64,000 nt of DNA from Aequorivita aquimaris (GTDB taxonomy: Bacteria > Bacteroidota > Bacteroidia > Flavobacteriales > Flavobacteriaceae). The translations under genes were made by a program, and so were the position numbers. Location of the stretch: contig NZ_JRWG01000003.1 in the NCBI RefSeq assembly GCF_001573155.1, positions 248,001 to 312,000 on the forward strand, read 5' to 3'. Below, one piece after another: positions 1-64,000 of this stretch. The notes below the pieces were generated by a model. It made no database searches, was not told where the DNA came from, and was given only the letters and a program-made list of their open reading frames with translations. The stretch's first letter is position 1. Each line of letters opens with the position of its first letter.

Positions 1-13
1 GAACTCCCTCTTT

Positions 14-1051
14 ATGAAAGAAGAAATAAAAGCCCACAATAACGTGTTGGAACTTATAGGCAACACACCGTTGATTAAGCTTAACAAGATTACCCAAAAG
101 ATGAAGGGTAATTATTTCGCAAAGGTTGAAGCATTCAACCCGGGGCATTCTACAAAAGACCGCATTGCACTTTACATTATTGAAGAAGCCGAAAGAAAAG
201 GCATTTTAAAACCTGGCGACACCATTATTGAGACCACCAGTGGCAATACAGGTTTCAGTATTGCGATGGTTAGCATCATTAAGGGTTACGAATGTATTTT
301 GGCAGTAAGTTCAAAATCCTCGGCAGATAAGATTGATATGCTGAAAACCATGGGCGCCAAGGTTTATGTGTGCCCGGCCCACGTGAGCGCGGACGATCCA
401 CGTTCATATTACGAAGTTGCGAAAAGACTTCACAACGAAATAAAAGGTTCGGTTTATATCAATCAATATTTTAACGAGTTGAATATTGATGCGCATTACC
501 AAACTACCGGCCCAGAAATCTGGGAGCAGACTGCTGGTAAAATCACACATTTAGTGGCTTGCAGCGGAACTGGAGGAACAATCTCTGGAACGGCTCGTTT
601 CTTAAAAGAGCAAAACCCGAATATAAAAGTTATAGGAATCGACGCTTACGGCTCGGTTCTTCAAAAATATCACCAAACCAAGGAGTTTGACGCAAACGAA
701 ATCTATCCCTACCGAATTGAAGGTTTGGGCAAGAATTTAATTCCAACCGCAACCGATTTCAATATTATTGATAAGTTTGAAAAAGTAACGGACGAGAGCA
801 GCGCGCACACGGCCCGTGAGCTTGCAAAAACCGAAGGGCTGTTTGTAGGGTACACCAGCGGCGCGGCGATGCAGGGTTTGAAACAGTTGGAAGAAGAAGG
901 CGAATTTGATGAAAACAGCAACATTGTAGTTATATTCCCAGACCACGGTTCACGATATATGAGTAAGATTTACAACGATGATTGGATGAACCAGCAAGGT
1001 TTCTTTGATTCTGAAACTGCAGAAATTCATAAAATTGAGTACGTAAAGTAA
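14..1051 (+). CDS. PLP-dependent beta-replacing synthase, cysteine/cysteate synthase-like
   Basis: A 345-residue fold-type II PLP enzyme of the cysteine synthase/cystathionine beta-synthase family, without heme or CBS domains. The Schiff-base lysine is K48 in NPGHSTKDR, where family members usually read NPGGSVKDR; the altered residues next to the lysine hint at a different substrate. TSGNTG (about 77-82) is the substrate loop and SGTGGTISG (about 185-193) holds the PLP phosphate. The next gene on the same strand is an alpha-oxoamine synthase, so I infer that it makes cysteate for sulfonolipids; ordinary cysteine synthase remains possible. ATG at 14 follows an AT-rich leader cut by the window edge, so promoter and upstream partners are not visible. 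Confidence 0.85.
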
Positions 1052-1057
1052 TTTTAG

Positions 1058-1079
1058 ACCCGCCTACCACTAGGCAGGT
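1058..1079. repeat. short imperfect palindrome next to a heptamer array
   Basis: ACCCGCCTA and TAGGCAGGT pair around a CCAC loop with one mismatch. It lies 7 bases after the first gene and runs directly into the 7-bp array at 1079. No U-run follows, so it is not a classical terminator. Confidence 0.6.
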
Positions 1080-1106
1080 TTACGATTTTAGATATACGAT
1101 TTAAAA
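1079..1106. repeat. heptamer array, consensus TTTACGA
   Basis: Four consecutive 7-bp units (TTTACGA, TTTTAGA, TATACGA, TTTAAAA) in perfect phase. The reverse complement, TCGTAAA, is the unit found upstream of rnz and miaE. Confidence 0.65.
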
Positions 1107-1134
1107 ACCGATTGTTATTTTCAATCGGTTTTTT
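1103..1134 (+). terminator. rho-independent terminator after the PLP synthase
   Basis: Stem ACCGATTG/CAATCGGT with a seven-base loop, preceded by an A-run and followed by a run of six Ts. It separates the first gene from the alpha-oxoamine synthase, so the two probably have separate transcripts or partial read-through. Confidence 0.75.
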
Positions 1135-1150
1135 ATTTGGATTTGGGTTG

Positions 1151-1192
1151 TCTAAAATCTCACGACTAAAATCCAATATCTCACAAATAATT
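1151..1192. repeat. heptamer array, TCTCACG/TCTAAAA type
   Basis: Six units of 7 bp (TCTAAAA, TCTCACG, ACTAAAA, TCCAATA, TCTCACA, AATAATT) in phase, immediately upstream of the -7 box of the next gene. The TCTCACG unit recurs in the array at 39426. Confidence 0.6.
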
Positions 1193-1196
1193 TAAT

Positions 1197-1204
1197 TAAT
1201 TTTG
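1197..1204 (+). promoter_or_regulatory. -7 box TAATTTTG for the alpha-oxoamine synthase
   Basis: Perfect match to the Bacteroidota -7 consensus TAnnTTTG, 25 bases before ATG 1230. No good -33 TTTG is visible at the usual spacing. Confidence 0.5.
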
Positions 1205-1229
1205 TCCCAAATTTTTAACTAAAGATTTA

Positions 1230-2495
1230 ATGAAAGATTTATTCGATAAAATCTATAAAGATAAAGGTCCATTGGGAAAATGGGCCGAACAAGCGGAAGG
1301 CTACTTTGTTTTCCCAAAACTGGAAGGCCCCATTTCCAATAGAATGAAATTTAAGGGCAAGGAGGTAATCACTTGGAGCATCAATGATTATTTAGGGCTT
1401 GCCAACCACCCTGAAGTTAGAAAGGTAGATGCCGAAGCCGCCAAAAAATGGGGTTCTGCCTACCCAATGGGTGCACGAATGATGAGCGGCCATACCGATC
1501 TTCACGAACAACTTCAAAGAGAACTCGCAGCATTTGTACATAAAGAAGCAGCTTATTTGCTGAATTTTGGATACCAGGGAATGGTTTCAACCATAGACGC
1601 GCTTGTTTCAAAAGACGATGTGATTGTTTACGATGTTGATGCCCATGCTTGTATTATTGATGGCGTTCGTCTTCATTTGGGCCAGCGCTTTACTTACAAG
1701 CACAACGATATGGAAAGTATCGAAAAAAACCTGCAGCGCGCCACAAAAGTTGCCGAAAAAACGGGTGGCGGAATTCTTCTTATTTCTGAAGGTGTTTTCG
1801 GAATGCGCGGCGAGCAAGGAAAATTGAAAGAAATTATTGCACTTAAGGAAAAATACAATTTCCGATTTTTCGTGGATGATGCCCATGGTTTCGGAACGCT
1901 TGGAAAAACAGGTGCCGGAGCAGGTGAGGAGCAGGGAGTGCAAGATGGAATAGACGTATATTTTGCAACTTTCGCAAAATCCATGGCGAGTACGGGAGCA
2001 TTTATTGCGGGTGATGAGGAAATAATGAATTACCTAAAATATAATCTGCGTTCGCAAATGTTCGCAAAATCATTGCAGATGGTTTTGGTTGAAGGTGCAT
2101 TGAAGCGTTTGGACATGCTTCGCACCATGCCCGAACTGAAAGAAAAGCTTTGGGAAAACGTAAATGCTTTGCAGGGCGGACTTCGCAAAAGAGGCTTTGA
2201 CCTTGGAACTACCCAAAGCTGCGTAACTCCCGTTTATTTAAAAGGAAGTATTCCAGAGGCGATGGCTTTGGTAAAAGATCTTCGTGAAAACCACGGTATT
2301 TTCTGCTCGATTGTAGTTTATCCGGTAATACCGAAAGGATTGATCCTTTTAAGAATGATTCCAACGGCTTCGCACACCATGCAGGATATTGAAGAGACTT
2401 TGGACGCGTTTTCATCCATCCGTGAGCGCTTGGAGAACGGAACTTACAAACGACTTTCCGCTGCTGTTGCTGAGGCGATGGGAGAGAAGATTTAA
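1230..2495 (+). CDS. alpha-oxoamine synthase (AOS) family acyltransferase; probable cysteate or serine C-acyltransferase
   Basis: A 421-residue fold-type I PLP enzyme related to serine palmitoyltransferase, KBL and BioF. The PLP lysine is K250 in ATFAKSMAS; the aspartate of DDAHGFGTLG (about 213-222) and the glycine-rich N-terminal NDYLGLANHPEV segment are typical. Enzymes of this family condense an amino acid with a fatty acyl thioester and release CO2. In Flavobacteriia the family includes the cysteate acyltransferase of capnine-type sulfonolipids. Its neighbour, a cysteine/cysteate synthase-like enzyme, supports that reading over ceramide-type SPT; BioF is less likely because no bio genes are near. 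The length is normal and a strong terminator follows. Confidence 0.85.
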   Translation: MKDLFDKIYKDKGPLGKWAEQAEGYFVFPKLEGPISNRMKFKGKEVITWSINDYLGLANHPEVRKVDAEAAKKWGSAYPMGARMMSGHTDLHEQLQRELAAFVHKEAAYLLNFGYQGMVSTIDALVSKDDVIVYDVDAHACIIDGVRLHLGQRFTYKHNDMESIEKNLQRATKVAEKTGGGILLISEGVFGMRGEQGKLKEIIALKEKYNFRFFVDDAHGFGTLGKTGAGAGEEQGVQDGIDVYFATFAKSMASTGAFIAGDEEIMNYLKYNLRSQMFAKSLQMVLVEGALKRLDMLRTMPELKEKLWENVNALQGGLRKRGFDLGTTQSCVTPVYLKGSIPEAMALVKDLRENHGIFCSIVVYPVIPKGLILLRMIPTASHTMQDIEETLDAFSSIRERLENGTYKRLSAAVAEAMGEKI

Positions 2496-2500
2496 AACAA

Positions 2501-2527
2501 ATTCCTGCGAAGGCGGGAATCTCATGA
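2501..2527. repeat. dispersed palindrome, GCGAAGGC family, copy 1
   Basis: ATTCCTGCGAAGGCGGGAAT followed by CTCATGA, starting 5 bases after the stop codon of the AOS gene. Other copies are at 43998, 46912 and, inside rnpB, 62733. Confidence 0.75.
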
Positions 2528-2534
2528 TATTAAA

Positions 2535-2564
2535 AAAATCCACCTTTTTTGGTGGATTTTTTTA
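2535..2564 (+). terminator. rho-independent terminator
   Basis: AAATCCACC/GGTGGATTT stem around a T6 loop, flanked by A and T runs, so it can work in both directions between the convergent AOS gene and the small minus-strand pair. Confidence 0.8.
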
Positions 2565-2574
2565 TAATAAAAAT

Positions 2575-2838
2575 TTATAAATCGAAATCTGGACTTTGTT
2601 GATCTAAATCCGCATCCTCGTCGTAATGAGGGTATTCATAAATAGTACCCTTATAATGTTCAGCTGGATCATAGTCTTCGGGGTTTCTATGAAATCTATC
2701 CTTTTCTCTTTGTTCAATTTCGTTGTAGTCATCAATAAATGTTTTTATTAAAATAACCTTTTCTTTTGAAACTTTACTCATTGAATGTAGGCTTCTTAAA
2801 TATCCAAGAATATATATAAGCAAATCTCTTTTGTCCAT
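2575..2838 (-). CDS. small uncharacterised protein with acidic tail
   Basis: An 87-residue protein I do not recognise. The first 45 residues look helical (DLLIYILGYLRSL, then KEKVILIKTFIDDYNEIE), followed by a charged stretch and an Asp/Tyr-rich acidic tail ending in DFDL. It starts 9 bases after the next minus-strand gene, which has a similar helix-turn-helix-like pattern around a GY pair, so the two may be diverged copies in one operon. The DNA is AT-richer than its neighbours. No signal peptide or membrane segment. Confidence 0.6.
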   Translation of the reverse strand: MDKRDLLIYILGYLRSLHSMSKVSKEKVILIKTFIDDYNEIEQREKDRFHRNPEDYDPAEHYKGTIYEYPHYDEDADLDQQSPDFDL

Positions 2839-2847
2839 ATTTATTTT

Positions 2848-3036
2848 TTAAAATGGTAAATCATCATATTTTTCATCTAAGGAAAAAGGATAGTCTGCTT
2901 CCAATGCATTAGAAATTTTACTTATCATTTTTTCAATTTGATTTTTCTTAATAAAATCATTTTCTGCTATCGCATCAATATATCCAGAAACCCAAGTTAA
3001 TGTTTCATTAAATTTATTATTGTTTTCAATTTCCAT
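2848..3036 (-). CDS. small uncharacterised protein, possible paralogue of its neighbour
   Basis: A 62-residue protein with an ETLTWVSGYIDAI helix and a KKNQIEKMISKISNALE helix, ending in the acidic DEKYDDLPF. The WVSGYIDAI...KKNQIEKMISKI layout parallels ILGYLRSL...KEKVILIKTF in the downstream protein. It is not recognised as a known family. The ATG is preceded by an AT-rich leader. The reality of the gene rests on the tight spacing of the pair and sensible composition. Confidence 0.55.
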   Translation of the reverse strand: MEIENNNKFNETLTWVSGYIDAIAENDFIKKNQIEKMISKISNALEADYPFSLDEKYDDLPF

Positions 3037-3054
3037 TACACGTAATTATTAATT

Positions 3055-4173
3055 TTAAATATCCTTCCTAAACGTACTCCGCTCCTTATGCTGCACAGGA
3101 TTATAATCTTTCCAAAGCAACTGCACGGCAGTGTTTTCCTTTAATTCAGGATTTGTTTCAACAGTCTGGATTCCTTTGGAATTGAAGAGGTGTTGCATTT
3201 CTTCAAAAATAATTGCAGTAACGCCCTTGCCTTGGTATTCGGGGTCAATTCCTATTAAATAAAAAGCGGCGGTGTCGTTCTTTTTCTGCGCTTTCAAAAT
3301 ATGGTTCCAGCCAAACGGAAACAACTTGCCATTGGCTTTTTTTAATGCTTTGGAAAAAGAGGGCATTACGATGGAAAAGGCAATCAATTTTCCATCTTTG
3401 TCTTTAATGCAGGTGATATAATCCGGGTGGATGAAGTTGAAGTATTTCTCCTTATAATAATCTATTTGGTATTGCTGGATGGGCACGAATGTTTGGAGCG
3501 TGTTGTAGGTTTTGTTCAGCAAGTCGAACATACTGTCCACATACGGCAAAATTTCCTTTTTGTTTTTAAAACGGATTACGGAAAGTCCGTAGCGCGATTT
3601 CACCAATTCGGAAAATTTTTTCACCTTTTCAAAAATGGACTGCGGCACGTTCATTTTATATTCCACCCAAGTCGCCTGCTTTTCAAAGCCCAGCTTTTGA
3701 AGATGTTCGGCGTAATACGGAAAATGGTACCACGTGATCATCGTGTTCATTTCCTCAAAACCCATTGTCAGGATTCCGGCCTTTTCCATATTACTGAAAC
3801 CCACGGGGCCTTCGGCATATTCCAAATTGTGTTCCCGACCTTTATCAAAAACCTTTTCCAAAAGGGCCTTGGTGACTTCTACATCGTCAACCATATCGAG
3901 CCAGCCAAAACGTATTTTCTTCTTTTGCTGTTCGTTTATTTCCAAATGGTTCAAAATAACGGCAATTCGACCAACTATTTCGTCATCTTTATAAGCCAAA
4001 TAATACCAAGCCTCGGCATTTTTAAAAACCGGATTTTTCGCAGTATCCAAAGTTTCCATTTCATCTTTAATAAGCGATGGAACCCAATATTTGCTGTCTT
4101 TGTATAGCTTAAATGGAAAAGTGACGAATTTTTTAAGATCACTTTTGGAGGTCAGTTGTTTTATTGTAATCAT
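3055..4173 (-). CDS. GNAT-fold N-acetyltransferase-like protein
   Basis: A 372-residue protein with two halves. The N-terminal half (YYLAYKDDEIVGRIAVILN, about 57-75) has the beta4 strand seen in GNAT proteins, and the C-terminal region (FYLIGIDPEYQGKGVTAIIFEEM, about 291-313) contains the acetyl-CoA pyrophosphate loop Q-x-K-G-V. FKLYKDSKYWVP near the start is typical of the long GNAT-like proteins of Bacteroidota. The substrate is unknown. It is followed 11 bases later in transcription order by no close partner; the outer-membrane protein gene upstream ends 11 bases before its start, so the two may be co-transcribed. Confidence 0.75.
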   Translation of the reverse strand: MITIKQLTSKSDLKKFVTFPFKLYKDSKYWVPSLIKDEMETLDTAKNPVFKNAEAWYYLAYKDDEIVGRIAVILNHLEINEQQKKKIRFGWLDMVDDVEVTKALLEKVFDKGREHNLEYAEGPVGFSNMEKAGILTMGFEEMNTMITWYHFPYYAEHLQKLGFEKQATWVEYKMNVPQSIFEKVKKFSELVKSRYGLSVIRFKNKKEILPYVDSMFDLLNKTYNTLQTFVPIQQYQIDYYKEKYFNFIHPDYITCIKDKDGKLIAFSIVMPSFSKALKKANGKLFPFGWNHILKAQKKNDTAAFYLIGIDPEYQGKGVTAIIFEEMQHLFNSKGIQTVETNPELKENTAVQLLWKDYNPVQHKERSTFRKDI

Positions 4174-4184
4174 ACAAAAATGTA

Positions 4185-5162
4185 TTATTTGCCATCTTCA
4201 TCAAAGTTTAATTCATCTTGGCGTTCTTCTTTTTTATCCTTTTCTTTTTTGTCTTTCATCTCCTTTTTTGCATCATCTTCCAAATATTCATCTTTATTGT
4301 GCATATCAAATCGATAGGCTAAGCCCGCACGTCCATAAAATTTAGACGGAGTATCCTTAAAACTATAAGTAAGTGAGAGATCAACTTGTAAATTTTGATT
4401 AATAAGCGCAGCAGCACCTCCACGCACCAATTGGTCTGAATAAAAGTCACTTTTTAAACCTTGGTTTTCGAGAAAAACTGAAAAATAGCGATTGGTAGCG
4501 TGTGTTAGGGTTAAAATATAGCCATAGGTGGGAAAATCTGTAGTAATGCGGTCCACGATTATGTTGGTTACAAAAACCCATCCGCCAATAAAATTGTTTT
4601 GAGTTGAAAGAACAAATTTCGGACTTATTTTGCCTTCGGCTTCGGGAGTAAATGGATTGTCTGCAAAATCAAAATTGGCGCCTGCATAAATTGAAATTGC
4701 AGGTATTAAATCTGCCCATTGCGTTTTATTATTTGCCTTCCAACTGTAAAGGTTTGGACCTTTAAGTTCACGTTTTCGATAGGGATCATATATTAAATAT
4801 TTTGCACCAAGCGTATTGCTTTTAAAATTTGAAAGGCTGTATTCCCTTGCAACGGCGGAGCGATTATCCGTAACTGAATTTGATTGAAATTCGCCCATTA
4901 GGCTCACTTCCAGACGTTCTTTCCAAAAACCATAGCGAACGGAATAATCAATGCTAAAACCGTTTGTCTCTGTTTTCAAAAGTTCGTGCTTTTCTTTTCC
5001 GTAGCTAAATCCAGTCTCAACCTGAAGTACATTAGTTCCAACCGAAAAAGCACCCTGTGAGCCGCCGGGGCGGTTGGTATTAATCATTTCGGTATATTGT
5101 GCCGAAACAGGAGAAAAAGAAATAGTGCAAAGCAGAAATAGAAAGGGAAGTTTGATATTCAT
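4185..5162 (-). CDS. outer-membrane beta-barrel protein, MetA-pathway transporter-like
   Basis: A 325-residue protein with a signal peptide (MNIKLPFLFLLCTISFSPVSAQ) and then alternating strands typical of the transporter family once named putative MetA-pathway of phenol degradation. NTNRPGGSQGAFSVGTNVLQVETG at the start of the mature part is the best family marker. The C-terminus carries an unusual highly charged Lys/Glu/Asp tail (about 290-325) that would extend beyond the barrel. It probably sits in the outer membrane; the solute is unknown. Confidence 0.75.
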   Translation of the reverse strand: MNIKLPFLFLLCTISFSPVSAQYTEMINTNRPGGSQGAFSVGTNVLQVETGFSYGKEKHELLKTETNGFSIDYSVRYGFWKERLEVSLMGEFQSNSVTDNRSAVAREYSLSNFKSNTLGAKYLIYDPYRKRELKGPNLYSWKANNKTQWADLIPAISIYAGANFDFADNPFTPEAEGKISPKFVLSTQNNFIGGWVFVTNIIVDRITTDFPTYGYILTLTHATNRYFSVFLENQGLKSDFYSDQLVRGGAAALINQNLQVDLSLTYSFKDTPSKFYGRAGLAYRFDMHNKDEYLEDDAKKEMKDKKEKDKKEERQDELNFDEDGK

Positions 5163-5243
5163 GGATAGTTGGGTTTAGTTCAAAGATATAAGATTTTACC
5201 ATTTATTTAATAGTCAACATTCGTCTTTTTCTACACCAATTCT

Positions 5244-5251
5244 TATTTTTG
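5244..5251 (+). promoter_or_regulatory. -7 box TATTTTTG for the DUF4834 gene
   Basis: Perfect TAnnTTTG match 17 bases before ATG 5269, which predicts a leader of about 10 bases. The -33 region is only T-rich. Confidence 0.5.
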
Positions 5252-5268
5252 GAAAGAATTTTACAGTT

Positions 5269-5532
5269 ATGATGACATTCCTAAAAACGATATTAATCGT
5301 TCTTCTGGTATATTTTGGTCTAAAGTTTCTTATTAGGCTGGCAACCCCTTATTTAATGCGCTATATTTCAAAAAAAGCAGGGCAGCAGTTTGAGCATTTC
5401 TTCGGAAATAGTCCAAACGTCAACACCCATCGCGAAAAGGAGGGGAGTATCACTATTGATAAAAATCCTTCACCAAATTCGCGAAATAGTAAAAAAGTTG
5501 GGGAATATGTGGATTACGAAGAGGTAGAGTAG
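5269..5532 (+). CDS. DUF4834 family membrane protein
   Basis: An 87-residue protein with one N-terminal membrane helix (FLKTILIVLLVYFGLKFLIRLATPYL) and a soluble polar tail ending in EYVDYEEVE. This layout matches the DUF4834 family, which in Flavobacteriia commonly precedes the YfhO gene, as here. Function is unknown; the context suggests an envelope or polysaccharide role. Confidence 0.8.
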   Translation: MMTFLKTILIVLLVYFGLKFLIRLATPYLMRYISKKAGQQFEHFFGNSPNVNTHREKEGSITIDKNPSPNSRNSKKVGEYVDYEEVE

Positions 5533-5645
5533 CGGTGATTGCATGAAAGGGGATGATATGGTTTGCAAAAACTTGAGGTAATTCCAGCGTCCAACATTAA
5601 ATATATTTTTCATAATTTCCCCTCTTCAAAATCACAAGCCAAATT

Positions 5646-8081
5646 ATGCAGTCCAACTATAAAAAATCTCTTCCGCATTTAGTTGTTTTTGTTTTGTTTA
5701 TCGTTGCCTCATTGGCCTATTTCAACCCCGTTTTACAGGGAAAAAAAATATTCCAAAGCGATATTGTGCAATATACCGGAATGGCGAAGCAACAGAATGA
5801 TTTCAGAAAAGCTACAGGAGAAGAAACCTATTGGACCGATGCGGCTTTCGGTGGGATGCCTACCTATCAATTGGGCGCAAAATATCCGAACAATTACATA
5901 AAACAGCTCGATCTCGCAATCCGCTTTTTGCCGCGTCCGGCAGATTATCTTTTCCTCTATTTCATAGGAATGTATATTCTATTCTTGGTGCTGAAAGTGG
6001 ATTATAAACTGGCTTTTTTAGGTGCGCTGGCGTTTGGCTTTTCAACGTATTTAATCATTATCCTTGGCGTTGGGCACAACGCAAAAGCCCACGCCATAGC
6101 CTATATGCCCTTTGTTTTAAGTGGAATATTTCTCACCTTCCGCGGAAAATATCTCTGGGGATTTTTACTGCTCACGGTTTCCATGGGATTGGAACTGGTT
6201 GCAAACCACTTCCAAATGACCTATTACTTGATGCTTTTGTTGATAATCATCGGGATTGTTTATTTGATTGATGCTTTTAGGAAAAAATTACTTCCGCATT
6301 ATTTTAAGGCCGTCGGAATTATGGTAGTTGCCGTAATTATTTCCATCGGGTTGAATGCCACAAATATTTTGGCAACCAAGGAATATGCCGATACTTCAAC
6401 CCGCGGAAAAACTGAACTGACCGTAAATGCGGACGGTACCTCAAAGGATAACAAAACAGGGCTTGATTACGATTATATCACGGAATACAGTTACGGAAGG
6501 CTGGAAAGTTTCAATCTTTTCATTCCGCGGTTTATGGGCGGAAGCTCTTCCGAAGCATTTCCGAAGGATTCAAAAACCGTAGAGAGCTTGATGCGGATGG
6601 GTGCTTCTGCGCAGGAAGCCAATCAGGTTTTAAGCCAAATCCCGATGTATTGGGGCTATCAGACCTATGTGGGGGCTCCGGCGTATATCGGCGCGATTGT
6701 GATTTTTCTTGCCGTGCTGGCGCTCTTTTTGGTCCGCGGCAGATTAAAATGGTGGGTGGTTTCGGGTTTTATTTTAACCCTGCTGCTCTCTTGGGGAGAC
6801 AATTTTAAAGGTTTGACCCAATTCTTTATTGATTATGTGCCGATGTACGATAAATTCCGCGCGGTTTCCTCTATTCAGGTAATTATCGAATTAATTCTTC
6901 CAATTCTCGCTATTGTGGGACTTCACCAGTTTTTTAATCAATTTGAAAGGGAAGCGGAAAAGAAGAAAGCCCTGCTCTGGTCCACGGGAATTGTGGGCGG
7001 ACTTACGTTGCTATTTATTCTTTTTAAAGCAAGATTATTCGATTTTGCAAGTCCGTACGACAGCTATTTTAGGGAAGAAATGGGACTTCCTTTCGTGGAG
7101 GCAATCCGCGAAGACCGAATGTCGCTCTTTACTTCCGATGCAATCCGTTCGCTGATATTTGTGTTATTGACGGCCGCTGTTCTCTGGTTTTTTATGAAGG
7201 GAACGCTAAAAAAGGGGTTCGCCGTGGCTGCGCTTTGTGTTTTGGTTTTGGTCGATTTGGTAGGGGTTGATAGAAGATATGTAAATGAAGAAGATTTTGT
7301 GCAAGCCAGATTGGTGGACGAACCTTTCCAAAAGAATGGTGCTGACATCCAAATTTTGGAAGACGATGGGCATTACCGCGTTTACGATGCCACAACAAAC
7401 GCATTCAACAGTGGTCGGGCCAGTTATTTCCACAACGCTTTGGGCGGGTATCACGCAGCCAAGCCGGGTAGAATGCAGGACCTTTTTGAATATTATATCA
7501 GCCAAGGAAATATTGGCATCCTGAATATGCTGAACGTGCGTTACATAATTACGCAAACAAAGAATGGTGGGCCAGTAGCACAGCGCAATCCATATGCAAA
7601 TGGCGATGCGTGGTTTGTGGAAAACGTGCAGCCGGCCAAAAATGCCGATGAGGAAATTCAACTTTTGGACAGTTTAGACACCAAAAAGACTGCGGTTGTA
7701 AATAAAGAATTTCTTTCAAAAATACCGAGCCAAAAAATGGAACGGGATAGCACTGCGACCATTGAACTTTTCAGCCACCAGCCGAATAAATTGGTTTATG
7801 AAGCTTCCACAAAATCGCCTCAACTGGCAATCTTTTCCGAAATATATTATCCAAAAGGCTGGAATGCTTACATAAATGGAAAACCTGCGGAATATTTTCG
7901 TGCCAATTACGTATTGCGCGCAATGGTTATACCTCCCGGAAATAATAAAATAGAATTCAAGTTTGAACCCAAAGTGATACAAACGGGAAGCACCATTTCA
8001 TTGGTGAGCAGTATTATATTTCTTTTGATTTTATTGAGCGGGCTGTATTTCGCCTTTCGCAAAAAAGAACTTAAGGAATAA
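5646..8081 (+). CDS. YfhO family multi-pass membrane protein
   Basis: An 811-residue integral membrane protein with about 12 hydrophobic segments in the first 550 residues, followed by an extracytoplasmic domain (about 560-770) and a final membrane helix (SLVSSIIFLLILLSGLYFAF). The family resembles GT-C glycosyltransferases, with an early QSDIVQYTGM loop after the first helix that could carry the acidic motif. In Firmicutes YfhO glycosylates lipoteichoic acid; in Bacteroidota the target is unknown. A glycosyltransferase follows with no gap (TAA then ATG), so both probably act on the same envelope glycan. Confidence 0.85.
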   Translation: MQSNYKKSLPHLVVFVLFIVASLAYFNPVLQGKKIFQSDIVQYTGMAKQQNDFRKATGEETYWTDAAFGGMPTYQLGAKYPNNYIKQLDLAIRFLPRPADYLFLYFIGMYILFLVLKVDYKLAFLGALAFGFSTYLIIILGVGHNAKAHAIAYMPFVLSGIFLTFRGKYLWGFLLLTVSMGLELVANHFQMTYYLMLLLIIIGIVYLIDAFRKKLLPHYFKAVGIMVVAVIISIGLNATNILATKEYADTSTRGKTELTVNADGTSKDNKTGLDYDYITEYSYGRLESFNLFIPRFMGGSSSEAFPKDSKTVESLMRMGASAQEANQVLSQIPMYWGYQTYVGAPAYIGAIVIFLAVLALFLVRGRLKWWVVSGFILTLLLSWGDNFKGLTQFFIDYVPMYDKFRAVSSIQVIIELILPILAIVGLHQFFNQFEREAEKKKALLWSTGIVGGLTLLFILFKARLFDFASPYDSYFREEMGLPFVEAIREDRMSLFTSDAIRSLIFVLLTAAVLWFFMKGTLKKGFAVAALCVLVLVDLVGVDRRYVNEEDFVQARLVDEPFQKNGADIQILEDDGHYRVYDATTNAFNSGRASYFHNALGGYHAAKPGRMQDLFEYYISQGNIGILNMLNVRYIITQTKNGGPVAQRNPYANGDAWFVENVQPAKNADEEIQLLDSLDTKKTAVVNKEFLSKIPSQKMERDSTATIELFSHQPNKLVYEASTKSPQLAIFSEIYYPKGWNAYINGKPAEYFRANYVLRAMVIPPGNNKIEFKFEPKVIQTGSTISLVSSIIFLLILLSGLYFAFRKKELKE

Positions 8082-9368
8082 ATGAAACGCGCCCTAATCA
8101 TCACATATTATTGGCCTCCCGCGGGCGGCCCGGGCGTACAGCGGTGGTTGAAATTTGTAAAATATTTTCGGGAGTTTGGCGTGGAACCGATTGTATATGC
8201 GCCCGAAAACCCCAACTATCCATTGGTTGATGAAAAGTTTGCTTCGGAAATTCCTTCGGATATTGAAGTATTAAAACAGCCAATTAATGAACCGTATCGT
8301 TTTGCGAAACTCTTTTCAAAAAAGAAAACCAAGCAGATGAGTAGCGGCATCATTTCAAAAAAGGAAATTTCCGCAGTGGAAAAGCTTATGCTCTACGTTC
8401 GCGGGAATTTTTTTATCCCCGATGCGCGGATGGGCTGGGTAAAACCTTCGGTAAAATTTCTTTCGAAATATATTGCGGAAAATTCAGTGGATGTTGTGAT
8501 TACAACCGGTCCGCCGCACAGCCTTCACTTAATTGGGATGCAACTTCAGAAAGACCTGAACGTAAAGTGGATTGCAGATTTCCGCGATCCGTGGACGACG
8601 ATCCATTACCACAAATCCCTTCGGTTGAACAAAGCTTCGGAACGCAAACACAAAGCGTTGGAAGCTTCCGTATTGAAAGCCGCAGACATAATAACGGTAA
8701 CCAGTCCAACAACCAAAAAAGAATTTGAAATGATTACCGAAACCCCGATTGAGGTTATAACAAACGGGTACGATATTTCAGGAAAAATAGATTTTGAGAT
8801 GGATTCCAAGTTTTCCATTTCACACATAGGCTCGCTTTTAAGCGAACGCAATCCAGAGTTTTTGTGGAAAGTGCTTGCTGAAATCTGCAAGGAAGATACT
8901 TCCTTCAAAAACGATTTGCAGTTGAAATTTGCTGGTGCCGTAAGCGAAGAAGTAAAACAAAGTCTTGAAAGTTTTCAGCTTTCGGAAAACTGTGAGTTTT
9001 TAGGATATATTTCCCATTCCGAAGCCTTGAAAATGCAGCATCAAAGCCAGGTTTTACTTTTGGTGGAAATAAACAGCGCGGAAACCCGTGCCATCATTCC
9101 CGGAAAACTTTTTGAATATCTCGCTGCCAAACGCCCAATAATCGCTTTGGGGCCGAAGGAAAGTGATATTGAGGGAATTATTAATGAGACTAAATCGGGG
9201 AAATTTTTTAGCTATTGGGACGATGATGAATTGAAAACTGAGATTCTCCAATTATACAAAGATTTCAAAAATGGCGAGCTAAAGATTGCTTCCGAAGGAA
9301 TTGAAAAATATAGTAGGAGGGAGCTGACGAGGCAAATGGCGTCTTTGATTTTAGTCGGTTGTGGGTAG
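8082..9368 (+). CDS. GT4-type glycosyltransferase
   Basis: A 428-residue two-domain GT-B glycosyltransferase. The N-terminus YYWPPAGGPGVQRWLKF is the acceptor-domain hallmark of this group, ADFRDPW marks the middle and IPGKLFEYLAAKRPIIALGP (about 342-361) is the sugar-nucleotide-binding segment of family 4. It begins right after the YfhO stop codon and is probably translationally coupled. The stop codon lies inside the heptamer array at 9352, so the last residues (LVGCG) are encoded by repeat DNA and may be a recent replacement of the original end. Confidence 0.85.
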   Translation: MKRALIITYYWPPAGGPGVQRWLKFVKYFREFGVEPIVYAPENPNYPLVDEKFASEIPSDIEVLKQPINEPYRFAKLFSKKKTKQMSSGIISKKEISAVEKLMLYVRGNFFIPDARMGWVKPSVKFLSKYIAENSVDVVITTGPPHSLHLIGMQLQKDLNVKWIADFRDPWTTIHYHKSLRLNKASERKHKALEASVLKAADIITVTSPTTKKEFEMITETPIEVITNGYDISGKIDFEMDSKFSISHIGSLLSERNPEFLWKVLAEICKEDTSFKNDLQLKFAGAVSEEVKQSLESFQLSENCEFLGYISHSEALKMQHQSQVLLLVEINSAETRAIIPGKLFEYLAAKRPIIALGPKESDIEGIINETKSGKFFSYWDDDELKTEILQLYKDFKNGELKIASEGIEKYSRRELTRQMASLILVGCG

Positions 9369-9393
9369 TCGGTTGTCGGTAGTCTGTAGTTTG
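9352..9393. repeat. heptamer array, TAGTCGG/TTGTCGG
   Basis: Six units of 7 bp in perfect phase (TAGTCGG, TTGTGGG, TAGTCGG, TTGTCGG, TAGTCTG, TAGTTTG). The TAG of the third unit is the stop codon of the glycosyltransferase. Confidence 0.75.
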
Positions 9394-9401
9394 ATCGAAG
9401 C

Positions 9402-9446
9402 TCTTTTTTCCTGTTTCCCTTTAGTCCTTTTTCCTGTTTCCCTTTG
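9402..9446. repeat. direct repeat TTTTCCTGTTTCCCTTT
   Basis: Two near-identical T/C-rich copies 23 bases apart. On the other strand they read as GAAACAG-like heptamers with one or two indels, resembling the GAAACCT arrays at 49556 and 52817. Confidence 0.5.
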
Positions 9447-9456
9447 ATCTCGATTC

Positions 9457-9504
9457 AAAAAAAACCTCCGATCCTCTGTTATTATACAGATTCACGGAGG
9501 TTTT
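9457..9504 (-). terminator. terminator of the Asn/Arg/Ser-rich protein gene
   Basis: Stem AACCTCCG/CGGAGGTT; on the minus strand the second arm runs into a run of eight Ts. Confidence 0.65.
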
Positions 9505-9525
9505 CAACCAACCAAAAAACTATCT

Positions 9526-10815
9526 TTATCCGCGTCCGCCTCTGGAGCTAGCTTCTCTTGAGGAACTGCCTCGTGAGGTTTTCGCTTTTGAACTATTGCG
9601 CGAAGGAGCGCTGGACTTATTTACTGTGTTGCGGCTTCTAGCGGTTTCACGCTTTGGAGCCTGTGCTTTATTTCGGCTTATCGAAGTGCTTCTGTTGTTA
9701 GGTGTGGTTCGGGTTTGTCTTTGCGTTTTGTTGTTGGAAACGCTCCGTTTATTAGATGAACGCACCACATTTTCACTTCGGGTGTTTTTAACATTATTTC
9801 TATTGTTACTTACTTTCGCGTTGTCGCTGTTTCGGGTATGTACCGTATTTCTTGTTGACTTGCTCGAGTAATTTCTGTCATTTCGCTTGCTTCTGTCAAT
9901 GGCCGCTGCACCTTTGCTGTTTGTGCTTCTATTTCTTGAAACGGTTTCCCTACGGGTATTGTTACTTCTTCCTTCACTTGTAACTCGAGAGTTGTTACTT
10001 CTAACGTTATTGCTGCCGCGGGCGTTATTGTTTCGAACAGAGCTATTGGTTCGAATGGAACTATTGGATCGTGGATTGCTGGTTGCAACCATGGTATTTT
10101 TTCTATTCGGATCGAAGTTCTTATTTACCGATGCTCTACCTTTTTTGTCGTAAACACGGCTTCCTGGGCGATAAAAATCCCTGCGGCCATTGTGGTAGGC
10201 CACATGATGTCTCTTTTTGTAGTAAACTACGTGATCGTGATAACTATATCTCACTGGGCTGTAATATCTCCTATATGGCAGATCATAAACTACACAGTGT
10301 GTAAAAATAGGTGGCGCATAATACACGTGCCAAGGACGATAAACATAGTATGGATTATATACATTTATGATACCGGTGGCGTGTGAAAAGTGGCCACGGT
10401 TGTTATAAATAACATGAAGTCCTCCCACACGAACCACGCGACGGTCGTTGTATTGAATATCAACATTACCGGCTTGAATGATACGGCCGTAGTAATCATA
10501 ATAAATAGGAACACTTTCCACTTGTATTACTGCGCCGTAATCGTCATACTGCACATAAGCATCATAATCATAACCCGAATTGAAACTTATGTTCACATTG
10601 GGAGTGTTAATGGTAACGCTTGAACCTTTTTGGGGCCCAACGTACACAAAATCGAATTGGCCGTCTGGGAAAACGGAGAATTCTACGTTGCCTTCCACAA
10701 AAATGTAGGCGCTTCCGTCGTATCCCCTTCTGTACTGGTCTTCACTTTCGTGGGTAGTTGCATTTGCTGAAAATCCCATCAAAAGGACGCTGAAAATAAA
10801 TGCTATGTTTTTCAT
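9526..10815 (-). CDS. secreted low-complexity Asn/Arg/Ser-rich protein
   Basis: A 429-residue protein from ATG 10815 (a TTG three codons upstream is less likely). It has a signal peptide (MKNIAFIFSVLLMGFSANA), a Tyr/Val-rich region of short strands (about 25-190; EGNVEFSVFPDGQFDFVYVG, then DIQYNDRRVVRVGGLHVIYN) and a C-terminal half of about 200 residues made almost only of Asn, Arg, Ser, Thr and Lys. Similar flavobacterial proteins are often labelled after sperm basic proteins because of composition; that name has no functional meaning. It could be a surface or matrix protein that binds anionic polymers. Its terminator lies at 9457. Confidence 0.75.
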   Translation of the reverse strand: MKNIAFIFSVLLMGFSANATTHESEDQYRRGYDGSAYIFVEGNVEFSVFPDGQFDFVYVGPQKGSSVTINTPNVNISFNSGYDYDAYVQYDDYGAVIQVESVPIYYDYYGRIIQAGNVDIQYNDRRVVRVGGLHVIYNNRGHFSHATGIINVYNPYYVYRPWHVYYAPPIFTHCVVYDLPYRRYYSPVRYSYHDHVVYYKKRHHVAYHNGRRDFYRPGSRVYDKKGRASVNKNFDPNRKNTMVATSNPRSNSSIRTNSSVRNNNARGSNNVRSNNSRVTSEGRSNNTRRETVSRNRSTNSKGAAAIDRSKRNDRNYSSKSTRNTVHTRNSDNAKVSNNRNNVKNTRSENVVRSSNKRSVSNNKTQRQTRTTPNNRSTSISRNKAQAPKRETARSRNTVNKSSAPSRNSSKAKTSRGSSSREASSRGGRG

Positions 10816-10974
10816 AAGTTTCAATTTTAAAAGGTTTGTACTTGCATGATGTTTCTTGGTTAGCGGAGTACGCTTTTAAATTACCAACGACCGTGCCAAG
10901 TTTTTAAAGCATTGATTTTCAGTAGTGCTTTAAGCTATTATAAGATTAAATTGGAATTTTGGGAGCATTCAAAT

Positions 10975-11016
10975 AAAAAATCCGCTGAAGGTATTTACTG
11001 CTCCAACGGATTTTAA
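10975..11016 (-). terminator. uvrA terminator
   Basis: Arms AAAATCCG/CGGATTTT surround an imperfect inner stem; on the minus strand the hairpin is followed by TTTTTTATTT. The rest of the 283-base gap between uvrA and the next gene shows nothing else I can name. Confidence 0.6.
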
Positions 11017-11098
11017 AAACTAACCAACCAAAAAAACTAAAAGTCTTATTTTCTGTTATTTTGATTTCAATTAGTGTGCCAAAAAAACATAGTAACTC

Positions 11099-13876
11099 TT
11101 AAAGTTTTTCTTTTAGATAGGAAGCGGTAAATGAGTCCTTATTTTTCGCAACTTCTTCCGGAGTACCTGTTGCAACTACTTGTCCACCATTTTCGCCGCC
11201 TTCAGGGCCCAAATCGATAATGTGGTCTGCACATTTTATCAAATCTAAATTATGTTCTACAACAATTACGGTATGCCCTCTTTCCAGCAAAGCATAAAAA
11301 GAAGCCAATAATTTTTTGATATCGTGAAAATGAAGCCCTGTTGTAGGTTCGTCAAATATAAAAACGGTTTTCTCTTTTGATGTCCCTTTTACCAAAAACG
11401 AAGCAAGCTTGATACGCTGTGCCTCGCCACCGGAAAGGGTGGAGGAGCTTTGCCCCAACTGAACATAACCCAATCCCACATCCTGCAGGGGTTGCAATTT
11501 CGCCGCAATTTTATCCTGCTTATGTTCATTAAAGAATGCAACGGCATCATCCACAGTCATTGTAAGGATATCGTCTATGTTTTTATTTTGAAACGTTACT
11601 TCCAGCACTTCTTTTTTGAAACGTTTGCCGTTGCAGGTATCGCATACCAAATGCACATCTGCCATAAATTGCATCTCGATGGTTACTTCGCCTTCGCCTT
11701 TGCAGGTTTCACACCGCCCGCCATCTACGTTGAAGCTGAAATGTTTTGCTTTATACCCGCGAATGTCCGAAAGCTTTTGTGAGGCATATAAATTCCGAAT
11801 ATCATCATACGCCTTAATGTAGGTCACCGGATTGCTTCGGCTGGAGCGACCAATTGGGTTTTGGTCTATAAATTCAATACTTTTGATGGTGTTGAAATCT
11901 CCTTTTATTTCTGAAAACTGTCCGGGTTTTTCACCATAACCACCAATTTCACGCATCAGGGCTGGATAGAGAATTTTCTTTACTAACGTACTTTTTCCGC
12001 TACCGGAAACGCCCGTAACTGCCGTGAAAACATTCAATGGAAAAGTTACGTCTATATTTTTCAAGTTATTTTGCCGAGCTCCACTGATTATAATTTTATT
12101 TTTTGAAGTACGCCGATTTTTTGGAACTTCAATTTCCATTTCGCCATTCAAATACTTCGCGGTAAGCGAGTTTGATTGTAAAATTTCAGTATAGGTTCCT
12201 TGGGCAACCACTTCGCCGCCAAACGTTCCGGCTTCGGGACCGATGTCTATAATTTCATCGGCGGCTTTCATTATGTCCTCATCGTGTTCAACCACAATTA
12301 CCGTATTGCCCAAATCGCGAAGGGATTTTAAAACCACGATAAGCCGTTCCGTGTCTTTTGGGTGGAGTCCAATGCTGGGCTCGTCCAAAATATACATAGA
12401 GCCCACAAGGCTGCTTCCCAAAGAGGTGGCGAGATTGATTCGCTGTGATTCACCGCCCGAGAGTGTGTTCGATTTTCTGTTCAACGTTAAATAGCCCAAG
12501 CCAACATCCTGCAAAAAACGAAGTCGGTTGTTGATTTCAAGCAGCAAACGCTTTGCGACTTTTTCGTCAAACTCGGACAACTCTAAATTTTTAAAAAATA
12601 TCGCCGTTTTGTCTAAAGGCAGCTCGACTAATTCTTGAATTGCTGTTCCGTTTATTTTTACATATCCAGCTTCTGGACGAAGACGTTTTCCTTTACACGT
12701 TGCGCATTTCGTCTTTCCGCGGTAGCGCGAGAGCATAACCCGGTTTTGGATTTTATAGCTTTTTGATTCCAAAAAGGAAAAGAAGGAATTCAATCCCTCA
12801 AAATACTTATTTCCGTCCCAAACAAGCTGTTTTTGTTCTTCGGTAAGCTGGAACCACGGTTTGTGAATTGGAAAGTCAAACTTGTAAGCGTTGTTAACCA
12901 ATTGATCCCGATACCAACTCATACTTTCGCCACGCCACGGAAATATGGCGTTTTCATACACGGAGAGGGCAGTATTTGGGATAACCAAATCTTCATCAAT
13001 ACCAATTACATCGCCATAACCTTCACAAGTCGGGCATGCCCCGTAAGGATTGTTAAAACTGAAAAGATGCACGTTTGGTTCCATAAAAACCATGCCGTCT
13101 GCCTCAAAACGGTTGTTGAATTCCGTAACTTTATTTGAAGAAAGTTCCTCAATATACAATTCGCCTTTTCCCTCAAAAAAAGCTATTTCAACAGCATCGG
13201 CAAGACGGTTATAGAAATCCTCTTCGTCTTTTGTGATAATCCGGTCAATGACCAAATCTATCTTCTTCGGAAATGATTTTCCCTCCAATTCATCGATCCT
13301 AACAACTTCATCCTTCACTTTAATCCTGGAATAGCCCTGTTGCGCCAGTGCCTGGATTTTATTTTGCATCGTGCGGCCTTCTTCCAAAAAGATAGGGGCG
13401 AGGAGCAGTAATTTTTCGCCTTCGGGAAATTTTTTTATGAAATTTATAACATCTGTGGTGGTGTCTTTTTTAACTTCCTTGCCAGAAATTGGCGATATGG
13501 TTTTCCCAATCCGGGTGTAGAGCAATTTCAGATAATCATAAATCTCGGTGGAAGTCCCAACCGTGGAACGCGGGTTTGTGGAATTTACTTTTTGCTCGAT
13601 TGCAATGGCCGGCGCAATCCCTTTTATGGAATCTACTTTTGGCTTGTCCAATCTTCCCAAAAATTGACGGGCATAGCTGGAAAGGCTCTCCACATAGCGT
13701 CGCTGGCCTTCGGCGTAAAGCGTGTCAAACGCCAAGCTGGATTTTCCGCTGCCCGAAAGACCGGTTACAACTACCAATTTGTTGCGCGGAATAGCGACGG
13801 AAATGTCTTTAAGATTGTGAAGTTTTGCACCCTGAATAAGGATGTTTTTTTTAGTATCTACGGTTTCGGTACTCAA
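11099..13876 (-). CDS. uvrA: excinuclease ABC subunit A
   Basis: A 925-residue ATPase that recognises DNA damage in nucleotide excision repair together with UvrB. Two ABC cassettes are visible: [14 protein letters not shown] (Walker A1, about 39-52), [13 protein letters not shown] (Walker A2, about 620) and two LSGGE signatures. The zinc-binding [18 protein letters not shown] and [10 protein letters not shown]...CDTCNGKRF pairs are intact. Length is normal. No ATG exists near the start; TTG 13876 is the best start and lies about 30 bases after a TATCTTTG box. Confidence 0.97.
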
Positions 13877-13905
13877 TGTAATTTTCCTTTTTTTATAGCT
13901 TTTCG

Positions 13906-13913
13906 CAAAGATA
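13906..13913 (-). promoter_or_regulatory. -7 box TATCTTTG for uvrA
   Basis: Read on the minus strand, perfect TAnnTTTG, 30 bases before the TTG start. No clear -33 element. Confidence 0.5.
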
Positions 13914-14131
13914 CTATATCGGTTTCAGCAATGCACATTTGCGGTTACTATTATTTTTTAATGAAAAATTTAACCTTTTTTTTGCATTTGTGATTTCTTT
14001 GTTGTTATATTTACGGCTCTTAACGTCATATAAAAAAATTATTGCCTATAGCTGATCATTACTTTTAACAAATAAACATTTTAACTAAGCAACCAAATCC
14101 ATAGTTGTTTATTTTTTAAAGAAGTATTGAT

Positions 14132-14716
14132 ATGAAGCAAAGCACAAACTCTGATGCGTTTTTAGTGAGCGCTTATATGAACGGTAATGAAGCTGCACTT
14201 AGCGAGCTGATAACTCGACACAAGCAAAGAATCTACAGTTTTATTTATTCGAAAGTTTTTGATAGGGATGTCGCCGAGGATATTTTCCAGGACACTTTTA
14301 TTAAGGTTATCAAGACCTTAAAAAAAGGAGCCTATAACGAAGAGGGAAAATTCCTTCCGTGGGTGATGCGAATTGCCCATAATTTGGTGATTGACCATTT
14401 CAGAAAGAACAACCGCATGCCTAAATTTGAAAACAATAATGATTTCAATATTTTTTCCGTTTTGAGCGATAATGCCTTAAATGTTGAAAAACAAATCATT
14501 AAGGGCCAAGTGGAAAGCGATGTGCGCAGATTGATTCTTGAATTGCCAGATGACCAAAAAGAGGTGTTGATGATGCGAATTTATAAAGATATGAGCTTCA
14601 AGGAGATTAGTGAGCAAACAGGCGTTAGTATCAACACAGCACTGGGACGGATGCGTTATGCCCTTATCAATTTACGCAAAGTAATTGATAAACATAATAT
14701 TATATTGACCAATTGA
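14132..14716 (+). CDS. ECF-type RNA polymerase sigma factor
   Basis: A 194-residue sigma-70 family factor with region 2 (YSKVFDRDVAEDIFQDTFIKVIKTL, about 38-62, ending in the -10 recognition helix with WVMRIAHNLVIDHFRK) and region 4 (LPDDQKEVLMMRIYKDMSFKEISEQTGVSINTALGRMRYAL, about 144-184). No anti-sigma gene is adjacent; instead a 50-residue protein follows 57 bases later. The 255-base gap between uvrA and this gene is AT-rich and holds no other gene; TTTG at 13987 and TATATTTA at 14006 are a weak promoter candidate. Targets are unknown. Confidence 0.92.
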   Translation: MKQSTNSDAFLVSAYMNGNEAALSELITRHKQRIYSFIYSKVFDRDVAEDIFQDTFIKVIKTLKKGAYNEEGKFLPWVMRIAHNLVIDHFRKNNRMPKFENNNDFNIFSVLSDNALNVEKQIIKGQVESDVRRLILELPDDQKEVLMMRIYKDMSFKEISEQTGVSINTALGRMRYALINLRKVIDKHNIILTN

Positions 14717-14773
14717 TACAATAAAGTAATTTTTGCTACGTTATTTGAAAATAAAACCTCAAAATAACATTCT

Positions 14774-14926
14774 ATGCAAAAATTTTACTCTGAAACATCA
14801 CGTGTGGACGGCGTGAATAAAAAACTCGTTCCAAAAGAGGAAACCATTAAATTTCTTCTGGATTATTCGATGGCTTTAAGTGTTATAGATTACCATAAAA
14901 TGAAGTTTGAAGCACTTCTAAACTAA
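14774..14926 (+). CDS. 50-residue protein downstream of the sigma factor
   Basis: A short reading frame of 51 codons starting at ATG 14774. It begins MQKFYSETSRVDGVNKKLVP, then KEETIKFLLDYSMALSVI and ends KMKFEALLN. The mix of a charged start and an amphipathic helix looks like a real protein, and a clear terminator follows 10 bases after the stop. Its position in the sigma-factor transcript suggests a linked job, for example modulation of the sigma factor, but that is inference only. Not recognised as a named family. Confidence 0.65.
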   Translation: MQKFYSETSRVDGVNKKLVPKEETIKFLLDYSMALSVIDYHKMKFEALLN

Positions 14927-14935
14927 ACTTTGGAG

Positions 14936-14968
14936 AAACCCTGGAATTAGCTTTTCAGGGTTTTTTTT
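14936..14968 (+). terminator. terminator of the sigma-factor transcript
   Basis: AAACCCTG/CAGGGTTT stem followed by eight Ts, just after the 50-residue gene. Confidence 0.8.
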
Positions 14969-15033
14969 GAATAAAAAGCCCCTAGCCCCCAAAGGGGGAT
15001 TTATTTACGGGCATAATGTGCATAGTTCATCGC

Positions 15034-15696
15034 TCATCTCTTATCTACCTTCTTTAAATATTCTTTTATCACCGATTTTCTGCCAATGGTCTTTGTGATT
15101 ATGTCCTTTTGCAAATCCCAACCACGGGCCGGGGAGTATTGCCTTCCGTACCATATAATCTGAAGATGGAGAATATTCCATAAATCCTTTGGAAACAAAC
15201 GCTTTGCATCCTTTTCTGTTTGCACTACATTTTTTCCATTGGAAAAACCCCAACGGTACATCAATCTATGGATGTGGGTATCAACGGGAAAGGCAGGAAT
15301 ATTAAAGGCTTGGCTCATAACCACACTTGCCGTTTTGTGGCCCACGGCGGGAAGGGATTCCAAGGCTTCAAAATCAGCGGGAACCTTACCGTCATATTTC
15401 TCTATTAATATTTTTGAGAGCCCATGGATGCCTTTTGATTTCATCGGTGAAAGTCCTACGGGTTTAATTATTTCCCTGATTTCTTCTACGGTTAGTTTTA
15501 CCATATCATAAGGATTGTCAGCTACTTCAAACAGCAAGGGCGTAATTTGGTTGACGCGAACGTCGGTACTTTGCGCAGAAAGCAGCACGGCGATCAATAA
15601 AGTATAGGGATCCTTATGTTCCAAGGGAATTGGAACTTGTGGATAAATCTTATTTAACGTATCAATAACAAAGGTTACCTTTTCCTGTTTGGTCAT
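15034..15696 (-). CDS. nth: endonuclease III-like DNA glycosylase without iron-sulfur loop
   Basis: A 220-residue HhH-GPD glycosylase/AP lyase of base excision repair. LPAVGHKTASVVMSQA (about 114-129) carries the catalytic lysine and FPVDTHIHRL (about 136-145) the catalytic aspartate. The C-terminal segment where Nth normally has the C-x6-C-x2-C-x5-C cluster reads YSPARGWDLQKDIITKTIGR and contains no cysteine, so the [4Fe-4S] cluster is predicted absent. The core is otherwise normal length. Divergent from bcp with a short shared gap. Confidence 0.92.
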   Translation of the reverse strand: MTKQEKVTFVIDTLNKIYPQVPIPLEHKDPYTLLIAVLLSAQSTDVRVNQITPLLFEVADNPYDMVKLTVEEIREIIKPVGLSPMKSKGIHGLSKILIEKYDGKVPADFEALESLPAVGHKTASVVMSQAFNIPAFPVDTHIHRLMYRWGFSNGKNVVQTEKDAKRLFPKDLWNILHLQIIWYGRQYSPARGWDLQKDIITKTIGRKSVIKEYLKKVDKR

Positions 15697-15712
15697 TTTA
15701 AGTACTTTTATG

Positions 15713-15720
15713 CAAAAATA
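15713..15720 (-). promoter_or_regulatory. -7 box TATTTTTG for nth
   Basis: On the minus strand, perfect TAnnTTTG, 17 bases before the nth ATG and inside the 30-base nth-bcp gap. Confidence 0.45.
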
Positions 15721-15726
15721 AGGATA

Positions 15727-16179
15727 ATGAAAACATTAAAGGTAGGAGATAAGGCTCCAGATTTCAAAGTAAACGATCAAGACGGAAATAGTATTTCCTC
15801 AAAAGATTATAAAGGAAAAAAATGGGTTGTCTTTTTCTATCCAAAAGCAAACACACCCGGCTGTACTGCTGAAGCCTGTAACCTTCGCGATAATTATAAG
15901 GAACTCCAAAAAGAAGGGTATGAATTATTGGGAGTAAGCGCCGACAGTGAAAAACGCCAAAAAAACTTTAGGGAAAAATACAATTTTCCATTTCCGTTAT
16001 TGGCCGATGAGAATAAAGAGGTGATAAATGCTTTCGGGGTTTGGGGCCCAAAAAAGTTCATGGGTAGGGAATTTGACGGAATTCACCGAAAAACCTTTAT
16101 TATAGACGAAAACGGAATCATTACACGTGTTATCGACAAGGTTAAGACTAAAGACCACGCGGCGCAGATATTGGATTAA
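15727..16179 (+). CDS. bcp: thiol peroxidase of the BCP/PrxQ type
   Basis: A 150-residue peroxiredoxin that reduces hydroperoxides with electrons from thioredoxin. The peroxidatic cysteine is in NTPGCTAEACNLRDNY (about 42-57), and the second cysteine five residues later (CTAEAC) is the resolving residue seen in atypical two-cysteine BCPs. Full length for the family. Its stop codon overlaps by four bases the stop of the convergent 484-residue gene. Confidence 0.95.
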   Translation: MKTLKVGDKAPDFKVNDQDGNSISSKDYKGKKWVVFFYPKANTPGCTAEACNLRDNYKELQKEGYELLGVSADSEKRQKNFREKYNFPFPLLADENKEVINAFGVWGPKKFMGREFDGIHRKTFIIDENGIITRVIDKVKTKDHAAQILD

Positions 16180-17630
16180 CTATTAACCTTTTCCGCAGTG
16201 GGTCTATAATTGAAGAGTTGCTTTTCCTTTATAATTTCTGAAACTCCCGGAGGTAGCATCTGCTCCCAGCCATCTTCACCTTTTTCAATCATTCCAAGCA
16301 CTTCGCGGGAGAATATCTCCATATTGTCCGGGTTGTAATCAGTGATGTCCACAACCTTGCCGTTATATTTGAAGAATTTGTAGAGTTCCTTCATTCGCGG
16401 ATGAACCTTTAGGTTTTCGCTTGTGGTATATTCTCCCGTTTCGGGATCTTTCATGGGGTAGAGGTAAACCTTCAAGTCCTTAAAGAACAGCTTTCCAAAG
16501 GCTTCCAAGATACCGCCGCTCAAATGGCGATAATATTTTTCATCAAAAATATCCACTAGATTGTTGACGCCCATGGCGAGCCCCATGCGCATCTTGGTAT
16601 ATCTTGAGAAATATTCAACAAGTTTATAATATTCCTGAAAATTTGAAATCATTACGGTATGCCCCAAAGAACAGAGCAACCGGGCTCTATCCATAAAATC
16701 CTCTTCATCAATTTCCCCCTCGGCACGTAGGTTTGACAGTGTTATTTCAAAAATAACCTCCGTTCTATCCTTTTCCACCCTGTTTTCCTTCAGAAACATT
16801 TCGTAGGAACGTTCAAACATATCTATGTTCACCTTCGTTACAGGTCTAAAACTACCGCGAAGGGCCAATATGTTTTTCTTATAAAGTATTCTTGCGGGAA
16901 GAATGTTGTGGCCATCGGGGTCAAACATAACGGCATCCGTCATCCCGTTTTTGATCAATTGAAGGCTCATCAATCTGTTATCAACGTCCTTAAATCTTGG
17001 TCCCGAAAAATTGATGGTGTCAATTTCAATTTTGTCCTTGTCTATATGATCGTACAGATAGCGCAACAGTTTATTGGGCTGGTCATATTTGTAGTATGCG
17101 CCATATATTAAATTCACCCCTAATATTCCCAGGGTTATTTGCTGTAGCTGTGCGTCGTTCTCGTGAAACCGAATGTGAAGTGTTATTTCGTTATAGGGCT
17201 CTTTCGGGTCAATTTGGTACCGAATCCCCACCCAGCCATGGCCTTTGTATTTTTTGGCAAAGTCGATGGTGGCAACGGTGTTTGCGTATGAAAAGAAAAG
17301 TCTGTTGGGGTGTTTTTCACGATTAATGCGCTCTTCAATCAGATCGAACTCGTGCGAGAGCATTTTCTGAAGTCTTGATTCGGTCACATATCTTCCATCT
17401 TCCTCAATACCATAGATTGCGTCGCTAAAATCCTTATCGTAGGCAGACATTGTTTTGGCGATGGTTCCCGAGGCGCCGCCGGCCCTAAAAAAATTCCGAA
17501 CGGTTTCTTGCCCGGCTCCAATTTCGGCAAAAGTGCCGTAAATGTTTTCGTTCAGATTGATTCGTAAAGCCTTACTTTTTATGGAGGGAATATTTTCAAA
17601 TTCCTTGTCTCCTATTATGGTTTCTGGCAT
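16176..17630 (-). CDS. conserved uncharacterised protein, 484 residues
   Basis: A large soluble protein that I do not recognise as a characterised family. It begins MPETIIGDKEFENIPSIKSK and contains AEIGAGQETVRNFFRAGGASG (about 36-56) and long mixed alpha/beta stretches such as GHGWVGIRYQIDPKEPYNEI. There is no signal peptide, membrane helix, P-loop or obvious metal motif. The sequence composition is ordinary for this genome and the promoter at 17655 is well formed, so the gene is expressed alone. Proteins of this size and start are seen across Bacteroidota under inconsistent names, none of which I can support here. Confidence 0.75.
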   Translation of the reverse strand: MPETIIGDKEFENIPSIKSKALRINLNENIYGTFAEIGAGQETVRNFFRAGGASGTIAKTMSAYDKDFSDAIYGIEEDGRYVTESRLQKMLSHEFDLIEERINREKHPNRLFFSYANTVATIDFAKKYKGHGWVGIRYQIDPKEPYNEITLHIRFHENDAQLQQITLGILGVNLIYGAYYKYDQPNKLLRYLYDHIDKDKIEIDTINFSGPRFKDVDNRLMSLQLIKNGMTDAVMFDPDGHNILPARILYKKNILALRGSFRPVTKVNIDMFERSYEMFLKENRVEKDRTEVIFEITLSNLRAEGEIDEEDFMDRARLLCSLGHTVMISNFQEYYKLVEYFSRYTKMRMGLAMGVNNLVDIFDEKYYRHLSGGILEAFGKLFFKDLKVYLYPMKDPETGEYTTSENLKVHPRMKELYKFFKYNGKVVDITDYNPDNMEIFSREVLGMIEKGEDGWEQMLPPGVSEIIKEKQLFNYRPTAEKVNS

Positions 17631-17654
17631 AGCAACGTTCTCTTTTTAATATAA

Positions 17655-17684
17655 CAAAGGTAGCAAATACAATAGGTAAACAAA
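17655..17684 (-). promoter_or_regulatory. promoter of the 484-residue gene
   Basis: On the minus strand: TTTG (17681-17684), 18-base spacer, TACCTTTG (17655-17662). Both elements match the Bacteroidota consensus. The -7 box is 25 bases from the ATG. Confidence 0.65.
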
Positions 17685-17695
17685 AAAAATACCAG

Positions 17696-17703
17696 TATTT
17701 TTG
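17696..17703 (+). promoter_or_regulatory. -7 box TATTTTTG for the MBL-fold gene
   Basis: Perfect -7 box ending only 5 bases before ATG 17709, so transcription would begin at or next to the start codon. No -33 match. Confidence 0.45.
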
Positions 17704-17708
17704 CGCAG

Positions 17709-18485
17709 ATGAAATCAACATTCAGCGTTACATTTCTCGGCACTGGAACTTCACAAGGCATACCCGTAATAGGCAGCAATCACCCTGTTTGTAAAAGCAG
17801 TGACCCAAAAGATAAACGTTTGCGTGTTTCGGTTTTATTGCAATGGAATGATTTTACTTACGTTATTGATTGCGGTCCAGACTTTAGACAGCAAATGTTG
17901 CGCCAAAATGTTTCAAAACTGGACGGCATTCTTTTAACGCACGAGCACAGCGACCATACCGCGGGGCTTGACGATATTCGTCCCTTTAATTTTATGCAGG
18001 GCAATATGCCTTTTTATGCCCATAAGCGTGTTTTTAAATCACTGCACGAGCGCTTTGCCTATATTTTTGAAACCGAAAACAAATATCCCGGAGCGCCAAG
18101 TGTGGAAGAAATAGAAATAGATAAAGACAGTATATTTACCATAGGAGGTAAGCAAGTTGTATCAATAGAAGCCTATCATGACACCCTACCGGTTTTAGGT
18201 TTTCGTGTGGAAAGCTTTACCTATTTGACAGATGTTAAAACTATTGCCGAAGAAGAAATTGAAAAAATAAAAGGTACAAACGTACTGGTAGTAAATGCAC
18301 TTCGCGAGGAACCTCACTATTCACATTTCAATCTTTCGGAAGCATTGGATTTTATCGAAAGGGTGAAACCAAAAATAACATACTTAACGCATATTAGCCA
18401 TTTAATGGGCTTTCATGAGGAAGTGGAGAAAAAACTTCCCAAAAACGTCCATTTGGCTTATGATACACTCACTATAACTATTTGA
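17709..18485 (+). CDS. MBL-fold metallo-hydrolase
   Basis: A 258-residue metallo-beta-lactamase-fold enzyme. LTHEHSDHTAGLDDIR (about 77-92) is the HxHxDH metal motif; GTGTSQGIPVIGSNHPVC (about 11-28) and the early cysteine are typical of the PhnP-like phosphodiesterase group, which cleave cyclic or nucleoside phosphodiesters. Later metal ligands are probably in HISHLMG and the aspartate of VIDCGPDF. Substrate unknown. A small membrane-anchored protein gene follows 2 bases after its stop. Confidence 0.87.
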   Translation: MKSTFSVTFLGTGTSQGIPVIGSNHPVCKSSDPKDKRLRVSVLLQWNDFTYVIDCGPDFRQQMLRQNVSKLDGILLTHEHSDHTAGLDDIRPFNFMQGNMPFYAHKRVFKSLHERFAYIFETENKYPGAPSVEEIEIDKDSIFTIGGKQVVSIEAYHDTLPVLGFRVESFTYLTDVKTIAEEEIEKIKGTNVLVVNALREEPHYSHFNLSEALDFIERVKPKITYLTHISHLMGFHEEVEKKLPKNVHLAYDTLTITI

Positions 18486-18487
18486 TT

Positions 18488-18982
18488 ATGAGAAACAAAA
18501 TTTTCATGTATTTGTTCCTTTTTGCAGTACTTTTCATAATTTATCAATATATGAACGAGAAAAGTATTTTTGAATCGCAGGAATCCCAAATTGAAAATCT
18601 GCAAACGAAAGTTCAAAAATATAACGACTCTATCGAGGGGCTGAATGGCCAAATAATGAACTTGAACTATTTCACCTTAATGGGAAATGACAACGCGATG
18701 ACTTATTTCGAAAACCGAGGATTTGAGGCAGTGGAGGTGGAAGCAATGGTTTCGGACCAGATTTATGATTTCAATTTACAAAAAGGCAACAATCCCTTGG
18801 TGCCATTTGAGGGAATGGCTGGCGATATGAAAATCAACAAATTAAAATTTCTCAACCACAAGTGGATACTTGCGGATTTTACCGATAACACCTATTGGGG
18901 CGAGATGATTTTGGAATATTATTTCAACGATAAAAACGAACTTGAATTGACGCCAATCGCTTCCTTTTTATATCAAAATTAA
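18488..18982 (+). CDS. membrane-anchored uncharacterised protein
   Basis: A 164-residue protein with one N-terminal membrane helix (KIFMYLFLFAVLFIIYQYM), a short coiled-coil-like stretch (ESQIENLQTKVQKYNDSIEGLNGQI, about 30-54) and a soluble domain rich in aromatic and acidic residues (WILADFTDNTYWGEMILEYYF). ATG 18488 is preferred; a TTG at 18482 would overlap the preceding gene by 4 bases. It is probably co-transcribed with the MBL hydrolase. Not recognised. Confidence 0.7.
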   Translation: MRNKIFMYLFLFAVLFIIYQYMNEKSIFESQESQIENLQTKVQKYNDSIEGLNGQIMNLNYFTLMGNDNAMTYFENRGFEAVEVEAMVSDQIYDFNLQKGNNPLVPFEGMAGDMKINKLKFLNHKWILADFTDNTYWGEMILEYYFNDKNELELTPIASFLYQN

Positions 18983-19004
18983 ATATTTGAATGAAAGCCA
19001 CCGA

Positions 19005-19661
19005 TTAATTTTTATCCAACCAATTTTTCAGTTCATAAAAATTCTGGGGAGCAACGCCGTGACCCACGGGAAATTCAGAATACTTACAATCTATATTTAA
19101 TTTTTTGAGAAAAGGCTCTGTCTTTCGGGCCCATTGCACGGGAATCACTTGGTCCACGCTGCCGTGTGAAGTATAAACCTTTAGGTTGCTGAAATCGTTT
19201 TTAGCATACCCATCCTTTAAAATTTCCTCATTAATATAACCACTCAGGCCGATTACGTTTTTTACCTTTTCGGGATAGCTCAATGCAACCGCAAAACTTA
19301 AAATGGTACCTTGGCTAAAACCGAGAAGCGTAACATTGTTTTTGTCAACTTTATATTTTTCAATCACTTCGTCTATACACTTTGAAACCAATTCGCGAGA
19401 GGCAATTGCTTGTTCATCGTCGCTAAATTTTCCCTGTGAATTGTCAAAATAGATATTATACCAAGCATTTCCGTAGGGTTCCAAACGTATTGGAGCTTTT
19501 AAAGAAATGATTGCGTATTTCTCCGGAAGTTCGCTGGCGAAGGAAAACAAATCATTTTCATCGCTCCCAAAGCCGTGCAGCATAATAATTGCCGGCGGAT
19601 TTTCCACAGAATTTTTTGCGGGTCTATAATTGTGTTCTAATAGTAACGTGTGTTTTTCCAT
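19005..19661 (-). CDS. alpha/beta-hydrolase of the carboxylesterase/phospholipase type
   Basis: A 218-residue serine hydrolase. The nucleophile elbow is LLGFSQGTILS (about 110-120), the oxyanion-side motif is MLHGFGSDENDL (about 27-38), and the acid and base are in GSVDQVIP and VGHGVAP. The start is ATG 19661: the longer frame would begin at a TTG that lies inside the TATTTTTG box, so it is excluded. Likely cytoplasmic, acting on short acyl esters or lysophospholipids. Confidence 0.85.
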   Translation of the reverse strand: MEKHTLLLEHNYRPAKNSVENPPAIIMLHGFGSDENDLFSFASELPEKYAIISLKAPIRLEPYGNAWYNIYFDNSQGKFSDDEQAIASRELVSKCIDEVIEKYKVDKNNVTLLGFSQGTILSFAVALSYPEKVKNVIGLSGYINEEILKDGYAKNDFSNLKVYTSHGSVDQVIPVQWARKTEPFLKKLNIDCKYSEFPVGHGVAPQNFYELKNWLDKN

Positions 19662-19667
19662 AGGCTG

Positions 19668-19675
19668 CAAAAATA
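19668..19675 (-). promoter_or_regulatory. -7 box TATTTTTG for the hydrolase gene
   Basis: On the minus strand, 7 bases before ATG 19661, which predicts an almost leaderless mRNA and decides the start codon. Confidence 0.5.
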
Positions 19676-19680
19676 AACAA

Positions 19681-19717
19681 GACCTTTTAAACTGAAGTTG
19701 TTTCAGCAGAAAAGGTC
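19681..19717 (-). terminator. hairpin after the small membrane protein genes
   Basis: GACCTTTT/AAAAGGTC outer arms plus CTGAA/TTCAG inner arms; on the minus strand TTGTTTATTTTT follows. Probably ends the BatA-dihydroorotase operon. Confidence 0.45.
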
Positions 19718-19738
19718 CCGTTAAAGTTGTTATAATAA

Positions 19739-20062
19739 TTAGATGCCTTTAAACCATTCTTGAAATTGCTCGCCAAAAACGGGAACTGGTTTCATTTCGC
19801 CCTGTACAGCGCTTATAAGGCCAAGGAGCCAAAACACGAATATAGCAAGTTGTACAATCCAGGTAAGTATTGAAATGCCGATAAAGCTTATAATGATACT
19901 CAATACTACTCCCACGCACATAATGCCCAACGATTGACGTACGTGGAATGAACCAAGCGTAGTTTTGTTTCCGTTGTTCATTATTAGAGCTATTATCCAG
20001 CCAATTAAGGTAATATATGCAATGATTGCCACGGTTTTGCCATTGTCTGTAGTTGTTTCCAT
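19739..20062 (-). CDS. small multi-pass membrane protein, DUF4870/Tic20-like
   Basis: A 107-residue protein with three or four hydrophobic helices (VAIIAYITLIGWIIALIMN; IMCVGVVLSIIISFIGISIL; LAIFVFWLLGLISAV) and a C-terminal PVFGEQFQEWFKGI. HVRQSLGIM after the first helix is the family marker. Flavobacterial members are often annotated as import-component proteins by similarity to chloroplast Tic20; the function is not known. It is a paralogue of the adjacent 106-residue protein, with which it shares F-QEWF/FQDWF near the end. Confidence 0.75.
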   Translation of the reverse strand: METTTDNGKTVAIIAYITLIGWIIALIMNNGNKTTLGSFHVRQSLGIMCVGVVLSIIISFIGISILTWIVQLAIFVFWLLGLISAVQGEMKPVPVFGEQFQEWFKGI

Positions 20063-20112
20063 TTTTTTGATTTTAGGTTAGTGTTTTATTTAAGCTAAAG
20101 ATAATCAATACT

Positions 20113-20433
20113 TTAATTTAAAAAAGTAAACCAATCCTGAAATTTTTCACTTAAAAAAGGAATACCCTTCTTTTTGTTGAAAAAAGCCATAGACCAAGAA
20201 AATAGCCAAAGCAAAACACAAACAAGCCATATAATATCGCCAATAGTCACATCTATTTGTGCTTGTACAACTAGTGAAACGATAAACATTAAAGTGATAC
20301 CAAACATATTTTTAATATGCCAAGTAGCAAAGGGGTGGTTTTCTTCCCTATTGAAAAAATAGGCAATAATAAAACCTACAAATGGGGTATAGGCAATGAG
20401 GGCGGTAGATTTTCCTGCGAGAGTATTCTTCAT
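20113..20433 (-). CDS. small multi-pass membrane protein, paralogue of its neighbour
   Basis: A 106-residue membrane protein with ALIAYTPFVGFIIAYFFN, HIKNMFGITLMFIVSLVVQ and a third helix around IIWLVCVLLWLFSWSMAFF, ending PFLSEKFQDWFTFLN. Same plan as the downstream protein, so the two are an old tandem duplication. Its ATG overlaps the stop of the dihydroorotase-like gene by one base (TAATG), which indicates translational coupling. Confidence 0.75.
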   Translation of the reverse strand: MKNTLAGKSTALIAYTPFVGFIIAYFFNREENHPFATWHIKNMFGITLMFIVSLVVQAQIDVTIGDIIWLVCVLLWLFSWSMAFFNKKKGIPFLSEKFQDWFTFLN

Positions 20434-21689
20434 TATTTATTCAGTACCAATTGGTTATTGGATACGATTCCGTAGGGCTTTCCTTTTAATTTTGATCCCA
20501 GAAGTGCTGCATTTTTTGAAGTTGAAAGAATATCCTTTTCAGCAAATTTCCAAGTTTCATCAGGATTGAAAAGGGTAAGTTCGGCACGGTTTCCTTCCTC
20601 AATTTTTTCCGAAGGAATTTTGAAAGTTTTCTTCAAGCTCGTAAGTGCATTGACCGATTGCTCAATTCCCAAAACCATATTGAGTGCGCCAAAACAGCCT
20701 TCCAGACCAATACTTCCGAAATGCGCGTGATCAAACTCGGTTTTTTTATGCTCCACATCAATTGGGTTGTGGTCGCTGGTAATGCCGTCAATGGTGCCGT
20801 CTTTCAGTCCTTTTAATAATGCTTTTGTATCTTCTTTGGTGCGTAAAGGCGGAAGCAATTTATAGTTAGTGTCAAATTCCTCCAAAACGTCATCCGTTAA
20901 AATAAGGTTGAAAATGGCAACGCTGCACGTTGCCTTTAGTCCCTTTTTCTTAGCGTCCCTAATCAACTCTACAGATTTTTTTGTTGAAATGGTCGGGATG
21001 TGAAGCTTGCCACCCGTATATTCAAGAATATACAAATCGCGAATTATTTGTAGTTCTTCCGAAAGTGCGGGAATCCCCTTTAAGCCCAATCGGGTGCTGT
21101 TTACCTCTTCGTTTACCATTCCGTTTCGCGCCACAGATTTTTCAAAAGGGAACGATTGTACCAAGCCGTCAAAGTTTTGCGTGTATTGCAGTGCTATTTT
21201 TAGCAAGTTTGCGTTTGCGATTGGGTTTTTATAGTCGTAAAATGAAACCGCGCCTTCGTTCCGCATATCGTAAAGTTCGGCGAGGTCTGTTCCTTTGCTG
21301 CCCACGGTAAGCGCGCCGATGGGGTAGAGGCTCACAGCATTTCCTTCGGCTTTACTTTTCAAAAATTTTATATGCCCTTTGCTGTCCGTAATCGGAAAAC
21401 TATTGGCATTTACGGCAACACTTGTAAATCCGCTGTACGCTGCTGTTTTTAGGCCATTTTCAATAGTTTCACGTTCTTCAAAACCGGGTTCGCCAAAGGA
21501 AACACTGCTATCAAACCATCCTTGGGAAATGTGCAGATTTTTTAGTGAAATTTCTTTTACTTTTTCGGAAGAAGGAATTGTTGCGGCAATTTTTGAAATT
21601 TTACTATTTTCTATCAAAACATCCCGTTTCTTTAAATGATGCTTGCTGGAAGCATCGACAATGGTGGCTGATTTCAGTAGTATCTTCAT
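20433..21689 (-). CDS. dihydroorotase-like protein lacking the HxH metal motif
   Basis: A 418-residue amidohydrolase-fold protein of the type I dihydroorotase group. Active members have D-x-H-x-H after the first strand (as in DxHVHLREPG); here positions 60-68 read DSSVSFGEP, so both histidines are serines. Later motifs are partly kept (LHIPTIST where HICHVST-like is usual; GITSDHNPID where ATDHAPH-like is usual). It is therefore probably not a catalytic dihydroorotase and resembles the inactive PyrC-prime subunits known to scaffold aspartate transcarbamylase in Pseudomonas. It overlaps the upstream BatA-like gene by four bases. pyrB is about 28 kb away on the other strand. Confidence 0.82.
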   Translation of the reverse strand: MKILLKSATIVDASSKHHLKKRDVLIENSKISKIAATIPSSEKVKEISLKNLHISQGWFDSSVSFGEPGFEERETIENGLKTAAYSGFTSVAVNANSFPITDSKGHIKFLKSKAEGNAVSLYPIGALTVGSKGTDLAELYDMRNEGAVSFYDYKNPIANANLLKIALQYTQNFDGLVQSFPFEKSVARNGMVNEEVNSTRLGLKGIPALSEELQIIRDLYILEYTGGKLHIPTISTKKSVELIRDAKKKGLKATCSVAIFNLILTDDVLEEFDTNYKLLPPLRTKEDTKALLKGLKDGTIDGITSDHNPIDVEHKKTEFDHAHFGSIGLEGCFGALNMVLGIEQSVNALTSLKKTFKIPSEKIEEGNRAELTLFNPDETWKFAEKDILSTSKNAALLGSKLKGKPYGIVSNNQLVLNK

Positions 21690-23608
21690 TTGTAGAATTT
21701 TAAGATAAGCATTTCAAAAAGTAAAAAGAGCAATGCAAAAATAGCAAACCATTTCCAAAAACTGTTAATCGCGTTTGCATCGGCCAAGGAATCAAAAAGG
21801 TCTTCCACAGAGCTGTAAACTTTCGCACCTTCCCAATCTTCGGGGTTTAGGTATTGCAGTTCACTTTCACCACGTGAATAATTGAAACTTATATTTTCCA
21901 AAAACTCAGTTTTCTTCACTATTTGATAATTTCCTGCTTTTTTGGGTTCATCAGTGGTAGTCATTAAAACATAATTGGCCTTTGTTTGCTGAAGCGGTAT
22001 AAACTGCTCCGTACTGTCTTTTACGGTAAGTATTTCATCTGGGCCTAGTTTCACGGGAACAGCTATTGCGTTTTGCTGCCCAATGGTATAGTATAGACGG
22101 GGTAAGGGCAAACTCTGCAAGGCCATATTATAAATAGTAGGAACAACTAAAGGTGAATTCTGAAAATTGGAATTTTCTTTATTTATGGCCGATGTAAAAA
22201 AGTAGGTTTTATTCTTTTGAAGCAAAAAGGGCTGATTGTCCTCAAAAGCAAGCGCGGAGGTAGCATTTGAGGATATATTGTAATACGAATTGACTTTCGG
22301 GTACTGAAAATTATCAACCTCCTTTTCAAAAACATCTTTAAAGAGCGGGTGCGAAAAAACAATTTTTGTAATCATTTTTTCCTGGATTTTCGCTTCGGAA
22401 AGTGTGCCCAAGGCCATCGTCATTAAAAAGTTGTTATAGCCGTTTAAATCTGCCTGTACTGCGGGAATGACCAAAACGCTTCCACCGGCATCGGTAAAGG
22501 ATTTTAAAGCGGTTGCCAACGAAGCGGGAATTTCCTTCAACTCATTGAGCACGATGAAATTTTGGTCGGGAATTTCATTGTAGTTCAATGTTTTAAAGGT
22601 TTGTTGCGTAAACTGAAATTCGTCCTTTTCAAAAAGGCGTTGCAGATAGTTGCCGTCGGCTTCGTTAATGGCCAGGACCTTTATTTTTCCGGGTTTGTTT
22701 ATGCTGAAAAAAAGTGTGTTGTCGAAAGGAAGATTTGCTTCATTAATCTCCAACTTTCCAATGAATTCTTCTGAATTGTCAATATCAAAAGTCACGGTTC
22801 CACTGGCATTTTCGGAAAAATCCACTGCGGTTTTGGCTATCAATTTCTCTCTATTGAAGAGGGAAATGGGCACTTCGGAAATTTCAGCTCCCGTATTTGA
22901 GACTTTTACATTCAATTGTGTTACCGCAGCATTTTTTGAAGCGATGTAAGCACTGTCAATGGCAATGTTTGAGGCGTTTACGGGTTTTAATTGCACGGCA
23001 TCCACGAGCATATCTTCCGGAATTTCGGGAAAGTTATCCTTCACTTGAAAATCTGAGAGATACACCAAACGCTTCGCCGCATCTTTTTCATCGGAAAAGA
23101 GTTGTCTGGCCTTCAATAAAACCTGCGAAGGTGTCAACTGATTCTGGGAATATTGGATTGAAAGCACTTCATTTTTAAAATCCTGTGGCGAGGCATTCTT
23201 TCTTTCCGAATTATTTGTGAACCAACTCAGTTTTTCGGTTCCGCCAGTTTTATCAAACAAATCCTGCAAGGCTCGCTCAAGCATTGGGCCCTTTGCGCCT
23301 TTGGCCTGCATACTGAAGGAATTGTCAATATAAACGACGGTTTCCTTTTTAGTGTTTAAAGCAATCTTGGAAGCGGTGAAAGGTTGTGCAAATGCAATAA
23401 TGATACACGCCAAAGCGAACAGACGCATCAATAACGTAAGCCACTTTTTAAGCTGCGAACTCTTTCGGGTCTGGATAGTTACTGTTTTGAGAAAAGCGAC
23501 GTTGGTAAAATCTACTTTCTGAAAACGCCTAAGCTGAAAAAGATGAATAAATATCGGGATGAGCAGTAGGAAAAGGGCGTAAAAAATTTCTGGGTGTTTG
23601 AACTGCAT
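21686..23608 (-). CDS. BatA-type membrane protein with vWA domain
   Basis: A 640-residue protein. The N-terminal 77 residues (FKHPEIFYALFLLLIPIFIHLFQLRR, then a second helix LTLLMRLFALACIIIAFAQPF) are the BatA domain found in aerotolerance-operon proteins. A von Willebrand A domain follows with the MIDAS start VVYIDNSFSM (about 92-101). A large periplasmic region and a C-terminal membrane helix (FWKWFAIFALLFLLFEMLIL) complete it. No MoxR ATPase or batB-E genes are adjacent, so it is an orphan relative of that system. It heads a four-gene coupled operon. Confidence 0.85.
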   Translation of the reverse strand: MQFKHPEIFYALFLLLIPIFIHLFQLRRFQKVDFTNVAFLKTVTIQTRKSSQLKKWLTLLMRLFALACIIIAFAQPFTASKIALNTKKETVVYIDNSFSMQAKGAKGPMLERALQDLFDKTGGTEKLSWFTNNSERKNASPQDFKNEVLSIQYSQNQLTPSQVLLKARQLFSDEKDAAKRLVYLSDFQVKDNFPEIPEDMLVDAVQLKPVNASNIAIDSAYIASKNAAVTQLNVKVSNTGAEISEVPISLFNREKLIAKTAVDFSENASGTVTFDIDNSEEFIGKLEINEANLPFDNTLFFSINKPGKIKVLAINEADGNYLQRLFEKDEFQFTQQTFKTLNYNEIPDQNFIVLNELKEIPASLATALKSFTDAGGSVLVIPAVQADLNGYNNFLMTMALGTLSEAKIQEKMITKIVFSHPLFKDVFEKEVDNFQYPKVNSYYNISSNATSALAFEDNQPFLLQKNKTYFFTSAINKENSNFQNSPLVVPTIYNMALQSLPLPRLYYTIGQQNAIAVPVKLGPDEILTVKDSTEQFIPLQQTKANYVLMTTTDEPKKAGNYQIVKKTEFLENISFNYSRGESELQYLNPEDWEGAKVYSSVEDLFDSLADANAINSFWKWFAIFALLFLLFEMLILKFYK

Positions 23609-23624
23609 TCCTATAAATATTGCC

Positions 23625-23632
23625 CAAAGATA
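23625..23632 (-). promoter_or_regulatory. -7 box TATCTTTG for the BatA-like operon
   Basis: On the minus strand, perfect TAnnTTTG, 17 bases before ATG 23608. The upstream kinase gene ends 22 bases further on. Confidence 0.45.
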
Positions 23633-23653
23633 AAAAATGGAACGTAATTACAG

Positions 23654-24850
23654 CTATTTCTGGACGGTAAACGTGAAGGTGCTTCCTTTTCCGGGCTCAG
23701 AGTCCAGAGAAATAGTACCGCCCAGCTTTGAAACTAAGCTTTTTACGGTTGCCAATCCAATTCCCGTACCTTCTTTTCCGTCACGGTCTTTGATGCCCGT
23801 GGTTTTAAAGAGATTGAATATTTCTTCCTGCACACCAAGGTCTATACCCATTCCATTGTCTGTGATAGCAAATTTATGAAAGTCGGTTTCGTCAATATAT
23901 TTTACAGAAACTATACGCTTTTCATTTAAATTATACTTCAAGCTATTGTCAATCAAGTTCAAGAAAATTTGTGTGAGTGCAGCTTTGTTAACATTTTTAA
24001 GTGTTCCCGCCATCGGAAAATCAAACAGTGTGTCATCACTGATCAGTACTTCGCTTATTTCATCAAAAAGTTCTTTTAGTAAAACGTCCTCTTTTTGTGA
24101 ATCAAGCAATTCATCTGCTTTATAAAATTTTAGAATTCCGTTAATGTAATTTTTCAGAGTCAGTGATGAATCTTCAATATAATCAAGGTACATCTTTGAA
24201 TCTGTTGAGAGGTTTTCAATATTTTCTTCCTTTAAGAATCGTGTAAGCGAAGTTATGTTTGCCAACGGCGACTTTAAATCATGTGATACCACGTGCGCAA
24301 ATGTTTCAAGTCTTTCATTTCTGTTTTGCAGTTCCTTTTGAATTTCAATGAGAAGGCTGTTCTTTTTTCTGAGTTCAATAAGATTGACAACTTGTTTGGC
24401 CAAAGCTTTTAGGCTGATGATTTGGACATCGGTTAATTGTCTAGGTTTATGATCAAAAACACACAGTGTTCCCAACTTGAAACCGTTTGGGTTTATAAGT
24501 GGGACACCTGCATAAAAAACAGCTTGGTTTTCCGTCACCAATGGATTGTCGTCAAAACGCTCGTCTTTAGTGGCATCTTCGACTATAAAAATTTCATCGT
24601 CTTCTAAAATTGCATGCCCGCAAAAGGAAATATTTCTAGGCGATTGGTTAAAATCCACTCCAACATGTGATTTAAAAAAATTTCGTTCCAAATCAAGCAA
24701 GGTAATCAACGCGATAGGGACTTCACAAATAGCCGCGACTAGCTTTGTAATGTTGTCAAAATCATTTTCAGAAAAGGTGTCGAGTAATTTATATTTTTTC
24801 AGTTCAGCAATTCGTGCTGCTTCATTTTCGGGGAATTCGGGAAAAGTCAT
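23654..24850 (-). CDS. cytoplasmic GAF-domain histidine kinase 1
   Basis: A 398-residue kinase without membrane segments. A GAF sensor domain covers about 25-165 (ISFCGHAILEDDEIFIVEDA, then AVFYAGVPLINPNGFKLGTLCVFD). HisKA follows with the phospho-acceptor in VVSHDLKSPLANI (about 187-199), then the HATPase boxes NLIDNSLKYN, DNGMGIDLG and GTGIGLATVKSLV. About half of its residues match the next gene, so the pair arose by tandem duplication. No response regulator is nearby. The signal is unknown. Confidence 0.92.
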   Translation of the reverse strand: MTFPEFPENEAARIAELKKYKLLDTFSENDFDNITKLVAAICEVPIALITLLDLERNFFKSHVGVDFNQSPRNISFCGHAILEDDEIFIVEDATKDERFDDNPLVTENQAVFYAGVPLINPNGFKLGTLCVFDHKPRQLTDVQIISLKALAKQVVNLIELRKKNSLLIEIQKELQNRNERLETFAHVVSHDLKSPLANITSLTRFLKEENIENLSTDSKMYLDYIEDSSLTLKNYINGILKFYKADELLDSQKEDVLLKELFDEISEVLISDDTLFDFPMAGTLKNVNKAALTQIFLNLIDNSLKYNLNEKRIVSVKYIDETDFHKFAITDNGMGIDLGVQEEIFNLFKTTGIKDRDGKEGTGIGLATVKSLVSKLGGTISLDSEPGKGSTFTFTVQK

Positions 24851-24945
24851 AAAAAAGTAAACCAGTATTGTTTTATGCAGGTAAATATAATCTGAAATGG
24901 GGCCCAGATAAAAATGTTTTCAACTTCCTGTTATAAAAGCGGATG

Positions 24946-26151
24946 CTAATTTAGTTTTTTGATAGTAAACATAAAAGTTGTGCCCTCTCCCAAAGTGGAA
25001 GAAACTTCTATTTCACCATCAAGTCTATTTACTAGCTTTTTTACTGTGGAAAGTCCTATACCATTTCCTTTTTTACCATTCCGGTCTAAGGTTCCAGTTG
25101 TGACGAAAAGATCAAAAATATTACCTATTCGGTCTTTTGGTATTCCCATTCCGTTGTCGGTAATTGTAAAATGGTAGTAACCGTCCTTTTCTTCACAATC
25201 AATATCAATTTTTATTTTCTTTTTGTCGTTATATTTTAAGCTATTGCCAATAAGGTTTAAAAGTATTTGCTCAAGCGCAACTTTATTGGCCTGCATTTCA
25301 ATATTCTCTTCGGGTAGATTTATTTCACAATCAACGTTGATATTCAGCAGTTCTATTATTTCCTCTAAAAGGTCTTGACTGTCAAAAGGTTCATTTCGCA
25401 AAGATGCTGTTTTATCGGTCTCGTAATGTTCCAGTAGGCCAGTAACGTATTCACTTAATGTAAAGGAAGACTGCTTGATGTAATCTAAATATTCTTTGCC
25501 CTGTTCATCCAAGTGTTGACCGTATTTAGTGCGGAGCATATCAGAAGTGATAATCATATTTGCCAGCGGCATTTTCATATCGTGGGATACTACGCCAGCA
25601 AAATTTTTAAGTTCCTCATTGCGTTCCCTAAGTTCTTTTTGCACAGATAGCAATGCTCTATTACGTTTTCGGGCCTCAAATAAATTCACAACTTGGTAAG
25701 CCATTGCAGTAAGTGCCTTTTTTTGGGATTTTGTCAATATCCGTGGCTTTGTATCAAAAACGCAAAGAGTTCCCAACGGATAACCTTCGCTATTTACCAA
25801 GCGCACACCGGCATAGAAAATGGCATTCATATCCGTAACCAGTGGATTATCTTTAAAACGGATGTCTTTTCGGGCATCTTCAATAATAAAAATGTTCGAT
25901 TCTTCCAATATGGCGTGTCCGCAAAAAGAAATATCTCGTGGTGATTCATTAAATGGAATACCGTAATGCGATTTCAGAAAATTACGATCTGCATCCAGAA
26001 GCGTTACCAATGAAATTGGCACATCACATATATTTGCTGTCAATGCGGTTATATTGTCGAAATCCTTTTCTGGCAAGGTGTCCAACAAATGATAGGAACG
26101 TACAGCGGCCAAGCGTTGCTCTTCATCTATTGGAAATTGTGGTTTTATCAA
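24946..26151 (-). CDS. cytoplasmic GAF-domain histidine kinase 2
   Basis: A 401-residue paralogue with the same plan: GAF (about 25-165; ISFCGHAILEESNIFIIEDA, AIFYAGVRLVNSEGYPLGTLCVFD), HisKA with VVSHDMKMPLANM, HATPase with NLIGNSLKYN, DNGMGIPKD and GNGIGLSTVKKLV. The start appears to be TTG 26151, because there is no ATG in the first 50 codons and the N-terminus aligns with that of kinase 1 (PQFPIDEEQRLAAV against PEFPENEAARIAEL). A 95-base gap separates the kinases. Confidence 0.9.
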   Translation of the reverse strand: MIKPQFPIDEEQRLAAVRSYHLLDTLPEKDFDNITALTANICDVPISLVTLLDADRNFLKSHYGIPFNESPRDISFCGHAILEESNIFIIEDARKDIRFKDNPLVTDMNAIFYAGVRLVNSEGYPLGTLCVFDTKPRILTKSQKKALTAMAYQVVNLFEARKRNRALLSVQKELRERNEELKNFAGVVSHDMKMPLANMIITSDMLRTKYGQHLDEQGKEYLDYIKQSSFTLSEYVTGLLEHYETDKTASLRNEPFDSQDLLEEIIELLNINVDCEINLPEENIEMQANKVALEQILLNLIGNSLKYNDKKKIKIDIDCEEKDGYYHFTITDNGMGIPKDRIGNIFDLFVTTGTLDRNGKKGNGIGLSTVKKLVNRLDGEIEVSSTLGEGTTFMFTIKKLN

Positions 26152-26274
26152 GGTTTAGGTTACTTTATCTTAAAACCGAAAATATCGGTTTTTAAGAATT
26201 AAACGTAAATGTACAATATTTTACAATCAGTTTTGAAACGGATAAAAATAATGTGAAATGTATCAACTTTTAAA

Positions 26275-27039
26275 TCAAAAGCGTTCAAAAACGCCTAATC
26301 CGAAAAGAGCAAAGTCATATTTTACAGGATCTTGTGAGTCCAATTTGCGAAGCGAATTATCCAACTCCAATAAAGCTTTGGCATCGTTTTGTTTACGTTT
26401 CAGTAGTTTTAGTTTCCGTGCGACGTTACCACTATGAACATCAAGCGGACAAGACAACTGGGAAGAATCAATGCTTTTCCAAATTCCAAAATCTACGCCC
26501 GTAGCGTCATTACGAACCATCCACCGAAGAAACATATTTATTCTTTTTGCAGCCGAATTTTTTAAGGGATCACTAATGTGTTTTTGAGTTCGAGAAGGGT
26601 GGGGGAGTTCAAAAAAAGTTTTTTTGAAGTGATGTATTGCTGGTTGCATCGAGTCAATTTCTGCATATTTTGAAAACAAGGTTTCCAGCCCACCATGGTT
26701 TTTATATATATTTTGAAGCGATTTCAGAAAATAAGCAAGATCTTCATTATTAAAAGTTCTATGCACAAAATTTGAAAGAGACTCTGATTGCTCTTCTGAA
26801 AAATTCATCACAAAATCATAAGGGGAGTTGCCCATCAATTCCACTAAACGGTTGCCATTGGTTATGATGCTTTTTCTATTTCCCCAAGCAATGGTAGCCA
26901 CCAAAAAGCCTGTAATTTCAATATCTTCCTTTAATGTGAATAAATGCGGAATTTGAATGGGATCGGTTTCAATAAAGTTGGGGTTATTGTATGTATTGAC
27001 TTTTTCGTCTAGAAATGCTTTAAGTTCTGTTTTATTCAT
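26275..27039 (-). CDS. TIGR02757 (DUF2400) family protein
   Basis: A 254-residue protein matching a Bacteroidota-wide family of unknown function. Markers are ATIAWGNRKSIITNGNRLVELM (about 47-68), MFLRWMVRNDATGVDFGIWKSI (about 169-190) and PLDVHSGNVARKLKLLKRKQND (about 198-219), the last resembling a DNA-glycosylase-like helical region. The gene begins directly after the stop of the LolD-like ATPase, so the two are coupled. Function unknown. Confidence 0.85.
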   Translation of the reverse strand: MNKTELKAFLDEKVNTYNNPNFIETDPIQIPHLFTLKEDIEITGFLVATIAWGNRKSIITNGNRLVELMGNSPYDFVMNFSEEQSESLSNFVHRTFNNEDLAYFLKSLQNIYKNHGGLETLFSKYAEIDSMQPAIHHFKKTFFELPHPSRTQKHISDPLKNSAAKRINMFLRWMVRNDATGVDFGIWKSIDSSQLSCPLDVHSGNVARKLKLLKRKQNDAKALLELDNSLRKLDSQDPVKYDFALFGLGVFERF

Positions 27040-27702
27040 TTAATGGCTCACAATTTTTCCGTCCTGCATCACCAATTTTCTATCGGCCATATCTGCAAGC
27101 TCTTCGTTGTGCGTAACAATTACGAAGGTTTGCCCAAATTCATCCCGCAATTTAAAAAACAGATTGTGCAGGTTTTCGGCACTTTCGGTATCAAGATTTC
27201 CGCTAGGTTCATCGGCCAGAATGATTGCCGGATTGTTAATCAGAGCTCTTGCAACGGCAACTCGTTGTTGTTCCCCGCCCGAAAGTTCGTTGGGTTTGTG
27301 GCCCTCGCGGTGCGAAAGTCCTAAAAATGCGAGTAGTTCTTTCGCTCTTTTTATAGCTTCGTTCTTTGGAGTGTTTTTTATGAATGCTGGAATACAGACG
27401 TTTTCAAGTGCTGTAAACTCTGGCAATAGTTGGTGAAACTGAAAAATAAACCCCAAATTTTCATTTCGGAACTGTGCTAATTTCTTTCCCGAAAGGGAAC
27501 CAATATTTACACCGTTTATGGATAATTTACTTTTTGATTTATCAAAAGCATCCAAGGTTCCCAAAATCTGCAGCAAGGTTGTTTTTCCCGCGCCCGAAGC
27601 ACCAACTATTGAAACAATTTCACTCTTTTTTATGTATAGGTCAACACCCTTTAAAACATGGAGGTTGTCGTAGAATTTATGAATATTTTGGGCTTCAATC
27701 AT
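27040..27702 (-). CDS. LolD-like ABC transporter ATP-binding protein
   Basis: A 220-residue ATPase of the MacB/LolD group, which powers lipoprotein release or similar envelope export. Walker [13 protein letters not shown] (about 34-45), Q-loop [16 protein letters not shown], signature [15 protein letters not shown] (about 139-153), Walker [12 protein letters not shown] and switch histidine VTHNEE are all present. No permease is adjacent; the LolC/E-type partner must be elsewhere. Symbol lolD is plausible but not certain. Confidence 0.92.
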
Positions 27703-27789
27703 AGCAAAAATTTAAACCGTGAAAGTACTATTTATAGCGCTATAATACAATCCAATGGATTATATTGTTTTTATTCGGACTTATGTGTT

Positions 27790-27797
27790 TATTTTTG
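27790..27797 (+). promoter_or_regulatory. -7 box TATTTTTG for folE
   Basis: Perfect TAnnTTTG, 27 bases before ATG 27824. It lies inside the longer open frame that begins at 27755, which argues for the later start. Confidence 0.45.
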
Positions 27798-27823
27798 AAT
27801 TCAATATTATTAAACAAATTTTA

Positions 27824-28423
27824 ATGGCTTCCTATAGATATTTTGAAGAATACGACCAACCTGTAACGGACACGTTGATTGAAAATTATAGTAAAATCTT
27901 GCATACGGTAGGCGAAGATATTTCGCGCGATGGTATTGTAAAAACACCCGAACGCGCCGCAAAGGCGATACAATTTTTAACCTCGGGCAACTGTCAAGAT
28001 CCTGCTGAAATTTTAAAAAGCGCAATGTTTGCTGAAGCTTATCACGATATGGTTATTATTAAGGACATTGAGCTTTATTCGCTTTGTGAGCACCATATGC
28101 TTCCCTTCTTTGGGAAAGCACATATTGCTTATATTCCCGATGGTCATATTGTGGGTCTTAGCAAAATTCCGCGTGTGGTTGATGTTTTTGCGCGAAGATT
28201 ACAAGTGCAGGAACGGCTTACCCATGATATTTTGGAATGTATAAATAACACACTAAAGCCTAAAGGAGTGGCTGTAGTTATTGAAGCCTCGCACATGTGC
28301 ATGATGATGCGCGGCGTTCAGAAACAGAACAGCGTAACCACAACTTCTGGCTTTCGTGGTCAATTTGAGGCTATAGAAACTAGAAGTGAATTTCTAAAGT
28401 TAATTAGTAGCGATTTGGGTTAA
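27824..28423 (+). CDS. folE: GTP cyclohydrolase I
   Basis: A 199-residue enzyme that converts GTP to 7,8-dihydroneopterin triphosphate, the first step of folate (and pterin) synthesis. Zinc ligands are visible in [12 protein letters not shown] and [32 protein letters not shown] is the tunnel-fold helix. The start [10 protein letters not shown] at 27824 is chosen because the extra 23 codons upstream are hydrophobic, unlike the family, and contain the promoter box. Length normal. Confidence 0.96.
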
Positions 28424-28472
28424 TTTTTTGGAATGTTTTTTGCTCTTTGTAATAAAATTAAACACAACAAAA

Positions 28473-28775
28473 ATGAAAAACGAAAAATATAAATTGCTTC
28501 GAAAAAGTATCTTTTATGATATAATTGGTATGGTTACAATGGCCATTCCCGTAGTTGGACCCTTTTTAGATTTACTTTGGGCGCCCATTGCAGCAAAAAG
28601 TATGAGTGAAATGTATAAAGGAACTGAAGGTAAAATCGCTTCTGTTCTTGTATTTGTAGAGGAAGTTTTACCCTTTACGGATGTTGTACCTACCTTTACA
28701 CTAATGTGGTTATACACATTTGTGTGGAAAAAACAGCCCACACCTCAAACTATTGAAATTCGAGCAAATGAATAA
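28473..28775 (+). CDS. DUF4112-like small membrane protein
   Basis: A 100-residue protein beginning MKNEKYKLLRKSIFYDIIGM. Two hydrophobic stretches flank GPFLDLLWAPIAAKSMSEMYKG, the family-like centre, and the C-terminus is polar. The ATG at 28473 replaces an upstream start whose extra residues are unlike the family. A strong terminator follows. Assignment to DUF4112 is tentative; role unknown. Confidence 0.65.
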   Translation: MKNEKYKLLRKSIFYDIIGMVTMAIPVVGPFLDLLWAPIAAKSMSEMYKGTEGKIASVLVFVEEVLPFTDVVPTFTLMWLYTFVWKKQPTPQTIEIRANE

Positions 28776-28776
28776 A

Positions 28777-28801
28777 AAAAGCCCCGACTTGGGGCTTTTT
28801 C
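28777..28801. terminator. bidirectional terminator
   Basis: AAAGCCCC/GGGGCTTT with a GACTT-type loop and T/A runs on both sides, between the convergent folE-side gene and the TonB receptor gene. Confidence 0.85.
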
Positions 28802-28802
28802 T

Positions 28803-31016
28803 TTAGATTTCTAATTTTAAGTTTACATTAATACTTCTTCCCATATTAAAGATACCGTCGGGTTTTAATCTCGACAAATGGGCTATATATTTTTTATCGG
28901 TAAGATTTGTTCCGTTCAAGCCAATTTTAAATAAAACCTTCTGAAGTTGAAAGCTGCTTTCAATTCCTGCACTTAGTAATGAATAACCTCCGGTTCTTGT
29001 TTCAAAATTGCTCACATTTCTTTGGGCAAAAGTATTTTCGAGCGTTATAAAAGCTGAACTTGATTTTCTGGTCTTTCCGTCATTTAGTTCTACCCGAAAC
29101 GTATTCCGAAGTGAATTTGCCGGAATTAATGGCAAATATTTATCATTGCTCAATTTGCCGGTAACAGTTTCGAAGCTACTTTCCAAATGAAGCCAATCCA
29201 ACGGGTGGGGGTGAAGGTGAAAGCCCAATTCGCCCCCAAAAAGCGACGCATTGCCCTGCAAATAATCAAATACCTGTGCGTCGTCAATAGTTTCATTGGT
29301 AGGCGACAAGAAAATGTAATCGTTAACGGCATTGTAAAAACCGTTTGCAAAAAATTCAATATGTTCGTTTCTGTACTCCAAGGCAACATCAGCTTGGAAA
29401 TTCTGCTCGTTCGTTAAATTTATATTTCCACGTTCGTATCGATTTGTACCTTCGTGAACGCCATTAGAAGTTAGTTCTGCCAAGTTTGGTGCTCTAAATC
29501 CACTGGCAAGATTGATTCGTGTTGAAAAATTTCGAACAATATCGAGTTTAGCTCCTAAAGCAGCAGTGAAACTATTAAAAGTGGTATTAAGTGCTGGAAT
29601 AAAATCCAAATCAGCAGGATTTCCAGCGGCTTCACTTTTAATTTTTCGAGAGTCGAAACGGATTCCGGCTTGAAAATCTATCTTTTCCAAATGATAGTGT
29701 GAAGTTGCCAAAATTCCGATATCAGTAGTTTTCGCATCAGGAATTAAAATTTCTTCACCTTCGTTTTTATTTTTTTGAAACATTCCCTGAAGACCCACTA
29801 TAGTTTCAAAATTGCCCAATTGAGGTAGGTGATATTTCACATCATAATTAAATGTGTTTAATTTAAGCTGAAGAGCTGCCACATGTGGTTCGTCTTCAAA
29901 TTCACGTCTGTCATTGAACAGATAACCGGCTTTTATATCTAAACTGGAGTTAGTAAAAAATAACGTATTATCAAAACTTAAAATATGGTTATCAATTTCC
30001 TGAAAAGGAAGTTCTAAATCCTTTGAACGCGTTTGCTCACTGACTTCCTCAGGAATACCAATATTGGAACGATTGTAATTATAGCGAAGTGTTGACTTAA
30101 ATTTTGTGCCAGAATATTGCAATCCAGTCTTGAAATCTTTTTCATTAAACCTAGTGTTGGTAACACGATAATCTGCTCCCGTATCATAATCACTAAAAAT
30201 AGCGTACGCGCCCCGTGCCAAAAATTTTAGCTTTTCACCTGAGGTTTTAATTCCAAGATTTGTAGCGGTTCCCAATGTATTTGAAAAGTAATCGCTGTTT
30301 AGATCACCGTGAGTTTCACCCGAGAGTGCAAATTTTTCAGGATTAAGATAAAGTACTCCGCCCAGAGCATCACTTCCGTATAGCAATGACGCAGGGCCTT
30401 TTATAACCTCTACACTTTCTACTCCCGCTTCATTAATACCGAGCCCGTGCTCGTCTCCAAATTGCTGATTTTCTAAACGAACACCCTGTGCATAAGTTAA
30501 AACCCTATTTGAGCTTAGTCCGCGAATAACTGGTTTTCCAATGCCCGTTCCTGTACTAATGATATCTACTCCTGCAATATTTTTAATGCCATCGGCCAAG
30601 GTTACGGCACCAGAGGCGTTTAGATCTTCAGTTGAAATGCGTTCCACCTTCATTACATTATCACTCTGTAACTTATGGAAGGGCGTAGAAACTATAACCT
30701 CTTCCATTTCAACTGCACTTTCCTGCATTTCAAGATTTTCGGTAACGATTTTTCCGTTTGAAAAATTAATTTTTTTTGAAATGGTCGCGAATCCTAGTGA
30801 AGAAAAAACTATGTTATAGCTTCCGTCAGGAATATTGATTATCGTATAGTTACCGTCAAAATCTGCAACGGTTCCTTTTTCAAGTTGCGGAATATAGATT
30901 GTTGCGGGCACTGGTTCATTTGTATTTTTTGATGTTATGTTTCCCATTAAGGAATTTTGTGAGCTTACTGTGGTATATATAAAGAACACCACAAGTAAGC
31001 ATAATATGTTTTTCAT
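28803..31016 (-). CDS. TonB-dependent outer-membrane receptor
   Basis: A 737-residue receptor with signal peptide (MKNILCLLVVFFIYTTVSSQ), a CarboxypepD_reg-like domain (about 22-100, GNITSKNTNEPVPATIYIPQ), plug domain (about 110-230; GVDIISTGTGIGKPVIRGLS, EVIKGPASLLYGSDALGG) and a beta-barrel ending in a strand with the final residue I after aromatic-alternating NVNLKLEI. It imports a substrate through TonB energy. The preceding gene encodes a small His/Cys-rich protein, so a metal or metal complex is the best guess. Four genes appear to be co-transcribed. Confidence 0.95.
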   Translation of the reverse strand: MKNILCLLVVFFIYTTVSSQNSLMGNITSKNTNEPVPATIYIPQLEKGTVADFDGNYTIINIPDGSYNIVFSSLGFATISKKINFSNGKIVTENLEMQESAVEMEEVIVSTPFHKLQSDNVMKVERISTEDLNASGAVTLADGIKNIAGVDIISTGTGIGKPVIRGLSSNRVLTYAQGVRLENQQFGDEHGLGINEAGVESVEVIKGPASLLYGSDALGGVLYLNPEKFALSGETHGDLNSDYFSNTLGTATNLGIKTSGEKLKFLARGAYAIFSDYDTGADYRVTNTRFNEKDFKTGLQYSGTKFKSTLRYNYNRSNIGIPEEVSEQTRSKDLELPFQEIDNHILSFDNTLFFTNSSLDIKAGYLFNDRREFEDEPHVAALQLKLNTFNYDVKYHLPQLGNFETIVGLQGMFQKNKNEGEEILIPDAKTTDIGILATSHYHLEKIDFQAGIRFDSRKIKSEAAGNPADLDFIPALNTTFNSFTAALGAKLDIVRNFSTRINLASGFRAPNLAELTSNGVHEGTNRYERGNINLTNEQNFQADVALEYRNEHIEFFANGFYNAVNDYIFLSPTNETIDDAQVFDYLQGNASLFGGELGFHLHPHPLDWLHLESSFETVTGKLSNDKYLPLIPANSLRNTFRVELNDGKTRKSSSAFITLENTFAQRNVSNFETRTGGYSLLSAGIESSFQLQKVLFKIGLNGTNLTDKKYIAHLSRLKPDGIFNMGRSINVNLKLEI

Positions 31017-31062
31017 GCTTTCTTGATTTAAAAATGTTTGAATTAAAATAAAATGATAATAA

Positions 31063-31392
31063 TTAAGAAAGTTGAGGAGGGCCTCTAAGAAAATAGTGGG
31101 AAGGGTCTAAGTTAAAAGGAGATGTAGAGTAAAAAAATTCAATATTTTGAAAACTGTGAAATACAGTAAAATCGGGAGATTCCAGAGGAATAAAGGTAAA
31201 TATTGAAAAGTGAAAATCACAAATAGAACAGTCTAGCTGCTTTTGGTGAAGATGTGTGGAAATATCGGTACAGGCCTTATGCTCGTGTCCCTCAAAAGTA
31301 TGCGCAAATTGTACAGCAGTAGGAAGTAGCAATGCCAACGAGAATATCGCTGCAACTAAAACTTGCGTTACTGTTGTTTTAAGATTTGTCAT
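31063..31392 (-). CDS. small His/Cys-rich exported protein, DUF2946-like
   Basis: A 109-residue protein with an N-terminal membrane/signal segment (VLVAAIFSLALLLPTAVQFAHTF), a histidine-rich stretch (FEGHEHKACTDISTHLHQKQ), a DCSICDFHFS Cys-x2-Cys motif and the end LRGPPQLS. The layout matches DUF2946-like proteins found beside metal transport genes. Metal binding is inferred from the motif. It overlaps the upstream gene by four bases (ATGA) and lies 46 bases before the TonB receptor. Confidence 0.7.
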   Translation of the reverse strand: MTNLKTTVTQVLVAAIFSLALLLPTAVQFAHTFEGHEHKACTDISTHLHQKQLDCSICDFHFSIFTFIPLESPDFTVFHSFQNIEFFYSTSPFNLDPSHYFLRGPPQLS

Positions 31393-31691
31393 TGTTTAAG
31401 TAAAAAACCGAGACCCATACTGCGGAGCATTTTTTTCGCAAAATTCCAAAAGAAGTGATATTCTCCAAAAACCCATCCAAAAAACACCAAAAGTACTTTA
31501 TAAATTGGTAGGATAATCAAAATTCGGAACGGCCAGTAAATGTACCAACCCATTTCTTCGGTTATATTAAAAAAATCTGTTAATGGAGCAGCCAGTTTTG
31601 CAGCTGAACTTCCAGTAATGGCAAATACTAGTAAAATTATAAATAGTTGTCTGTTGGTTTCAATATTCCAACGTTCTTTAAGCTTTTTCAA
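31389..31691 (-). CDS. DUF6787 family membrane protein
   Basis: A 100-residue protein with two membrane segments (LFIILLVFAITGSSAAKLAAP; YWPFRILIILPIYKVLLVFFGWVFGEY) and KERWNIETNRQ before the first. The start must be the TTG at 31691: its last two bases belong to the stop of the preceding gene, and no ATG occurs in the first 45 codons. Function unknown. Confidence 0.75.
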   Translation of the reverse strand: MKKLKERWNIETNRQLFIILLVFAITGSSAAKLAAPLTDFFNITEEMGWYIYWPFRILIILPIYKVLLVFFGWVFGEYHFFWNFAKKMLRSMGLGFLLKQ

Positions 31692-32110
31692 TTTCTTCCG
31701 CCTATAAATTTTTGATTGTATTTTTCCTGAAAATAGACAAAATAGTTATACAATAAGTAATTCACCTCATATCCATAATCAATAGTTGGGTCGTAATTTA
31801 TTTGTTCACCGTACAAATTTCTGGAATATAAATTTGGCTGTAAAACACGACTATTGTACTCAGCTACGAACTGACGGTTTTTCCCCTCTAATTTTGCTTG
31901 ACCATAAAAACCGCGTTGTGGCTGGGAAATTAGCCAAGATTGAAACCCGGGTTCTACAATTATTATTTCATATTCAAGGCTATCATTTGCTATTCTGACT
32001 GTATCATTTTTTGTGCTTCCATCAGAAGGTGAGCTGGTTATGGAGGTATTTCCTGTTCCGCAGCTATGAATCACAAATGAAAGTACTGCAATTAGTAGAA
32101 AATTTTTCAT
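31688..32110 (-). CDS. DUF6146 family lipoprotein
   Basis: A 140-residue protein from ATG 32110 with a lipoprotein signal (KNFLLIAVLSFVIHSCGTG; the cysteine at about residue 17). The mature part contains IIIVEPGFQSWLISQPQRGFYG and the conserved YNSRVLQPNLYSRNLYGEQINYDP and NYLLYNYFVYFQEKYNQKF segments, typical of DUF6146. A longer frame upstream overlaps the promoter box and is rejected. First gene of the operon leading to the TonB receptor. Confidence 0.8.
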   Translation of the reverse strand: MKNFLLIAVLSFVIHSCGTGNTSITSSPSDGSTKNDTVRIANDSLEYEIIIVEPGFQSWLISQPQRGFYGQAKLEGKNRQFVAEYNSRVLQPNLYSRNLYGEQINYDPTIDYGYEVNYLLYNYFVYFQEKYNQKFIGGRN

Positions 32111-32124
32111 ATCAATGATTTTTA

Positions 32125-32132
32125 CAAAGTTA
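32125..32132 (-). promoter_or_regulatory. -7 box TAACTTTG for the DUF6146-TonB operon
   Basis: On the minus strand, perfect TAnnTTTG, 15 bases before ATG 32110. Confidence 0.45.
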
Positions 32133-32230
32133 ACAAATGTAAAATGAAGGTAGCCTGATTTAACTTTCATTTAAAAAAAATACCGCCATTTTATGAATGA
32201 CAGTATTTTGACTGGTTTGTGTTTGTGTTT

Positions 32231-32869
32231 TTATTTTCCAAAGAAGCCTCCCAAAAGACCGCCGAGACCACCTTTTTTCTGACTGCCTCCTAAAACCATT
32301 CCAGCGATGTCGTCAATTACACTTCCGTCATTATTTCCGTCAAGCAAAGATTCAATCATTGATTGCTGTTTTGGCTGCGCATTGCCGCCACCCATAAGAC
32401 CGCCAAGTAAATCACCAATGCCAGAATCTGAGTTTACGTTTTTCTGCTGCTTTTGTTTTCCCAAATAACCCAATAAAATAGGTGCTGCAACCTGTAAAAT
32501 TTGCATAACAGAATTGGTGTCCAATCCAGATTTTTGTGAAAGTGCTCTTACTGCGTTATCCTGCGAACCTCCTAAAACGTGACCTAAAATACCAAGCCCG
32601 TCCTGCTTCACTTCTTCATTTACACCGCCCCCGAAAAGACCGCCTAAATTATCGAGGATACTACCGTCATGCTTGCTGTTTAAAGCATTCATCAAATTAG
32701 CGGCTCCACTTTCGTTACTCGCATTGCGTTTCATAGCTCCTAGCAGTATGGGCATAGCCATTGTTACAACAGAAGCTGTTTTGTCTGCTGGTTGATTGGT
32801 TTCTTGACTAATACCTCCAATAATTTGTTTTCCGAGGTTACTGTTCAATAAATCTAAAATTCCTGACAT
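32231..32869 (-). CDS. DUF937 domain protein
   Basis: A 212-residue protein. ILDLLNSNLGKQIIGGISQETNQ (about 4-26) starts the DUF937 helical repeat, followed by SVVTMAMPILLGAMKRN and VMQILQVAAPILLGYLGKQ, both hydrophobic repeat helices. The C-terminus is glycine-rich (GGLLGGFFGK). No signal peptide. Cytoplasmic; role unknown. Stands alone between two intergenic gaps. Confidence 0.85.
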   Translation of the reverse strand: MSGILDLLNSNLGKQIIGGISQETNQPADKTASVVTMAMPILLGAMKRNASNESGAANLMNALNSKHDGSILDNLGGLFGGGVNEEVKQDGLGILGHVLGGSQDNAVRALSQKSGLDTNSVMQILQVAAPILLGYLGKQKQQKNVNSDSGIGDLLGGLMGGGNAQPKQQSMIESLLDGNNDGSVIDDIAGMVLGGSQKKGGLGGLLGGFFGK

Positions 32870-32977
32870 TTTGTTTTACATTAATTAATTATTTCCGCAA
32901 GTTACTGAAAATGAATAATTATCTATTTATAAAATGAATATAATAACATTATTGCGCCTTATGTGAATAAAAACACT

Positions 32978-33931
32978 CTATTTTACTAAAATCGAAATTA
33001 TCTGATTTGCCAGTTCTACACCAATTCTATCTTGTGCCTCATTTGTAGCTGCACCAATGTGTGGTGTAAGCGAAATTTTATCGTGCATCAATACTTTTAT
33101 GGAAGGTGTGGGTTCGTTTTCAAAAACGTCAAGTGCAGCAAAAGAAACCTTTCCATCCTCAATAGCTTCCAGCAACGCGTTTTCGTCAAGAACCCCTCCG
33201 CGGGCTGCGTTCACGATACCTACGTTGTCCTTCATTTTTGAAATTTCTTCCTTGCCTATTAAATATCCCGATTGCGAAGGCACGTGGAGACTTATAAAAT
33301 CGCTGTGTTTTATCAATTTGTCGATTGGCGCGGTTTTAATTTTTAGGGTGATGGTCTGCCCGTCATAAAAGGTTAGGGTTATATCTGCTTCGCCTACCTC
33401 GTGGTCGCTGGCAATCACTTTCATTCCGCAGCCCAAGGCTATTTTCGCTACTTGCCGGCCAATTCTTCCAAACCCGATGATTCCCAAAGTTTTGCCGCGC
33501 AGCTCGCGACCCGCACCATAGCTTTTCTTCAGCTCTTTAAATCTCGTGTCGCCTTCCAATGGCATATTGCGGTTTGAATCGTGCAAAAAACGAACCCCAC
33601 CGAACAAATGAGCAAATACCAACTCTCCCACCGATTCTGAGGAGGCGGCAGGAGTATTGATTACATAAATTCCATTCTCACGGGCGTATTCCACATCTAT
33701 ATTGTCCATACCCACGCCGCCGCGGCCTATAATTTTTAGGGATGGGCAGCTGTCAATAATATCTTTCCGAACCTTGGTGGCACTTCGTACCAAAAGCACT
33801 TCAATTTTGTGCTCGTTGATATAATTTTGAAGTTGTTCCTGCGCCACGTGTACGGTCAAAACTTCAAACCCCGCATCTTTTAATATATCGATTCCGCTTT
33901 GTGAAATTCCGTCGTTTGCTAATACTTTCAT
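32978..33931 (-). CDS. serA: D-3-phosphoglycerate dehydrogenase, short form
   Basis: A 317-residue NAD-dependent 2-hydroxyacid dehydrogenase. GIIGFGRIGRQVAKIA (about 150-165) binds NAD, NAARGGVLDENAL (about 236-248) holds the catalytic arginine and SLTPHIGAATNEAQ the catalytic histidine. It lacks the C-terminal ACT domain, so feedback by serine through ACT is not expected. Position after serC supports phosphoglycerate as substrate for serine biosynthesis. Confidence 0.87.
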   Translation of the reverse strand: MKVLANDGISQSGIDILKDAGFEVLTVHVAQEQLQNYINEHKIEVLLVRSATKVRKDIIDSCPSLKIIGRGGVGMDNIDVEYARENGIYVINTPAASSESVGELVFAHLFGGVRFLHDSNRNMPLEGDTRFKELKKSYGAGRELRGKTLGIIGFGRIGRQVAKIALGCGMKVIASDHEVGEADITLTFYDGQTITLKIKTAPIDKLIKHSDFISLHVPSQSGYLIGKEEISKMKDNVGIVNAARGGVLDENALLEAIEDGKVSFAALDVFENEPTPSIKVLMHDKISLTPHIGAATNEAQDRIGVELANQIISILVK

Positions 33932-33990
33932 GAAAATAGGTTCCTAGATTATTGTTTTATTAAGTTGTTTCTTATTTATATTTAACCGCA

Positions 33991-35058
33991 TCACGCCCCT
34001 TTTTCAATTGCCTGCATTACATCCACCAAAATCTGTACGCTTTCCAAAGGCAATGCGTTATACATAGAGGCTCGATAGCCCCCAACGCTGCGATGGCCAT
34101 TTAGACCATTGATTCCAGCTTGTTTTAAATAATCGTCAAAGGTTGCCTTCAATTCATCATTTTTTAAATTAAAGGTGGCATTCATTTTTGAACGGTCTTC
34201 TTTTTCGGCAACAAAGCCTTCAAACAAAGGATTTCTATCAATTTCACTGTAAAGAAGTTCCGCTTTTTGCTTGTTTACTTTTTCAATAGCAGTAATTCCA
34301 CCCTTTTCTTTCAGCCATTCCAAAGTAAGCATAGACACATAAACTGAAAAGACCGCCGGCGTATTGAACATACTTTCTTTGTCTATATGTACTTTATAAC
34401 TGAGCATAGAAGGAATGGCGCGCGATACTTTCCCAAGAATATCTTCCTTTATAACCACGAGGGTTGTGCCTGCGGGACCCATATTTTTTTGGGCGCCGGC
34501 ATAGATTAAACTGAATTTGGAAAAATCGAGCTGGCGCGAAAAGATGTCGCTGCTCATATCGCAAACCATGGGGATTTCAGTTTCTGGGAAAGTGCGCATC
34601 TGCGTTCCAAAAATAGTATTGTTGCTCGTGCAGTGGAAATAATCTGCATCCTTAGGAATGGTATAGTTTTTTGGAATAAAGTTAAAATTTTCACTTTTTG
34701 AAGTTGCTACTTCCACAACCTCGCCCAGCAACTTTGCCTCTTTTATGGCCTTATCGCTCCAAGTGCCCGTGTTTAGGTAAGCAGCTTTTTTTTCCAAAAG
34801 ATTGTAGGCCGCCATTAAAAACTGAAGACTTGCTCCACCTTGTAAAAACAAGGCTTGATAACCTTTATTTTGAAGCCCCAAATGTTCCAGGGCCAGGTTG
34901 CGGGCGTTTTCCATTACCGCGACAAAATCCTTGCTACGATGGGAGATTTCAATCAGGGAAAGGTTTGAATTGTTGAAATTTAAAACCGCTTCCGCAGACT
35001 GCTGCAGGACTGATTGCGGTAAAATGCAGGGACCTGCGCTAAAATTATGTTTTTTCAT
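33991..35058 (-). CDS. serC: phosphoserine aminotransferase
   Basis: A 355-residue fold-type I aminotransferase that makes O-phosphoserine from 3-phosphohydroxypyruvate. HNFSAGPCILPQSVL opens the protein as usual, IYAGAQKNMGPAGTTLVVI (about 185-203) holds the PLP lysine and NGLNGHRSVGGYRASMYNA (about 318-336) binds the phosphate of the substrate. It lies 59 bases upstream of serA in the same direction. Its product is also a possible precursor of cysteate. Confidence 0.95.
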   Translation of the reverse strand: MKKHNFSAGPCILPQSVLQQSAEAVLNFNNSNLSLIEISHRSKDFVAVMENARNLALEHLGLQNKGYQALFLQGGASLQFLMAAYNLLEKKAAYLNTGTWSDKAIKEAKLLGEVVEVATSKSENFNFIPKNYTIPKDADYFHCTSNNTIFGTQMRTFPETEIPMVCDMSSDIFSRQLDFSKFSLIYAGAQKNMGPAGTTLVVIKEDILGKVSRAIPSMLSYKVHIDKESMFNTPAVFSVYVSMLTLEWLKEKGGITAIEKVNKQKAELLYSEIDRNPLFEGFVAEKEDRSKMNATFNLKNDELKATFDDYLKQAGINGLNGHRSVGGYRASMYNALPLESVQILVDVMQAIEKGA

Positions 35059-35126
35059 GATATGAAAATTTATAATGCAAAGATGTGAATTACCCTACTA
35101 AAAATGTGGGATTTATAATTTTTTTA

Positions 35127-36152
35127 TCAAGGAAGTTTCAACAAAAAATCAACCGTATCTACGCCATCGGCATAATCCCACAACGCAGGGGCCTGCGCCT
35201 TTCCGAAAGGGATTTCATTGGGAAGGCCTGAATTTGAAACTATGCATTGTATATTTTCCGACTGGGTTTGCAATTCCTTTTTGAGATGTTCCATTGAATC
35301 GTATTTTTCGTAGAAAACAACTGAAATAGGAGAGGAGAAGCCCGAATCTTCTTTCAGCAACATAAACTCATTGTCCAATAAGGGAAAGCTATCCATCAAA
35401 TAGACCGCTTTGTTATAATCGTAATTGTTGATGTATTTATGGTTATGGATAATTTCCTTCCAACTGAACATTGCCTTAAAAAAGGCTTCAAAATCATAGT
35501 TTTCCGGAATATAAATTTTGGACACATTGCGGCATCCGAGACCGAAATATCTAAAAATATCATCTGCCAATGCATTGAGTTCTTTTTGAGTTTCATCCCC
35601 GGTTAGCACTGCAACCGAATTTCTGTTTTTGCGGATTATGTGCGGATATTTTCCAAAGTAGAATTCAAAATAGCGCGCGGTATTATTGCTCCCGGTTGCA
35701 ATGACCGCATCAAAATTCTGTAACCTGCCTTCCGTAAATGCAATATACTCTTTGAATTCTGGTGCCACGGAAATTAAATGCTTGCCCAAAAATGGAAGCA
35801 AGGTTTTATCATTTGAAGAAAGTTTCGCCTGCACTTTATTGCCCGTAACCAAAACGGAGAGAAAATCGTGAAATCCAACTAAGGGAACGTTGCCCGCCAT
35901 TATTATGGCAACACACCTCGGATTTGTAGCCTTAATTTCATAATTAGCAATCCATTGCTCTAAATTTTCTTCGGAAAGCGCGTCGCCCCAACTTTTTAGC
36001 GCGAACTTGATATTTTCCTGCGTGAACCACCCGTTTTCGGCTTCGGCTCTTTGGAAAATTTCTTTGGCTTCGGAAGTCGGATTTTCCGATGCAATCTGCT
36101 TCAGAAATGCTCCCAATTCAACAAAAGCGTTAATTCTTTGTTTTAATTGCAT
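35127..36152 (-). CDS. LuxC-like acyl-CoA reductase
   Basis: A 341-residue protein from ATG 36152 (the longer frame starts at a TTG inside the -7 box of this gene). RYFGLGCRNVSKIYIP (about 196-211) carries the catalytic cysteine of the LuxC/aldehyde-dehydrogenase fold, and IMAGNVPLVGFHDFLSVL (about 84-101) is the N-terminal nucleotide-binding region. The enzyme is expected to reduce acyl-CoA to aldehyde, though the flavobacterial substrate is unknown. It sits divergently from a ferredoxin and ahead of serC-serA. Confidence 0.83.
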   Translation of the reverse strand: MQLKQRINAFVELGAFLKQIASENPTSEAKEIFQRAEAENGWFTQENIKFALKSWGDALSEENLEQWIANYEIKATNPRCVAIIMAGNVPLVGFHDFLSVLVTGNKVQAKLSSNDKTLLPFLGKHLISVAPEFKEYIAFTEGRLQNFDAVIATGSNNTARYFEFYFGKYPHIIRKNRNSVAVLTGDETQKELNALADDIFRYFGLGCRNVSKIYIPENYDFEAFFKAMFSWKEIIHNHKYINNYDYNKAVYLMDSFPLLDNEFMLLKEDSGFSSPISVVFYEKYDSMEHLKKELQTQSENIQCIVSNSGLPNEIPFGKAQAPALWDYADGVDTVDFLLKLP

Positions 36153-36158
36153 ACTTAT

Positions 36159-36189
36159 TTTGGAGTTCCCCCAATAGGGCTTAAATTTG
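36159..36189 (+). promoter_or_regulatory. promoter of the ferredoxin gene
   Basis: TTTG (36159-36162), 19-base spacer, TAAATTTG (36182-36189): a perfect Bacteroidota sigma-A promoter. The ATG is 25 bases downstream. It overlaps the divergent start region of the acyl-CoA reductase gene. Confidence 0.75.
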
Positions 36190-36191
36190 CG

Positions 36192-36199
36192 CAAAGTTA
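36192..36199 (-). promoter_or_regulatory. -7 box TAACTTTG for the acyl-CoA reductase-ser operon
   Basis: On the minus strand, perfect TAnnTTTG, 40 bases before ATG 36152, interlocked with the ferredoxin promoter. Confidence 0.45.
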
Positions 36200-36214
36200 G
36201 AAAAAGAATATCCC

Positions 36215-36565
36215 ATGGCCATTATAATAACCGATGAATGTATAAACTGCGGTGCTTGCGAGCCGGAATGCCCCAATACCGCAATCTATGAAGGAGCTGA
36301 TGATTGGCGCTATGCCGACGGAACCGATTTGGAAGGCAAAGTAGTGCTGCCCAATGGAAAGGAAGTTGATGCAAACGAGGCGCAGGAGCCTATTAGTGAC
36401 GAAATATATTTTATTGTACCAGATAAATGTACCGAGTGCAAAGGCTTTCACGATGAACCTCAATGTGCTGCCGTATGCCCTGTAGATTGTTGCGTGCCAG
36501 ATGATGATCTCGTAGAGTCTGAAGAAGAGCTTTTGGCGAAGCAGGCTTTTATGCATAAAGACTAA
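36215..36565 (+). CDS. 2[4Fe-4S] ferredoxin with an insertion between clusters
   Basis: A 116-residue ferredoxin. Cluster one uses [12 protein letters not shown] (about 9-20) and the cysteine in AVCP; cluster two uses [18 protein letters not shown] (about 72-89), the Alvin-type long form with eight residues between the second and third cysteines. About 50 residues with many acidic groups separate the two. A C-terminal acidic helix follows. It probably carries electrons to a partner reductase; the acyl-CoA reductase next door uses NADPH in other bacteria, so a link is not proven. Confidence 0.9.
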
Positions 36566-36581
36566 AATAATATTATAAATG

Positions 36582-36617
36582 AAAAACGCCTCTCGGTGAG
36601 AACCGAGAGGCGTTTTT
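36582..36617. terminator. bidirectional terminator
   Basis: AACGCCTCTCGGT/ACCGAGAGGCGTT with GAGA loop, A/T runs on both sides. Ends the ferredoxin mRNA and the minus-strand secreted protein mRNA. Confidence 0.9.
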
Positions 36618-36645
36618 CATTTTGTAGGGATAGTTAATAAATATT

Positions 36646-37182
36646 CTACATTTTATCTTTTTTCATATCACTTTTCACATTCAGTTTATAAACTTCCGAG
36701 ACAATTGCGTCTGTTTTTGCATCATAGCGTTCTACTACAAAATTGCCGTCTGCGTTAAAATATCCAAAAGAGGATTTTCCATCTTGCGACATAATATAAT
36801 ATCCATTTTGTGAAGTAGGCTTGATAACGGCGTATTGTTCATTTGTTGCGTTATCTTTTATGGTCATTAAACGATAGCCATTTTCGTCCTTTTGGCTCAA
36901 AAACTTGAAGCGGTTACCGTCGTAGCTATAAGTAACATCGGTATCCACAACAATAGGCTTCATAATTACGCTTTGGTTGGTCTGGTTGGCATCACTATCT
37001 TTTAGGGTCAAGACCTCTTTTTTGGTTTGTGTCACAGCTTTTGTGGCAGTATCAGTTCCTTTGTCATCGGTTACCGTGGTTTTGGTAACGACCGTTTGTT
37101 TTTGAGTGTTGGTGTTTTTATCAACTTGTGCGAAAGTAACCGAAAAAGAAACCATCGCTAAAAGTAAAATTGCTTTTTTCAT
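36646..37182 (-). CDS. small secreted protein, copy A
   Basis: A 178-residue protein with signal peptide (MKKAILLLAMVSFSVTFA), a Thr/Lys/Val-rich linker (KQTVVTKTTVTDDKGTD) and a C-terminal domain with VTYSYDGNRFKFLSQKDENG and GYYIMSQDGKSSFGYFNADG, which looks like short beta repeats. It ends KSDMKKDKM. The decayed copy at 37319 matches its C-terminal half, and the gene at 37650 shares the start and the Thr/Lys linker. Probably periplasmic or surface. Not recognised. Confidence 0.75.
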   Translation of the reverse strand: MKKAILLLAMVSFSVTFAQVDKNTNTQKQTVVTKTTVTDDKGTDTATKAVTQTKKEVLTLKDSDANQTNQSVIMKPIVVDTDVTYSYDGNRFKFLSQKDENGYRLMTIKDNATNEQYAVIKPTSQNGYYIMSQDGKSSFGYFNADGNFVVERYDAKTDAIVSEVYKLNVKSDMKKDKM

Positions 37183-37318
37183 GATATAGTTTTTAAGTGT
37201 TATTTCAAATGTAGGGTTTGTGTTTGTTAAATTGTCGTAAAGGTTTGATAATGAAAAGCTAATTCATTATAAAAATACCGGAAACCAGTATTTTCTTAAA
37301 TCTATTTCAGAAAGAAAT

Positions 37319-37590
37319 TTACATTTTTTGCTCTTTCATCATATCCCTACTTTTTTCATCAAGAATGAAAATAGTGGTAGAGACATTGTCTGTATTGGAA
37401 TCAAACCCCTCAACTACAAAATTGCCATATTGGTTAAAGTAGCCAACTGAAGTTTTACCATCTTTGTTAAAAAGGTAATATCCTTTTTGTCCCAATGGTT
37501 TGAGAATTGCATATTCCGAATTTTTGCTGTTCTAAAATTTTTATGGTAGTACACCGTAATTTGTTAAATTCTATTAAATAAAGTTTTTAC
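37319..37590 (-). pseudogene. decayed copy of the secreted protein family
   Basis: On the minus strand the last 70 codons read EYAILKPLGQKGYYL, then DGKTSVGYFNQYGNFVVEGF and end MMKEQKM, aligning residue for residue with the C-terminus of the gene at 36646 (EYAVIKP... family: QYAVIKP, DGKSSFGYFNADGNFVVERY). The match stops at a TAG near 37534; one base of frameshift upstream, a few more codons (T-I-K) line up with TIKDNA, then the frame closes at about 37590. The N-terminal half and signal peptide are missing. Confidence 0.8.
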
Positions 37591-37595
37591 AATTG

Positions 37596-37625
37596 AAAAA
37601 GCCCGTTCCAAAACTTGGAACGGGC
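37596..37625 (-). terminator. terminator of secreted protein gene B
   Basis: GCCCGTTCCAA/TTGGAACGGGC stem; on the minus strand followed by TTTTTC. Confidence 0.75.
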
Positions 37626-37649
37626 GTATAATAAGCAAAAATATACTGT

Positions 37650-38123
37650 TTAATCCTTTTTCAACTTAGCCATTCCTTCTGGGCGTTTGGTAAGCGCAGC
37701 TCTTCTGGCTTCTAGCTCTTTTTGTTGTTGCAATAACTTTGCTTGTCTTTCTTTTTCAGCTTTAGCAGCAGCTTCTGCTTTTTGATCAGCAATTTTTTTG
37801 GCAAGCTCTGCTTGCTGTTGCTGCTTTATAGAAATCATTTGTTGTTGGTTTGCAACATCTACAGTAACGTCATCGGCCACAACTTTTGAATCAATGTTTT
37901 TATCTTTGATTACATCAGCGGCCTGGTCTTGCTTTTCGTTACCTTCCACTTTAATTGTTTCCTTGTCCGTTTCAGTCTCCGCAATTATTTTCGTTTTTAC
38001 GTCAGTCCCTTTTTGGGTAACTTTTTTAACGGTGGTAGTAGATTGCACATCTTTATTTTCTTGTGCATTAATTCCCGTTAATGTAAAAATTGCAATACCT
38101 AAGCTTAAAATTATTTTTTTCAT
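37650..38123 (-). CDS. small secreted coiled-coil protein, copy B
   Basis: A 157-residue protein with signal peptide (MKKIILSLGIAIFTLTGINAQ), a Thr/Lys linker (STTTVKKVTQKGTDVKTK) like that of the gene at 36646, and a long charged helix rich in Gln, Lys, Glu and Ala (about 95-150; MISIKQQQQAELAKKIADQ, then EKERQAKLLQQQKELEARRA). The shared start but different C-terminus suggests domain shuffling within a family of small exported proteins. Not recognised. Confidence 0.7.
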   Translation of the reverse strand: MKKIILSLGIAIFTLTGINAQENKDVQSTTTVKKVTQKGTDVKTKIIAETETDKETIKVEGNEKQDQAADVIKDKNIDSKVVADDVTVDVANQQQMISIKQQQQAELAKKIADQKAEAAAKAEKERQAKLLQQQKELEARRAALTKRPEGMAKLKKD

Positions 38124-38327
38124 AATAATTGGTTATTTATGGTTTATTCAGTAAAATTAACCCTATTAACGTTAATTTCTTGCAAATTTAAAGTGAAATA
38201 AAACCCAAACTTTTTCTGAAAAGCATTTATTGCCAAATGCTGAAAGTCTATTTTGAAGATGTATATTTGCAGCCGCGTAAACCGAAGGTATTTTAAGAAA
38301 AGGTTTGCCCTTAAAAAATTATATTTA

Positions 38328-39422
38328 ATGAAAGCAGGTATCGTAGGATTGCCAAACGTTGGAAAATCCACCCTATTTAATTGTTTGTCAAATGCCAAGG
38401 CGCAAAGTGCCAATTTTCCTTTCTGTACCATAGAGCCAAATGTGGGCGTAGTAAACGTTCCCGATAAGCGCTTGCTGAAATTGGAAGAATTGGTGAAACC
38501 GGAACGCGTATTGCCCGCCACGGTTGAAATTGTTGATATTGCAGGTCTCGTAAAAGGAGCAAGCAAGGGAGAGGGGCTTGGCAACCAGTTTTTGAGCAAC
38601 ATTCGCGAGACTGATGCCATTCTGCACGTTTTGCGCTGTTTTGACAATGACAACATAGTTCACGTGGACGGAAGCGTAAATCCAATCCGCGATAAGGAAA
38701 CCATTGATATTGAACTTCAATTGAAGGATTTGGAAACAGTTGATAAAAAACTCGAAAAAGTAAAGCGCGCAGCCCGTACTGGAAACAAGGATGCCCAAAA
38801 AGAAGAAGCTGCTTTGCTGAAAGTAAAGGCAGGGCTGGAGGCTGGAATCTCTGTCCGCGCTATCGATTTAACGGAAAGCGAAAGAGAAGAATTTATTGAA
38901 AATGCGCAATTCATCACCGATAAACCGGTAATGTACGTATGTAATGTGGACGAAGGTTCCGCTGCCACAGGAAATGCTTATGTTGAAAAGGTAAAGGAAG
39001 CTGTAAAGAATGAAAACGCTGAGGTTTTGGTACTGGCGGTTGGCACAGAGGCCGATATTACAGAATTGGAAACCTTTGAGGAGCGCCAAATGTTTTTGGA
39101 AGATTTGGGTCTGGACGAAGCTGGTTCCGCAAAATTGATTCGCAGCGCTTATAAACTATTAAACCTTCAAACCTATTTTACTGCGGGTGTAAAGGAAGTA
39201 AGGGCTTGGACTATTCCCGTGGGCGCTACGGCACCACAAGCTGCAGGAGTAATCCATACCGATTTTGAGAAAGGATTCATTCGTGCCGAAGTGATTAAGT
39301 ATGACGACTACGTAACCTACGGAAGCGAAGCGAAAGTAAAAGAAGCTGGTAAAATGGGCGTAGAAGGAAAGGAATACATTGTGAAGGATGGCGATGTAAT
39401 GCACTTCCGATTCAATGTGTAG
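38328..39422 (+). CDS. ychF: redox-regulated ATPase YchF (Obg-like)
   Basis: A 364-residue P-loop ATPase of the OLA1/YchF family linked to ribosomes and stress responses. [20 protein letters not shown] (about 2-21) is the G1 motif, [20 protein letters not shown] the G3 region, and the C-terminal TGS domain follows ([17 protein letters not shown] to the end). ATG 38328 gives the family start; an upstream extension of 25 residues is not family-like. The stop codon abuts a heptamer array. Confidence 0.96.
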
Positions 39423-39425
39423 ATA

Positions 39426-39509
39426 GATATGAGATATTAGACGTGAGATTTTAGATTTTAGGTCTCATATCTCACGTCTCACGTCTCAAATCTCAAATCT
39501 CACATCTAA
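39426..39509. repeat. inverted double heptamer array between convergent genes
   Basis: Twelve units of exactly 7 bp fill the whole gap. The left five (GATATGA, GATATTA, GACGTGA, GATTTTA, GATTTTA) are the reverse complement type of the right seven (GGTCTCA, TATCTCA, CGTCTCA twice, AATCTCA twice, CATCTAA). The inverted halves can form a hairpin, perhaps a bidirectional terminator. The stop codon of the PAP2 gene lies in the last unit. Confidence 0.8.
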
Positions 39510-40510
39510 AAAGTATACCTAAAAGCCATCCCGTTATAGCTGTCACCATTAAAACTGGTTCCGGAGCTGGGGTATATATCTATATTTTCCATTTTCTTTT
39601 TGTGCAATTCGGGTACTAAAATACCGGTTCCAGCTCCCAGAACGTAGCCTAAAAGCACATCGGTTAAAAAGTGCTGTCCGGCTTCCATCCGTAAAACCCC
39701 GACCGATGCTGGCAGAACGGCGGCACCCGTCCAAATCCATACTTTTCCGCTTGCATCAGGATTGAAATCGCTATAAGCTTTTGCGGCAAAAAACGTGGCC
39801 GTCGCGGTTGCCGCTACGTGGCCTGAATAAAAGGAACGTTGGCCGTTATTCTTAAAACGTCTATCTTCGGAGGTATCTCCACTATTGTCATAAACGTACG
39901 GACGGCTTCTATTTACCAATCCGGCCGTGATAGTATAGATAGCTGCGGTGGTAGCCAAACTTTCTATATAAAGTCCCACGTATTGTCCGGTGTGGTCGTT
40001 AATTTCATCGTCAAATAAAAATGCAAAAGGTGCTGCAAAGGAAAGTGCAAAAGGAATGTCGCTAATTGCATTTGCGTCTTCGTTATGTTTTCCGGCAACC
40101 CATTGATCCAGGAAATTTATTTTATCAATTTCTTTTTGAAGGCTTTCTTCATTTAAAAACTTTTCCCGCTCTGCCAAGGACAAATCGTCTTTGTTTTTTA
40201 TAAGTATCAAGCCATAGGCGCTAGCTCCAAGTGCAGCACCCGTCCAAATTCCATCGCGAACCCATTTCCATTCATATGGTGAATTACTCCTTTGGGTTTC
40301 AAAAACAGTCTTCTCGTTTGGGTTAAAATTAAGTACTGAAGATGTGTTTTGCGAATTTTGGTCGTCAGTATTCAAATCATCAGAATCTGTTTCCTGATCA
40401 TTTAAAGATACTGTTTGGTTGTTGAAAGAATTGGTTGAATTGAAATTGGTCTGCTGTGCGAAGATGCTTACTTGCACCAACAATGCGAATAGGATGGTTA
40501 TTTTTCTCAT
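39506..40510 (-). CDS. PAP2-superfamily phosphatase with N-terminal extension
   Basis: A 334-residue protein from ATG 40510 with signal peptide (MRKITILFALLVQVSIFAQ). Residues 20-80 are an Asn/Asp/Ser-rich low-complexity stretch. The C-terminal PAP2 domain shows RSFYSGHVAATATATF (motif 2) and LRMEAGQHFLTDVLLGY (motif 3) with both catalytic histidines, and RSRPYV as motif 1. Likely a periplasmic or membrane phosphatase for lipid phosphates such as PgpB/undecaprenyl-PP-like substrates. The C-terminal stop is inside a repeat array. Confidence 0.82.
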   Translation of the reverse strand: MRKITILFALLVQVSIFAQQTNFNSTNSFNNQTVSLNDQETDSDDLNTDDQNSQNTSSVLNFNPNEKTVFETQRSNSPYEWKWVRDGIWTGAALGASAYGLILIKNKDDLSLAEREKFLNEESLQKEIDKINFLDQWVAGKHNEDANAISDIPFALSFAAPFAFLFDDEINDHTGQYVGLYIESLATTAAIYTITAGLVNRSRPYVYDNSGDTSEDRRFKNNGQRSFYSGHVAATATATFFAAKAYSDFNPDASGKVWIWTGAAVLPASVGVLRMEAGQHFLTDVLLGYVLGAGTGILVPELHKKKMENIDIYPSSGTSFNGDSYNGMAFRYTF

Positions 40511-40596
40511 AGAGGATAAAGATATGGGATTGAGTTTTTCCAGAAATTTCATTTAACATTTCATTAATTAGAATTTACCGTTCTTTTTGGAAATGC

Positions 40597-40887
40597 TCAT
40601 TCATACAATCGCAGTCTTTTTTGAAGCAGGTCCATTTCCTTTTCCATCTTTCGCAAACGTTTCAGGAGCTGGTTAAGAGCGTCCAGTCCTTCAAAATTAA
40701 TTCCCAGATCGTTATGGAGGCGAAACATTTTTTCTATTTCAGAAATATCCTTTTCGTCCATAAAAAGTTGGTTTTCCTTTTCCTCAAAAGTCACCAAGCC
40801 GTATTCCTGCAGATTTTCCACAAAGGAAATCTCTATTTGCGTCTGTTTGCAAAAATGACTTACCAATATATATTTCTCTCGTGCCAT
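40597..40887 (-). CDS. cbpM: chaperone modulator CbpM
   Basis: A 96-residue protein that in other bacteria binds and inhibits the DnaJ-like CbpA. It shows the helical C-terminus (IEKMFRLHNDLGINFEGLDALNQLLKRLRKMEKEMDLLQKRL) of the MerR/CbpM dimer helix and lacks a DNA-binding cofactor domain. Its ATG overlaps the stop of cbpA by one base (TAATG), the usual arrangement. Confidence 0.85.
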   Translation of the reverse strand: MAREKYILVSHFCKQTQIEISFVENLQEYGLVTFEEKENQLFMDEKDISEIEKMFRLHNDLGINFEGLDALNQLLKRLRKMEKEMDLLQKRLRLYE

Positions 40888-41807
40888 TATCTCAATTTTG
40901 AAAGTTCGTTAAATAATTCCTTTTCCTTTTCTGAAAGGTTTGTGGGCAAATCAATTTTATAAGTAATATATAGATCGCCGTGCTGGTCTTCTTTTTTGTA
41001 TTTGGGAAGTCCTTTGCCTTTCAGTTTGACTTTGGTGTCGTTTTGGGTTTCGGGCTTTACTTTCAATTTTACGGCTCCATCCAAGGTATCAATAGTAATA
41101 TCGCCGCCCAAAATAGCCTTGTAGAGACTGATGTTTTCGGTTTTATAAAGATCGTTGCCCACGCGTTTAAAAGCCGTATTGTTGAAAATTTCAAAAGTAA
41201 TGTACAGATCGCCTTTGGGGCCGCCGTTCATCCCTTCGCCGCCGTAGCCCTTTATCTTGATGGTCTGCCCGTCCTCAACGCCTGCGGGAATGGTAAGCCG
41301 GATTTTTTTCTCTCCAAGATTGATGGTTTGTTTCTGGCTTTTCAGAATATCAGTCAGATTTAGCCGAAGCGTAGCGTTCAAGTCCTGCCCTTTAAATTGT
41401 GCAGTCTGTCTGCGTCCAGCACCACTGTTGAAACCGCTGCCGCCAAACATCGATTCAAAAAAGTCTGAAAACTGGCTTTCGTCAAAACCCTGTGCGCTGC
41501 CCGAATACGTTCGCTGCCCGCCAAAACCACCGCCGAAACCTTGCGAACCTTGTTTCCGTTTGGCTTCCTCAAAGGCATCAGCGTGCTGCCAATCCTTGCC
41601 GTATTGGTCGTATTTTTTACGCTTTTCAGGGTCAATCAAAACTTCGTGCGCTTCGTTTATCTGCTGAAATTTTTGCTGTGCCGAAGCGTCATTTGGGTTT
41701 AAATCTGGATGGTATTTGCGTGCAAGTTTTCTATATGCTTTCTTTATTTCTGAAGCTGTAGCGCTTTTGTCCAGTCCAAGAATTTTGTAATAATCTATAA
41801 ATTCCAT
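40887..41807 (-). CDS. cbpA: DnaJ-like co-chaperone CbpA
   Basis: A 306-residue J-domain protein (about 4-70) with the HPD motif in RKYHPDLNPN, a Gly/Phe-rich linker (SQGFGGGFGGQRTYSG, about 95-110) and two C-terminal beta domains (LRLNLTDILKSQKQTINLGEKK; GDLYITFEIFNN). There is no zinc-finger region, which separates it from DnaJ. It helps DnaK-type chaperones and may bind curved DNA. Start at ATG 41807; a longer frame is not family-like. Confidence 0.92.
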   Translation of the reverse strand: MEFIDYYKILGLDKSATASEIKKAYRKLARKYHPDLNPNDASAQQKFQQINEAHEVLIDPEKRKKYDQYGKDWQHADAFEEAKRKQGSQGFGGGFGGQRTYSGSAQGFDESQFSDFFESMFGGSGFNSGAGRRQTAQFKGQDLNATLRLNLTDILKSQKQTINLGEKKIRLTIPAGVEDGQTIKIKGYGGEGMNGGPKGDLYITFEIFNNTAFKRVGNDLYKTENISLYKAILGGDITIDTLDGAVKLKVKPETQNDTKVKLKGKGLPKYKKEDQHGDLYITYKIDLPTNLSEKEKELFNELSKLR

Positions 41808-42009
41808 TGAGTTCTCTAGTTTGTGTGATGAAATTATAAAAAGAATTACAACCAATCAATGGAAAGCGGATTTCTTTGCAAATATTTAGTAATTCAACTC
41901 GAAAAATAATTACTAACAATATCACCCGTTTTATTGTTAATTACTTTCCGAGGTATTGGTTTCACAAGTGCTCCCGTATATTTATATTAGCAGCCCTACA
42001 CCAAATCTT

Positions 42010-43860
42010 ATGGCCGAAACACAATATACCGAAGACAACATACGCTCGCTCGACTGGAAGGAACATATCCGCATGCGCCCGGGGATGTACATCGGGAAGC
42101 TGGGTGACGGTTCCTCGCCCGATGACGGTATCTATATTCTTTTGAAAGAGGTAATCGATAACTGTATCGATGAATTTGTCATGGGTGCTGGAAAGACCAT
42201 CGAGGTTCGAATAAAAGACAAAGAAGTAAAAGTGCGCGATTACGGTCGTGGCATTCCGCTTGGGAAAGTGATTGACGTGGTTTCAAAAATGAATACGGGC
42301 GGAAAGTACGACAGCCGCGCCTTTAAGAAATCCGTTGGTTTGAACGGGGTTGGTACCAAAGCCGTGAATGCACTTTCGGCGTTTTTTAAAGTGGAATCCG
42401 TTCGTGATAACCAAATGAAGGCCGCGGAATTTTCCTTGGGCGAATTGACCAATGATGTCGCCGTTGAGGAAACCACCAAGCGAAAGGGAACCAAAGTGGT
42501 TTTTATTCCCGACGAGAGTATTTTCAAAAATTTCAAGTACCGTACGGAATACGTTCAAAAAATGCTGAAAAACTACGTCTATCTCAACCCGGGACTGACG
42601 ATAGATTTTAACGGCGAAAAGTTTTATTCGGAAAATGGATTGAAAGATCTTTTGATGGAGACCATTTCCGAAGAAGACAGCGCGTACCCGATAATCCACC
42701 TGCGCGGCGATGATATTGAAATAGCACTTACCCACAGCAAGACCCAATATAGCGAGGAATACCACAGTTTTGTAAACGGACAGAACACAACCCAGGGCGG
42801 AACGCATTTGGCGGCATTTCGCGAAGCTTTGGTTAAAACTGTACGCGAATTCTACAATAAAAATTACGATGCCAGCGATGTGCGGAAATCCATCGTTTCG
42901 GCAATCAGCATCAAAGTAATGGAGCCGGTTTTTGAAAGCCAGACAAAAACCAAGCTCGGCTCAACCGATATGGGTGGGGATTTGCCCACGGTGAGGACGT
43001 TTATAAACGATTTCGTAAAAACCCAGCTCGACAATTACCTGCATAAAAATCCTGAGACGGCTGACGCCATTCAACGCAAAATAGTACAGGCCGAACGCGA
43101 ACGAAAGGAGTTGAGCGGCATCCGAAAACTTGCGAAGGACCGCGCGAAAAAAGCCAGTCTTCACAATAAAAAATTGCGCGATTGCCGCGTGCATTTGGGC
43201 GACGTGAAAAACGAACGCAATTTGGAATCAACGCTGTTTATCACCGAGGGAGATTCGGCGAGCGGAAGCATCACAAAAAGCCGCGATGTAAATACGCAGG
43301 CCGTTTTTTCACTGCGTGGGAAACCGTTGAACACCTACGGAATGACCAAAAAAATCGTTTACGAAAACGAGGAATTCAACCTGTTGCAGGCCGCGCTGAA
43401 TATCGAGGATTCGATGGAGGATTTGCGTTACAACAACATCGTAATCGCCACGGATGCCGATGTGGACGGGATGCACATTCGGTTGTTGCTCATTACGTTT
43501 TTCCTTCAGTTTTTCCCTGAATTGATAAAGGAAGGGCATTTATATATTTTGCAAACGCCGCTTTTCCGAGTAAGAAATAAAAAGGAAACCATTTATTGCT
43601 ATTCCGAAGAAGAAAGGATAAACGCCATAGAAAAGCTAAAACCAAAACCGGAAATCACCCGCTTTAAAGGTTTGGGTGAAATTTCGCCGGACGAATTTGT
43701 GCATTTTATTGGCAACGACATTCGGTTGGATCCTGTGATGCTTGATAAATCGATGAGTATTGAGGAATTGCTTTCCTTTTATATGGGAAAAAACACGCCG
43801 GACCGGCAGGAGTTTATTATTGATAATTTGAAGGTGGAGCTTGATAGGGTGGAGGAGTAA
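42010..43860 (+). CDS. parE: DNA topoisomerase IV subunit B
   Basis: A 616-residue type II topoisomerase ATPase subunit. [15 protein letters not shown] (about 20-34), [13 protein letters not shown] and [10 protein letters not shown] form the GHKL ATP site; [14 protein letters not shown] (about 410-423) and [13 protein letters not shown] (about 477-489) form the TOPRIM centre with the DxD pair. ATG 42010 replaces a TTG further upstream. It is followed 163 bases later by parC, making the topoisomerase IV operon that decatenates replicated chromosomes. Confidence 0.95.
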
Positions 43861-43868
43861 AAAAGTGT

Positions 43869-43908
43869 TCAGTCGCAGTCGGCAGTAGGCTCGCGATTTA
43901 TCGCGTGC
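43869..43908. repeat. short CAGTCGG heptamers next to a CGCGAT palindrome
   Basis: TCAGTCG, CAGTCGG and CAGTAGG form three 7-bp units, followed directly by the palindrome GCTCGCGATTTATCGCGTGC (43889-43908). Same combination of heptamers plus palindrome as at 1058 and 50870. Confidence 0.5.
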
Positions 43909-43919
43909 ATTACAAAAAA

Positions 43920-43963
43920 CCTCTGCGTCTCTGCTGTGAAAGATTACCGCGAAGACGCAGAGG
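43920..43963. repeat. inverted repeat CCTCTGCGTC/GACGCAGAGG
   Basis: Perfect 10-base arms, 24 bases apart, between parE and parC. The sequence type is common in bacterial intergenic DNA; no U-run follows, so I do not call it a terminator. Confidence 0.6.
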
Positions 43964-43997
43964 ACGCAAAGAATAAAAAATAAGGAATAACAAAAAA

Positions 43998-44020
43998 GAT
44001 TCCCGCTTTCGCGGGAAATT
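43998..44020. repeat. dispersed palindrome, GCGAAGGC-related family, copy 2
   Basis: GATTCCCGCTTTCGCGGGAA ending in ATT, 4 bases before the parC start codon. It lies at the place where a ribosome-binding region would be. Confidence 0.7.
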
Positions 44021-44023
44021 AAT

Positions 44024-46693
44024 ATGAGTGACGAACTCGACAATAACGAAGAAGAACAAACAGGCCCCGACTATTTGGGCGTAAACGACGATACCTCTGG
44101 CGACACCATAAAAAAGGTAACCGGGATGTACCGCGACTGGTTTTTGGATTACGCCAGCTACGTAATCCTGGAACGTGCCGTGCCCGCCATTGAGGACGGT
44201 TTTAAGCCCGTGCAGCGCCGTATTATGCAGTCCATGAAAGATTTGGACGATGGGCGATACAACAAGGTCGCGAACATCGTTGGGCATACCATGCAGTACC
44301 ACCCGCACGGGGACGCGAGTATTGCCGATGCAATGGTGCAGATAGGCCAAAAAGATTTGCTCATTGACACCCAAGGAAACTGGGGAAATATTTTAACGGG
44401 CGATAGCGCCGCCGCTTCGCGTTATATTGAGGCGCGACTTTCAAAGTTTGCCTTGGATGTGGTTTACAATCCAAAAGTTACCCGCTGGCAAGCTTCGTAC
44501 GACGGACGTAGAAAAGAGCCAATCAACCTTCCGGTTAAATTTCCGTTGCTGTTGAACCAAGGCGGAGAGGGAATTGCCGTGGGCCTTTCCACCAAAATCC
44601 TCCCTCATAATTTTATTGAACTTATTGATGCCTCCATCAAGCATTTGCAGGGCAAAAAGTTTACGATCTATCCAGATTTCCCAACGGGCGGATTGATGGA
44701 TGTGGCCGATTACAACGATGGGATGCGCGGCGGAAAAATTCGCAGTCGAGCGCGCATAAACCAACTCGATAAAAATACGCTGGTAATTACTGAAATTCCC
44801 TTTGGCACCAACACTTCCTCGCTGATTGACACTATTCTGAAAGCAAATGACAAAGGAAAAATAAAAATCAAAAAGATAGAGGATAACACCGCTGCCCAAG
44901 TGGAAATCCAGATCCATTTGCCCAGCGGCATTTCGCCCGACAAGACCATTGATGCGCTGTATGCTTTCACGGGCTGCGAGACTTCCGTTTCGCCATTGGG
45001 CTGTGTGATTGAGGACAACAAACCGCTTTTTATTGGTGTTTCCGAAATGCTTCGCCGCAGTACCGACCGCACGGTGGAATTGCTGAAACAGGAACTCGAA
45101 ATCCAATTGGAGGAATTGGAGGAGCAGTGGCATTTTGCTTCACTCGAAAGAATTTTCATCGAAAACAGAATCTATCGCGATATTGAGGAAGAGGAAACTT
45201 GGGAAGGCGTAATTTCAGCAATCGATAGAGGTTTGCAGCCGCATATTCAGCATTTGAAGCGCGCCGTAACCGAAGAGGATATTGTGCGTTTGACTGAAAT
45301 TCGAATCAAAAGAATTTCAAAATTCGATATTGATAAAGCGCAGCAAAAGATTGAGGCATTGGAAGATAGCATAGCTCAAATAAAGCATCACTTAGCGCAT
45401 CTGATTGATTATGCCATAGATTATTTCAAAAGGCTGAAAAAGGATTACGGTGCAGGAAAAGAGCGCAAAACCGAAATCAGGACTTTTGATGATATTGAGG
45501 CTACAAAGGTGGTAATCAGAAACACAAAACTCTACGTAAACCGCGAGGAAGGTTTTGTGGGCACCAGCCTAAAACGCGACGAATACGTTACCGACTGCAG
45601 CGATATTGACGACATTATCGTTTTCACTGAGGACGGAACAATGATGGTCACAAAGGTTGACGCCAAAACTTTTGTGGGAAAAAATATAATCCACGTTGCG
45701 GTTTTCAAAAAGAAGGACAAACGCACTATTTACAATATGATTTACCGCGATGGCACCCGCGGTGCGAATTACGTAAAACGTTTTGCCGTAACCTCCATCA
45801 CCCGTGATAAGGAATACGATATGACCAACGGAACCAAAGGTTCCAAAGTGCTTTATTTTACGGCCAATCCGAATGGCGAGGCAGAAGTTGTAACCATTTA
45901 TCTGCGCCAAAGTGGAAGTATCAAAAAGCTGAAATTCGATTTGGATTTTGCAGATCAGCTGGTGAAGGGAAGAAATTCCAAAGGAAATATCGTCACCAAA
46001 TATTCCATCAAAAAAATTGAGTTGAAAGAAAAAGGCCTTTCAACGCTAAAGCCGCGTAAAATCTGGTTTGACGATTCGGTACAGCGATTGAACGTGGATG
46101 AGCGCGGGGAACTTTTGGGCGAATTCAGAAAAGAGGATAGGTTGCTGATCGTGAAACAGAGCGGGGTTGTAAAAACGGTAATCCCCGATATTCAGCTTCG
46201 TTTTGATGACGATATGATAATTCTTGAAAAATGGGACCCCAAAAAACCGTTGAGTGCCATTTATTGGGAAGGTGAAAAAGAATTGTTTTATGTGAAGCGT
46301 TTCTTGATTGAAAATCCGGACAAGGAAGAAACCATTATTACCGATCATCCTAATTCGTATTTGGAAAAAATATTTACCGATTACCGCCCCATGGCCGAAG
46401 TGGTCTTCGCCAAAAAAAGAGGGCAGGAGCGCGAGGAGAATATGGAGCTGAATTTGGATGAATTTATTGCCGTGAAAGGAATAACTGCAATGGGCAACCA
46501 ATTGACAAAAGAAAAGGTTTTGGAAATAAACACAATGGAACCTTTGTTGTACGAACCGCCAGCGCCCGTGGAACCGGAAGAAATGGATGTTGTGGATGAA
46601 GAGGATTTAAAAGAGGAAACGCATGCTTCCGAAGAGGAGAACGAAAATGATGAATCCATTACCGATGAGGATGGGCAGGGGCGGTTGTTTTAA
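44024..46693 (+). CDS. parC: DNA topoisomerase IV subunit A
   Basis: An 889-residue breakage-reunion subunit. ERAVPAIEDGFKPVQRRIM (about 50-68), HTMQYHPHGDASIADAMVQ (about 89-107) and GDSAAASRYIEARLSKFA (about 126-143, catalytic tyrosine in SRYIEARL) are the gyrA/parC core. The C-terminal part forms irregular beta-blades rather than the six GyrA-box blades; no QRRGGRG motif is seen, which favours ParC over GyrA, together with adjacency to parE. A long acidic tail follows residue 840. Confidence 0.95.
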   Translation: MSDELDNNEEEQTGPDYLGVNDDTSGDTIKKVTGMYRDWFLDYASYVILERAVPAIEDGFKPVQRRIMQSMKDLDDGRYNKVANIVGHTMQYHPHGDASIADAMVQIGQKDLLIDTQGNWGNILTGDSAAASRYIEARLSKFALDVVYNPKVTRWQASYDGRRKEPINLPVKFPLLLNQGGEGIAVGLSTKILPHNFIELIDASIKHLQGKKFTIYPDFPTGGLMDVADYNDGMRGGKIRSRARINQLDKNTLVITEIPFGTNTSSLIDTILKANDKGKIKIKKIEDNTAAQVEIQIHLPSGISPDKTIDALYAFTGCETSVSPLGCVIEDNKPLFIGVSEMLRRSTDRTVELLKQELEIQLEELEEQWHFASLERIFIENRIYRDIEEEETWEGVISAIDRGLQPHIQHLKRAVTEEDIVRLTEIRIKRISKFDIDKAQQKIEALEDSIAQIKHHLAHLIDYAIDYFKRLKKDYGAGKERKTEIRTFDDIEATKVVIRNTKLYVNREEGFVGTSLKRDEYVTDCSDIDDIIVFTEDGTMMVTKVDAKTFVGKNIIHVAVFKKKDKRTIYNMIYRDGTRGANYVKRFAVTSITRDKEYDMTNGTKGSKVLYFTANPNGEAEVVTIYLRQSGSIKKLKFDLDFADQLVKGRNSKGNIVTKYSIKKIELKEKGLSTLKPRKIWFDDSVQRLNVDERGELLGEFRKEDRLLIVKQSGVVKTVIPDIQLRFDDDMIILEKWDPKKPLSAIYWEGEKELFYVKRFLIENPDKEETIITDHPNSYLEKIFTDYRPMAEVVFAKKRGQEREENMELNLDEFIAVKGITAMGNQLTKEKVLEINTMEPLLYEPPAPVEPEEMDVVDEEDLKEETHASEEENENDESITDEDGQGRLF

Positions 46694-46760
46694 AAATTTT
46701 GATTTTTCTGTTTCTTAAAATTATTTCTTCAAATAATATCAAGTTTCAGCCTACAAACCT

Positions 46761-46791
46761 TTTGATTTCCAAAAGAAAAACCTTATTTTTG
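46761..46791 (+). promoter_or_regulatory. promoter of rpsA
   Basis: TTTG (46761-46764), exactly 19 bases, TATTTTTG (46784-46791). A perfect Bacteroidota promoter. The predicted leader is about 158 bases long, unusually long, and contains the palindrome at 46912. Confidence 0.75.
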
Positions 46792-46911
46792 CGCCCCTCT
46801 TAGCGACGAGTCAAGAATAAGAGGAATTGAAACAAAACAAAACAAACCCTTCTGTGGGATAGTCGCAGTAAAATCTTGTAACAGCGCAGAATACAAAGCA
46901 TTGGTTTTTTC

Positions 46912-46941
46912 ATTTCCGCGAAGGCGGAAATCTCAAAGATC
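46912..46941. repeat. dispersed palindrome, GCGAAGGC family, copy 3
   Basis: ATTTCCGCGAAGGCGGAAAT then CTCAAAGATC, inside the rpsA leader, 15 bases before the start codon. The tail CTCA matches copy 1. Confidence 0.7.
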
Positions 46942-46955
46942 AATTTTACAAACAA

Positions 46956-48809
46956 ATGGCTGATAAAGCAAACAAAGAAGAAGTGCAGGTAGAAGATACT
47001 GCCGTAGCACAAACCGAGGAAACTACAAAACCTCAAAGGGAAGTTTCCCTAAAGGAAAGCAATCCTGAAAAATTTCTAAAGGAATTCGACTGGCACAACT
47101 ACGAAGAGGGAATTGACCCAATCGACGACGGCAAGCTTGAGGAATTCGAAAAACTGGTAGCAGAGAATTTCGTTGACACCCTTGACGACGAGGTTGTGGA
47201 AGGAAAAGTGGTTTACATCACAGATCGTGACGCAATCATCGACATTAACGCGAAGAGTGAAGGTGTTGTTTCGTTGAACGAATTCCGTTACAATCCAGAT
47301 TTAAAAGTTGGTGACAAGGTAGAAGTATTGATCGACGTTCGTGAGGACAGCACCGGTCAATTGATCCTTAGCCACCGTAAAGCAAGAACCATTAAGGCTT
47401 GGGACCGCGTAAATGCTGCCCACGACCAAGGTACCATCGTAAACGGTTACGTAAAATGCCGCACAAAAGGTGGTATGATCGTGGATGTTTTCGGTATCGA
47501 GGCTTTCTTGCCAGGTTCGCAAATAGATGTGAAGCCAATTCGTGATTACGACGTATATGTTGGCAAAACAATGGAATTCAAAGTGGTAAAAATTAACCAC
47601 GAATTCAAAAACGTTGTTGTTTCACACAAAGCGCTTATTGAAGCGGATATTGAAGAGCAGAAAAAAGAAATCATCGGCCAACTTGAAAAAGGACAGGTAC
47701 TTGAAGGTGTTGTTAAAAACATCACTTCTTATGGAGTATTTGTTGACCTTGGTGGTGTTGATGGACTTGTTCACATTACAGACCTTTCTTGGTCACGTAT
47801 CAACCACCCGAACGAGATCGTTGAACTTGATCAGAAATTGAACGTTGTAATTCTTGATTTCGATGAAGATAAAACACGTATCCAATTAGGTCTTAAGCAA
47901 TTGAACCCGCACCCATGGGAAGCTCTTGGAGAAGAGTTGAAGGTTGGTGACAAAGTAAAAGGTAAAGTAGTTGTTATTGCAGACTACGGTGCATTTATTG
48001 AAGTTGCTGAAGGTGTTGAAGGTCTTATCCACGTTAGCGAAATGTCTTGGAGCACGCACTTGCGCAGCGCTCAGGATTTCGTAAATGTTGGTGATGAGGT
48101 GGAAGCGGTAATCCTTACAATGGATAAGGAAGAGCGCAAAATGAGCCTTGGTATCAAGCAAATGACGCCAGATCCATGGACCGATATTACTAAAAAATAC
48201 CCAGTTGGTTCACGCCACAAAGGTATTGTTCGCAACTTCACCAATTTCGGTGTTTTTGTTGAACTTGAAGAAGGTATTGACGGTCTTATCTACATTAGCG
48301 ATCTTTCTTGGACCAAGAAAATCAAGCACCCAAGTGAATTCACTAACATTGGTGATGAACTAGAAGTGGTTGTATTGGAATTGGACGTTGAAGGCCGTAA
48401 ACTTAGTTTAGGTCACAAACAGACTGAAGAGAATCCTTGGGATAAATACGAAGACGAATTTGCCGTTGGAACCAAGCACACTGCCACTATTGACGAGGTA
48501 GTTGACAAAGGCGCCACCGTAAAATTCAACGATGATATCGTAGCTTTCGTACCCAGCCGTCACCTTGAAAAAGAAGATGGTTCTATGTTGAAGAAAGGTG
48601 ATGAGGCCGAATTCCAAATTATTGAGTTCAACAAGGAATTCAAGAAAGTGGTTGCTTCACATATGGTAATCCACAAAGAGGAAGAAGCGAAGATTGTAAA
48701 AGCCGCAGCAAAAAAGCAAGCTCAGGAATCTGAGGAAGCAAAACCAACCCTTGGTGATGCCAATGCAAAATTGCAAGAGCTTAAAGACAAAATGGACGGT
48801 AAAAAATAA
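46956..48809 (+). CDS. rpsA: 30S ribosomal protein S1
   Basis: A 617-residue RNA-binding ribosomal protein with six S1 domains, visible as repeats: VVEGKVVYITDRDAIIDI (1), GTIVNGYVKCRTKGGMIV (2), GQVLEGVVKNITSYGVFVDL (3), GDKVKGKVVVIADYGAFIEV (4), GSRHKGIVRNFTNFGVFVEL (5), GTKHTATIDEVVDKGATVKF (6). An acidic N-terminal extension (about 1-60) and a basic C-terminal tail are typical of Bacteroidota. It brings mRNA to the 30S subunit, which matters in a clade that uses few Shine-Dalgarno sequences. Confidence 0.95.
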   Translation: MADKANKEEVQVEDTAVAQTEETTKPQREVSLKESNPEKFLKEFDWHNYEEGIDPIDDGKLEEFEKLVAENFVDTLDDEVVEGKVVYITDRDAIIDINAKSEGVVSLNEFRYNPDLKVGDKVEVLIDVREDSTGQLILSHRKARTIKAWDRVNAAHDQGTIVNGYVKCRTKGGMIVDVFGIEAFLPGSQIDVKPIRDYDVYVGKTMEFKVVKINHEFKNVVVSHKALIEADIEEQKKEIIGQLEKGQVLEGVVKNITSYGVFVDLGGVDGLVHITDLSWSRINHPNEIVELDQKLNVVILDFDEDKTRIQLGLKQLNPHPWEALGEELKVGDKVKGKVVVIADYGAFIEVAEGVEGLIHVSEMSWSTHLRSAQDFVNVGDEVEAVILTMDKEERKMSLGIKQMTPDPWTDITKKYPVGSRHKGIVRNFTNFGVFVELEEGIDGLIYISDLSWTKKIKHPSEFTNIGDELEVVVLELDVEGRKLSLGHKQTEENPWDKYEDEFAVGTKHTATIDEVVDKGATVKFNDDIVAFVPSRHLEKEDGSMLKKGDEAEFQIIEFNKEFKKVVASHMVIHKEEEAKIVKAAAKKQAQESEEAKPTLGDANAKLQELKDKMDGKK

Positions 48810-48831
48810 TCGTTGCATTTATAAATAATGA

Positions 48832-48862
48832 AGAGCCTTTCGTTACCGAAAGGCTTTTTTAT
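48832..48862 (+). terminator. rpsA terminator
   Basis: AGCCTTTCG/CGAAAGGCT stem with TTAC loop followed by six Ts. Confidence 0.85.
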
Positions 48863-48894
48863 TTTCGGGATTTAATCAATTTCAAATACTTCAC

Positions 48895-48923
48895 TTTAAA
48901 AAGCCAAAAAAAATGTATTTTTG
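48895..48923 (+). promoter_or_regulatory. promoter of the pyrR run
   Basis: TATTTTTG (48916-48923) with a T-rich TTTA near -33 at 48895 (17-base spacer). ATG 48951 is 27 bases downstream. No attenuator-like hairpin plus U-run lies between promoter and start. Confidence 0.5.
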
Positions 48924-48950
48924 CTTCCTGAATACAATTCAGAACTTCCT

Positions 48951-49490
48951 ATGAGCCAAAAATTGTTACTGAACGCAACCGAGATAAACATTGCGCTTAA
49001 CCGTTTGGCTTGCCAATTGATCGAAAAACACGACGATTTTTCCAAAACAGTACTTATCGGCATACAGCCACGGGGCGTTTTTTTAGCCGAAAGGTTAAAA
49101 ACCCTCCTAGAAACCGAATACAAAATCAAGAACATCAAGCTTGGATATTTGGACATCACCTTTTTCCGCGACGATTTCCGAAGAGGGGAAAAACCGCTGG
49201 AAGCCAACAAAACCAAAATAGATTTTATAGTTGAGGACAAAAACGTGGTCTTTGTTGACGACGTACTTTTTACCGGAAGAAGCATCCGTTCGGCATTGAC
49301 CGCGGTACAATCTTTCGGAAGACCTTTGGAAATAGAGTTGTTAACATTGATAGACCGCCGTTTTAGCCGCCATTTGCCCATACAACCCGATTATCGTGGA
49401 AGACAGGTAGATGCTATCAACGGTGAAAAAGTAAAAGTGTGCTGGAAGGAGAACGATGGGGAAGACGCTGTATATTTAGTAGCCCGCTAA
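48951..49490 (+). CDS. pyrR: PyrR, uracil phosphoribosyltransferase / pyrimidine regulator
   Basis: A 179-residue phosphoribosyltransferase. VVFVDDVLFTGRSIRSAL (about 98-115) is the PRPP-binding motif and IGIQPRGVFLAERL the flexible-loop region. In Firmicutes PyrR binds pyr mRNA leaders to control transcription; here no such leader is visible upstream of pyrB, so the role may be only enzymatic or use another site. Start ATG 48951 replaces a longer frame. pyrB follows. Confidence 0.9.
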   Translation: MSQKLLLNATEINIALNRLACQLIEKHDDFSKTVLIGIQPRGVFLAERLKTLLETEYKIKNIKLGYLDITFFRDDFRRGEKPLEANKTKIDFIVEDKNVVFVDDVLFTGRSIRSALTAVQSFGRPLEIELLTLIDRRFSRHLPIQPDYRGRQVDAINGEKVKVCWKENDGEDAVYLVAR

Positions 49491-49555
49491 CCCCCGAAGG
49501 GCAACGCCGGAAAAGAATTTGAAAACGAAAATATAATAAAAATAGTAGTGTTTCA

Positions 49556-49597
49556 GAAACCTGAAACCTGAAACCTGAAACCTGAAACCTGAAACCA
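49556..49597. repeat. heptamer array (GAAACCT)x6
   Basis: Five perfect GAAACCT units and a sixth GAAACCA, in one unbroken 7-bp phase, ending 4 bases before the pyrB start codon. Confidence 0.9.
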
Positions 49598-49601
49598 AGA
49601 A

Positions 49602-50537
49602 ATGGAACTAAGTGTAAACCACTTACTGGGAATAAAATACATCACCGAAGCCGATATCCAACTCATCTTCGAAACGGCAGACCATTTTAAGGAAGTAATC
49701 AATCGGCCCATCAAAAAAGTTCCCTCGCTTCGCGACATTACCATTGCCAATCTCTTTTTTGAAAACAGTACGCGAACCAAACTTTCCTTTGAACTTGCAG
49801 AGAAAAGGCTTTCCGCAGACGTTATAAACTTCGCTTCTTCGAGTTCCTCCGTTACCAAAGGCGAAACGCTAATTGATACCGTAAACAACATCCTTTCAAT
49901 GAAAGTGGATATGGTGGTGATGCGCCACCCCAATCCGGGCGCGGGCGTATTTCTTTCAAAGCATGTAAACGCAAGTATTATCAACGCTGGCGACGGTGCC
50001 CACGAACATCCCACCCAAGCATTGTTGGACAGCTATTCCATTCGTGAAAAGCTGGGCGATGTGGCTGGAAAAAAGGTTGTAATTGTAGGAGATATTCTTC
50101 ATTCACGGGTTGCGTTGTCGAATATTTTCGCTCTACAAAAACTTGGAGCGACCGTTAAGGTATGTGGCCCTAAAACGCTTATTCCTAAATATATGGAAAA
50201 ACTTGACGTTGGCGTTGAAACGAACCTTCGCAACGCGTTGGAATGGTGCGATGTGGCGAATATGCTCCGCGTGCAGAACGAGCGGATGGACATCAGCTAT
50301 TTCCCGACTACGAGGGAATATACCCAGCAATTTGGGCTAAACAAGCAACTACTCGATTCACTAAATAAAGAAATTGTTGTGATGCACCCAGGCCCAATAA
50401 ACCGCGGCGTGGAAATTACCAGCGATGTGGCCGACAGCAAACAATCCATTATTTTGGAACAGGTACAGAACGGCGTTGCCATACGTATGGCGGTAATCTA
50501 TTTATTGGCTTCAAAAATAAAACATCATGAAGATTGA
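49602..50537 (+). CDS. pyrB: aspartate carbamoyltransferase catalytic subunit
   Basis: A 311-residue enzyme that makes carbamoyl-aspartate in pyrimidine synthesis. FFENSTRTKLSFELAEKRL (about 47-65) binds carbamoyl phosphate, GDGAHEHPTQALLDSYSI (about 129-146) is the second substrate motif, and MHPGPINRGVEI (about 262-273) the aspartate-binding loop. No pyrI regulatory subunit is adjacent. The next gene overlaps its end by 11 bases, a strong sign of coupling. Confidence 0.96.
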   Translation: MELSVNHLLGIKYITEADIQLIFETADHFKEVINRPIKKVPSLRDITIANLFFENSTRTKLSFELAEKRLSADVINFASSSSSVTKGETLIDTVNNILSMKVDMVVMRHPNPGAGVFLSKHVNASIINAGDGAHEHPTQALLDSYSIREKLGDVAGKKVVIVGDILHSRVALSNIFALQKLGATVKVCGPKTLIPKYMEKLDVGVETNLRNALEWCDVANMLRVQNERMDISYFPTTREYTQQFGLNKQLLDSLNKEIVVMHPGPINRGVEITSDVADSKQSIILEQVQNGVAIRMAVIYLLASKIKHHED

Positions 50538-50862
50538 GAATCACCCAAATTTCGTGGTCCTTGAAGATGAAAAGGACGATATTATTGACTTTGCCTCGTT
50601 CATTGAGAGCCAAGTGCCTTCCAAATACAAAGGGCAAAATGTAGTTTTGAATCTTTTGAAATACGAAGATTTGGAGCTTCCGCAATTATTGCAGTTTCTT
50701 AAAACATCCAACCTTCATCGCAAAACCAAGCAATCCTTTGTAATTGTGAACGACGCTATCGATTTTGACGACGTTCCTTTTGAAATGATAGTGGTACCAA
50801 CCCTACAGGAAGCGGGCGATATTATTGAAATGGAAGAAATTGAAAGAGATCTGGGATTTTAG
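50527..50862 (+). CDS. STAS-like uncharacterised protein
   Basis: A 111-residue acidic protein. NVVLNLLKYEDLELPQLLQFL (about 38-58) and FVIVNDAIDFDDVPFEMIVVPTLQEAGDIIEMEEIERDL give the alternating beta-alpha pattern and the PTLQEA/EMEEIERDLGF end of anti-sigma antagonist-like (STAS) domains, but the phosphorylatable serine is not obvious. It overlaps pyrB by 11 bases and lies before rnz. Commonly conserved between these two genes in Flavobacteriia, so it may be linked to them; function unknown. Confidence 0.7.
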   Translation: MKIENHPNFVVLEDEKDDIIDFASFIESQVPSKYKGQNVVLNLLKYEDLELPQLLQFLKTSNLHRKTKQSFVIVNDAIDFDDVPFEMIVVPTLQEAGDIIEMEEIERDLGF

Positions 50863-50869
50863 ATCTACG

Positions 50870-50887
50870 TTCCGATAGCTATTGGAA
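50870..50887. repeat. dispersed palindrome, TAGCTA family, copy 1
   Basis: TTCCGATAGCTATTGGAA, one mismatch from a perfect palindrome, 20 bases before the heptamer array. Other copies at 51884 and 61344. Confidence 0.7.
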
Positions 50888-50906
50888 GCTGATTTTAGAT
50901 TGTTTT

Positions 50907-50976
50907 CAAATTCCAAAATGCAAATTCCAAATTCCAAAATCGTAAATCGTAAATCGTAAATCGCAAATCGTAAATG
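50907..50976. repeat. composite heptamer array CAAATTC/GTAAATC
   Basis: Ten units of exactly 7 bp: CAAATTC, CAAAATG, CAAATTC, CAAATTC, CAAAATC, then GTAAATC three times, GCAAATC and GTAAATG. The two unit types share one phase without a break. The ATG of the rnz start codon lies in the last unit. Confidence 0.92.
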
Positions 50977-51879
50977 AAACTAACAATCCTCGGATGCCAT
51001 TCTGCCACGCCCACAGCCTCCGCGCACCCAACGGCGCAGGTGTTGGAGATAAAGGGGCATTTGTTTTTGATTGATTGCGGCGAGGGCACCCAAATGCAGC
51101 TTCGGAAATACAGGGTGAAATTCTCACGGATTCGGCATATTTTCATTTCACATTTGCACGGCGACCATTTTTATGGTTTGGTGGGGCTTATTTCCACTTT
51201 TCTGCTTTTGGGAAGGGAAGCAGAGTTGCACATTTACGGGCCAAAGGGAATAAAACAGGCAATATTGCTGCTGCTTAAACTGGGGAAAGCTTATACCAAC
51301 TATCCACTGTATTTTCACGAATTGGAAGGAACAACGCCACAGCTCATTTTTGAGGATGATAAAGTTTCTGTGGAAACCATCCCGTTGGACCACAGAGTTT
51401 ATACCAACGGATTTCTTTTCAAGGAAAAACCTGATGACCGAAAATTAGATATAGAAAAAGCCCGAAAACTCAATATCGATTTAAGTTATTACAATAAAAT
51501 AAAACAGGGCTATGATGTTGAGAATAGGGAAGGAAAGCTCATTCCCAATAAAGAAATAACTTTTGACCCGCCACCGCCAAAAAGTTACGCCTATTGCAGC
51601 GATACGGCCTATTGTCCTGAAATAGTGCCACAAATTGAAAACGCGACGGTTCTGTACCACGAATCCACCTTTTTGGAAGAACACCACCATCTCTGCGAAA
51701 AAACCAAGCACAGCACCGCAAAGGAAGCGGGCGTAATTGCGCGAAAGGCAAAGGTTGGCACTTTAATCCTTGGGCACTATTCCGGGCGTTACGGCAATTT
51801 GGAGCTTTTCCGAAGAGAGGCGCAGGAGGTATTTGATTATGTGGAGTTGGCAGAGGACGGAAAGGTATTTACTTTTTAA
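50974..51879 (+). CDS. rnz: ribonuclease Z
   Basis: A 301-residue metallo-beta-lactamase-fold endonuclease that trims tRNA 3-prime ends. FISHLHGDHFYGLVGLIS (about 58-75) is the HxHxDH zinc motif; PLDHRVYTNGF (about 134-144) matches the family's PxxHxxxxxGY-type box and ILGHYSGRY (about 267-275) the final histidine motif. The start codon is supplied by the repeat array, so the leader is entirely repeat DNA. Confidence 0.95.
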   Translation: MKLTILGCHSATPTASAHPTAQVLEIKGHLFLIDCGEGTQMQLRKYRVKFSRIRHIFISHLHGDHFYGLVGLISTFLLLGREAELHIYGPKGIKQAILLLLKLGKAYTNYPLYFHELEGTTPQLIFEDDKVSVETIPLDHRVYTNGFLFKEKPDDRKLDIEKARKLNIDLSYYNKIKQGYDVENREGKLIPNKEITFDPPPPKSYAYCSDTAYCPEIVPQIENATVLYHESTFLEEHHHLCEKTKHSTAKEAGVIARKAKVGTLILGHYSGRYGNLELFRREAQEVFDYVELAEDGKVFTF

Positions 51880-51883
51880 ATCG

Positions 51884-51902
51884 ATCCCAATAGCTATGGG
51901 GA
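51884..51902. repeat. dispersed palindrome, TAGCTA family, copy 2
   Basis: TCCCAATAGCTATGGGGA with one mismatch, just after the rnz stop codon and 40 bases before a nonamer array. Confidence 0.65.
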
Positions 51903-51940
51903 CGAAATCGAAGTTGCTTCAAAGTTGATTTTTTATCACA

Positions 51941-51976
51941 ACAACAGAAACAACAGAAACAACAGAAACAACAGAA
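51941..51976. repeat. nonamer array (ACAACAGAA)x4
   Basis: Four perfect 9-bp units, followed by ACAATAG. The only array here with a 9-bp rather than 7-bp period; about 128 bases before pdxH. Confidence 0.85.
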
Positions 51977-52104
51977 ACAATAGCATCCACCGCATCCACA
52001 GCACCTCCCATCGAGCACCCCGCTTCAAAAATTTTAATACATATTTAATAAGCCACTGTTTTATAGCTTCGTTAAAACTCTTAACTTGCGTTAAAACTAG
52101 AACA

Positions 52105-52749
52105 ATGGCGGAAAAGCTTCACGATTACCGAAAATCCTACGAAAAAGGAATCCTTTCCGAAGAAACCGTTGACGAAAACCCGATGCAACAGTTCCGAACT
52201 TGGTTTTTTGAGGTGAAAGATAGCGGGGGGGTGGATGAAGTAAATGCTATGACAATTTCCACAATCGGCACCGATGGTTTTCCAAAGGGGCGCGTAGTGC
52301 TGTTAAAAAAATATGACGAATACGGCTTCTATTTTTACACCAATTACAACAGCGAAAAAGGTAAATCCATAGCCAATAACAACAGGGTCTCGCTTTCCTT
52401 TTTTTGGCCAAATATGGAGCGGCAGGTCATCATAAAAGGAACTGCGGAAAAAACCTCCGAAGCAGATTCAACCAATTATTTTCATTCAAGGCCCAAGGGA
52501 AGCCAATTGGGCGCAGCGGTTTCGCACCAAAGCGAAGTTGTGGAATCGCGTAAAATTTTGGAAGAAAATCTCGCAGAACTTGAAAGAAAACACATAAACA
52601 AAGAAGTTCCAAAACCTGAGGATTGGGGCGGTTTTTTGGTGAAACCTATTTCCATAGAATTTTGGCAGGGCAGACCCAATCGGCTTCACGACAGGATTCG
52701 TTATACTTTGAAGGGCGACGATTGGGTGATTGAACGTTTGGCACCCTAG
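52105..52749 (+). CDS. pdxH: pyridoxamine 5-phosphate oxidase
   Basis: A 214-residue flavin (FMN) enzyme that makes pyridoxal 5-phosphate, the cofactor of several enzymes in this window. DGFPKGRVVLLKKYDEYGFYFYTNY (about 54-78), NPMQQFRTWF (about 24-33) and SIEFWQGRPNRLHDR with the final ERLAP are the family signatures. ATG 52105 is the family start; the longer frame reads through the nonamer array (RNNRNN repeats) and is an artefact. Confidence 0.95.
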   Translation: MAEKLHDYRKSYEKGILSEETVDENPMQQFRTWFFEVKDSGGVDEVNAMTISTIGTDGFPKGRVVLLKKYDEYGFYFYTNYNSEKGKSIANNNRVSLSFFWPNMERQVIIKGTAEKTSEADSTNYFHSRPKGSQLGAAVSHQSEVVESRKILEENLAELERKHINKEVPKPEDWGGFLVKPISIEFWQGRPNRLHDRIRYTLKGDDWVIERLAP

Positions 52750-52754
52750 GTTTA

Positions 52755-52858
52755 AAAATTCCAAATTCCAAAATCCAAATATCAAATATCAAATTCCAAG
52801 TACACCTACTACACCTGAAACGAGAAACTTGAAACCAGAAACAAAAAATAGAAACAAT
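52755..52858. repeat. composite heptamer array CAAATTC then AAACNNG
   Basis: About 14 units of 7 bp: AAAATTC, CAAATTC, CAAAATC, CAAATAT twice, CAAATTC, then drifting units, then AAACGAG, AAACTTG, AAACCAG, AAACAAA, with one single-base slip near 52846. It combines the unit types of the arrays at 50907 and 49556 and ends 4 bases before the sixA start codon. Confidence 0.8.
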
Positions 52859-52861
52859 TTT

Positions 52862-53347
52862 ATGAAGACATTATACTTAGTCCGCCACGCAAAATCATCC
52901 TGGAAGCACGATGTGGAAGACCACAAGCGCCCGTTGAAGGGTAGGGGTGAACGTGACGGCAAATTGGTTTCCAAAAAAGTAGCAAAGGAAATTGACCCGC
53001 CCCAACGGATTATCACTAGCGATGCCACACGCGCGCTTTCCACCGCCCATTTTTTTAAGGACGCACTGGAAATAGACGAAACTAACTTTGAAACCAATCA
53101 CGACCTCTATGATTTTAGCGGGCAAAATGTAATGAGAATTATAAAATCACTGCCGGATAGTCTCGATAAAATAATGATTGTTGGCCACAATCACGCTTTT
53201 ACATCCGTTGCAAATATGCTCGGAAACCGCTATATTGACAATGTTCCAACCTGTGGTTTTGTGATGTTGCAGTTTGACGAAAAAAAGTGGAGCGATATAA
53301 CTACGGGTGAAACCGTTAAAACTATTTTCCCAAGGGATCTCAAATAA
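52862..53347 (+). CDS. histidine phosphatase, SixA-like
   Basis: A 161-residue phosphoglycerate-mutase-fold phosphatase. LYLVRHAKSSWKHDVEDHKRPL (about 3-24) carries the RHG-type active site (RHA), and MIVGHNHAFTSVANML (about 108-123) the second histidine. SixA in E. coli removes phosphate from histidine phosphotransfer proteins. Its stop overlaps the ATG of ppk by one base, so the two are coupled; it may act on phosphohistidine. Confidence 0.87.
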   Translation: MKTLYLVRHAKSSWKHDVEDHKRPLKGRGERDGKLVSKKVAKEIDPPQRIITSDATRALSTAHFFKDALEIDETNFETNHDLYDFSGQNVMRIIKSLPDSLDKIMIVGHNHAFTSVANMLGNRYIDNVPTCGFVMLQFDEKKWSDITTGETVKTIFPRDLK

Positions 53348-55443
53348 TGACCGAAAAAATTGATACACATACCCAAGTTGGCAATCAATACAACAACAGG
53401 GAGTTAAGCTGGTTACAGTTTAATGCCCGGGTTTTGCAGGAAGCGAACGATAAGAAACTGCCACTATTGGAAAGACTTCGGTTTTTGGGTATTTTTTCTA
53501 ACAATCTCGATGAGTTCTTTAAGGTGCGCTACGCCACCATCAGAAGAATTGTGGAGGCCGGAAAAACGGGCAGGAGCTTTTTGGGTGGTATTTCCGCAAA
53601 AGATCTTTTGGAGGAAATAACCCTTACGGTTATAGACCAGCAGGCACACAGTTTGAATATTCTTAGCAATATCCAAAAGGAACTGCGAAAGGAGAATATC
53701 TTCATTATAAACGAAAGAGAAATTACCCCAGACCAAAGCAAGTTTATTTCTGAATATTTTGTGCGCTATGTGAGTCCAGCAATGATGACGATTATGATTG
53801 GCGAACTCGATGAATTCCCCAGTCTGCGCGATAGTGCCGCCTATCTTGCCGTAACAATGGTGATGAGCAAGGAGGATGATACTTTTGAGGCAAAACACAA
53901 TTATGCACTTATAGAAATCCCCCGCACCATTGACCGTTTCGTAGTGCTTCCACCGCAAGGGGAAAAGCAATATGTAATCATTCTTGACGATCTTATTCGC
54001 CATTGCCTTCACAATATTTTCAGCATTTTTAAATATGAAACCATTTCGGCACATATGATTAAGATTACTCGGGATGCCGAACTGGACATTGATAGCGACC
54101 TAAGCCGCAGCTTTATTGATAAGATTTCAAAAAGTGTAAAAAATAGGAGCGTGGGCGATCCCGTGCGTTTTGTCTATGATAAAAGCATCGATAAGAAAAC
54201 ACTTCAGTTTTTACTGAATAAGATGGGCATCGACAAAACCGACAGTATTATTCCCGGAGGGCGGTACCATAACCGTCGTGACTATATGAATTTTCCCCGT
54301 TTGGGAAGGCCCGATCTGCAATACGAACATAAAGAACCATTACCCATTCCGGGACTAAGCCTGCAAGGAAGCTTGTTTGATAAAATTGCCGAAAAAGATT
54401 ACCTCTTGCACGCACCCTATCAAACCTTTATGTACGTAATTAAGTTCTTGCGGGAGGCGGCGCTGGATCCAAAGGTGAAATCCATCAAGATTACCATTTA
54501 CCGTCTGGCGGAAGTTTCGCACATTGCCAGCTCGCTTATAAATGCGAGGAAAAACGGGAAAGATGTAACCGTTCAAATAGAATTGCAGGCGCGTTTTGAC
54601 GAAGAAGCAAATATAGAATATGCTGAACTGCTCCAAAGCGAGGACATTCGTCTTATTTTTGGAGTAAAAGGATTGAAGGTGCACTGCAAGGCGTGTTTGG
54701 TGGAAAGGGTAGAAAACAACAAAACCATTCGCTACGGAATTTTAAGTACTGGAAACTTCAATGAATCTACAGCCCGGATTTATACCGATTACACCCTATT
54801 TACCGCAGACCAGAGAATTTGCAAGGAAATAAACAAGGTGTTTGAGTTTTTTGAAGTGAATTATCTAGTGCGCAAATACAATCATTTAATTGTTTCGCCC
54901 CATTATACCCGCAAGGCCATCTATCATTTGATAGATACCGAAATAAAGAACAAAAAAGCAGGACTCCCCAGCGGAATTAAGTTGAAGCTTAACAGTCTAT
55001 CAGATTACAAAATGATCGACAAGCTTTATGAAGCGAGCCGGGCAGGGGTAAAGATTAAAATGATAGTGCGCGGCATTTGTTGTTTGATTCCCGGTGTGGA
55101 AGGCATGAGCGAAAATATAGAGGCCATCAGTATTGTAGGAAAATTTCTGGAGCATCCACGGTTGTTTATTTTTGAGAATGGCGGCAATCCGAAAGTATAT
55201 ATTTCTTCGGCCGATTTTATGGGAAGAAACTTAGATAATAGGGTGGAAATTTCCTGCCCCATTTACGATGAAGGTATAAAGAAGGAAATTCTCGAAAATT
55301 TCGAAATAGGCTGGCGCGATAACGTAAAGGCGCGCGTAATAAGTATTAAGAACGACAATGCTTACGTAAAGAACAACAAGCCGCCCGTACGGTCGCAGTT
55401 TAAAATGTATGATTATTATTTAAAGAAACTTGAAGTAAAATAG
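53347..55443 (+). CDS. ppk1: polyphosphate kinase 1
   Basis: A 698-residue enzyme that makes polyphosphate from ATP. NRELSWLQFNARVLQEA (about 17-33) and NNLDEFFKVRYATI (about 52-65) open the family, GLKVHCKACLVERVE holds the autophosphorylated histidine (H445), TGNFNESTARIYTDY follows, and HPRLFIFENGG contains the second histidine (H603). Length normal. It overlaps sixA by one base and is followed after 2 bases by ppx. Confidence 0.96.
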   Translation: MTEKIDTHTQVGNQYNNRELSWLQFNARVLQEANDKKLPLLERLRFLGIFSNNLDEFFKVRYATIRRIVEAGKTGRSFLGGISAKDLLEEITLTVIDQQAHSLNILSNIQKELRKENIFIINEREITPDQSKFISEYFVRYVSPAMMTIMIGELDEFPSLRDSAAYLAVTMVMSKEDDTFEAKHNYALIEIPRTIDRFVVLPPQGEKQYVIILDDLIRHCLHNIFSIFKYETISAHMIKITRDAELDIDSDLSRSFIDKISKSVKNRSVGDPVRFVYDKSIDKKTLQFLLNKMGIDKTDSIIPGGRYHNRRDYMNFPRLGRPDLQYEHKEPLPIPGLSLQGSLFDKIAEKDYLLHAPYQTFMYVIKFLREAALDPKVKSIKITIYRLAEVSHIASSLINARKNGKDVTVQIELQARFDEEANIEYAELLQSEDIRLIFGVKGLKVHCKACLVERVENNKTIRYGILSTGNFNESTARIYTDYTLFTADQRICKEINKVFEFFEVNYLVRKYNHLIVSPHYTRKAIYHLIDTEIKNKKAGLPSGIKLKLNSLSDYKMIDKLYEASRAGVKIKMIVRGICCLIPGVEGMSENIEAISIVGKFLEHPRLFIFENGGNPKVYISSADFMGRNLDNRVEISCPIYDEGIKKEILENFEIGWRDNVKARVISIKNDNAYVKNNKPPVRSQFKMYDYYLKKLEVK

Positions 55444-55445
55444 CT

Positions 55446-56360
55446 TTGTTAAAAATAGAAAAATACGGTGCAGTAGATATTGGCAGTAATGCCATCCGTT
55501 TGCTGGTGGTAACCGTGATTGAGCAAAAAGAAAGAGACACCATTTTCAAAAAAACATCTCTGGTCCGGGTGCCCATACGGTTGGGAGCAGAGGTTTTCTT
55601 GGAGGGAAAAATTTCTGAAAACAGCGCCCACAGAATGATAGACGCCATGCAAGCGTTCCGGCTCCTGATGAAAACGCATAACGTAAAACGGTTTCGGGCC
55701 TGTGCCACCTCGGCAATGCGGGAAGCATCCAACGGAAGTGAAATAGCGCAAACAATCGAACAAAAAAGCGGTATATCCATAAACATCATTGATGGAAAGG
55801 ACGAGGCCGCTATAATAGCTTCTACCGATTTAAAGAACCTGATACAGGATGATAAGGTCTTTCTGTATGTGGACGTGGGCGGTGGCAGTACCGAGCTTAC
55901 CGTCTTTGCCAATGGCGCCAATGTATCGTCCAAGAGTTTTAAACTGGGCACGGTGCGTATGCTGGAAGGCCAAGTAGATGAACGCATTTGGGACGAGATG
56001 GAAGCTTGGATTAAAAGGGAAACGAAAGGTTTTAAAAAAGTTGCCATGATAGGCAGCGGCGGAAATATCAATACCATTTTCAAAAAGAGCGGTAAGAAGA
56101 TAGGCAAGCCACTTAGCTATTTATATCTCTCTTCCTATTATGAACTGATGAAATCGCTTACCTATGAAGAGCGCATTACCGAACTGGATATGAACCCAGA
56201 CCGCGCCGATGTGGTAATCCCCGCCACACGCATCTATCTTTCGGCAATGAAATGGAGCAAGGCAAAAAACGTATATGTCCCCAAGATTGGGCTAAGCGAT
56301 GGCATTGTAAAAAGCCTTTATAATGAAAAACTGGCTGCAGAGGTGGAGGTTAATTCCTAA
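55446..56360 (+). CDS. ppx: exopolyphosphatase (Ppx/GppA family)
   Basis: A 304-residue phosphatase that degrades polyphosphate or pppGpp. YGAVDIGSNAIRLLVVTV (about 7-24) is the phosphate-1 motif, FLYVDVGGGSTELTVF (about 139-154) the second, and MIGSGGNINTIFKK (about 200-213) follows. The catalytic glutamate is in CATSAMREASNG. The start must be TTG 55446: the next ATG would delete the phosphate motif. It is shorter than E. coli Ppx, having only the two ASKHA domains. Confidence 0.93.
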   Translation: MLKIEKYGAVDIGSNAIRLLVVTVIEQKERDTIFKKTSLVRVPIRLGAEVFLEGKISENSAHRMIDAMQAFRLLMKTHNVKRFRACATSAMREASNGSEIAQTIEQKSGISINIIDGKDEAAIIASTDLKNLIQDDKVFLYVDVGGGSTELTVFANGANVSSKSFKLGTVRMLEGQVDERIWDEMEAWIKRETKGFKKVAMIGSGGNINTIFKKSGKKIGKPLSYLYLSSYYELMKSLTYEERITELDMNPDRADVVIPATRIYLSAMKWSKAKNVYVPKIGLSDGIVKSLYNEKLAAEVEVNS

Positions 56361-56468
56361 AGTGGGCTGCTAAAAGTTTTAGTGGAAGGTGAATTTTTTT
56401 GTAACGAATGCACGAAATTTTTTTTGAATTATTCGGTGGGGAAAGGGTTACTATTGTTGTCCACAGAT

Positions 56469-57137
56469 TTATTCCGTCAGAAATTTTGATGTATAATTTA
56501 TCACAAAGTCAAGCATAAATTGTTGAATAAATGATTCATCAATGGATTCATCACTTTTTTTTAAATCAGCGTATAATTTTTGGTATTCTTTCGTCTTTCT
56601 ATATTCATTAAATTGACGTCGTTTGAATTCAATAAAGTCTTCGAAACCGTATTCTCGTGATTCATTAAAGCTACCGTTTTCAATTTCGAGTAACAAATAA
56701 TGGCTATAAAGTGATGCATAACCTTGGTGAACGTATTCAACTAAGTCGCCGTATGGAAGAATTAGAATCCCAGTAAACCAGTCTATTTTAACCTTATCTT
56801 GTCTTGGAAAGTACCTTTTATAGATTGAAATCCATCGTTGCTTTGAATTCCCTTCTTCGTCTTTATAGAAACCAATTGGTCTGGTCATATCAATAAGGTA
56901 TAATTCGCTATCGATTATCTCGAAGTGACCAACGTAGCCGCGCCAGAGCGCAGTCGATACCATATCTGGTCTATTCTCAGGATTTTTCTCAAAATAAGGC
57001 TCCAACGGATTTGAATTTAAACTGTATTCAGTACCGTTATAGGTAATCTTGTCAGGATATTGGGCAGTAATTGGTAATTCAGCTTTTACGATTCCAATAT
57101 TTAAAAACATTATTAAAATGTATAGTGATTTTCTCAT
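56469..57137 (-). CDS. secreted uncharacterised protein
   Basis: A 222-residue protein from ATG 57137, with signal peptide (MRKSLYILIMFLNIGIVKA). The mature domain has STALWRGYVGHFEIIDSELYLIDM (about 65-88), a short beta-strand pattern also found in small proteins beside toxin or transport genes, DWFTGILILPYGDLVEYVHQGY and a charged helical end. Its start codon overlaps by four bases the stop of the remnant frame at 57134, so it once followed another gene. AT-richer than its neighbours. Not recognised. Confidence 0.65.
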   Translation of the reverse strand: MRKSLYILIMFLNIGIVKAELPITAQYPDKITYNGTEYSLNSNPLEPYFEKNPENRPDMVSTALWRGYVGHFEIIDSELYLIDMTRPIGFYKDEEGNSKQRWISIYKRYFPRQDKVKIDWFTGILILPYGDLVEYVHQGYASLYSHYLLLEIENGSFNESREYGFEDFIEFKRRQFNEYRKTKEYQKLYADLKKSDESIDESFIQQFMLDFVINYTSKFLTE

Positions 57138-57253
57138 ATTACGGACATACGTTTTGTTCCTAAACATTTAAGATTAGTCTGCTTTTGAGTAAACTCAATA
57201 TCAGCTAATTCAATTGCTTTCTCTGATATTTGTTTTAATGGACTCGTCTTTTT
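57134..57253 (-). pseudogene. remnant C-terminus of a lost upstream gene
   Basis: A 39-codon frame without start codon, reading SPLKQISEKAIELADIEF then QKQTNLKCLGTKRMSVI, stopping in ATGA overlap with the following gene. It opens just after a stop codon in an A7/T7 run. A second start-less piece (VDCVEATGYEGWKISYIFMV, about 57263-57350) lies in another frame upstream. The two look like fragments of decayed genes. Confidence 0.35.
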
Positions 57254-57408
57254 TTAAAAAAATTACACCATAAATATATACGAAATTTTCCAACCTTCAT
57301 ACCCGGTGGCTTCAACACAGTCAACCAAATATATACAAAGCCTGTAATCTATTTAAATAAAATTTCATATTTCTAAGGGTTCCCAAACCATTCGGTAATC
57401 CAAAGAGC

Positions 57409-57774
57409 CTATCCCAATTTCTGCAAACTCCAAAAAATAAACCCTCCCAAAAAATAGCAGACTACGTCCCAAATATCGCTAGTATAGCGGTGCGATTGCT
57501 GCGGCAGGTAATATTCAAAAAAAATGGAAAACAGCGCCACCAAACTGAGGATGGTAAAAATATTCAGGCAAATGCCGAAGTCTTTTTTAACAAGCCAAAC
57601 ACCCCACAAACAAAGGGTTGCTACTATGGGGATTGTTAAAAAATCATTTAAGTGATGAAAAACCCAACTGTTGTCTATGCCCGAAACATATTTTAATCCT
57701 TGCACATATAAGAATACACCCAGCGACAGCAGCACATACAGATGCAACCATTTTAACGGAAGCCGCCGAATCAT
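57409..57774 (-). CDS. small multi-pass membrane protein, VanZ-like layout
   Basis: A 121-residue protein from ATG 57774 with four hydrophobic segments (WLHLYVLLSLGVFLYVQGL; LTIPIVATLCLWGVWLV; ICLNIFTILSLVALFSIFFEYYL; IWDVVCYFLGGFIFWSLQ). HRYTSDIWDVVCYFLGG near the end resembles the VanZ-like pattern. The ATG overlaps the stop of the preceding gene (ATGA). Flavobacterial relatives sometimes carry the label magnesium citrate transporter, which I cannot support. Confidence 0.6.
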   Translation of the reverse strand: MIRRLPLKWLHLYVLLSLGVFLYVQGLKYVSGIDNSWVFHHLNDFLTIPIVATLCLWGVWLVKKDFGICLNIFTILSLVALFSIFFEYYLPQQSHRYTSDIWDVVCYFLGGFIFWSLQKLG

Positions 57775-58037
57775 ATAAATAGAAGAGAGATTAACCAGGC
57801 AATAAAGCCCCCGATGACCATTACCACCGTCCAGACCGCCCGCAAAACAACATAAGACCCACGAACCAACCAAAATCTACTGTTGCTCCATCTTTCGGAA
57901 AATGACTCTTTTTCTATTTCGGGTTTGGCTTTGGGGGAAGGCTCCTTATCAGTAGAAGATTCTTGGGAAGTGGAACCTGCCCGAGCTAAAGCAGGATCGT
58001 CATTTTCAAAATTTCCGTTCTCTTTCTGTTCAACCAT
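57771..58037 (-). CDS. small protein with charged N-terminus and membrane helix
   Basis: An 88-residue protein: a Glu/Lys/Ser/Pro-rich start (about 1-48) and then GSYVVLRAVWTVVMVIGGFIAWLISLLF, one or two membrane helices. It overlaps the next membrane protein by four bases, so both are made from one message. Not recognised. Confidence 0.6.
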   Translation of the reverse strand: MVEQKENGNFENDDPALARAGSTSQESSTDKEPSPKAKPEIEKESFSERWSNSRFWLVRGSYVVLRAVWTVVMVIGGFIAWLISLLFI

Positions 58038-58121
58038 GGCCTATATTTCAACTTACAAGAATACAAAATATTAGAATGATAAAGGAACAAAGCCAAGGAA
58101 TACGCCTTCACCAAAGCATTT

Positions 58122-58727
58122 TTATCTCTTTCGAAATGAACAAAACAGAAAGTTCTGAAAAGTATCAAACGGGGTTTTATGGTCTATCGTCAAACAGTTG
58201 ATTTTTTGGAATGCTTCGCCAATCACTGCGCTCAATTTTTCTTCAGTATATTGTGAAATCTCAAGTCCACTGCATTTTTGGGGTCCGTTTTCAGAAAATG
58301 TGCCAATAATCAAATAACCACCCACGTGATTTTGTACCATATTTCTGTATTTCTCGATGTCTTCCGCTTCGGTTAAAAAATGAAAGGTGGCCCTGTCGTG
58401 CCATAGGTCATAGGTTTCGGTGGGTTTAAAGTCGCTAATATCACCGACAATCCAAGTTACTTTTTCCGCTTTCTCGCCCAATCTTTCTTTTGCCCGTTCC
58501 AGCGCCTTGGCAGAAATATCCAGTACGCTCACGTTCTCAAAACCGTAATGTAGCAAATGGTCCACAAGCTTGCTATCGCCGCCGCCCACATCTATTATTT
58601 TGGCATTTTTCTCCAGGTTTAAAGATTCGATAAAATCCAAGGAAGGTTGCGGCACATCCTGTGTCCAGCTTATCTGGTTGGGGGTTTTGGTTTTATAGAC
58701 GGTTTCCCAATGGGTCTTTTTGTCCAT
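58122..58727 (-). CDS. class I SAM-dependent methyltransferase
   Basis: A 201-residue methyltransferase. IIDVGGGDSKLVDHLLHYG (about 43-61) is motif I for SAM binding, WHDRATFHFLTE (about 110-121) the region after motif IV, and the start WETVYKTKTPNQISWTQDVPQPSLDFI is typical of the small methyltransferases once linked to thiopurine or tellurite. Lies 17 bases after the CLC gene in the same direction. Substrate unknown. Confidence 0.85.
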   Translation of the reverse strand: MDKKTHWETVYKTKTPNQISWTQDVPQPSLDFIESLNLEKNAKIIDVGGGDSKLVDHLLHYGFENVSVLDISAKALERAKERLGEKAEKVTWIVGDISDFKPTETYDLWHDRATFHFLTEAEDIEKYRNMVQNHVGGYLIIGTFSENGPQKCSGLEISQYTEEKLSAVIGEAFQKINCLTIDHKTPFDTFQNFLFCSFRKR

Positions 58728-58744
58728 CTCGAATATTTTTTGAA

Positions 58745-60037
58745 TTATCTATTTTTTAAAGCCTTTTTTTCCTTCTCCTCCATCTGTGCTCCAATAAAAG
58801 GAATGCGGGGCGCCAAGAAATAACCGGTCAAACTTGCGAATAGTATAGGTATAAAGTAGGTAAACCCGGTTAAGGTTGCCAAAAGAATGGTGGTGCTCAT
58901 AGGCGTTCGCGTAACGCAGGCGTTTATGGCCGCCATACAACTTACAATGGTAAGCGAAAGATTGATGGACGGAAAAATGGTATGAATCAACAACCCGAGG
59001 GCGGTACCACAGAAAAATAACGGAATGATAAACCCGCCGCGCCACCCGGAGGTTACGGTAATAGCGATGGCAATGATTTTAAAGATTAGCACTGCCACGA
59101 GAAATTTTATGGTAAAATCGCCCACGAGCAAGGTCTCGATTTCGAAATGGCTGAAATATCGGGTAATGGGTAGATAAAAGGCAATCGTTCCCAGCAGTAG
59201 CCCTCCCATTAGGGTTTTTACGTATATGGGTGTTTTAAGTTTTCCAAAGAGATTTTTAAAGAATTTGGTACAGAATATAAAACCCCAGCCTACAAAAGTT
59301 GCGATTACCGCAAAAAAGATTGCCCAGGCAAAGTCGAAAACCGTTGCCATCTCATAAGCCGGTAAATGCCACGTAGGCCCCAACCCCAAATGGACGATAA
59401 GGGCAAATACGATATAACTGAACCCACTGGCCACGAGCGCGGGAATGATGGCTTGGTAATATTCCACGGCGTGTTTATGGTGCAGTATTTCCAAAGCGAA
59501 GAGACTTCCACCAAGTGGGGCGCCAAACAAGGCCGTAAAGCCCGATGCCATCCCGGCAATGCTAAGCGAGCGCAATTCCTCGCCTTTTAATCTGAAGATT
59601 TTTCCCAGCCAGCTGCCGGTGGAACCCGTAACTTGTACCAGGGGCGCTTCAGGCCCCAAACTTCCGCCCGAAGCTACACAGAGCAGGGAAGATAAAATCA
59701 TGGAAGGATTGTTTTTTGGGTCCAGTTTCCCTTTGTTGAAACGGATATTGTTCACAATAAGCTGCATTTCACCCGGATCCCCGATGAAGTAGATAATCAA
59801 TCCGGCCAATAGTCCGCAAATGGCCATTATGGGAATAACGAGCCATCCTTGATAGCCTCCCAGAAAATCGGTAAGAAACATTAGAACTACCCAATAAGTG
59901 CCCGAAATCAATCCGCCGAAAAGGCCTAAAACTGCCCAAAGAAGGAACATTCGGCTAAAAACAAACGGGTTGAACCGAATGGGCCTATCCAGAATATCAG
60001 CGTATTTCACCAGTTTTCTTCTTCTTTTCAATTTCAT
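58745..60037 (-). CDS. CLC-type chloride channel family protein lacking both key glutamates
   Basis: A 430-residue membrane protein with about 10-12 hydrophobic helices. GGSLGPEAPLVQV (about 117-129) replaces GREGP: the gating glutamate is leucine. FGAPLGGSLFALEILHH (about 165-181) keeps the first glutamate of the FIIEE-type motif but has isoleucine at the proton-glutamate position. GDPGEMQLIVNNI replaces the GSGIPE chloride loop, while GWRGGFIIPLFF matches GGIFAP. It is predicted to be a passive channel or to carry another anion. No CBS domain. Confidence 0.85.
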   Translation of the reverse strand: MKLKRRRKLVKYADILDRPIRFNPFVFSRMFLLWAVLGLFGGLISGTYWVVLMFLTDFLGGYQGWLVIPIMAICGLLAGLIIYFIGDPGEMQLIVNNIRFNKGKLDPKNNPSMILSSLLCVASGGSLGPEAPLVQVTGSTGSWLGKIFRLKGEELRSLSIAGMASGFTALFGAPLGGSLFALEILHHKHAVEYYQAIIPALVASGFSYIVFALIVHLGLGPTWHLPAYEMATVFDFAWAIFFAVIATFVGWGFIFCTKFFKNLFGKLKTPIYVKTLMGGLLLGTIAFYLPITRYFSHFEIETLLVGDFTIKFLVAVLIFKIIAIAITVTSGWRGGFIIPLFFCGTALGLLIHTIFPSINLSLTIVSCMAAINACVTRTPMSTTILLATLTGFTYFIPILFASLTGYFLAPRIPFIGAQMEEKEKKALKNR

Positions 60038-60057
60038 TTCGAAAACTTTAAAAGGAA

Positions 60058-60639
60058 TTACCCGTGTATTGATTGATGCTTGCCAAGGTCCTTCATAACT
60101 TCGGCTTCAAAGGAAAGCAGGTCGTTCCATTTTTGGTCCACTTCTTTCCGGTCGCCGTATTGGCGGGCAAAGCCGAGGAACATCGTGTAGTGGTTTGCTT
60201 CACTTACCATCAGTTTTCGGTAAAATTCCGCCAATTCTTTATCTTCCAATTCCTCGCTTAAAAGCCGAAAGCGTTCACAACTTCGGGCTTCAATCAAGGC
60301 TGCATAAAGTAATCTGTGGACTAATTGTGTGGTTCTGCTTCCGCCTTTTGGGAAGAATTGGACAATCTGCAGCACATATTCGTCCTTTCTGTCGCGGCCC
60401 AAAACCCAGCCGCGCTCCAGGATTTTGTCGTGCACCATTTTGAAGTGGCTTATTTCTTCTTTTACCAAAGCAATCATTTCCTGAATAAGTTCAGTATATT
60501 CCGGAAAGCTCACAATCAAGGAAACCGCCGTGGAAGCTGCTTTCTGCTCGCACCAAGCGTGGTCGGTAAGAATGTCTTCTATGTTTTTTTCAACAATATT
60601 TACCCAGCGCGGGTCTGTGGGAAGTTTTAAGCCAAGCAT
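60058..60639 (-). CDS. miaE: tRNA-(ms2io6A37) hydroxylase MiaE
   Basis: A 193-residue diiron enzyme that hydroxylates the modified A37 of tRNAs. Iron ligands are in DHAWCEQKAAST, KEEISHFKMVHD, ALIEARSCERFRLL and VSEANHYTMFLG, the four-helix-bundle pattern. miaA and miaB are not in the window. The leader immediately before the ATG is a heptamer array. The CLC gene follows 20 bases later. Confidence 0.93.
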   Translation of the reverse strand: MLGLKLPTDPRWVNIVEKNIEDILTDHAWCEQKAASTAVSLIVSFPEYTELIQEMIALVKEEISHFKMVHDKILERGWVLGRDRKDEYVLQIVQFFPKGGSRTTQLVHRLLYAALIEARSCERFRLLSEELEDKELAEFYRKLMVSEANHYTMFLGFARQYGDRKEVDQKWNDLLSFEAEVMKDLGKHQSIHG

Positions 60640-60642
60640 TTT

Positions 60643-60684
60643 GATTTATAATTTACGATATACGATTGTCGATTTACGATTTTG
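60643..60684. repeat. heptamer array, GTAAATC on the gene strand
   Basis: Six units of 7 bp (GATTTAT, AATTTAC, GATATAC, GATTGTC, GATTTAC, GATTTTG on the plus strand) in perfect phase, ending 3 bases before the miaE start codon. Read on the gene strand the unit is GTAAATC, the same as in front of rnz and in the same orientation. Confidence 0.8.
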
Positions 60685-60722
60685 TTGCCGAGTGATTAGT
60701 TCCACCTTCGGGGGTTAGGGAC

Positions 60723-62555
60723 TTATATATCCAAATCAAATTCCCTCCGCAATTTTTCTATCAACGGATTTTTCTCCTTCATTTTTTCAAATTTTTCGCG
60801 GGTGGTGTAGGCATACCGTTTTTCGGCAGTTTCGTTTACGGTTATGTCCAGATCTATTTCATAATTCTGAAGTTTTTCGCGCAAAAAGCCGAGCAATTCA
60901 TACTTGGCACGCTCCACTTCAGTTTTAATGGTTTGGTTGGGAAATTCAAGATGGATTACGGACCCATCCAGTTTTGGCACGCCCATGGTTAAATGCGAAA
61001 GCAGGTTGTATTTGCCGTTGCTTTCAACGTTTGTGGTATATTCGTCCCAAGCCGCCTGCATTTCTTCTTCGGAAAATTCAGTTACTGGCAGGTTTTCGGC
61101 ATCGGGTTGGTTTGCAACCAGTTCCTGCTTTATTTCCTGCTTTTTTTGAATGCTTTTCAGCGAAAGGGCCGAAACTTTTTTGGCATTGCGCTCCGCGAGG
61201 ATCTGTGGCCGTTCGATTACCTTTTCGGGTTGGCCCCCATTTGGTTTTTGCGTTACTTTTTCTTCGGAAATAATCTCTTCGGAAATTTTATTCTTTGAAG
61301 CAATTTCCTCTAAAGGTTCGCGCACTATTTCTTTTTCGGCTTCGTCCCGATAGCTATCGGGATCTGTTTCGATTTTCTTCGTAGGTTTGGGCACAACACT
61401 CCCGGCAGAAGTTATTTTTTCCGAAGTAAATTTTTCAGATTTAAAATAGGAGGGAGGTATTACGAAACGCTGGCCGCTATTGGAGTTTTTTTTTTCGCCC
61501 TGAAAGGTCAGGGAAGCAAGCTGCATTAAACAAAGCTCAACGAGCAATCGTTGGTTTTGGCTGTTTTTATATTTTAGATCGCAGGTGTTCGCGATGTCTA
61601 TGGCCTCAATTAAAAACCGTGGCGATGTTTTTTGCGATTGCTCAAAATACATTGTTTTTACCTGTTCGCCAACTTCCAAAAGCTCAATGGTTTCTTGGTT
61701 CTTGCAAACCAACAAATCACGGAAGTGGGAGGCAAGGCCCATAATGAAATGATGGCCGTCAAATCCTTTCGAAAGAATATCGTTATATGTAACCAAAACC
61801 TGTGGAATGTTGTTTTCCAAAAGCAAATCGGTTATTTGGAAATACCACGTATAATCAAGTACATTCAGATTTTCGGTAACTGCCTCGCGGGTAAGGTTTT
61901 TTCCTGCGAAACTAACAACCCTATCAAAAATGGAAAGTGCGTCACGCAAGGCGCCATCCGCTTTTTGGGCGATGATGTGCAGCGCGTCGTCTTCCGCTTC
62001 TATGTTTTCTGCCTTTGCTACTTCCGCCAAATGTTCCTTAATATCGCGAACGCCGATACGTCTAAAATCAAAAATCTGGCAGCGCGATAGAATCGTGGGA
62101 ATTATTTTGTGCTTTTCAGTAGTAGCAAGGATAAAAATGGCGTGCTTCGGCGGTTCTTCCAAGGTTTTTAAAAATGCGTTGAAAGCCGCAGAGGAAAGCA
62201 TATGGACCTCGTCAATAATATAAACCTTGTATTTCCCAACCTGCGGTGGAATTCGAACCTGGTCTATCAAATTCCGAATATCATCCACTGAATTGTTTGA
62301 AGCGGCATCCAGTTCAAAAATATTGAAAGCGAAATCCTCGCCTTCCTTTTCGGTGCCGTCAGAATTTATTTTTTTTGCGAGAATTCGGGCACAGGTAGTT
62401 TTTCCCACGCCACGTGGTCCCGTAAAAAGCAATGCCTGCGCGAGGTGGTTGTTCTCTATGGCATTCTCCAAGGTATTGGTAATGGCCTGTTGCCCCACAA
62501 CGTCTTTAAAAACGGCGGGGCGGTACTTTCGGGCTGATACGATGAAGTGTTCCAT
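60723..62555 (-). CDS. dnaX: DNA polymerase III subunits gamma and tau, without zinc module
   Basis: A 610-residue clamp-loader ATPase. GPRGVGKTTCARILAKKI (about 45-62) is Walker A, KVYIIDEVHMLS the DEAD-type Walker B and ILSRCQIFDFRR the sensor/SRC motif. The four-cysteine zinc module that normally follows Walker A is absent (KINSDGTEKEGEDFAFNIFE). The tau-like C-terminal part starts at about 370 and contains, at codons 398-404, a palindromic element read as DPDSYRD. No frameshift signal of A-runs is obvious at the gamma site. Confidence 0.95.
   Translation of the reverse strand: MEHFIVSARKYRPAVFKDVVGQQAITNTLENAIENNHLAQALLFTGPRGVGKTTCARILAKKINSDGTEKEGEDFAFNIFELDAASNNSVDDIRNLIDQVRIPPQVGKYKVYIIDEVHMLSSAAFNAFLKTLEEPPKHAIFILATTEKHKIIPTILSRCQIFDFRRIGVRDIKEHLAEVAKAENIEAEDDALHIIAQKADGALRDALSIFDRVVSFAGKNLTREAVTENLNVLDYTWYFQITDLLLENNIPQVLVTYNDILSKGFDGHHFIMGLASHFRDLLVCKNQETIELLEVGEQVKTMYFEQSQKTSPRFLIEAIDIANTCDLKYKNSQNQRLLVELCLMQLASLTFQGEKKNSNSGQRFVIPPSYFKSEKFTSEKITSAGSVVPKPTKKIETDPDSYRDEAEKEIVREPLEEIASKNKISEEIISEEKVTQKPNGGQPEKVIERPQILAERNAKKVSALSLKSIQKKQEIKQELVANQPDAENLPVTEFSEEEMQAAWDEYTTNVESNGKYNLLSHLTMGVPKLDGSVIHLEFPNQTIKTEVERAKYELLGFLREKLQNYEIDLDITVNETAEKRYAYTTREKFEKMKEKNPLIEKLRREFDLDI
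61344..61364. repeat. dispersed palindrome, TAGCTA family, copy 3, inside dnaX
   Basis: TCCCGATAGCTATCGGGA is a perfect 18-base palindrome (61345-61362) within the dnaX coding sequence. In frame it adds Asp-Pro-Asp-Ser-Tyr-Arg-Asp in the linker before the tau C-terminal domain. Confidence 0.8.
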
Positions 62556-62565
62556 AGTGCGGAAA

Positions 62566-62573
62566 CAAATATA
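62566..62573 (-). promoter_or_regulatory. -7 box TATATTTG for dnaX
   Basis: On the minus strand, perfect TAnnTTTG, 11 bases before ATG 62555; a very short leader is predicted. Confidence 0.4.
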
Positions 62574-62637
62574 AAGATGTACAACGGGTTTTTAAAAAAT
62601 AGCTGTTTGTATTTTCCTATATTTATTAACATTGGCG

Positions 62638-62645
62638 TATTTTTG
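62638..62645 (+). promoter_or_regulatory. -7 box TATTTTTG of rnpB
   Basis: Perfect -7 box ending 4 bases before the start of the RNase P RNA, which fits transcription beginning at about 62650. Confidence 0.5.
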
Positions 62646-62649
62646 CGCA

Positions 62650-62966
62650 GCAGGCCGCCTTATCGCTGCCGAAGTTAATTCGAGAGAGGAAAGTCCGGAC
62701 ACCAAAGGGAAGCATAGCGGCTAACGGCCGTCGGGATCCCCGCCTTCGCGGGGATTTCAGGACAAGTGCAACAGAAAGGATGTACAGGTAATGCTGTAGT
62801 GAAATCAGGTAAACTCTATGCGGTGAAATGCCACGTAAACCTGTGCTAGAGGGTACCCGCCCGATGCAGGAGGGTAGGCAGATTGAGCGTATGGGTAACC
62901 ATACGTCTAGATAAATGATAAGGCCCCGATGTTAAATCGGGGACAGAACCCGGCTTATAGGCCTGC
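62650..62966 (+). ncRNA. rnpB: RNase P RNA, class A
   Basis: The catalytic RNA that matures tRNA 5-prime ends. The ends GCAGGCCGCC and GCCTGC form P1, GAGGAAAGTCCGGAC is the universal CR-I region, GACAAGTGCAACAGAAA CR-II/III, and AGAACCCGGCTTATAGGCC the conserved 3-prime segment CR-V. About 317 bases long. Helix P9 is enlarged by the palindrome at 62733, so the rest of the molecule appears normal. It converges on the small gene at 62973. Confidence 0.97.
62733..62760. repeat. dispersed palindrome, GCGAAGGC family, copy 4, inside rnpB
   Basis: GATCCCCGCCTTCGCGGGGAT followed by TTCAG. The stem replaces the short GGGGGTGACCTC-like tip that typical class A P9 helices have. Reverse complement: ATCCCCGCGAAGGCGGGGAT, matching copies 1 and 3. 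Confidence 0.85.
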
Positions 62967-62972
62967 ATTTTT

Positions 62973-63314
62973 TTATTTTTCTTCGGCAATTAATTTCTCA
63001 ATCCACAGTTTTGCTTCATCCAAATCTTTAAAAACACCAAAGGGCCAATTGTAGAAAGTTTTTTCAAAATTTGCATTTTTGATACAGTTGTCGGTATAGC
63101 ATACAATGGCTATTCCCACCATTTTGGCATAACGAATATTGTAGAGCTCGGGATTTAGATTTATGGCGTATTGGTTTATTCGGTTGTCAATATAACCAAA
63201 ACTTCTTTCGGAGTAATATTCGGCAAATACTTCGTGGAGCGCAGCGATATGCTCTAATTCAATTAAAACACCTTCCTTCACAGTGGCAGTAACACAGTGT
63301 TCGGTTAGTTCCAT
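62973..63314 (-). CDS. SpoIIAA/STAS-like uncharacterised protein
   Basis: A 113-residue protein from ATG 63314 (a TTG further upstream gives 127 residues). ELTEHCVTATVKEGVLIELEHIAALHEVF (about 2-30), YAKMVGIAIVCYTDNCIKNANFEKTFYNW and DLDEAKLWIEKLIAEEK give the alternating strand-helix order of the SpoIIAA-like domain family seen in Bacteroidota. It may bind or sense; no partner kinase is near. Converges with rnpB, leaving only 6 bases between them. Confidence 0.7.
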   Translation of the reverse strand: MELTEHCVTATVKEGVLIELEHIAALHEVFAEYYSERSFGYIDNRINQYAINLNPELYNIRYAKMVGIAIVCYTDNCIKNANFEKTFYNWPFGVFKDLDEAKLWIEKLIAEEK

Positions 63315-63367
63315 GACAATAAAGCCTAAATCAATAGTTTTGCTTGTGAACGACAAAAGTGTATGTT

Positions 63368-63901
63368 TTAATTAAAAAAACTGAATACGGAACTTCCGTA
63401 TTTTCGAGCTTCTACAAAATGGGGAAATGAGGAAAGATCATTTTGTTTTGCGTGTTCAATAATAAGCATTCCTTCCGAATTCAACAAAGATTTGGCCATA
63501 ATTACTTCCACCAGCTTCTTTAATGCTTCGGTTGTAAAGTCATAGGGAGGGTCTGCAAAGATAACATCATAGTTGCCCGAAGCTTTCTCCAAATATTTGC
63601 TTACATCAGATTTTACGGTATTTATGGGAAATTCAAATTCTTCTGAAATCTTGTTGATATACTGGATGCATCCTAAATGCCCATCAACCGCCGTAATAGC
63701 GGGGACGCCGCGAGAGGCAAACTCAAAGCATATGTTGCCCGTTCCTGCATATAAATCCAAAACAGCAATTTCATCAAAATAATACCGAACACGCAAAATA
63801 TTGAAAAGCGCCTCTTTCGCAAAATCGGTCGTGGGACGCACGGGCAAGTTCTTAGGGGCCGTTAATCTTCTTCCTTTATATGTTCCCGAAATGATCCGCA
63901 T
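63368..63901 (-). CDS. rsmD: RsmD family 16S rRNA (guanine-966) methyltransferase
   Basis: A 177-residue methyltransferase. VLDLYAGTGNICFEFASRGV (about 48-67) binds SAM, VIFADPPYDFTTEALKKLV (about 114-132) holds the DPPY catalytic motif for N2-guanine modification. RIISGTYKGRRLTAPKNLPVRPTTD at the start is the RsmD signature. Its ATG overlaps by one base the stop of the partial gene at the window edge, so the two are coupled. Confidence 0.93.
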   Translation of the reverse strand: MRIISGTYKGRRLTAPKNLPVRPTTDFAKEALFNILRVRYYFDEIAVLDLYAGTGNICFEFASRGVPAITAVDGHLGCIQYINKISEEFEFPINTVKSDVSKYLEKASGNYDVIFADPPYDFTTEALKKLVEVIMAKSLLNSEGMLIIEHAKQNDLSSFPHFVEARKYGSSVFSFFN

Positions 63902-63999
63902 TAAATTACGTTTTTTAGAATGAAATGGTTGTGTGGCCTATCGTTATCCAAGCTTCTTGTTGCAGTATAATTTGAATCCATAAATTCTAGATTGCGGAT
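63901..63999 (-). CDS. partial gene at the window edge (3-prime end only)
   Basis: On the minus strand, 32 codons from the window end read MDSNYTATRSLDNDRPHNHF and stop with KNVI just before rsmD (TAATG overlap). In Flavobacteriia the gene before rsmD is usually a DUF3822 family protein; that identity is inferred from order only, because the part visible is too short to tell. Confidence 0.5.
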   Translation of the reverse strand: MRNLEFMDSNYTATRSLDNDRPHNHFILKNVI

Positions 64000-64000
64000 G

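Follow-up and report, generated by a model that had tools for sequence, protein, structure and literature searches.

Why should the spacer DNA of a flavobacterium be built of tandem arrays whose period stays at 7 bp when the unit itself drifts and switches type? In the stretch of 64,000 nt of the Aequorivita aquimaris genome that we analysed (the window), an earlier note had claimed such arrays at eight sites. Six of the eight pass a lag-7 test, and the two at 1079 and 1151 fall below its lowest threshold. The arrays are listed below; besides the focus sites, the lag-7 caller also picks up the last three.

49556-49596, plus strand: (GAAACCT)x5.9 array, 100% match in TRF, with 5 nt between its end and the pyrB start codon at 49602.
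50904-50973, plus strand: array switching from CAAATTC/AAATTCC to AAATCGT (GTAAATC) and reaching the rnz start codon (50974) in phase; TRF splits it into CAAATTC (50907-50938) and AAATCGT (50937-50975).
52756-52799, plus strand: AAATTCC/AAATATC array 3' of pdxH (TRF unit AAATTCC), with one extra 7-bp unit in the relative G022.
52817-52854 (52813-52842 in TRF), plus strand: degenerate array of GAAACNN units, separated by 7 nt from the sixA-like start codon at 52862.
60639-60682, minus strand: GTAAATC-type array, its unit read on the minus strand, immediately 5' of the MiaE-like gene at 60058-60639.
39425-39507, no strand: TGAGATT/TCTCAAA array in a convergent gap, its halves forming an imperfect inverted repeat by eye.
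9354-9393, no strand: TAGTCGG/TTGTCGG array lying partly in the 3' end of the gene at 8082-9368 and partly in the convergent gap.

Genes were called with a codon-usage-based gene finder. The identities of pyrB and rnz come from NCBIfam NF002032 and NF000801; the sixA-like gene matches the SixA profile with 36.1 bits, under the curated cut-off of 74.5, and the MiaE-like gene matches the MiaE profile with 94 bits, under the cut-off of 320. As the earlier note had described, the DNA in front of rnz shares its GTAAATC unit with that in front of the MiaE-like gene, and its CAAATTC unit with that in front of the sixA-like gene.

The arrays are real and far above chance. The autocorrelation of intergenic DNA, which the earlier note had proposed as a check, gives z = 5.2 at lag 7 and 3.2 at lag 14 in the window, and z = 11.9 and 9.8 in C1:1-400000 of the same genome, where lags 6, 15 and 8 reach 5.7, 4.3 and 3.7. 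Among 838,951 bases of A. aquimaris, of which 230,000 were not blindly chosen (they comprise the window, the DNA around it and two pieces already known to carry arrays), a score of at least 12 is reached by 82 arrays at lag 7, 12 at lag 8 and 7 at lag 11, where shuffles give 1.4, 1.8 and 0.4. Four Aequorivita genomes contributed 1.73 Mb with 1,041 intergenic gaps, of which 123 (about 12%) contain arrays. Exact runs of at least three copies, counted in 176,037 bp of intergenic DNA, show the same preference: 75 at 7 bp, 8 at 8 bp, 6 at 11 bp, 1 at 10 bp, none at 9, 12 or 13 bp, and, at the multiples, 14 at 14 bp and 3 at 21 bp, against 0.00 in shuffled intergenic DNA for units of at least 7 bp. 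Runs with units of 4, 5 and 6 bp number 6, 1 and 1 against 6.4, 1.4 and 0.2 in shuffles. Coding DNA holds only 2 exact 7-bp runs of at least three copies in 1.55 Mb, against the 75 in 0.18 Mb of intergenic DNA.

Exact two-copy repeats behave differently. In the 934 gaps without a strong lag-7 array they number 102 against 64.5 shuffled at 6 bp, 45 against 22.4 at 7 bp and 23 against 9.2 at 8 bp; since the excess is alike at the three lengths, the first duplication is not sharply tuned to 7 bp, and expansion alone is. In these gaps, 8- and 11-bp runs of at least three copies still number 5 and 4.

Orthologous gaps in relatives, here taken from assemblies (many of them draft, one per species), reveal how the arrays change, and array lengths vary between species by whole 7-bp units, which bears out the active duplication process that the earlier note had suggested. 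Three of the four focus gaps show one-unit differences: pdxH-sixA measures 116 in A. aquimaris and 123 in G022 (both figures count the stop codon and an additional base, the true A. aquimaris gap being 112), rnz-pdxH 207 in G022 and 200 in G012, and pyrR-pyrB 70 (L105) and 77 (L116), the latter two pairs including the stop codon; the added bases leave the length differences unaffected. A later re-measurement of gaps took in one orientation only, at 7 of 27 loci. In 567 orthologous gap alignments, indels copying their neighbour at 80% or more comprise 10 distinct words at 7, 14, 21 or 28 bp against 0.32 when letters are shuffled, and 9 at the other lengths from 5 to 30 bp against about 4.4. All indels pooled show no peak at 7 (106, 54 and 45 at 6, 7 and 8 bp), and a looser count at 70% gives 12 at 7 bp, in which a single event is entered for four species pairs and only 5 of 7 letters agree in 8 of the 12.

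Array growth starts from one- or two-copy seeds. Gap 201 measures 96 bp in A. aquimaris and 124 bp in G005, and gap 327 holds 1, 3 and 9 units; gap 511 and the single-copy pdxH-sixA gaps are further cases. Within arrays, the identity of units declines with their distance (0.81, 0.77, 0.72, 0.70 and 0.67 over 70 arrays), and order-shuffled arrays stay flat at 0.71. Between A. aquimaris and G005 (230 gap pairs), 11 pairs have arrays in both species, 12 in A. aquimaris only and 7 in G005 only; the corresponding figures are 15, 0 and 9 for G022 (215 pairs) and 5, 9 and 3 for G017 (179 pairs). In G005 a run of N lies within a TTAACCC array. Taken with the excess over chance and the mainly intergenic location, this whole-unit variation in copy number, seen between species rather than strains, places the arrays in the heptanucleotide class of long simple sequence repeats (SSRs).

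The period, the whole-unit differences, the births from seeds in several gaps, the similarity of neighbours, the near-absence from coding DNA, the turnover between species and the patchiness among lineages are established by sequence comparison. The reading that we prefer, with a probability of roughly 0.7, is that the arrays are heptanucleotide SSRs made by local tandem duplication in 7-bp steps, largely blind to sequence and with no dedicated function as a class; they look like a copying habit of the DNA machinery and not a coded signal. Slippage is most likely the cause, and unequal recombination would look alike in such comparisons. Slipped-strand mispairing during DNA synthesis would duplicate local units, with expansion working best at 7 bp, a step that may reflect a property of the polymerase or of repair. 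Point mutation would let units drift and a drifted unit would be copied in turn, so that units switch and the period is kept. Spacers would tolerate the products; in coding DNA they would be purged, 7 not being divisible by 3.

The position of many arrays beside start codons invites another reading, in which each heptamer is a selected RNA leader element bound by an OB-fold protein (ribosomal S1 or a cold-shock protein), after MacGregor's proposal for TAACTGA. Of the 119 co-directional arrays, 42 are no more than 15 nt from a start, against 30.4 (sd 3.4) under random placement, but the excess beside upstream stop codons is equal (42 against 30.5, sd 3.7). In gaps of 60-200 bp, convergent gaps (11 arrays, 1.47 per kb) are as dense as co-directional ones (69 arrays, 1.48 per kb) and divergent gaps are lowest (9 arrays, 0.65 per kb), which argues that the arrays are not leader elements as a class. 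The near-start arrays do have a character of their own. A+C exceeds 0.6 in 34 of 42, against 36 of the 77 other co-directional arrays, and is below 0.4 in none of the 42, against 23 of the 77. Array leaders (n = 45) have a folding energy of -1.7, compared with -5.3 in array-free leaders (300 sampled of 854) and -8.2 when the array leaders are reverse-complemented; they are rich in A at -1 and -3, with 0.67 at -3 against 0.44 in array-free leaders. The unstructured mRNA leaders of the earlier note thus hold up for arrays near start codons and fail for arrays as a class. The array of gap 138 is almost constant across three species, which speaks for a selected element, but over orthologous gap pairs the presence of arrays is poorly conserved, and orthologous arrays can carry different units. 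We therefore regard selected leader elements as unlikely. Under local duplication, selection at translation starts (no Shine-Dalgarno, low structure, A near -3) could keep A+C-rich orientations only, and the arrays would act passively as unstructured leaders. Spacer length and sequence in array-bearing genomes are poor evidence of regulation. Hairpin terminators were also considered as a class and rejected: in gaps of 60-300 bp, inverted repeats scoring at least 12 occur in 7% of 69 co-directional gaps with arrays against 12% of 420 without, and in 17% of 12 convergent gaps with arrays against 30% of 79 without, single cases notwithstanding.

Could the unit words instead belong to a repeat that is mobile or spreads horizontally and is copied from locus to locus? 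Some of the units do turn up again at unlinked loci and across several species, and transfer of TAACTGA was argued by MacGregor (PMC4679880, in the text available). Perfect runs comprise 68 distinct units in 118, against 107 by letter permutation, a recurrence inflated by orthologues. The amino/keto skew of units is 0.38 against 0.20 on A. aquimaris contig C1, a value reached by 8 of 1,000 simulations (156 of 1,000 for G017 and 102 of 1,000 for G005), so that together with the recurrence the sequence is not wholly free. Nevertheless, 35 of the 40 runs on C1 are distinct units, adjacent units are the most alike and several gaps show growth in place from local seeds, which makes spread between loci highly improbable. 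A role at the DNA level, by helix phasing or a nucleoid-protein lattice, would account for a fixed period, and both the 6 exact runs of the small 11-bp class and the 21-bp multiples come near whole helical turns. The DNA helix turns every 10.5 bp. The main period of 7 bp is out of phase with it, 10 bp yields a single run and the arrays are short and occupy about 12% of gaps; the helix phasing raised by the earlier note is therefore unsupported, and a DNA-level role is barely credible. Repair of staggered breaks, in which fill-in of overhangs and Ku end joining would make 7-bp duplications, draws on a difference among genomes: 7-spaced matches have a median of 57 in Ku-positive genomes against 10 in the others (26 vs 270 genomes, p 8e-4), 57 against 15 in genomes of at least 3 Mb (p 0.006) and 68.75 against 13.25 by genus (18 vs 184 genera, p 2e-4). 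Yet two of the three match-richest genomes outside Aequorivita (G193 and G338) are without Ku, the Ku genomes G068, G137 and G302 have 0 matches, and of seven congeneric pairs differing in Ku three agree, three oppose and one is nearly tied. This association is too weak and inconsistent for Ku (PF02735; 29 of 299 genomes, A. aquimaris included) to be taken as the cause of array load, and we consider such repair very unlikely.

Cyanobacterial STRR sequences are 7-bp tandem repeats with fixed unit words; by this general description the 7-bp period is shared with our arrays and the fixed words set STRR apart. The earlier note, whose interpretation is overall partly supported, knew of no flavobacterial counterpart, but heptamer arrays in Aequorivita and Gramella are already known: in the text available, MacGregor 2015 (PMC4679880) reports them in Aequorivita sublithincola and Gramella forsetii, with other heptamer repeats sharing those gaps and with TAACTGA repeats that one species has and a close relative lacks. 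Our arrays have in common with those direct repeats that they are intergenic heptamers in Aequorivita. As far as that text goes, one unit dominates in Maribeggiatoa and related heptamers are rarely repeated, as opposed to the many units here, among which TAACTGA (rotation AACTGAT) makes up 2 of 118 perfect runs; nor do our arrays lie mostly a few nt upstream of starts, as TAACTGA does. Mrazek et al. 2007, as cited in the available parts of PMC4679880 and PMC4692102, found heptanucleotides to be the commonest class of prokaryotic long SSRs of 5-11 nt and proposed that 7 nt is the DNA segment that a polymerase holds; the ten richest genomes cited there include no Bacteroidetes, whereas Aequorivita arrays occur in about 12% of gaps and drift in phase. 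For the GGGAATC and GGGGATT heptamers of Xanthomonas and Nostoc, the available text of Rehm 2015 (PMC4692102), which also mentions Calothrix heptanucleotides, describes related species often sharing array gaps with varying length and sequence, as here, but a single G-rich unit type with quadruplex potential instead of many units with a modest amino/keto skew. In the literature searched we did not find many units with one period, the patchiness among Flavobacteriaceae or a preference for 7 or 8 bp by lineage.

Arrays with units of many sequences occur in many relatives of A. aquimaris. In a search for 7- and 8-spaced patterns, which detects only AAC-containing units and counts overlapping windows, 13 of 94 congeneric pairs show at least a tenfold difference in 7-spaced matches. 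Array load is higher in larger genomes (rho 0.40 with genome size), and the loads of congeners are correlated (rho 0.48). None of the three gene families chosen (Ku, PF00817 and PF01797) explains which genomes carry arrays. Every one of the 26 genomes in the 13 contrasting pairs has 2-3 copies of the Y-family polymerase domain PF00817, which does not discriminate. The Y1 transposase PF01797 is more numerous in the array-rich member in 7 of these pairs, less so in 1 and absent from both in 5; across 296 genomes it is associated with load (median 29 against 7, p 7e-6; t = 2.9 after genome size), with p 0.71 among genomes of at least 4.2 Mb. It is not required for arrays, since A. aquimaris and G017 have none.

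It is possible, though we hold this tentatively and rather doubt it, that the expansion step is a heritable replication or repair trait, nearly blind to sequence, which is set at 7 bp in the majority of array-rich Flavobacteriaceae and at 8 bp in some, and which sister species have lost or turned off. If so, spacer DNA would be a readable record of the replication and repair machinery. We are aware of no experiment that has tested the polymerase-footprint idea. Because some congeners differ strongly in load, Flavobacteriaceae could help to test why long repeats in many bacteria are most often heptamers, and comparing contrasting congeners could name the cause of the arrays. With a unit-free caller, one such pair has 0 (G172) and 7 (G324) exact 7-bp runs in 200 kb each, and a 63 kb sample of G221, with too few arrays to establish a dominance of 8 bp, contains two arrays at lag 8 and one at lag 7.

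In the focus region (window 49556-52858; gaps pyrR-pyrB, before rnz, rnz-pdxH and pdxH-sixA), tandem arrays of 7-bp (heptamer) units precede pyrB, rnz and the sixA-like gene, and one follows pdxH; the array upstream of rnz continues in phase into the rnz ATG. Gene names are from NCBIfam, the SixA and MiaE matches being below the cut-off. Of eight period-7 sites listed in the earlier note, six (9352, 39426, 49556, 50907, 52755 and 60643) pass the lag-7 score, which is the match of the DNA to itself shifted by 7 bp, while those at 1079 and 1151 fail. The array at window 39425-39507, between convergent genes, resembles an imperfect inverted repeat and is perhaps a two-way terminator built of heptamers.

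Autocorrelation of intergenic DNA, the check proposed in the same note, shows a clear excess at lag 7: z is 5.2 for the window and reaches 11.9 over positions 1-400000 of this genome's contig C1. We then counted arrays in 1.73 Mb from four Aequorivita genomes (C1 plus stretches of G022, G005 and G017 picked for synteny with it) and found 149 in 123 of the 1,041 gaps of at least 20 bp. At 7 bp the real sequence has 75 exact runs of at least three copies, whereas ten shuffles gave 0.00; there were eight such runs at 8 bp, six at 11 bp and one at 10 bp, and no clear excess over shuffles at 4-6 bp. Two-copy repeats were less sharply tuned (observed versus shuffled: 7 bp, 152 and 28.4; 8 bp, 32 and 7.4; 6 bp, 123 and 81.3), and in the 934 gaps with no strong array their excess was similar at 6, 7 and 8 bp (1.6-, 2.0- and 2.5-fold), implying that the sharp preference for 7 arises in growth past two copies and not in the first duplication.

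Orthologous versions of three focus gaps, out of four, differ cleanly by one unit. In the 567 of 1,045 gap pairs kept after length and identity filters, indels that copied their neighbour (at least 80% match) and were a multiple of 7 bp long comprised 10 distinct words (four at 7, three at 14, one at 21 and two at 28 bp), where 0.32 were expected; the other lengths between 5 and 30 bp together gave nine, with about 4.4 expected. A looser count (12 at 7 bp, six at 14) scores one event in four species pairs. Gap 201 holds a two-unit seed in this genome and G022 and is 28 bp longer in G005, the versions of gap 327 contain one, three and nine units, and single unit copies occur in relatives at gap 511 and pdxH-sixA. 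Similarity is highest between adjacent units (0.81) and declines with distance, as it does not when unit order is shuffled, which argues that copying is local and that an altered unit is copied in turn; because of this recopying, the unit type would switch while the phase is kept.

The arrays turn over between species. Among the focus gaps that could be excised from 27 loci, arrays were called in 9 of 15 at pyrR-pyrB and 8 of 20 upstream of sixA; rnz had one in 9 of 25 gaps on its upstream side and in 2 of 22 on its downstream side. Units varied by species (AAACCCT, AATCTTG, GATAACC, GCCAACA). The nearest named genomes by RNase Z are Aequorivita, in which rnz was found in 27 of the 28 genomes searched. 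The closest relative by RNase Z, G022 (97%), lacks an array at this gene's start (its best lag-7 score there is 7). Among 215 gap pairs shared with G022, arrays were present in both in 15, in G022 only in 9, in this genome only in none and in neither in 191. Most arrays differ; an exception is gap 138 (C1:157900-157945), where the array, of a drifted AAC type and upstream of a start codon, is near-identical in this genome, G022 and G005. Between rnz and pdxH, this genome has a 9-bp array (AACAACAGA, 4.6 copies, window 51940-51980), in place of which G022 and another relative, G012, have a GCACCCC 7-bp array. Judged by eye across the genus, most of the stretch before pdxH at about 52030-52104 (TTTAATACATATTTAATA ... 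TTAACTTGCGTTAAAAC) is conserved, whereas the remaining gap turns over; this stretch is probably the promoter.

Since the period stays constant while the unit varies widely, the 7-bp period is more likely a property of machinery than of a signal. A proposal that 7 nt is the DNA stretch held by polymerase (Mrazek 2007, as cited in PMC4679880) is compatible with this constancy. Mismatch repair is efficient on loops of 1-3 bp and declines with length (PMC4060949), a bias that may account for the absent short steps and gives no account of 7 exceeding 8 or 9.

Co-directional gaps hold 1.01 arrays per kb, convergent gaps 0.77 and divergent gaps 0.40 (1.48, 1.47 and 0.65 for gaps of 60-200 bp only), consistent with growth in places that contain little regulatory DNA. 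Arrays near start codons look filtered for orientation: A+C exceeded 0.6 in 34 of 42 and was below 0.4 in none, whereas the remaining co-directional arrays ran both ways (36 and 23 of 77, respectively). Leaders bearing them are less folded, with a median of -1.7 versus -5.3 kcal/mol in leaders without an array, and would fold at -8.2 if the array leader were reversed. Such a filter has a known basis, because structure and A at -3 tune translation start in Flavobacterium johnsoniae, whose phylum is described as lacking Shine-Dalgarno sequences (Baez 2019, PMC6847099).

The earlier note knew of no flavobacterial counterpart, but heptamer arrays had been reported in Aequorivita and Gramella (MacGregor 2015, PMC4679880). 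Searches of open-licence literature turned up no other account of these repeats from Flavobacteria or Bacteroidetes, nor any publication on one period shared by many units, a lineage-dependent choice of 7 or 8, or a filter at start codons. Among 80 named loci, nine arrays fell in the 4.8 kb of gaps at the five Aequorivita loci and none in those of Altibacter (1.2 kb) or Christiangramia (5.2 kb); the 25 kb from Flavobacterium contained nine at lag 7, where shuffles gave 1.2, and seven at lag 8. Across 296 other Flavobacteriaceae genomes, AAC-every-7 matches had a median of 12 (at least 20 in 125 genomes, at least 100 in 29, 0-2 in 78) and AAC-every-8 matches a median of 2; of the 133 with at least 20 of either, 94 favour 7 and five favour 8 at least threefold, and 34 are mixed. 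Congeners were correlated overall (rho 0.48), with an at least tenfold difference in AAC-every-7 matches in 13 of 94 pairs. Unit-free exact 7-bp runs in 200 kb each numbered zero in G172, seven in its congener G324 and nine in G109.

This genome also has two matches to Ku, a gene and a second, partial one, at C1:411474-412010 and, on another of its contigs, C6:200880-201101; Ku is present in 29 of the 299 genomes searched. By eye, the pdxH-sixA gap of G012 (locus L103) has a hairpin element (cctgcctg...caggcagg) within an AAATTCC array, as if inserted there, and similar hairpins occur before rnz at the same locus and near window 1060-1080. Seven relatives' loci (L102, L105, L109, L110, L113, L116 and L125) show before rnz, again by eye, cagt/actg words 6-7 bp apart that form an inverted repeat, and that of L110 was also scored as a lag-7 array.
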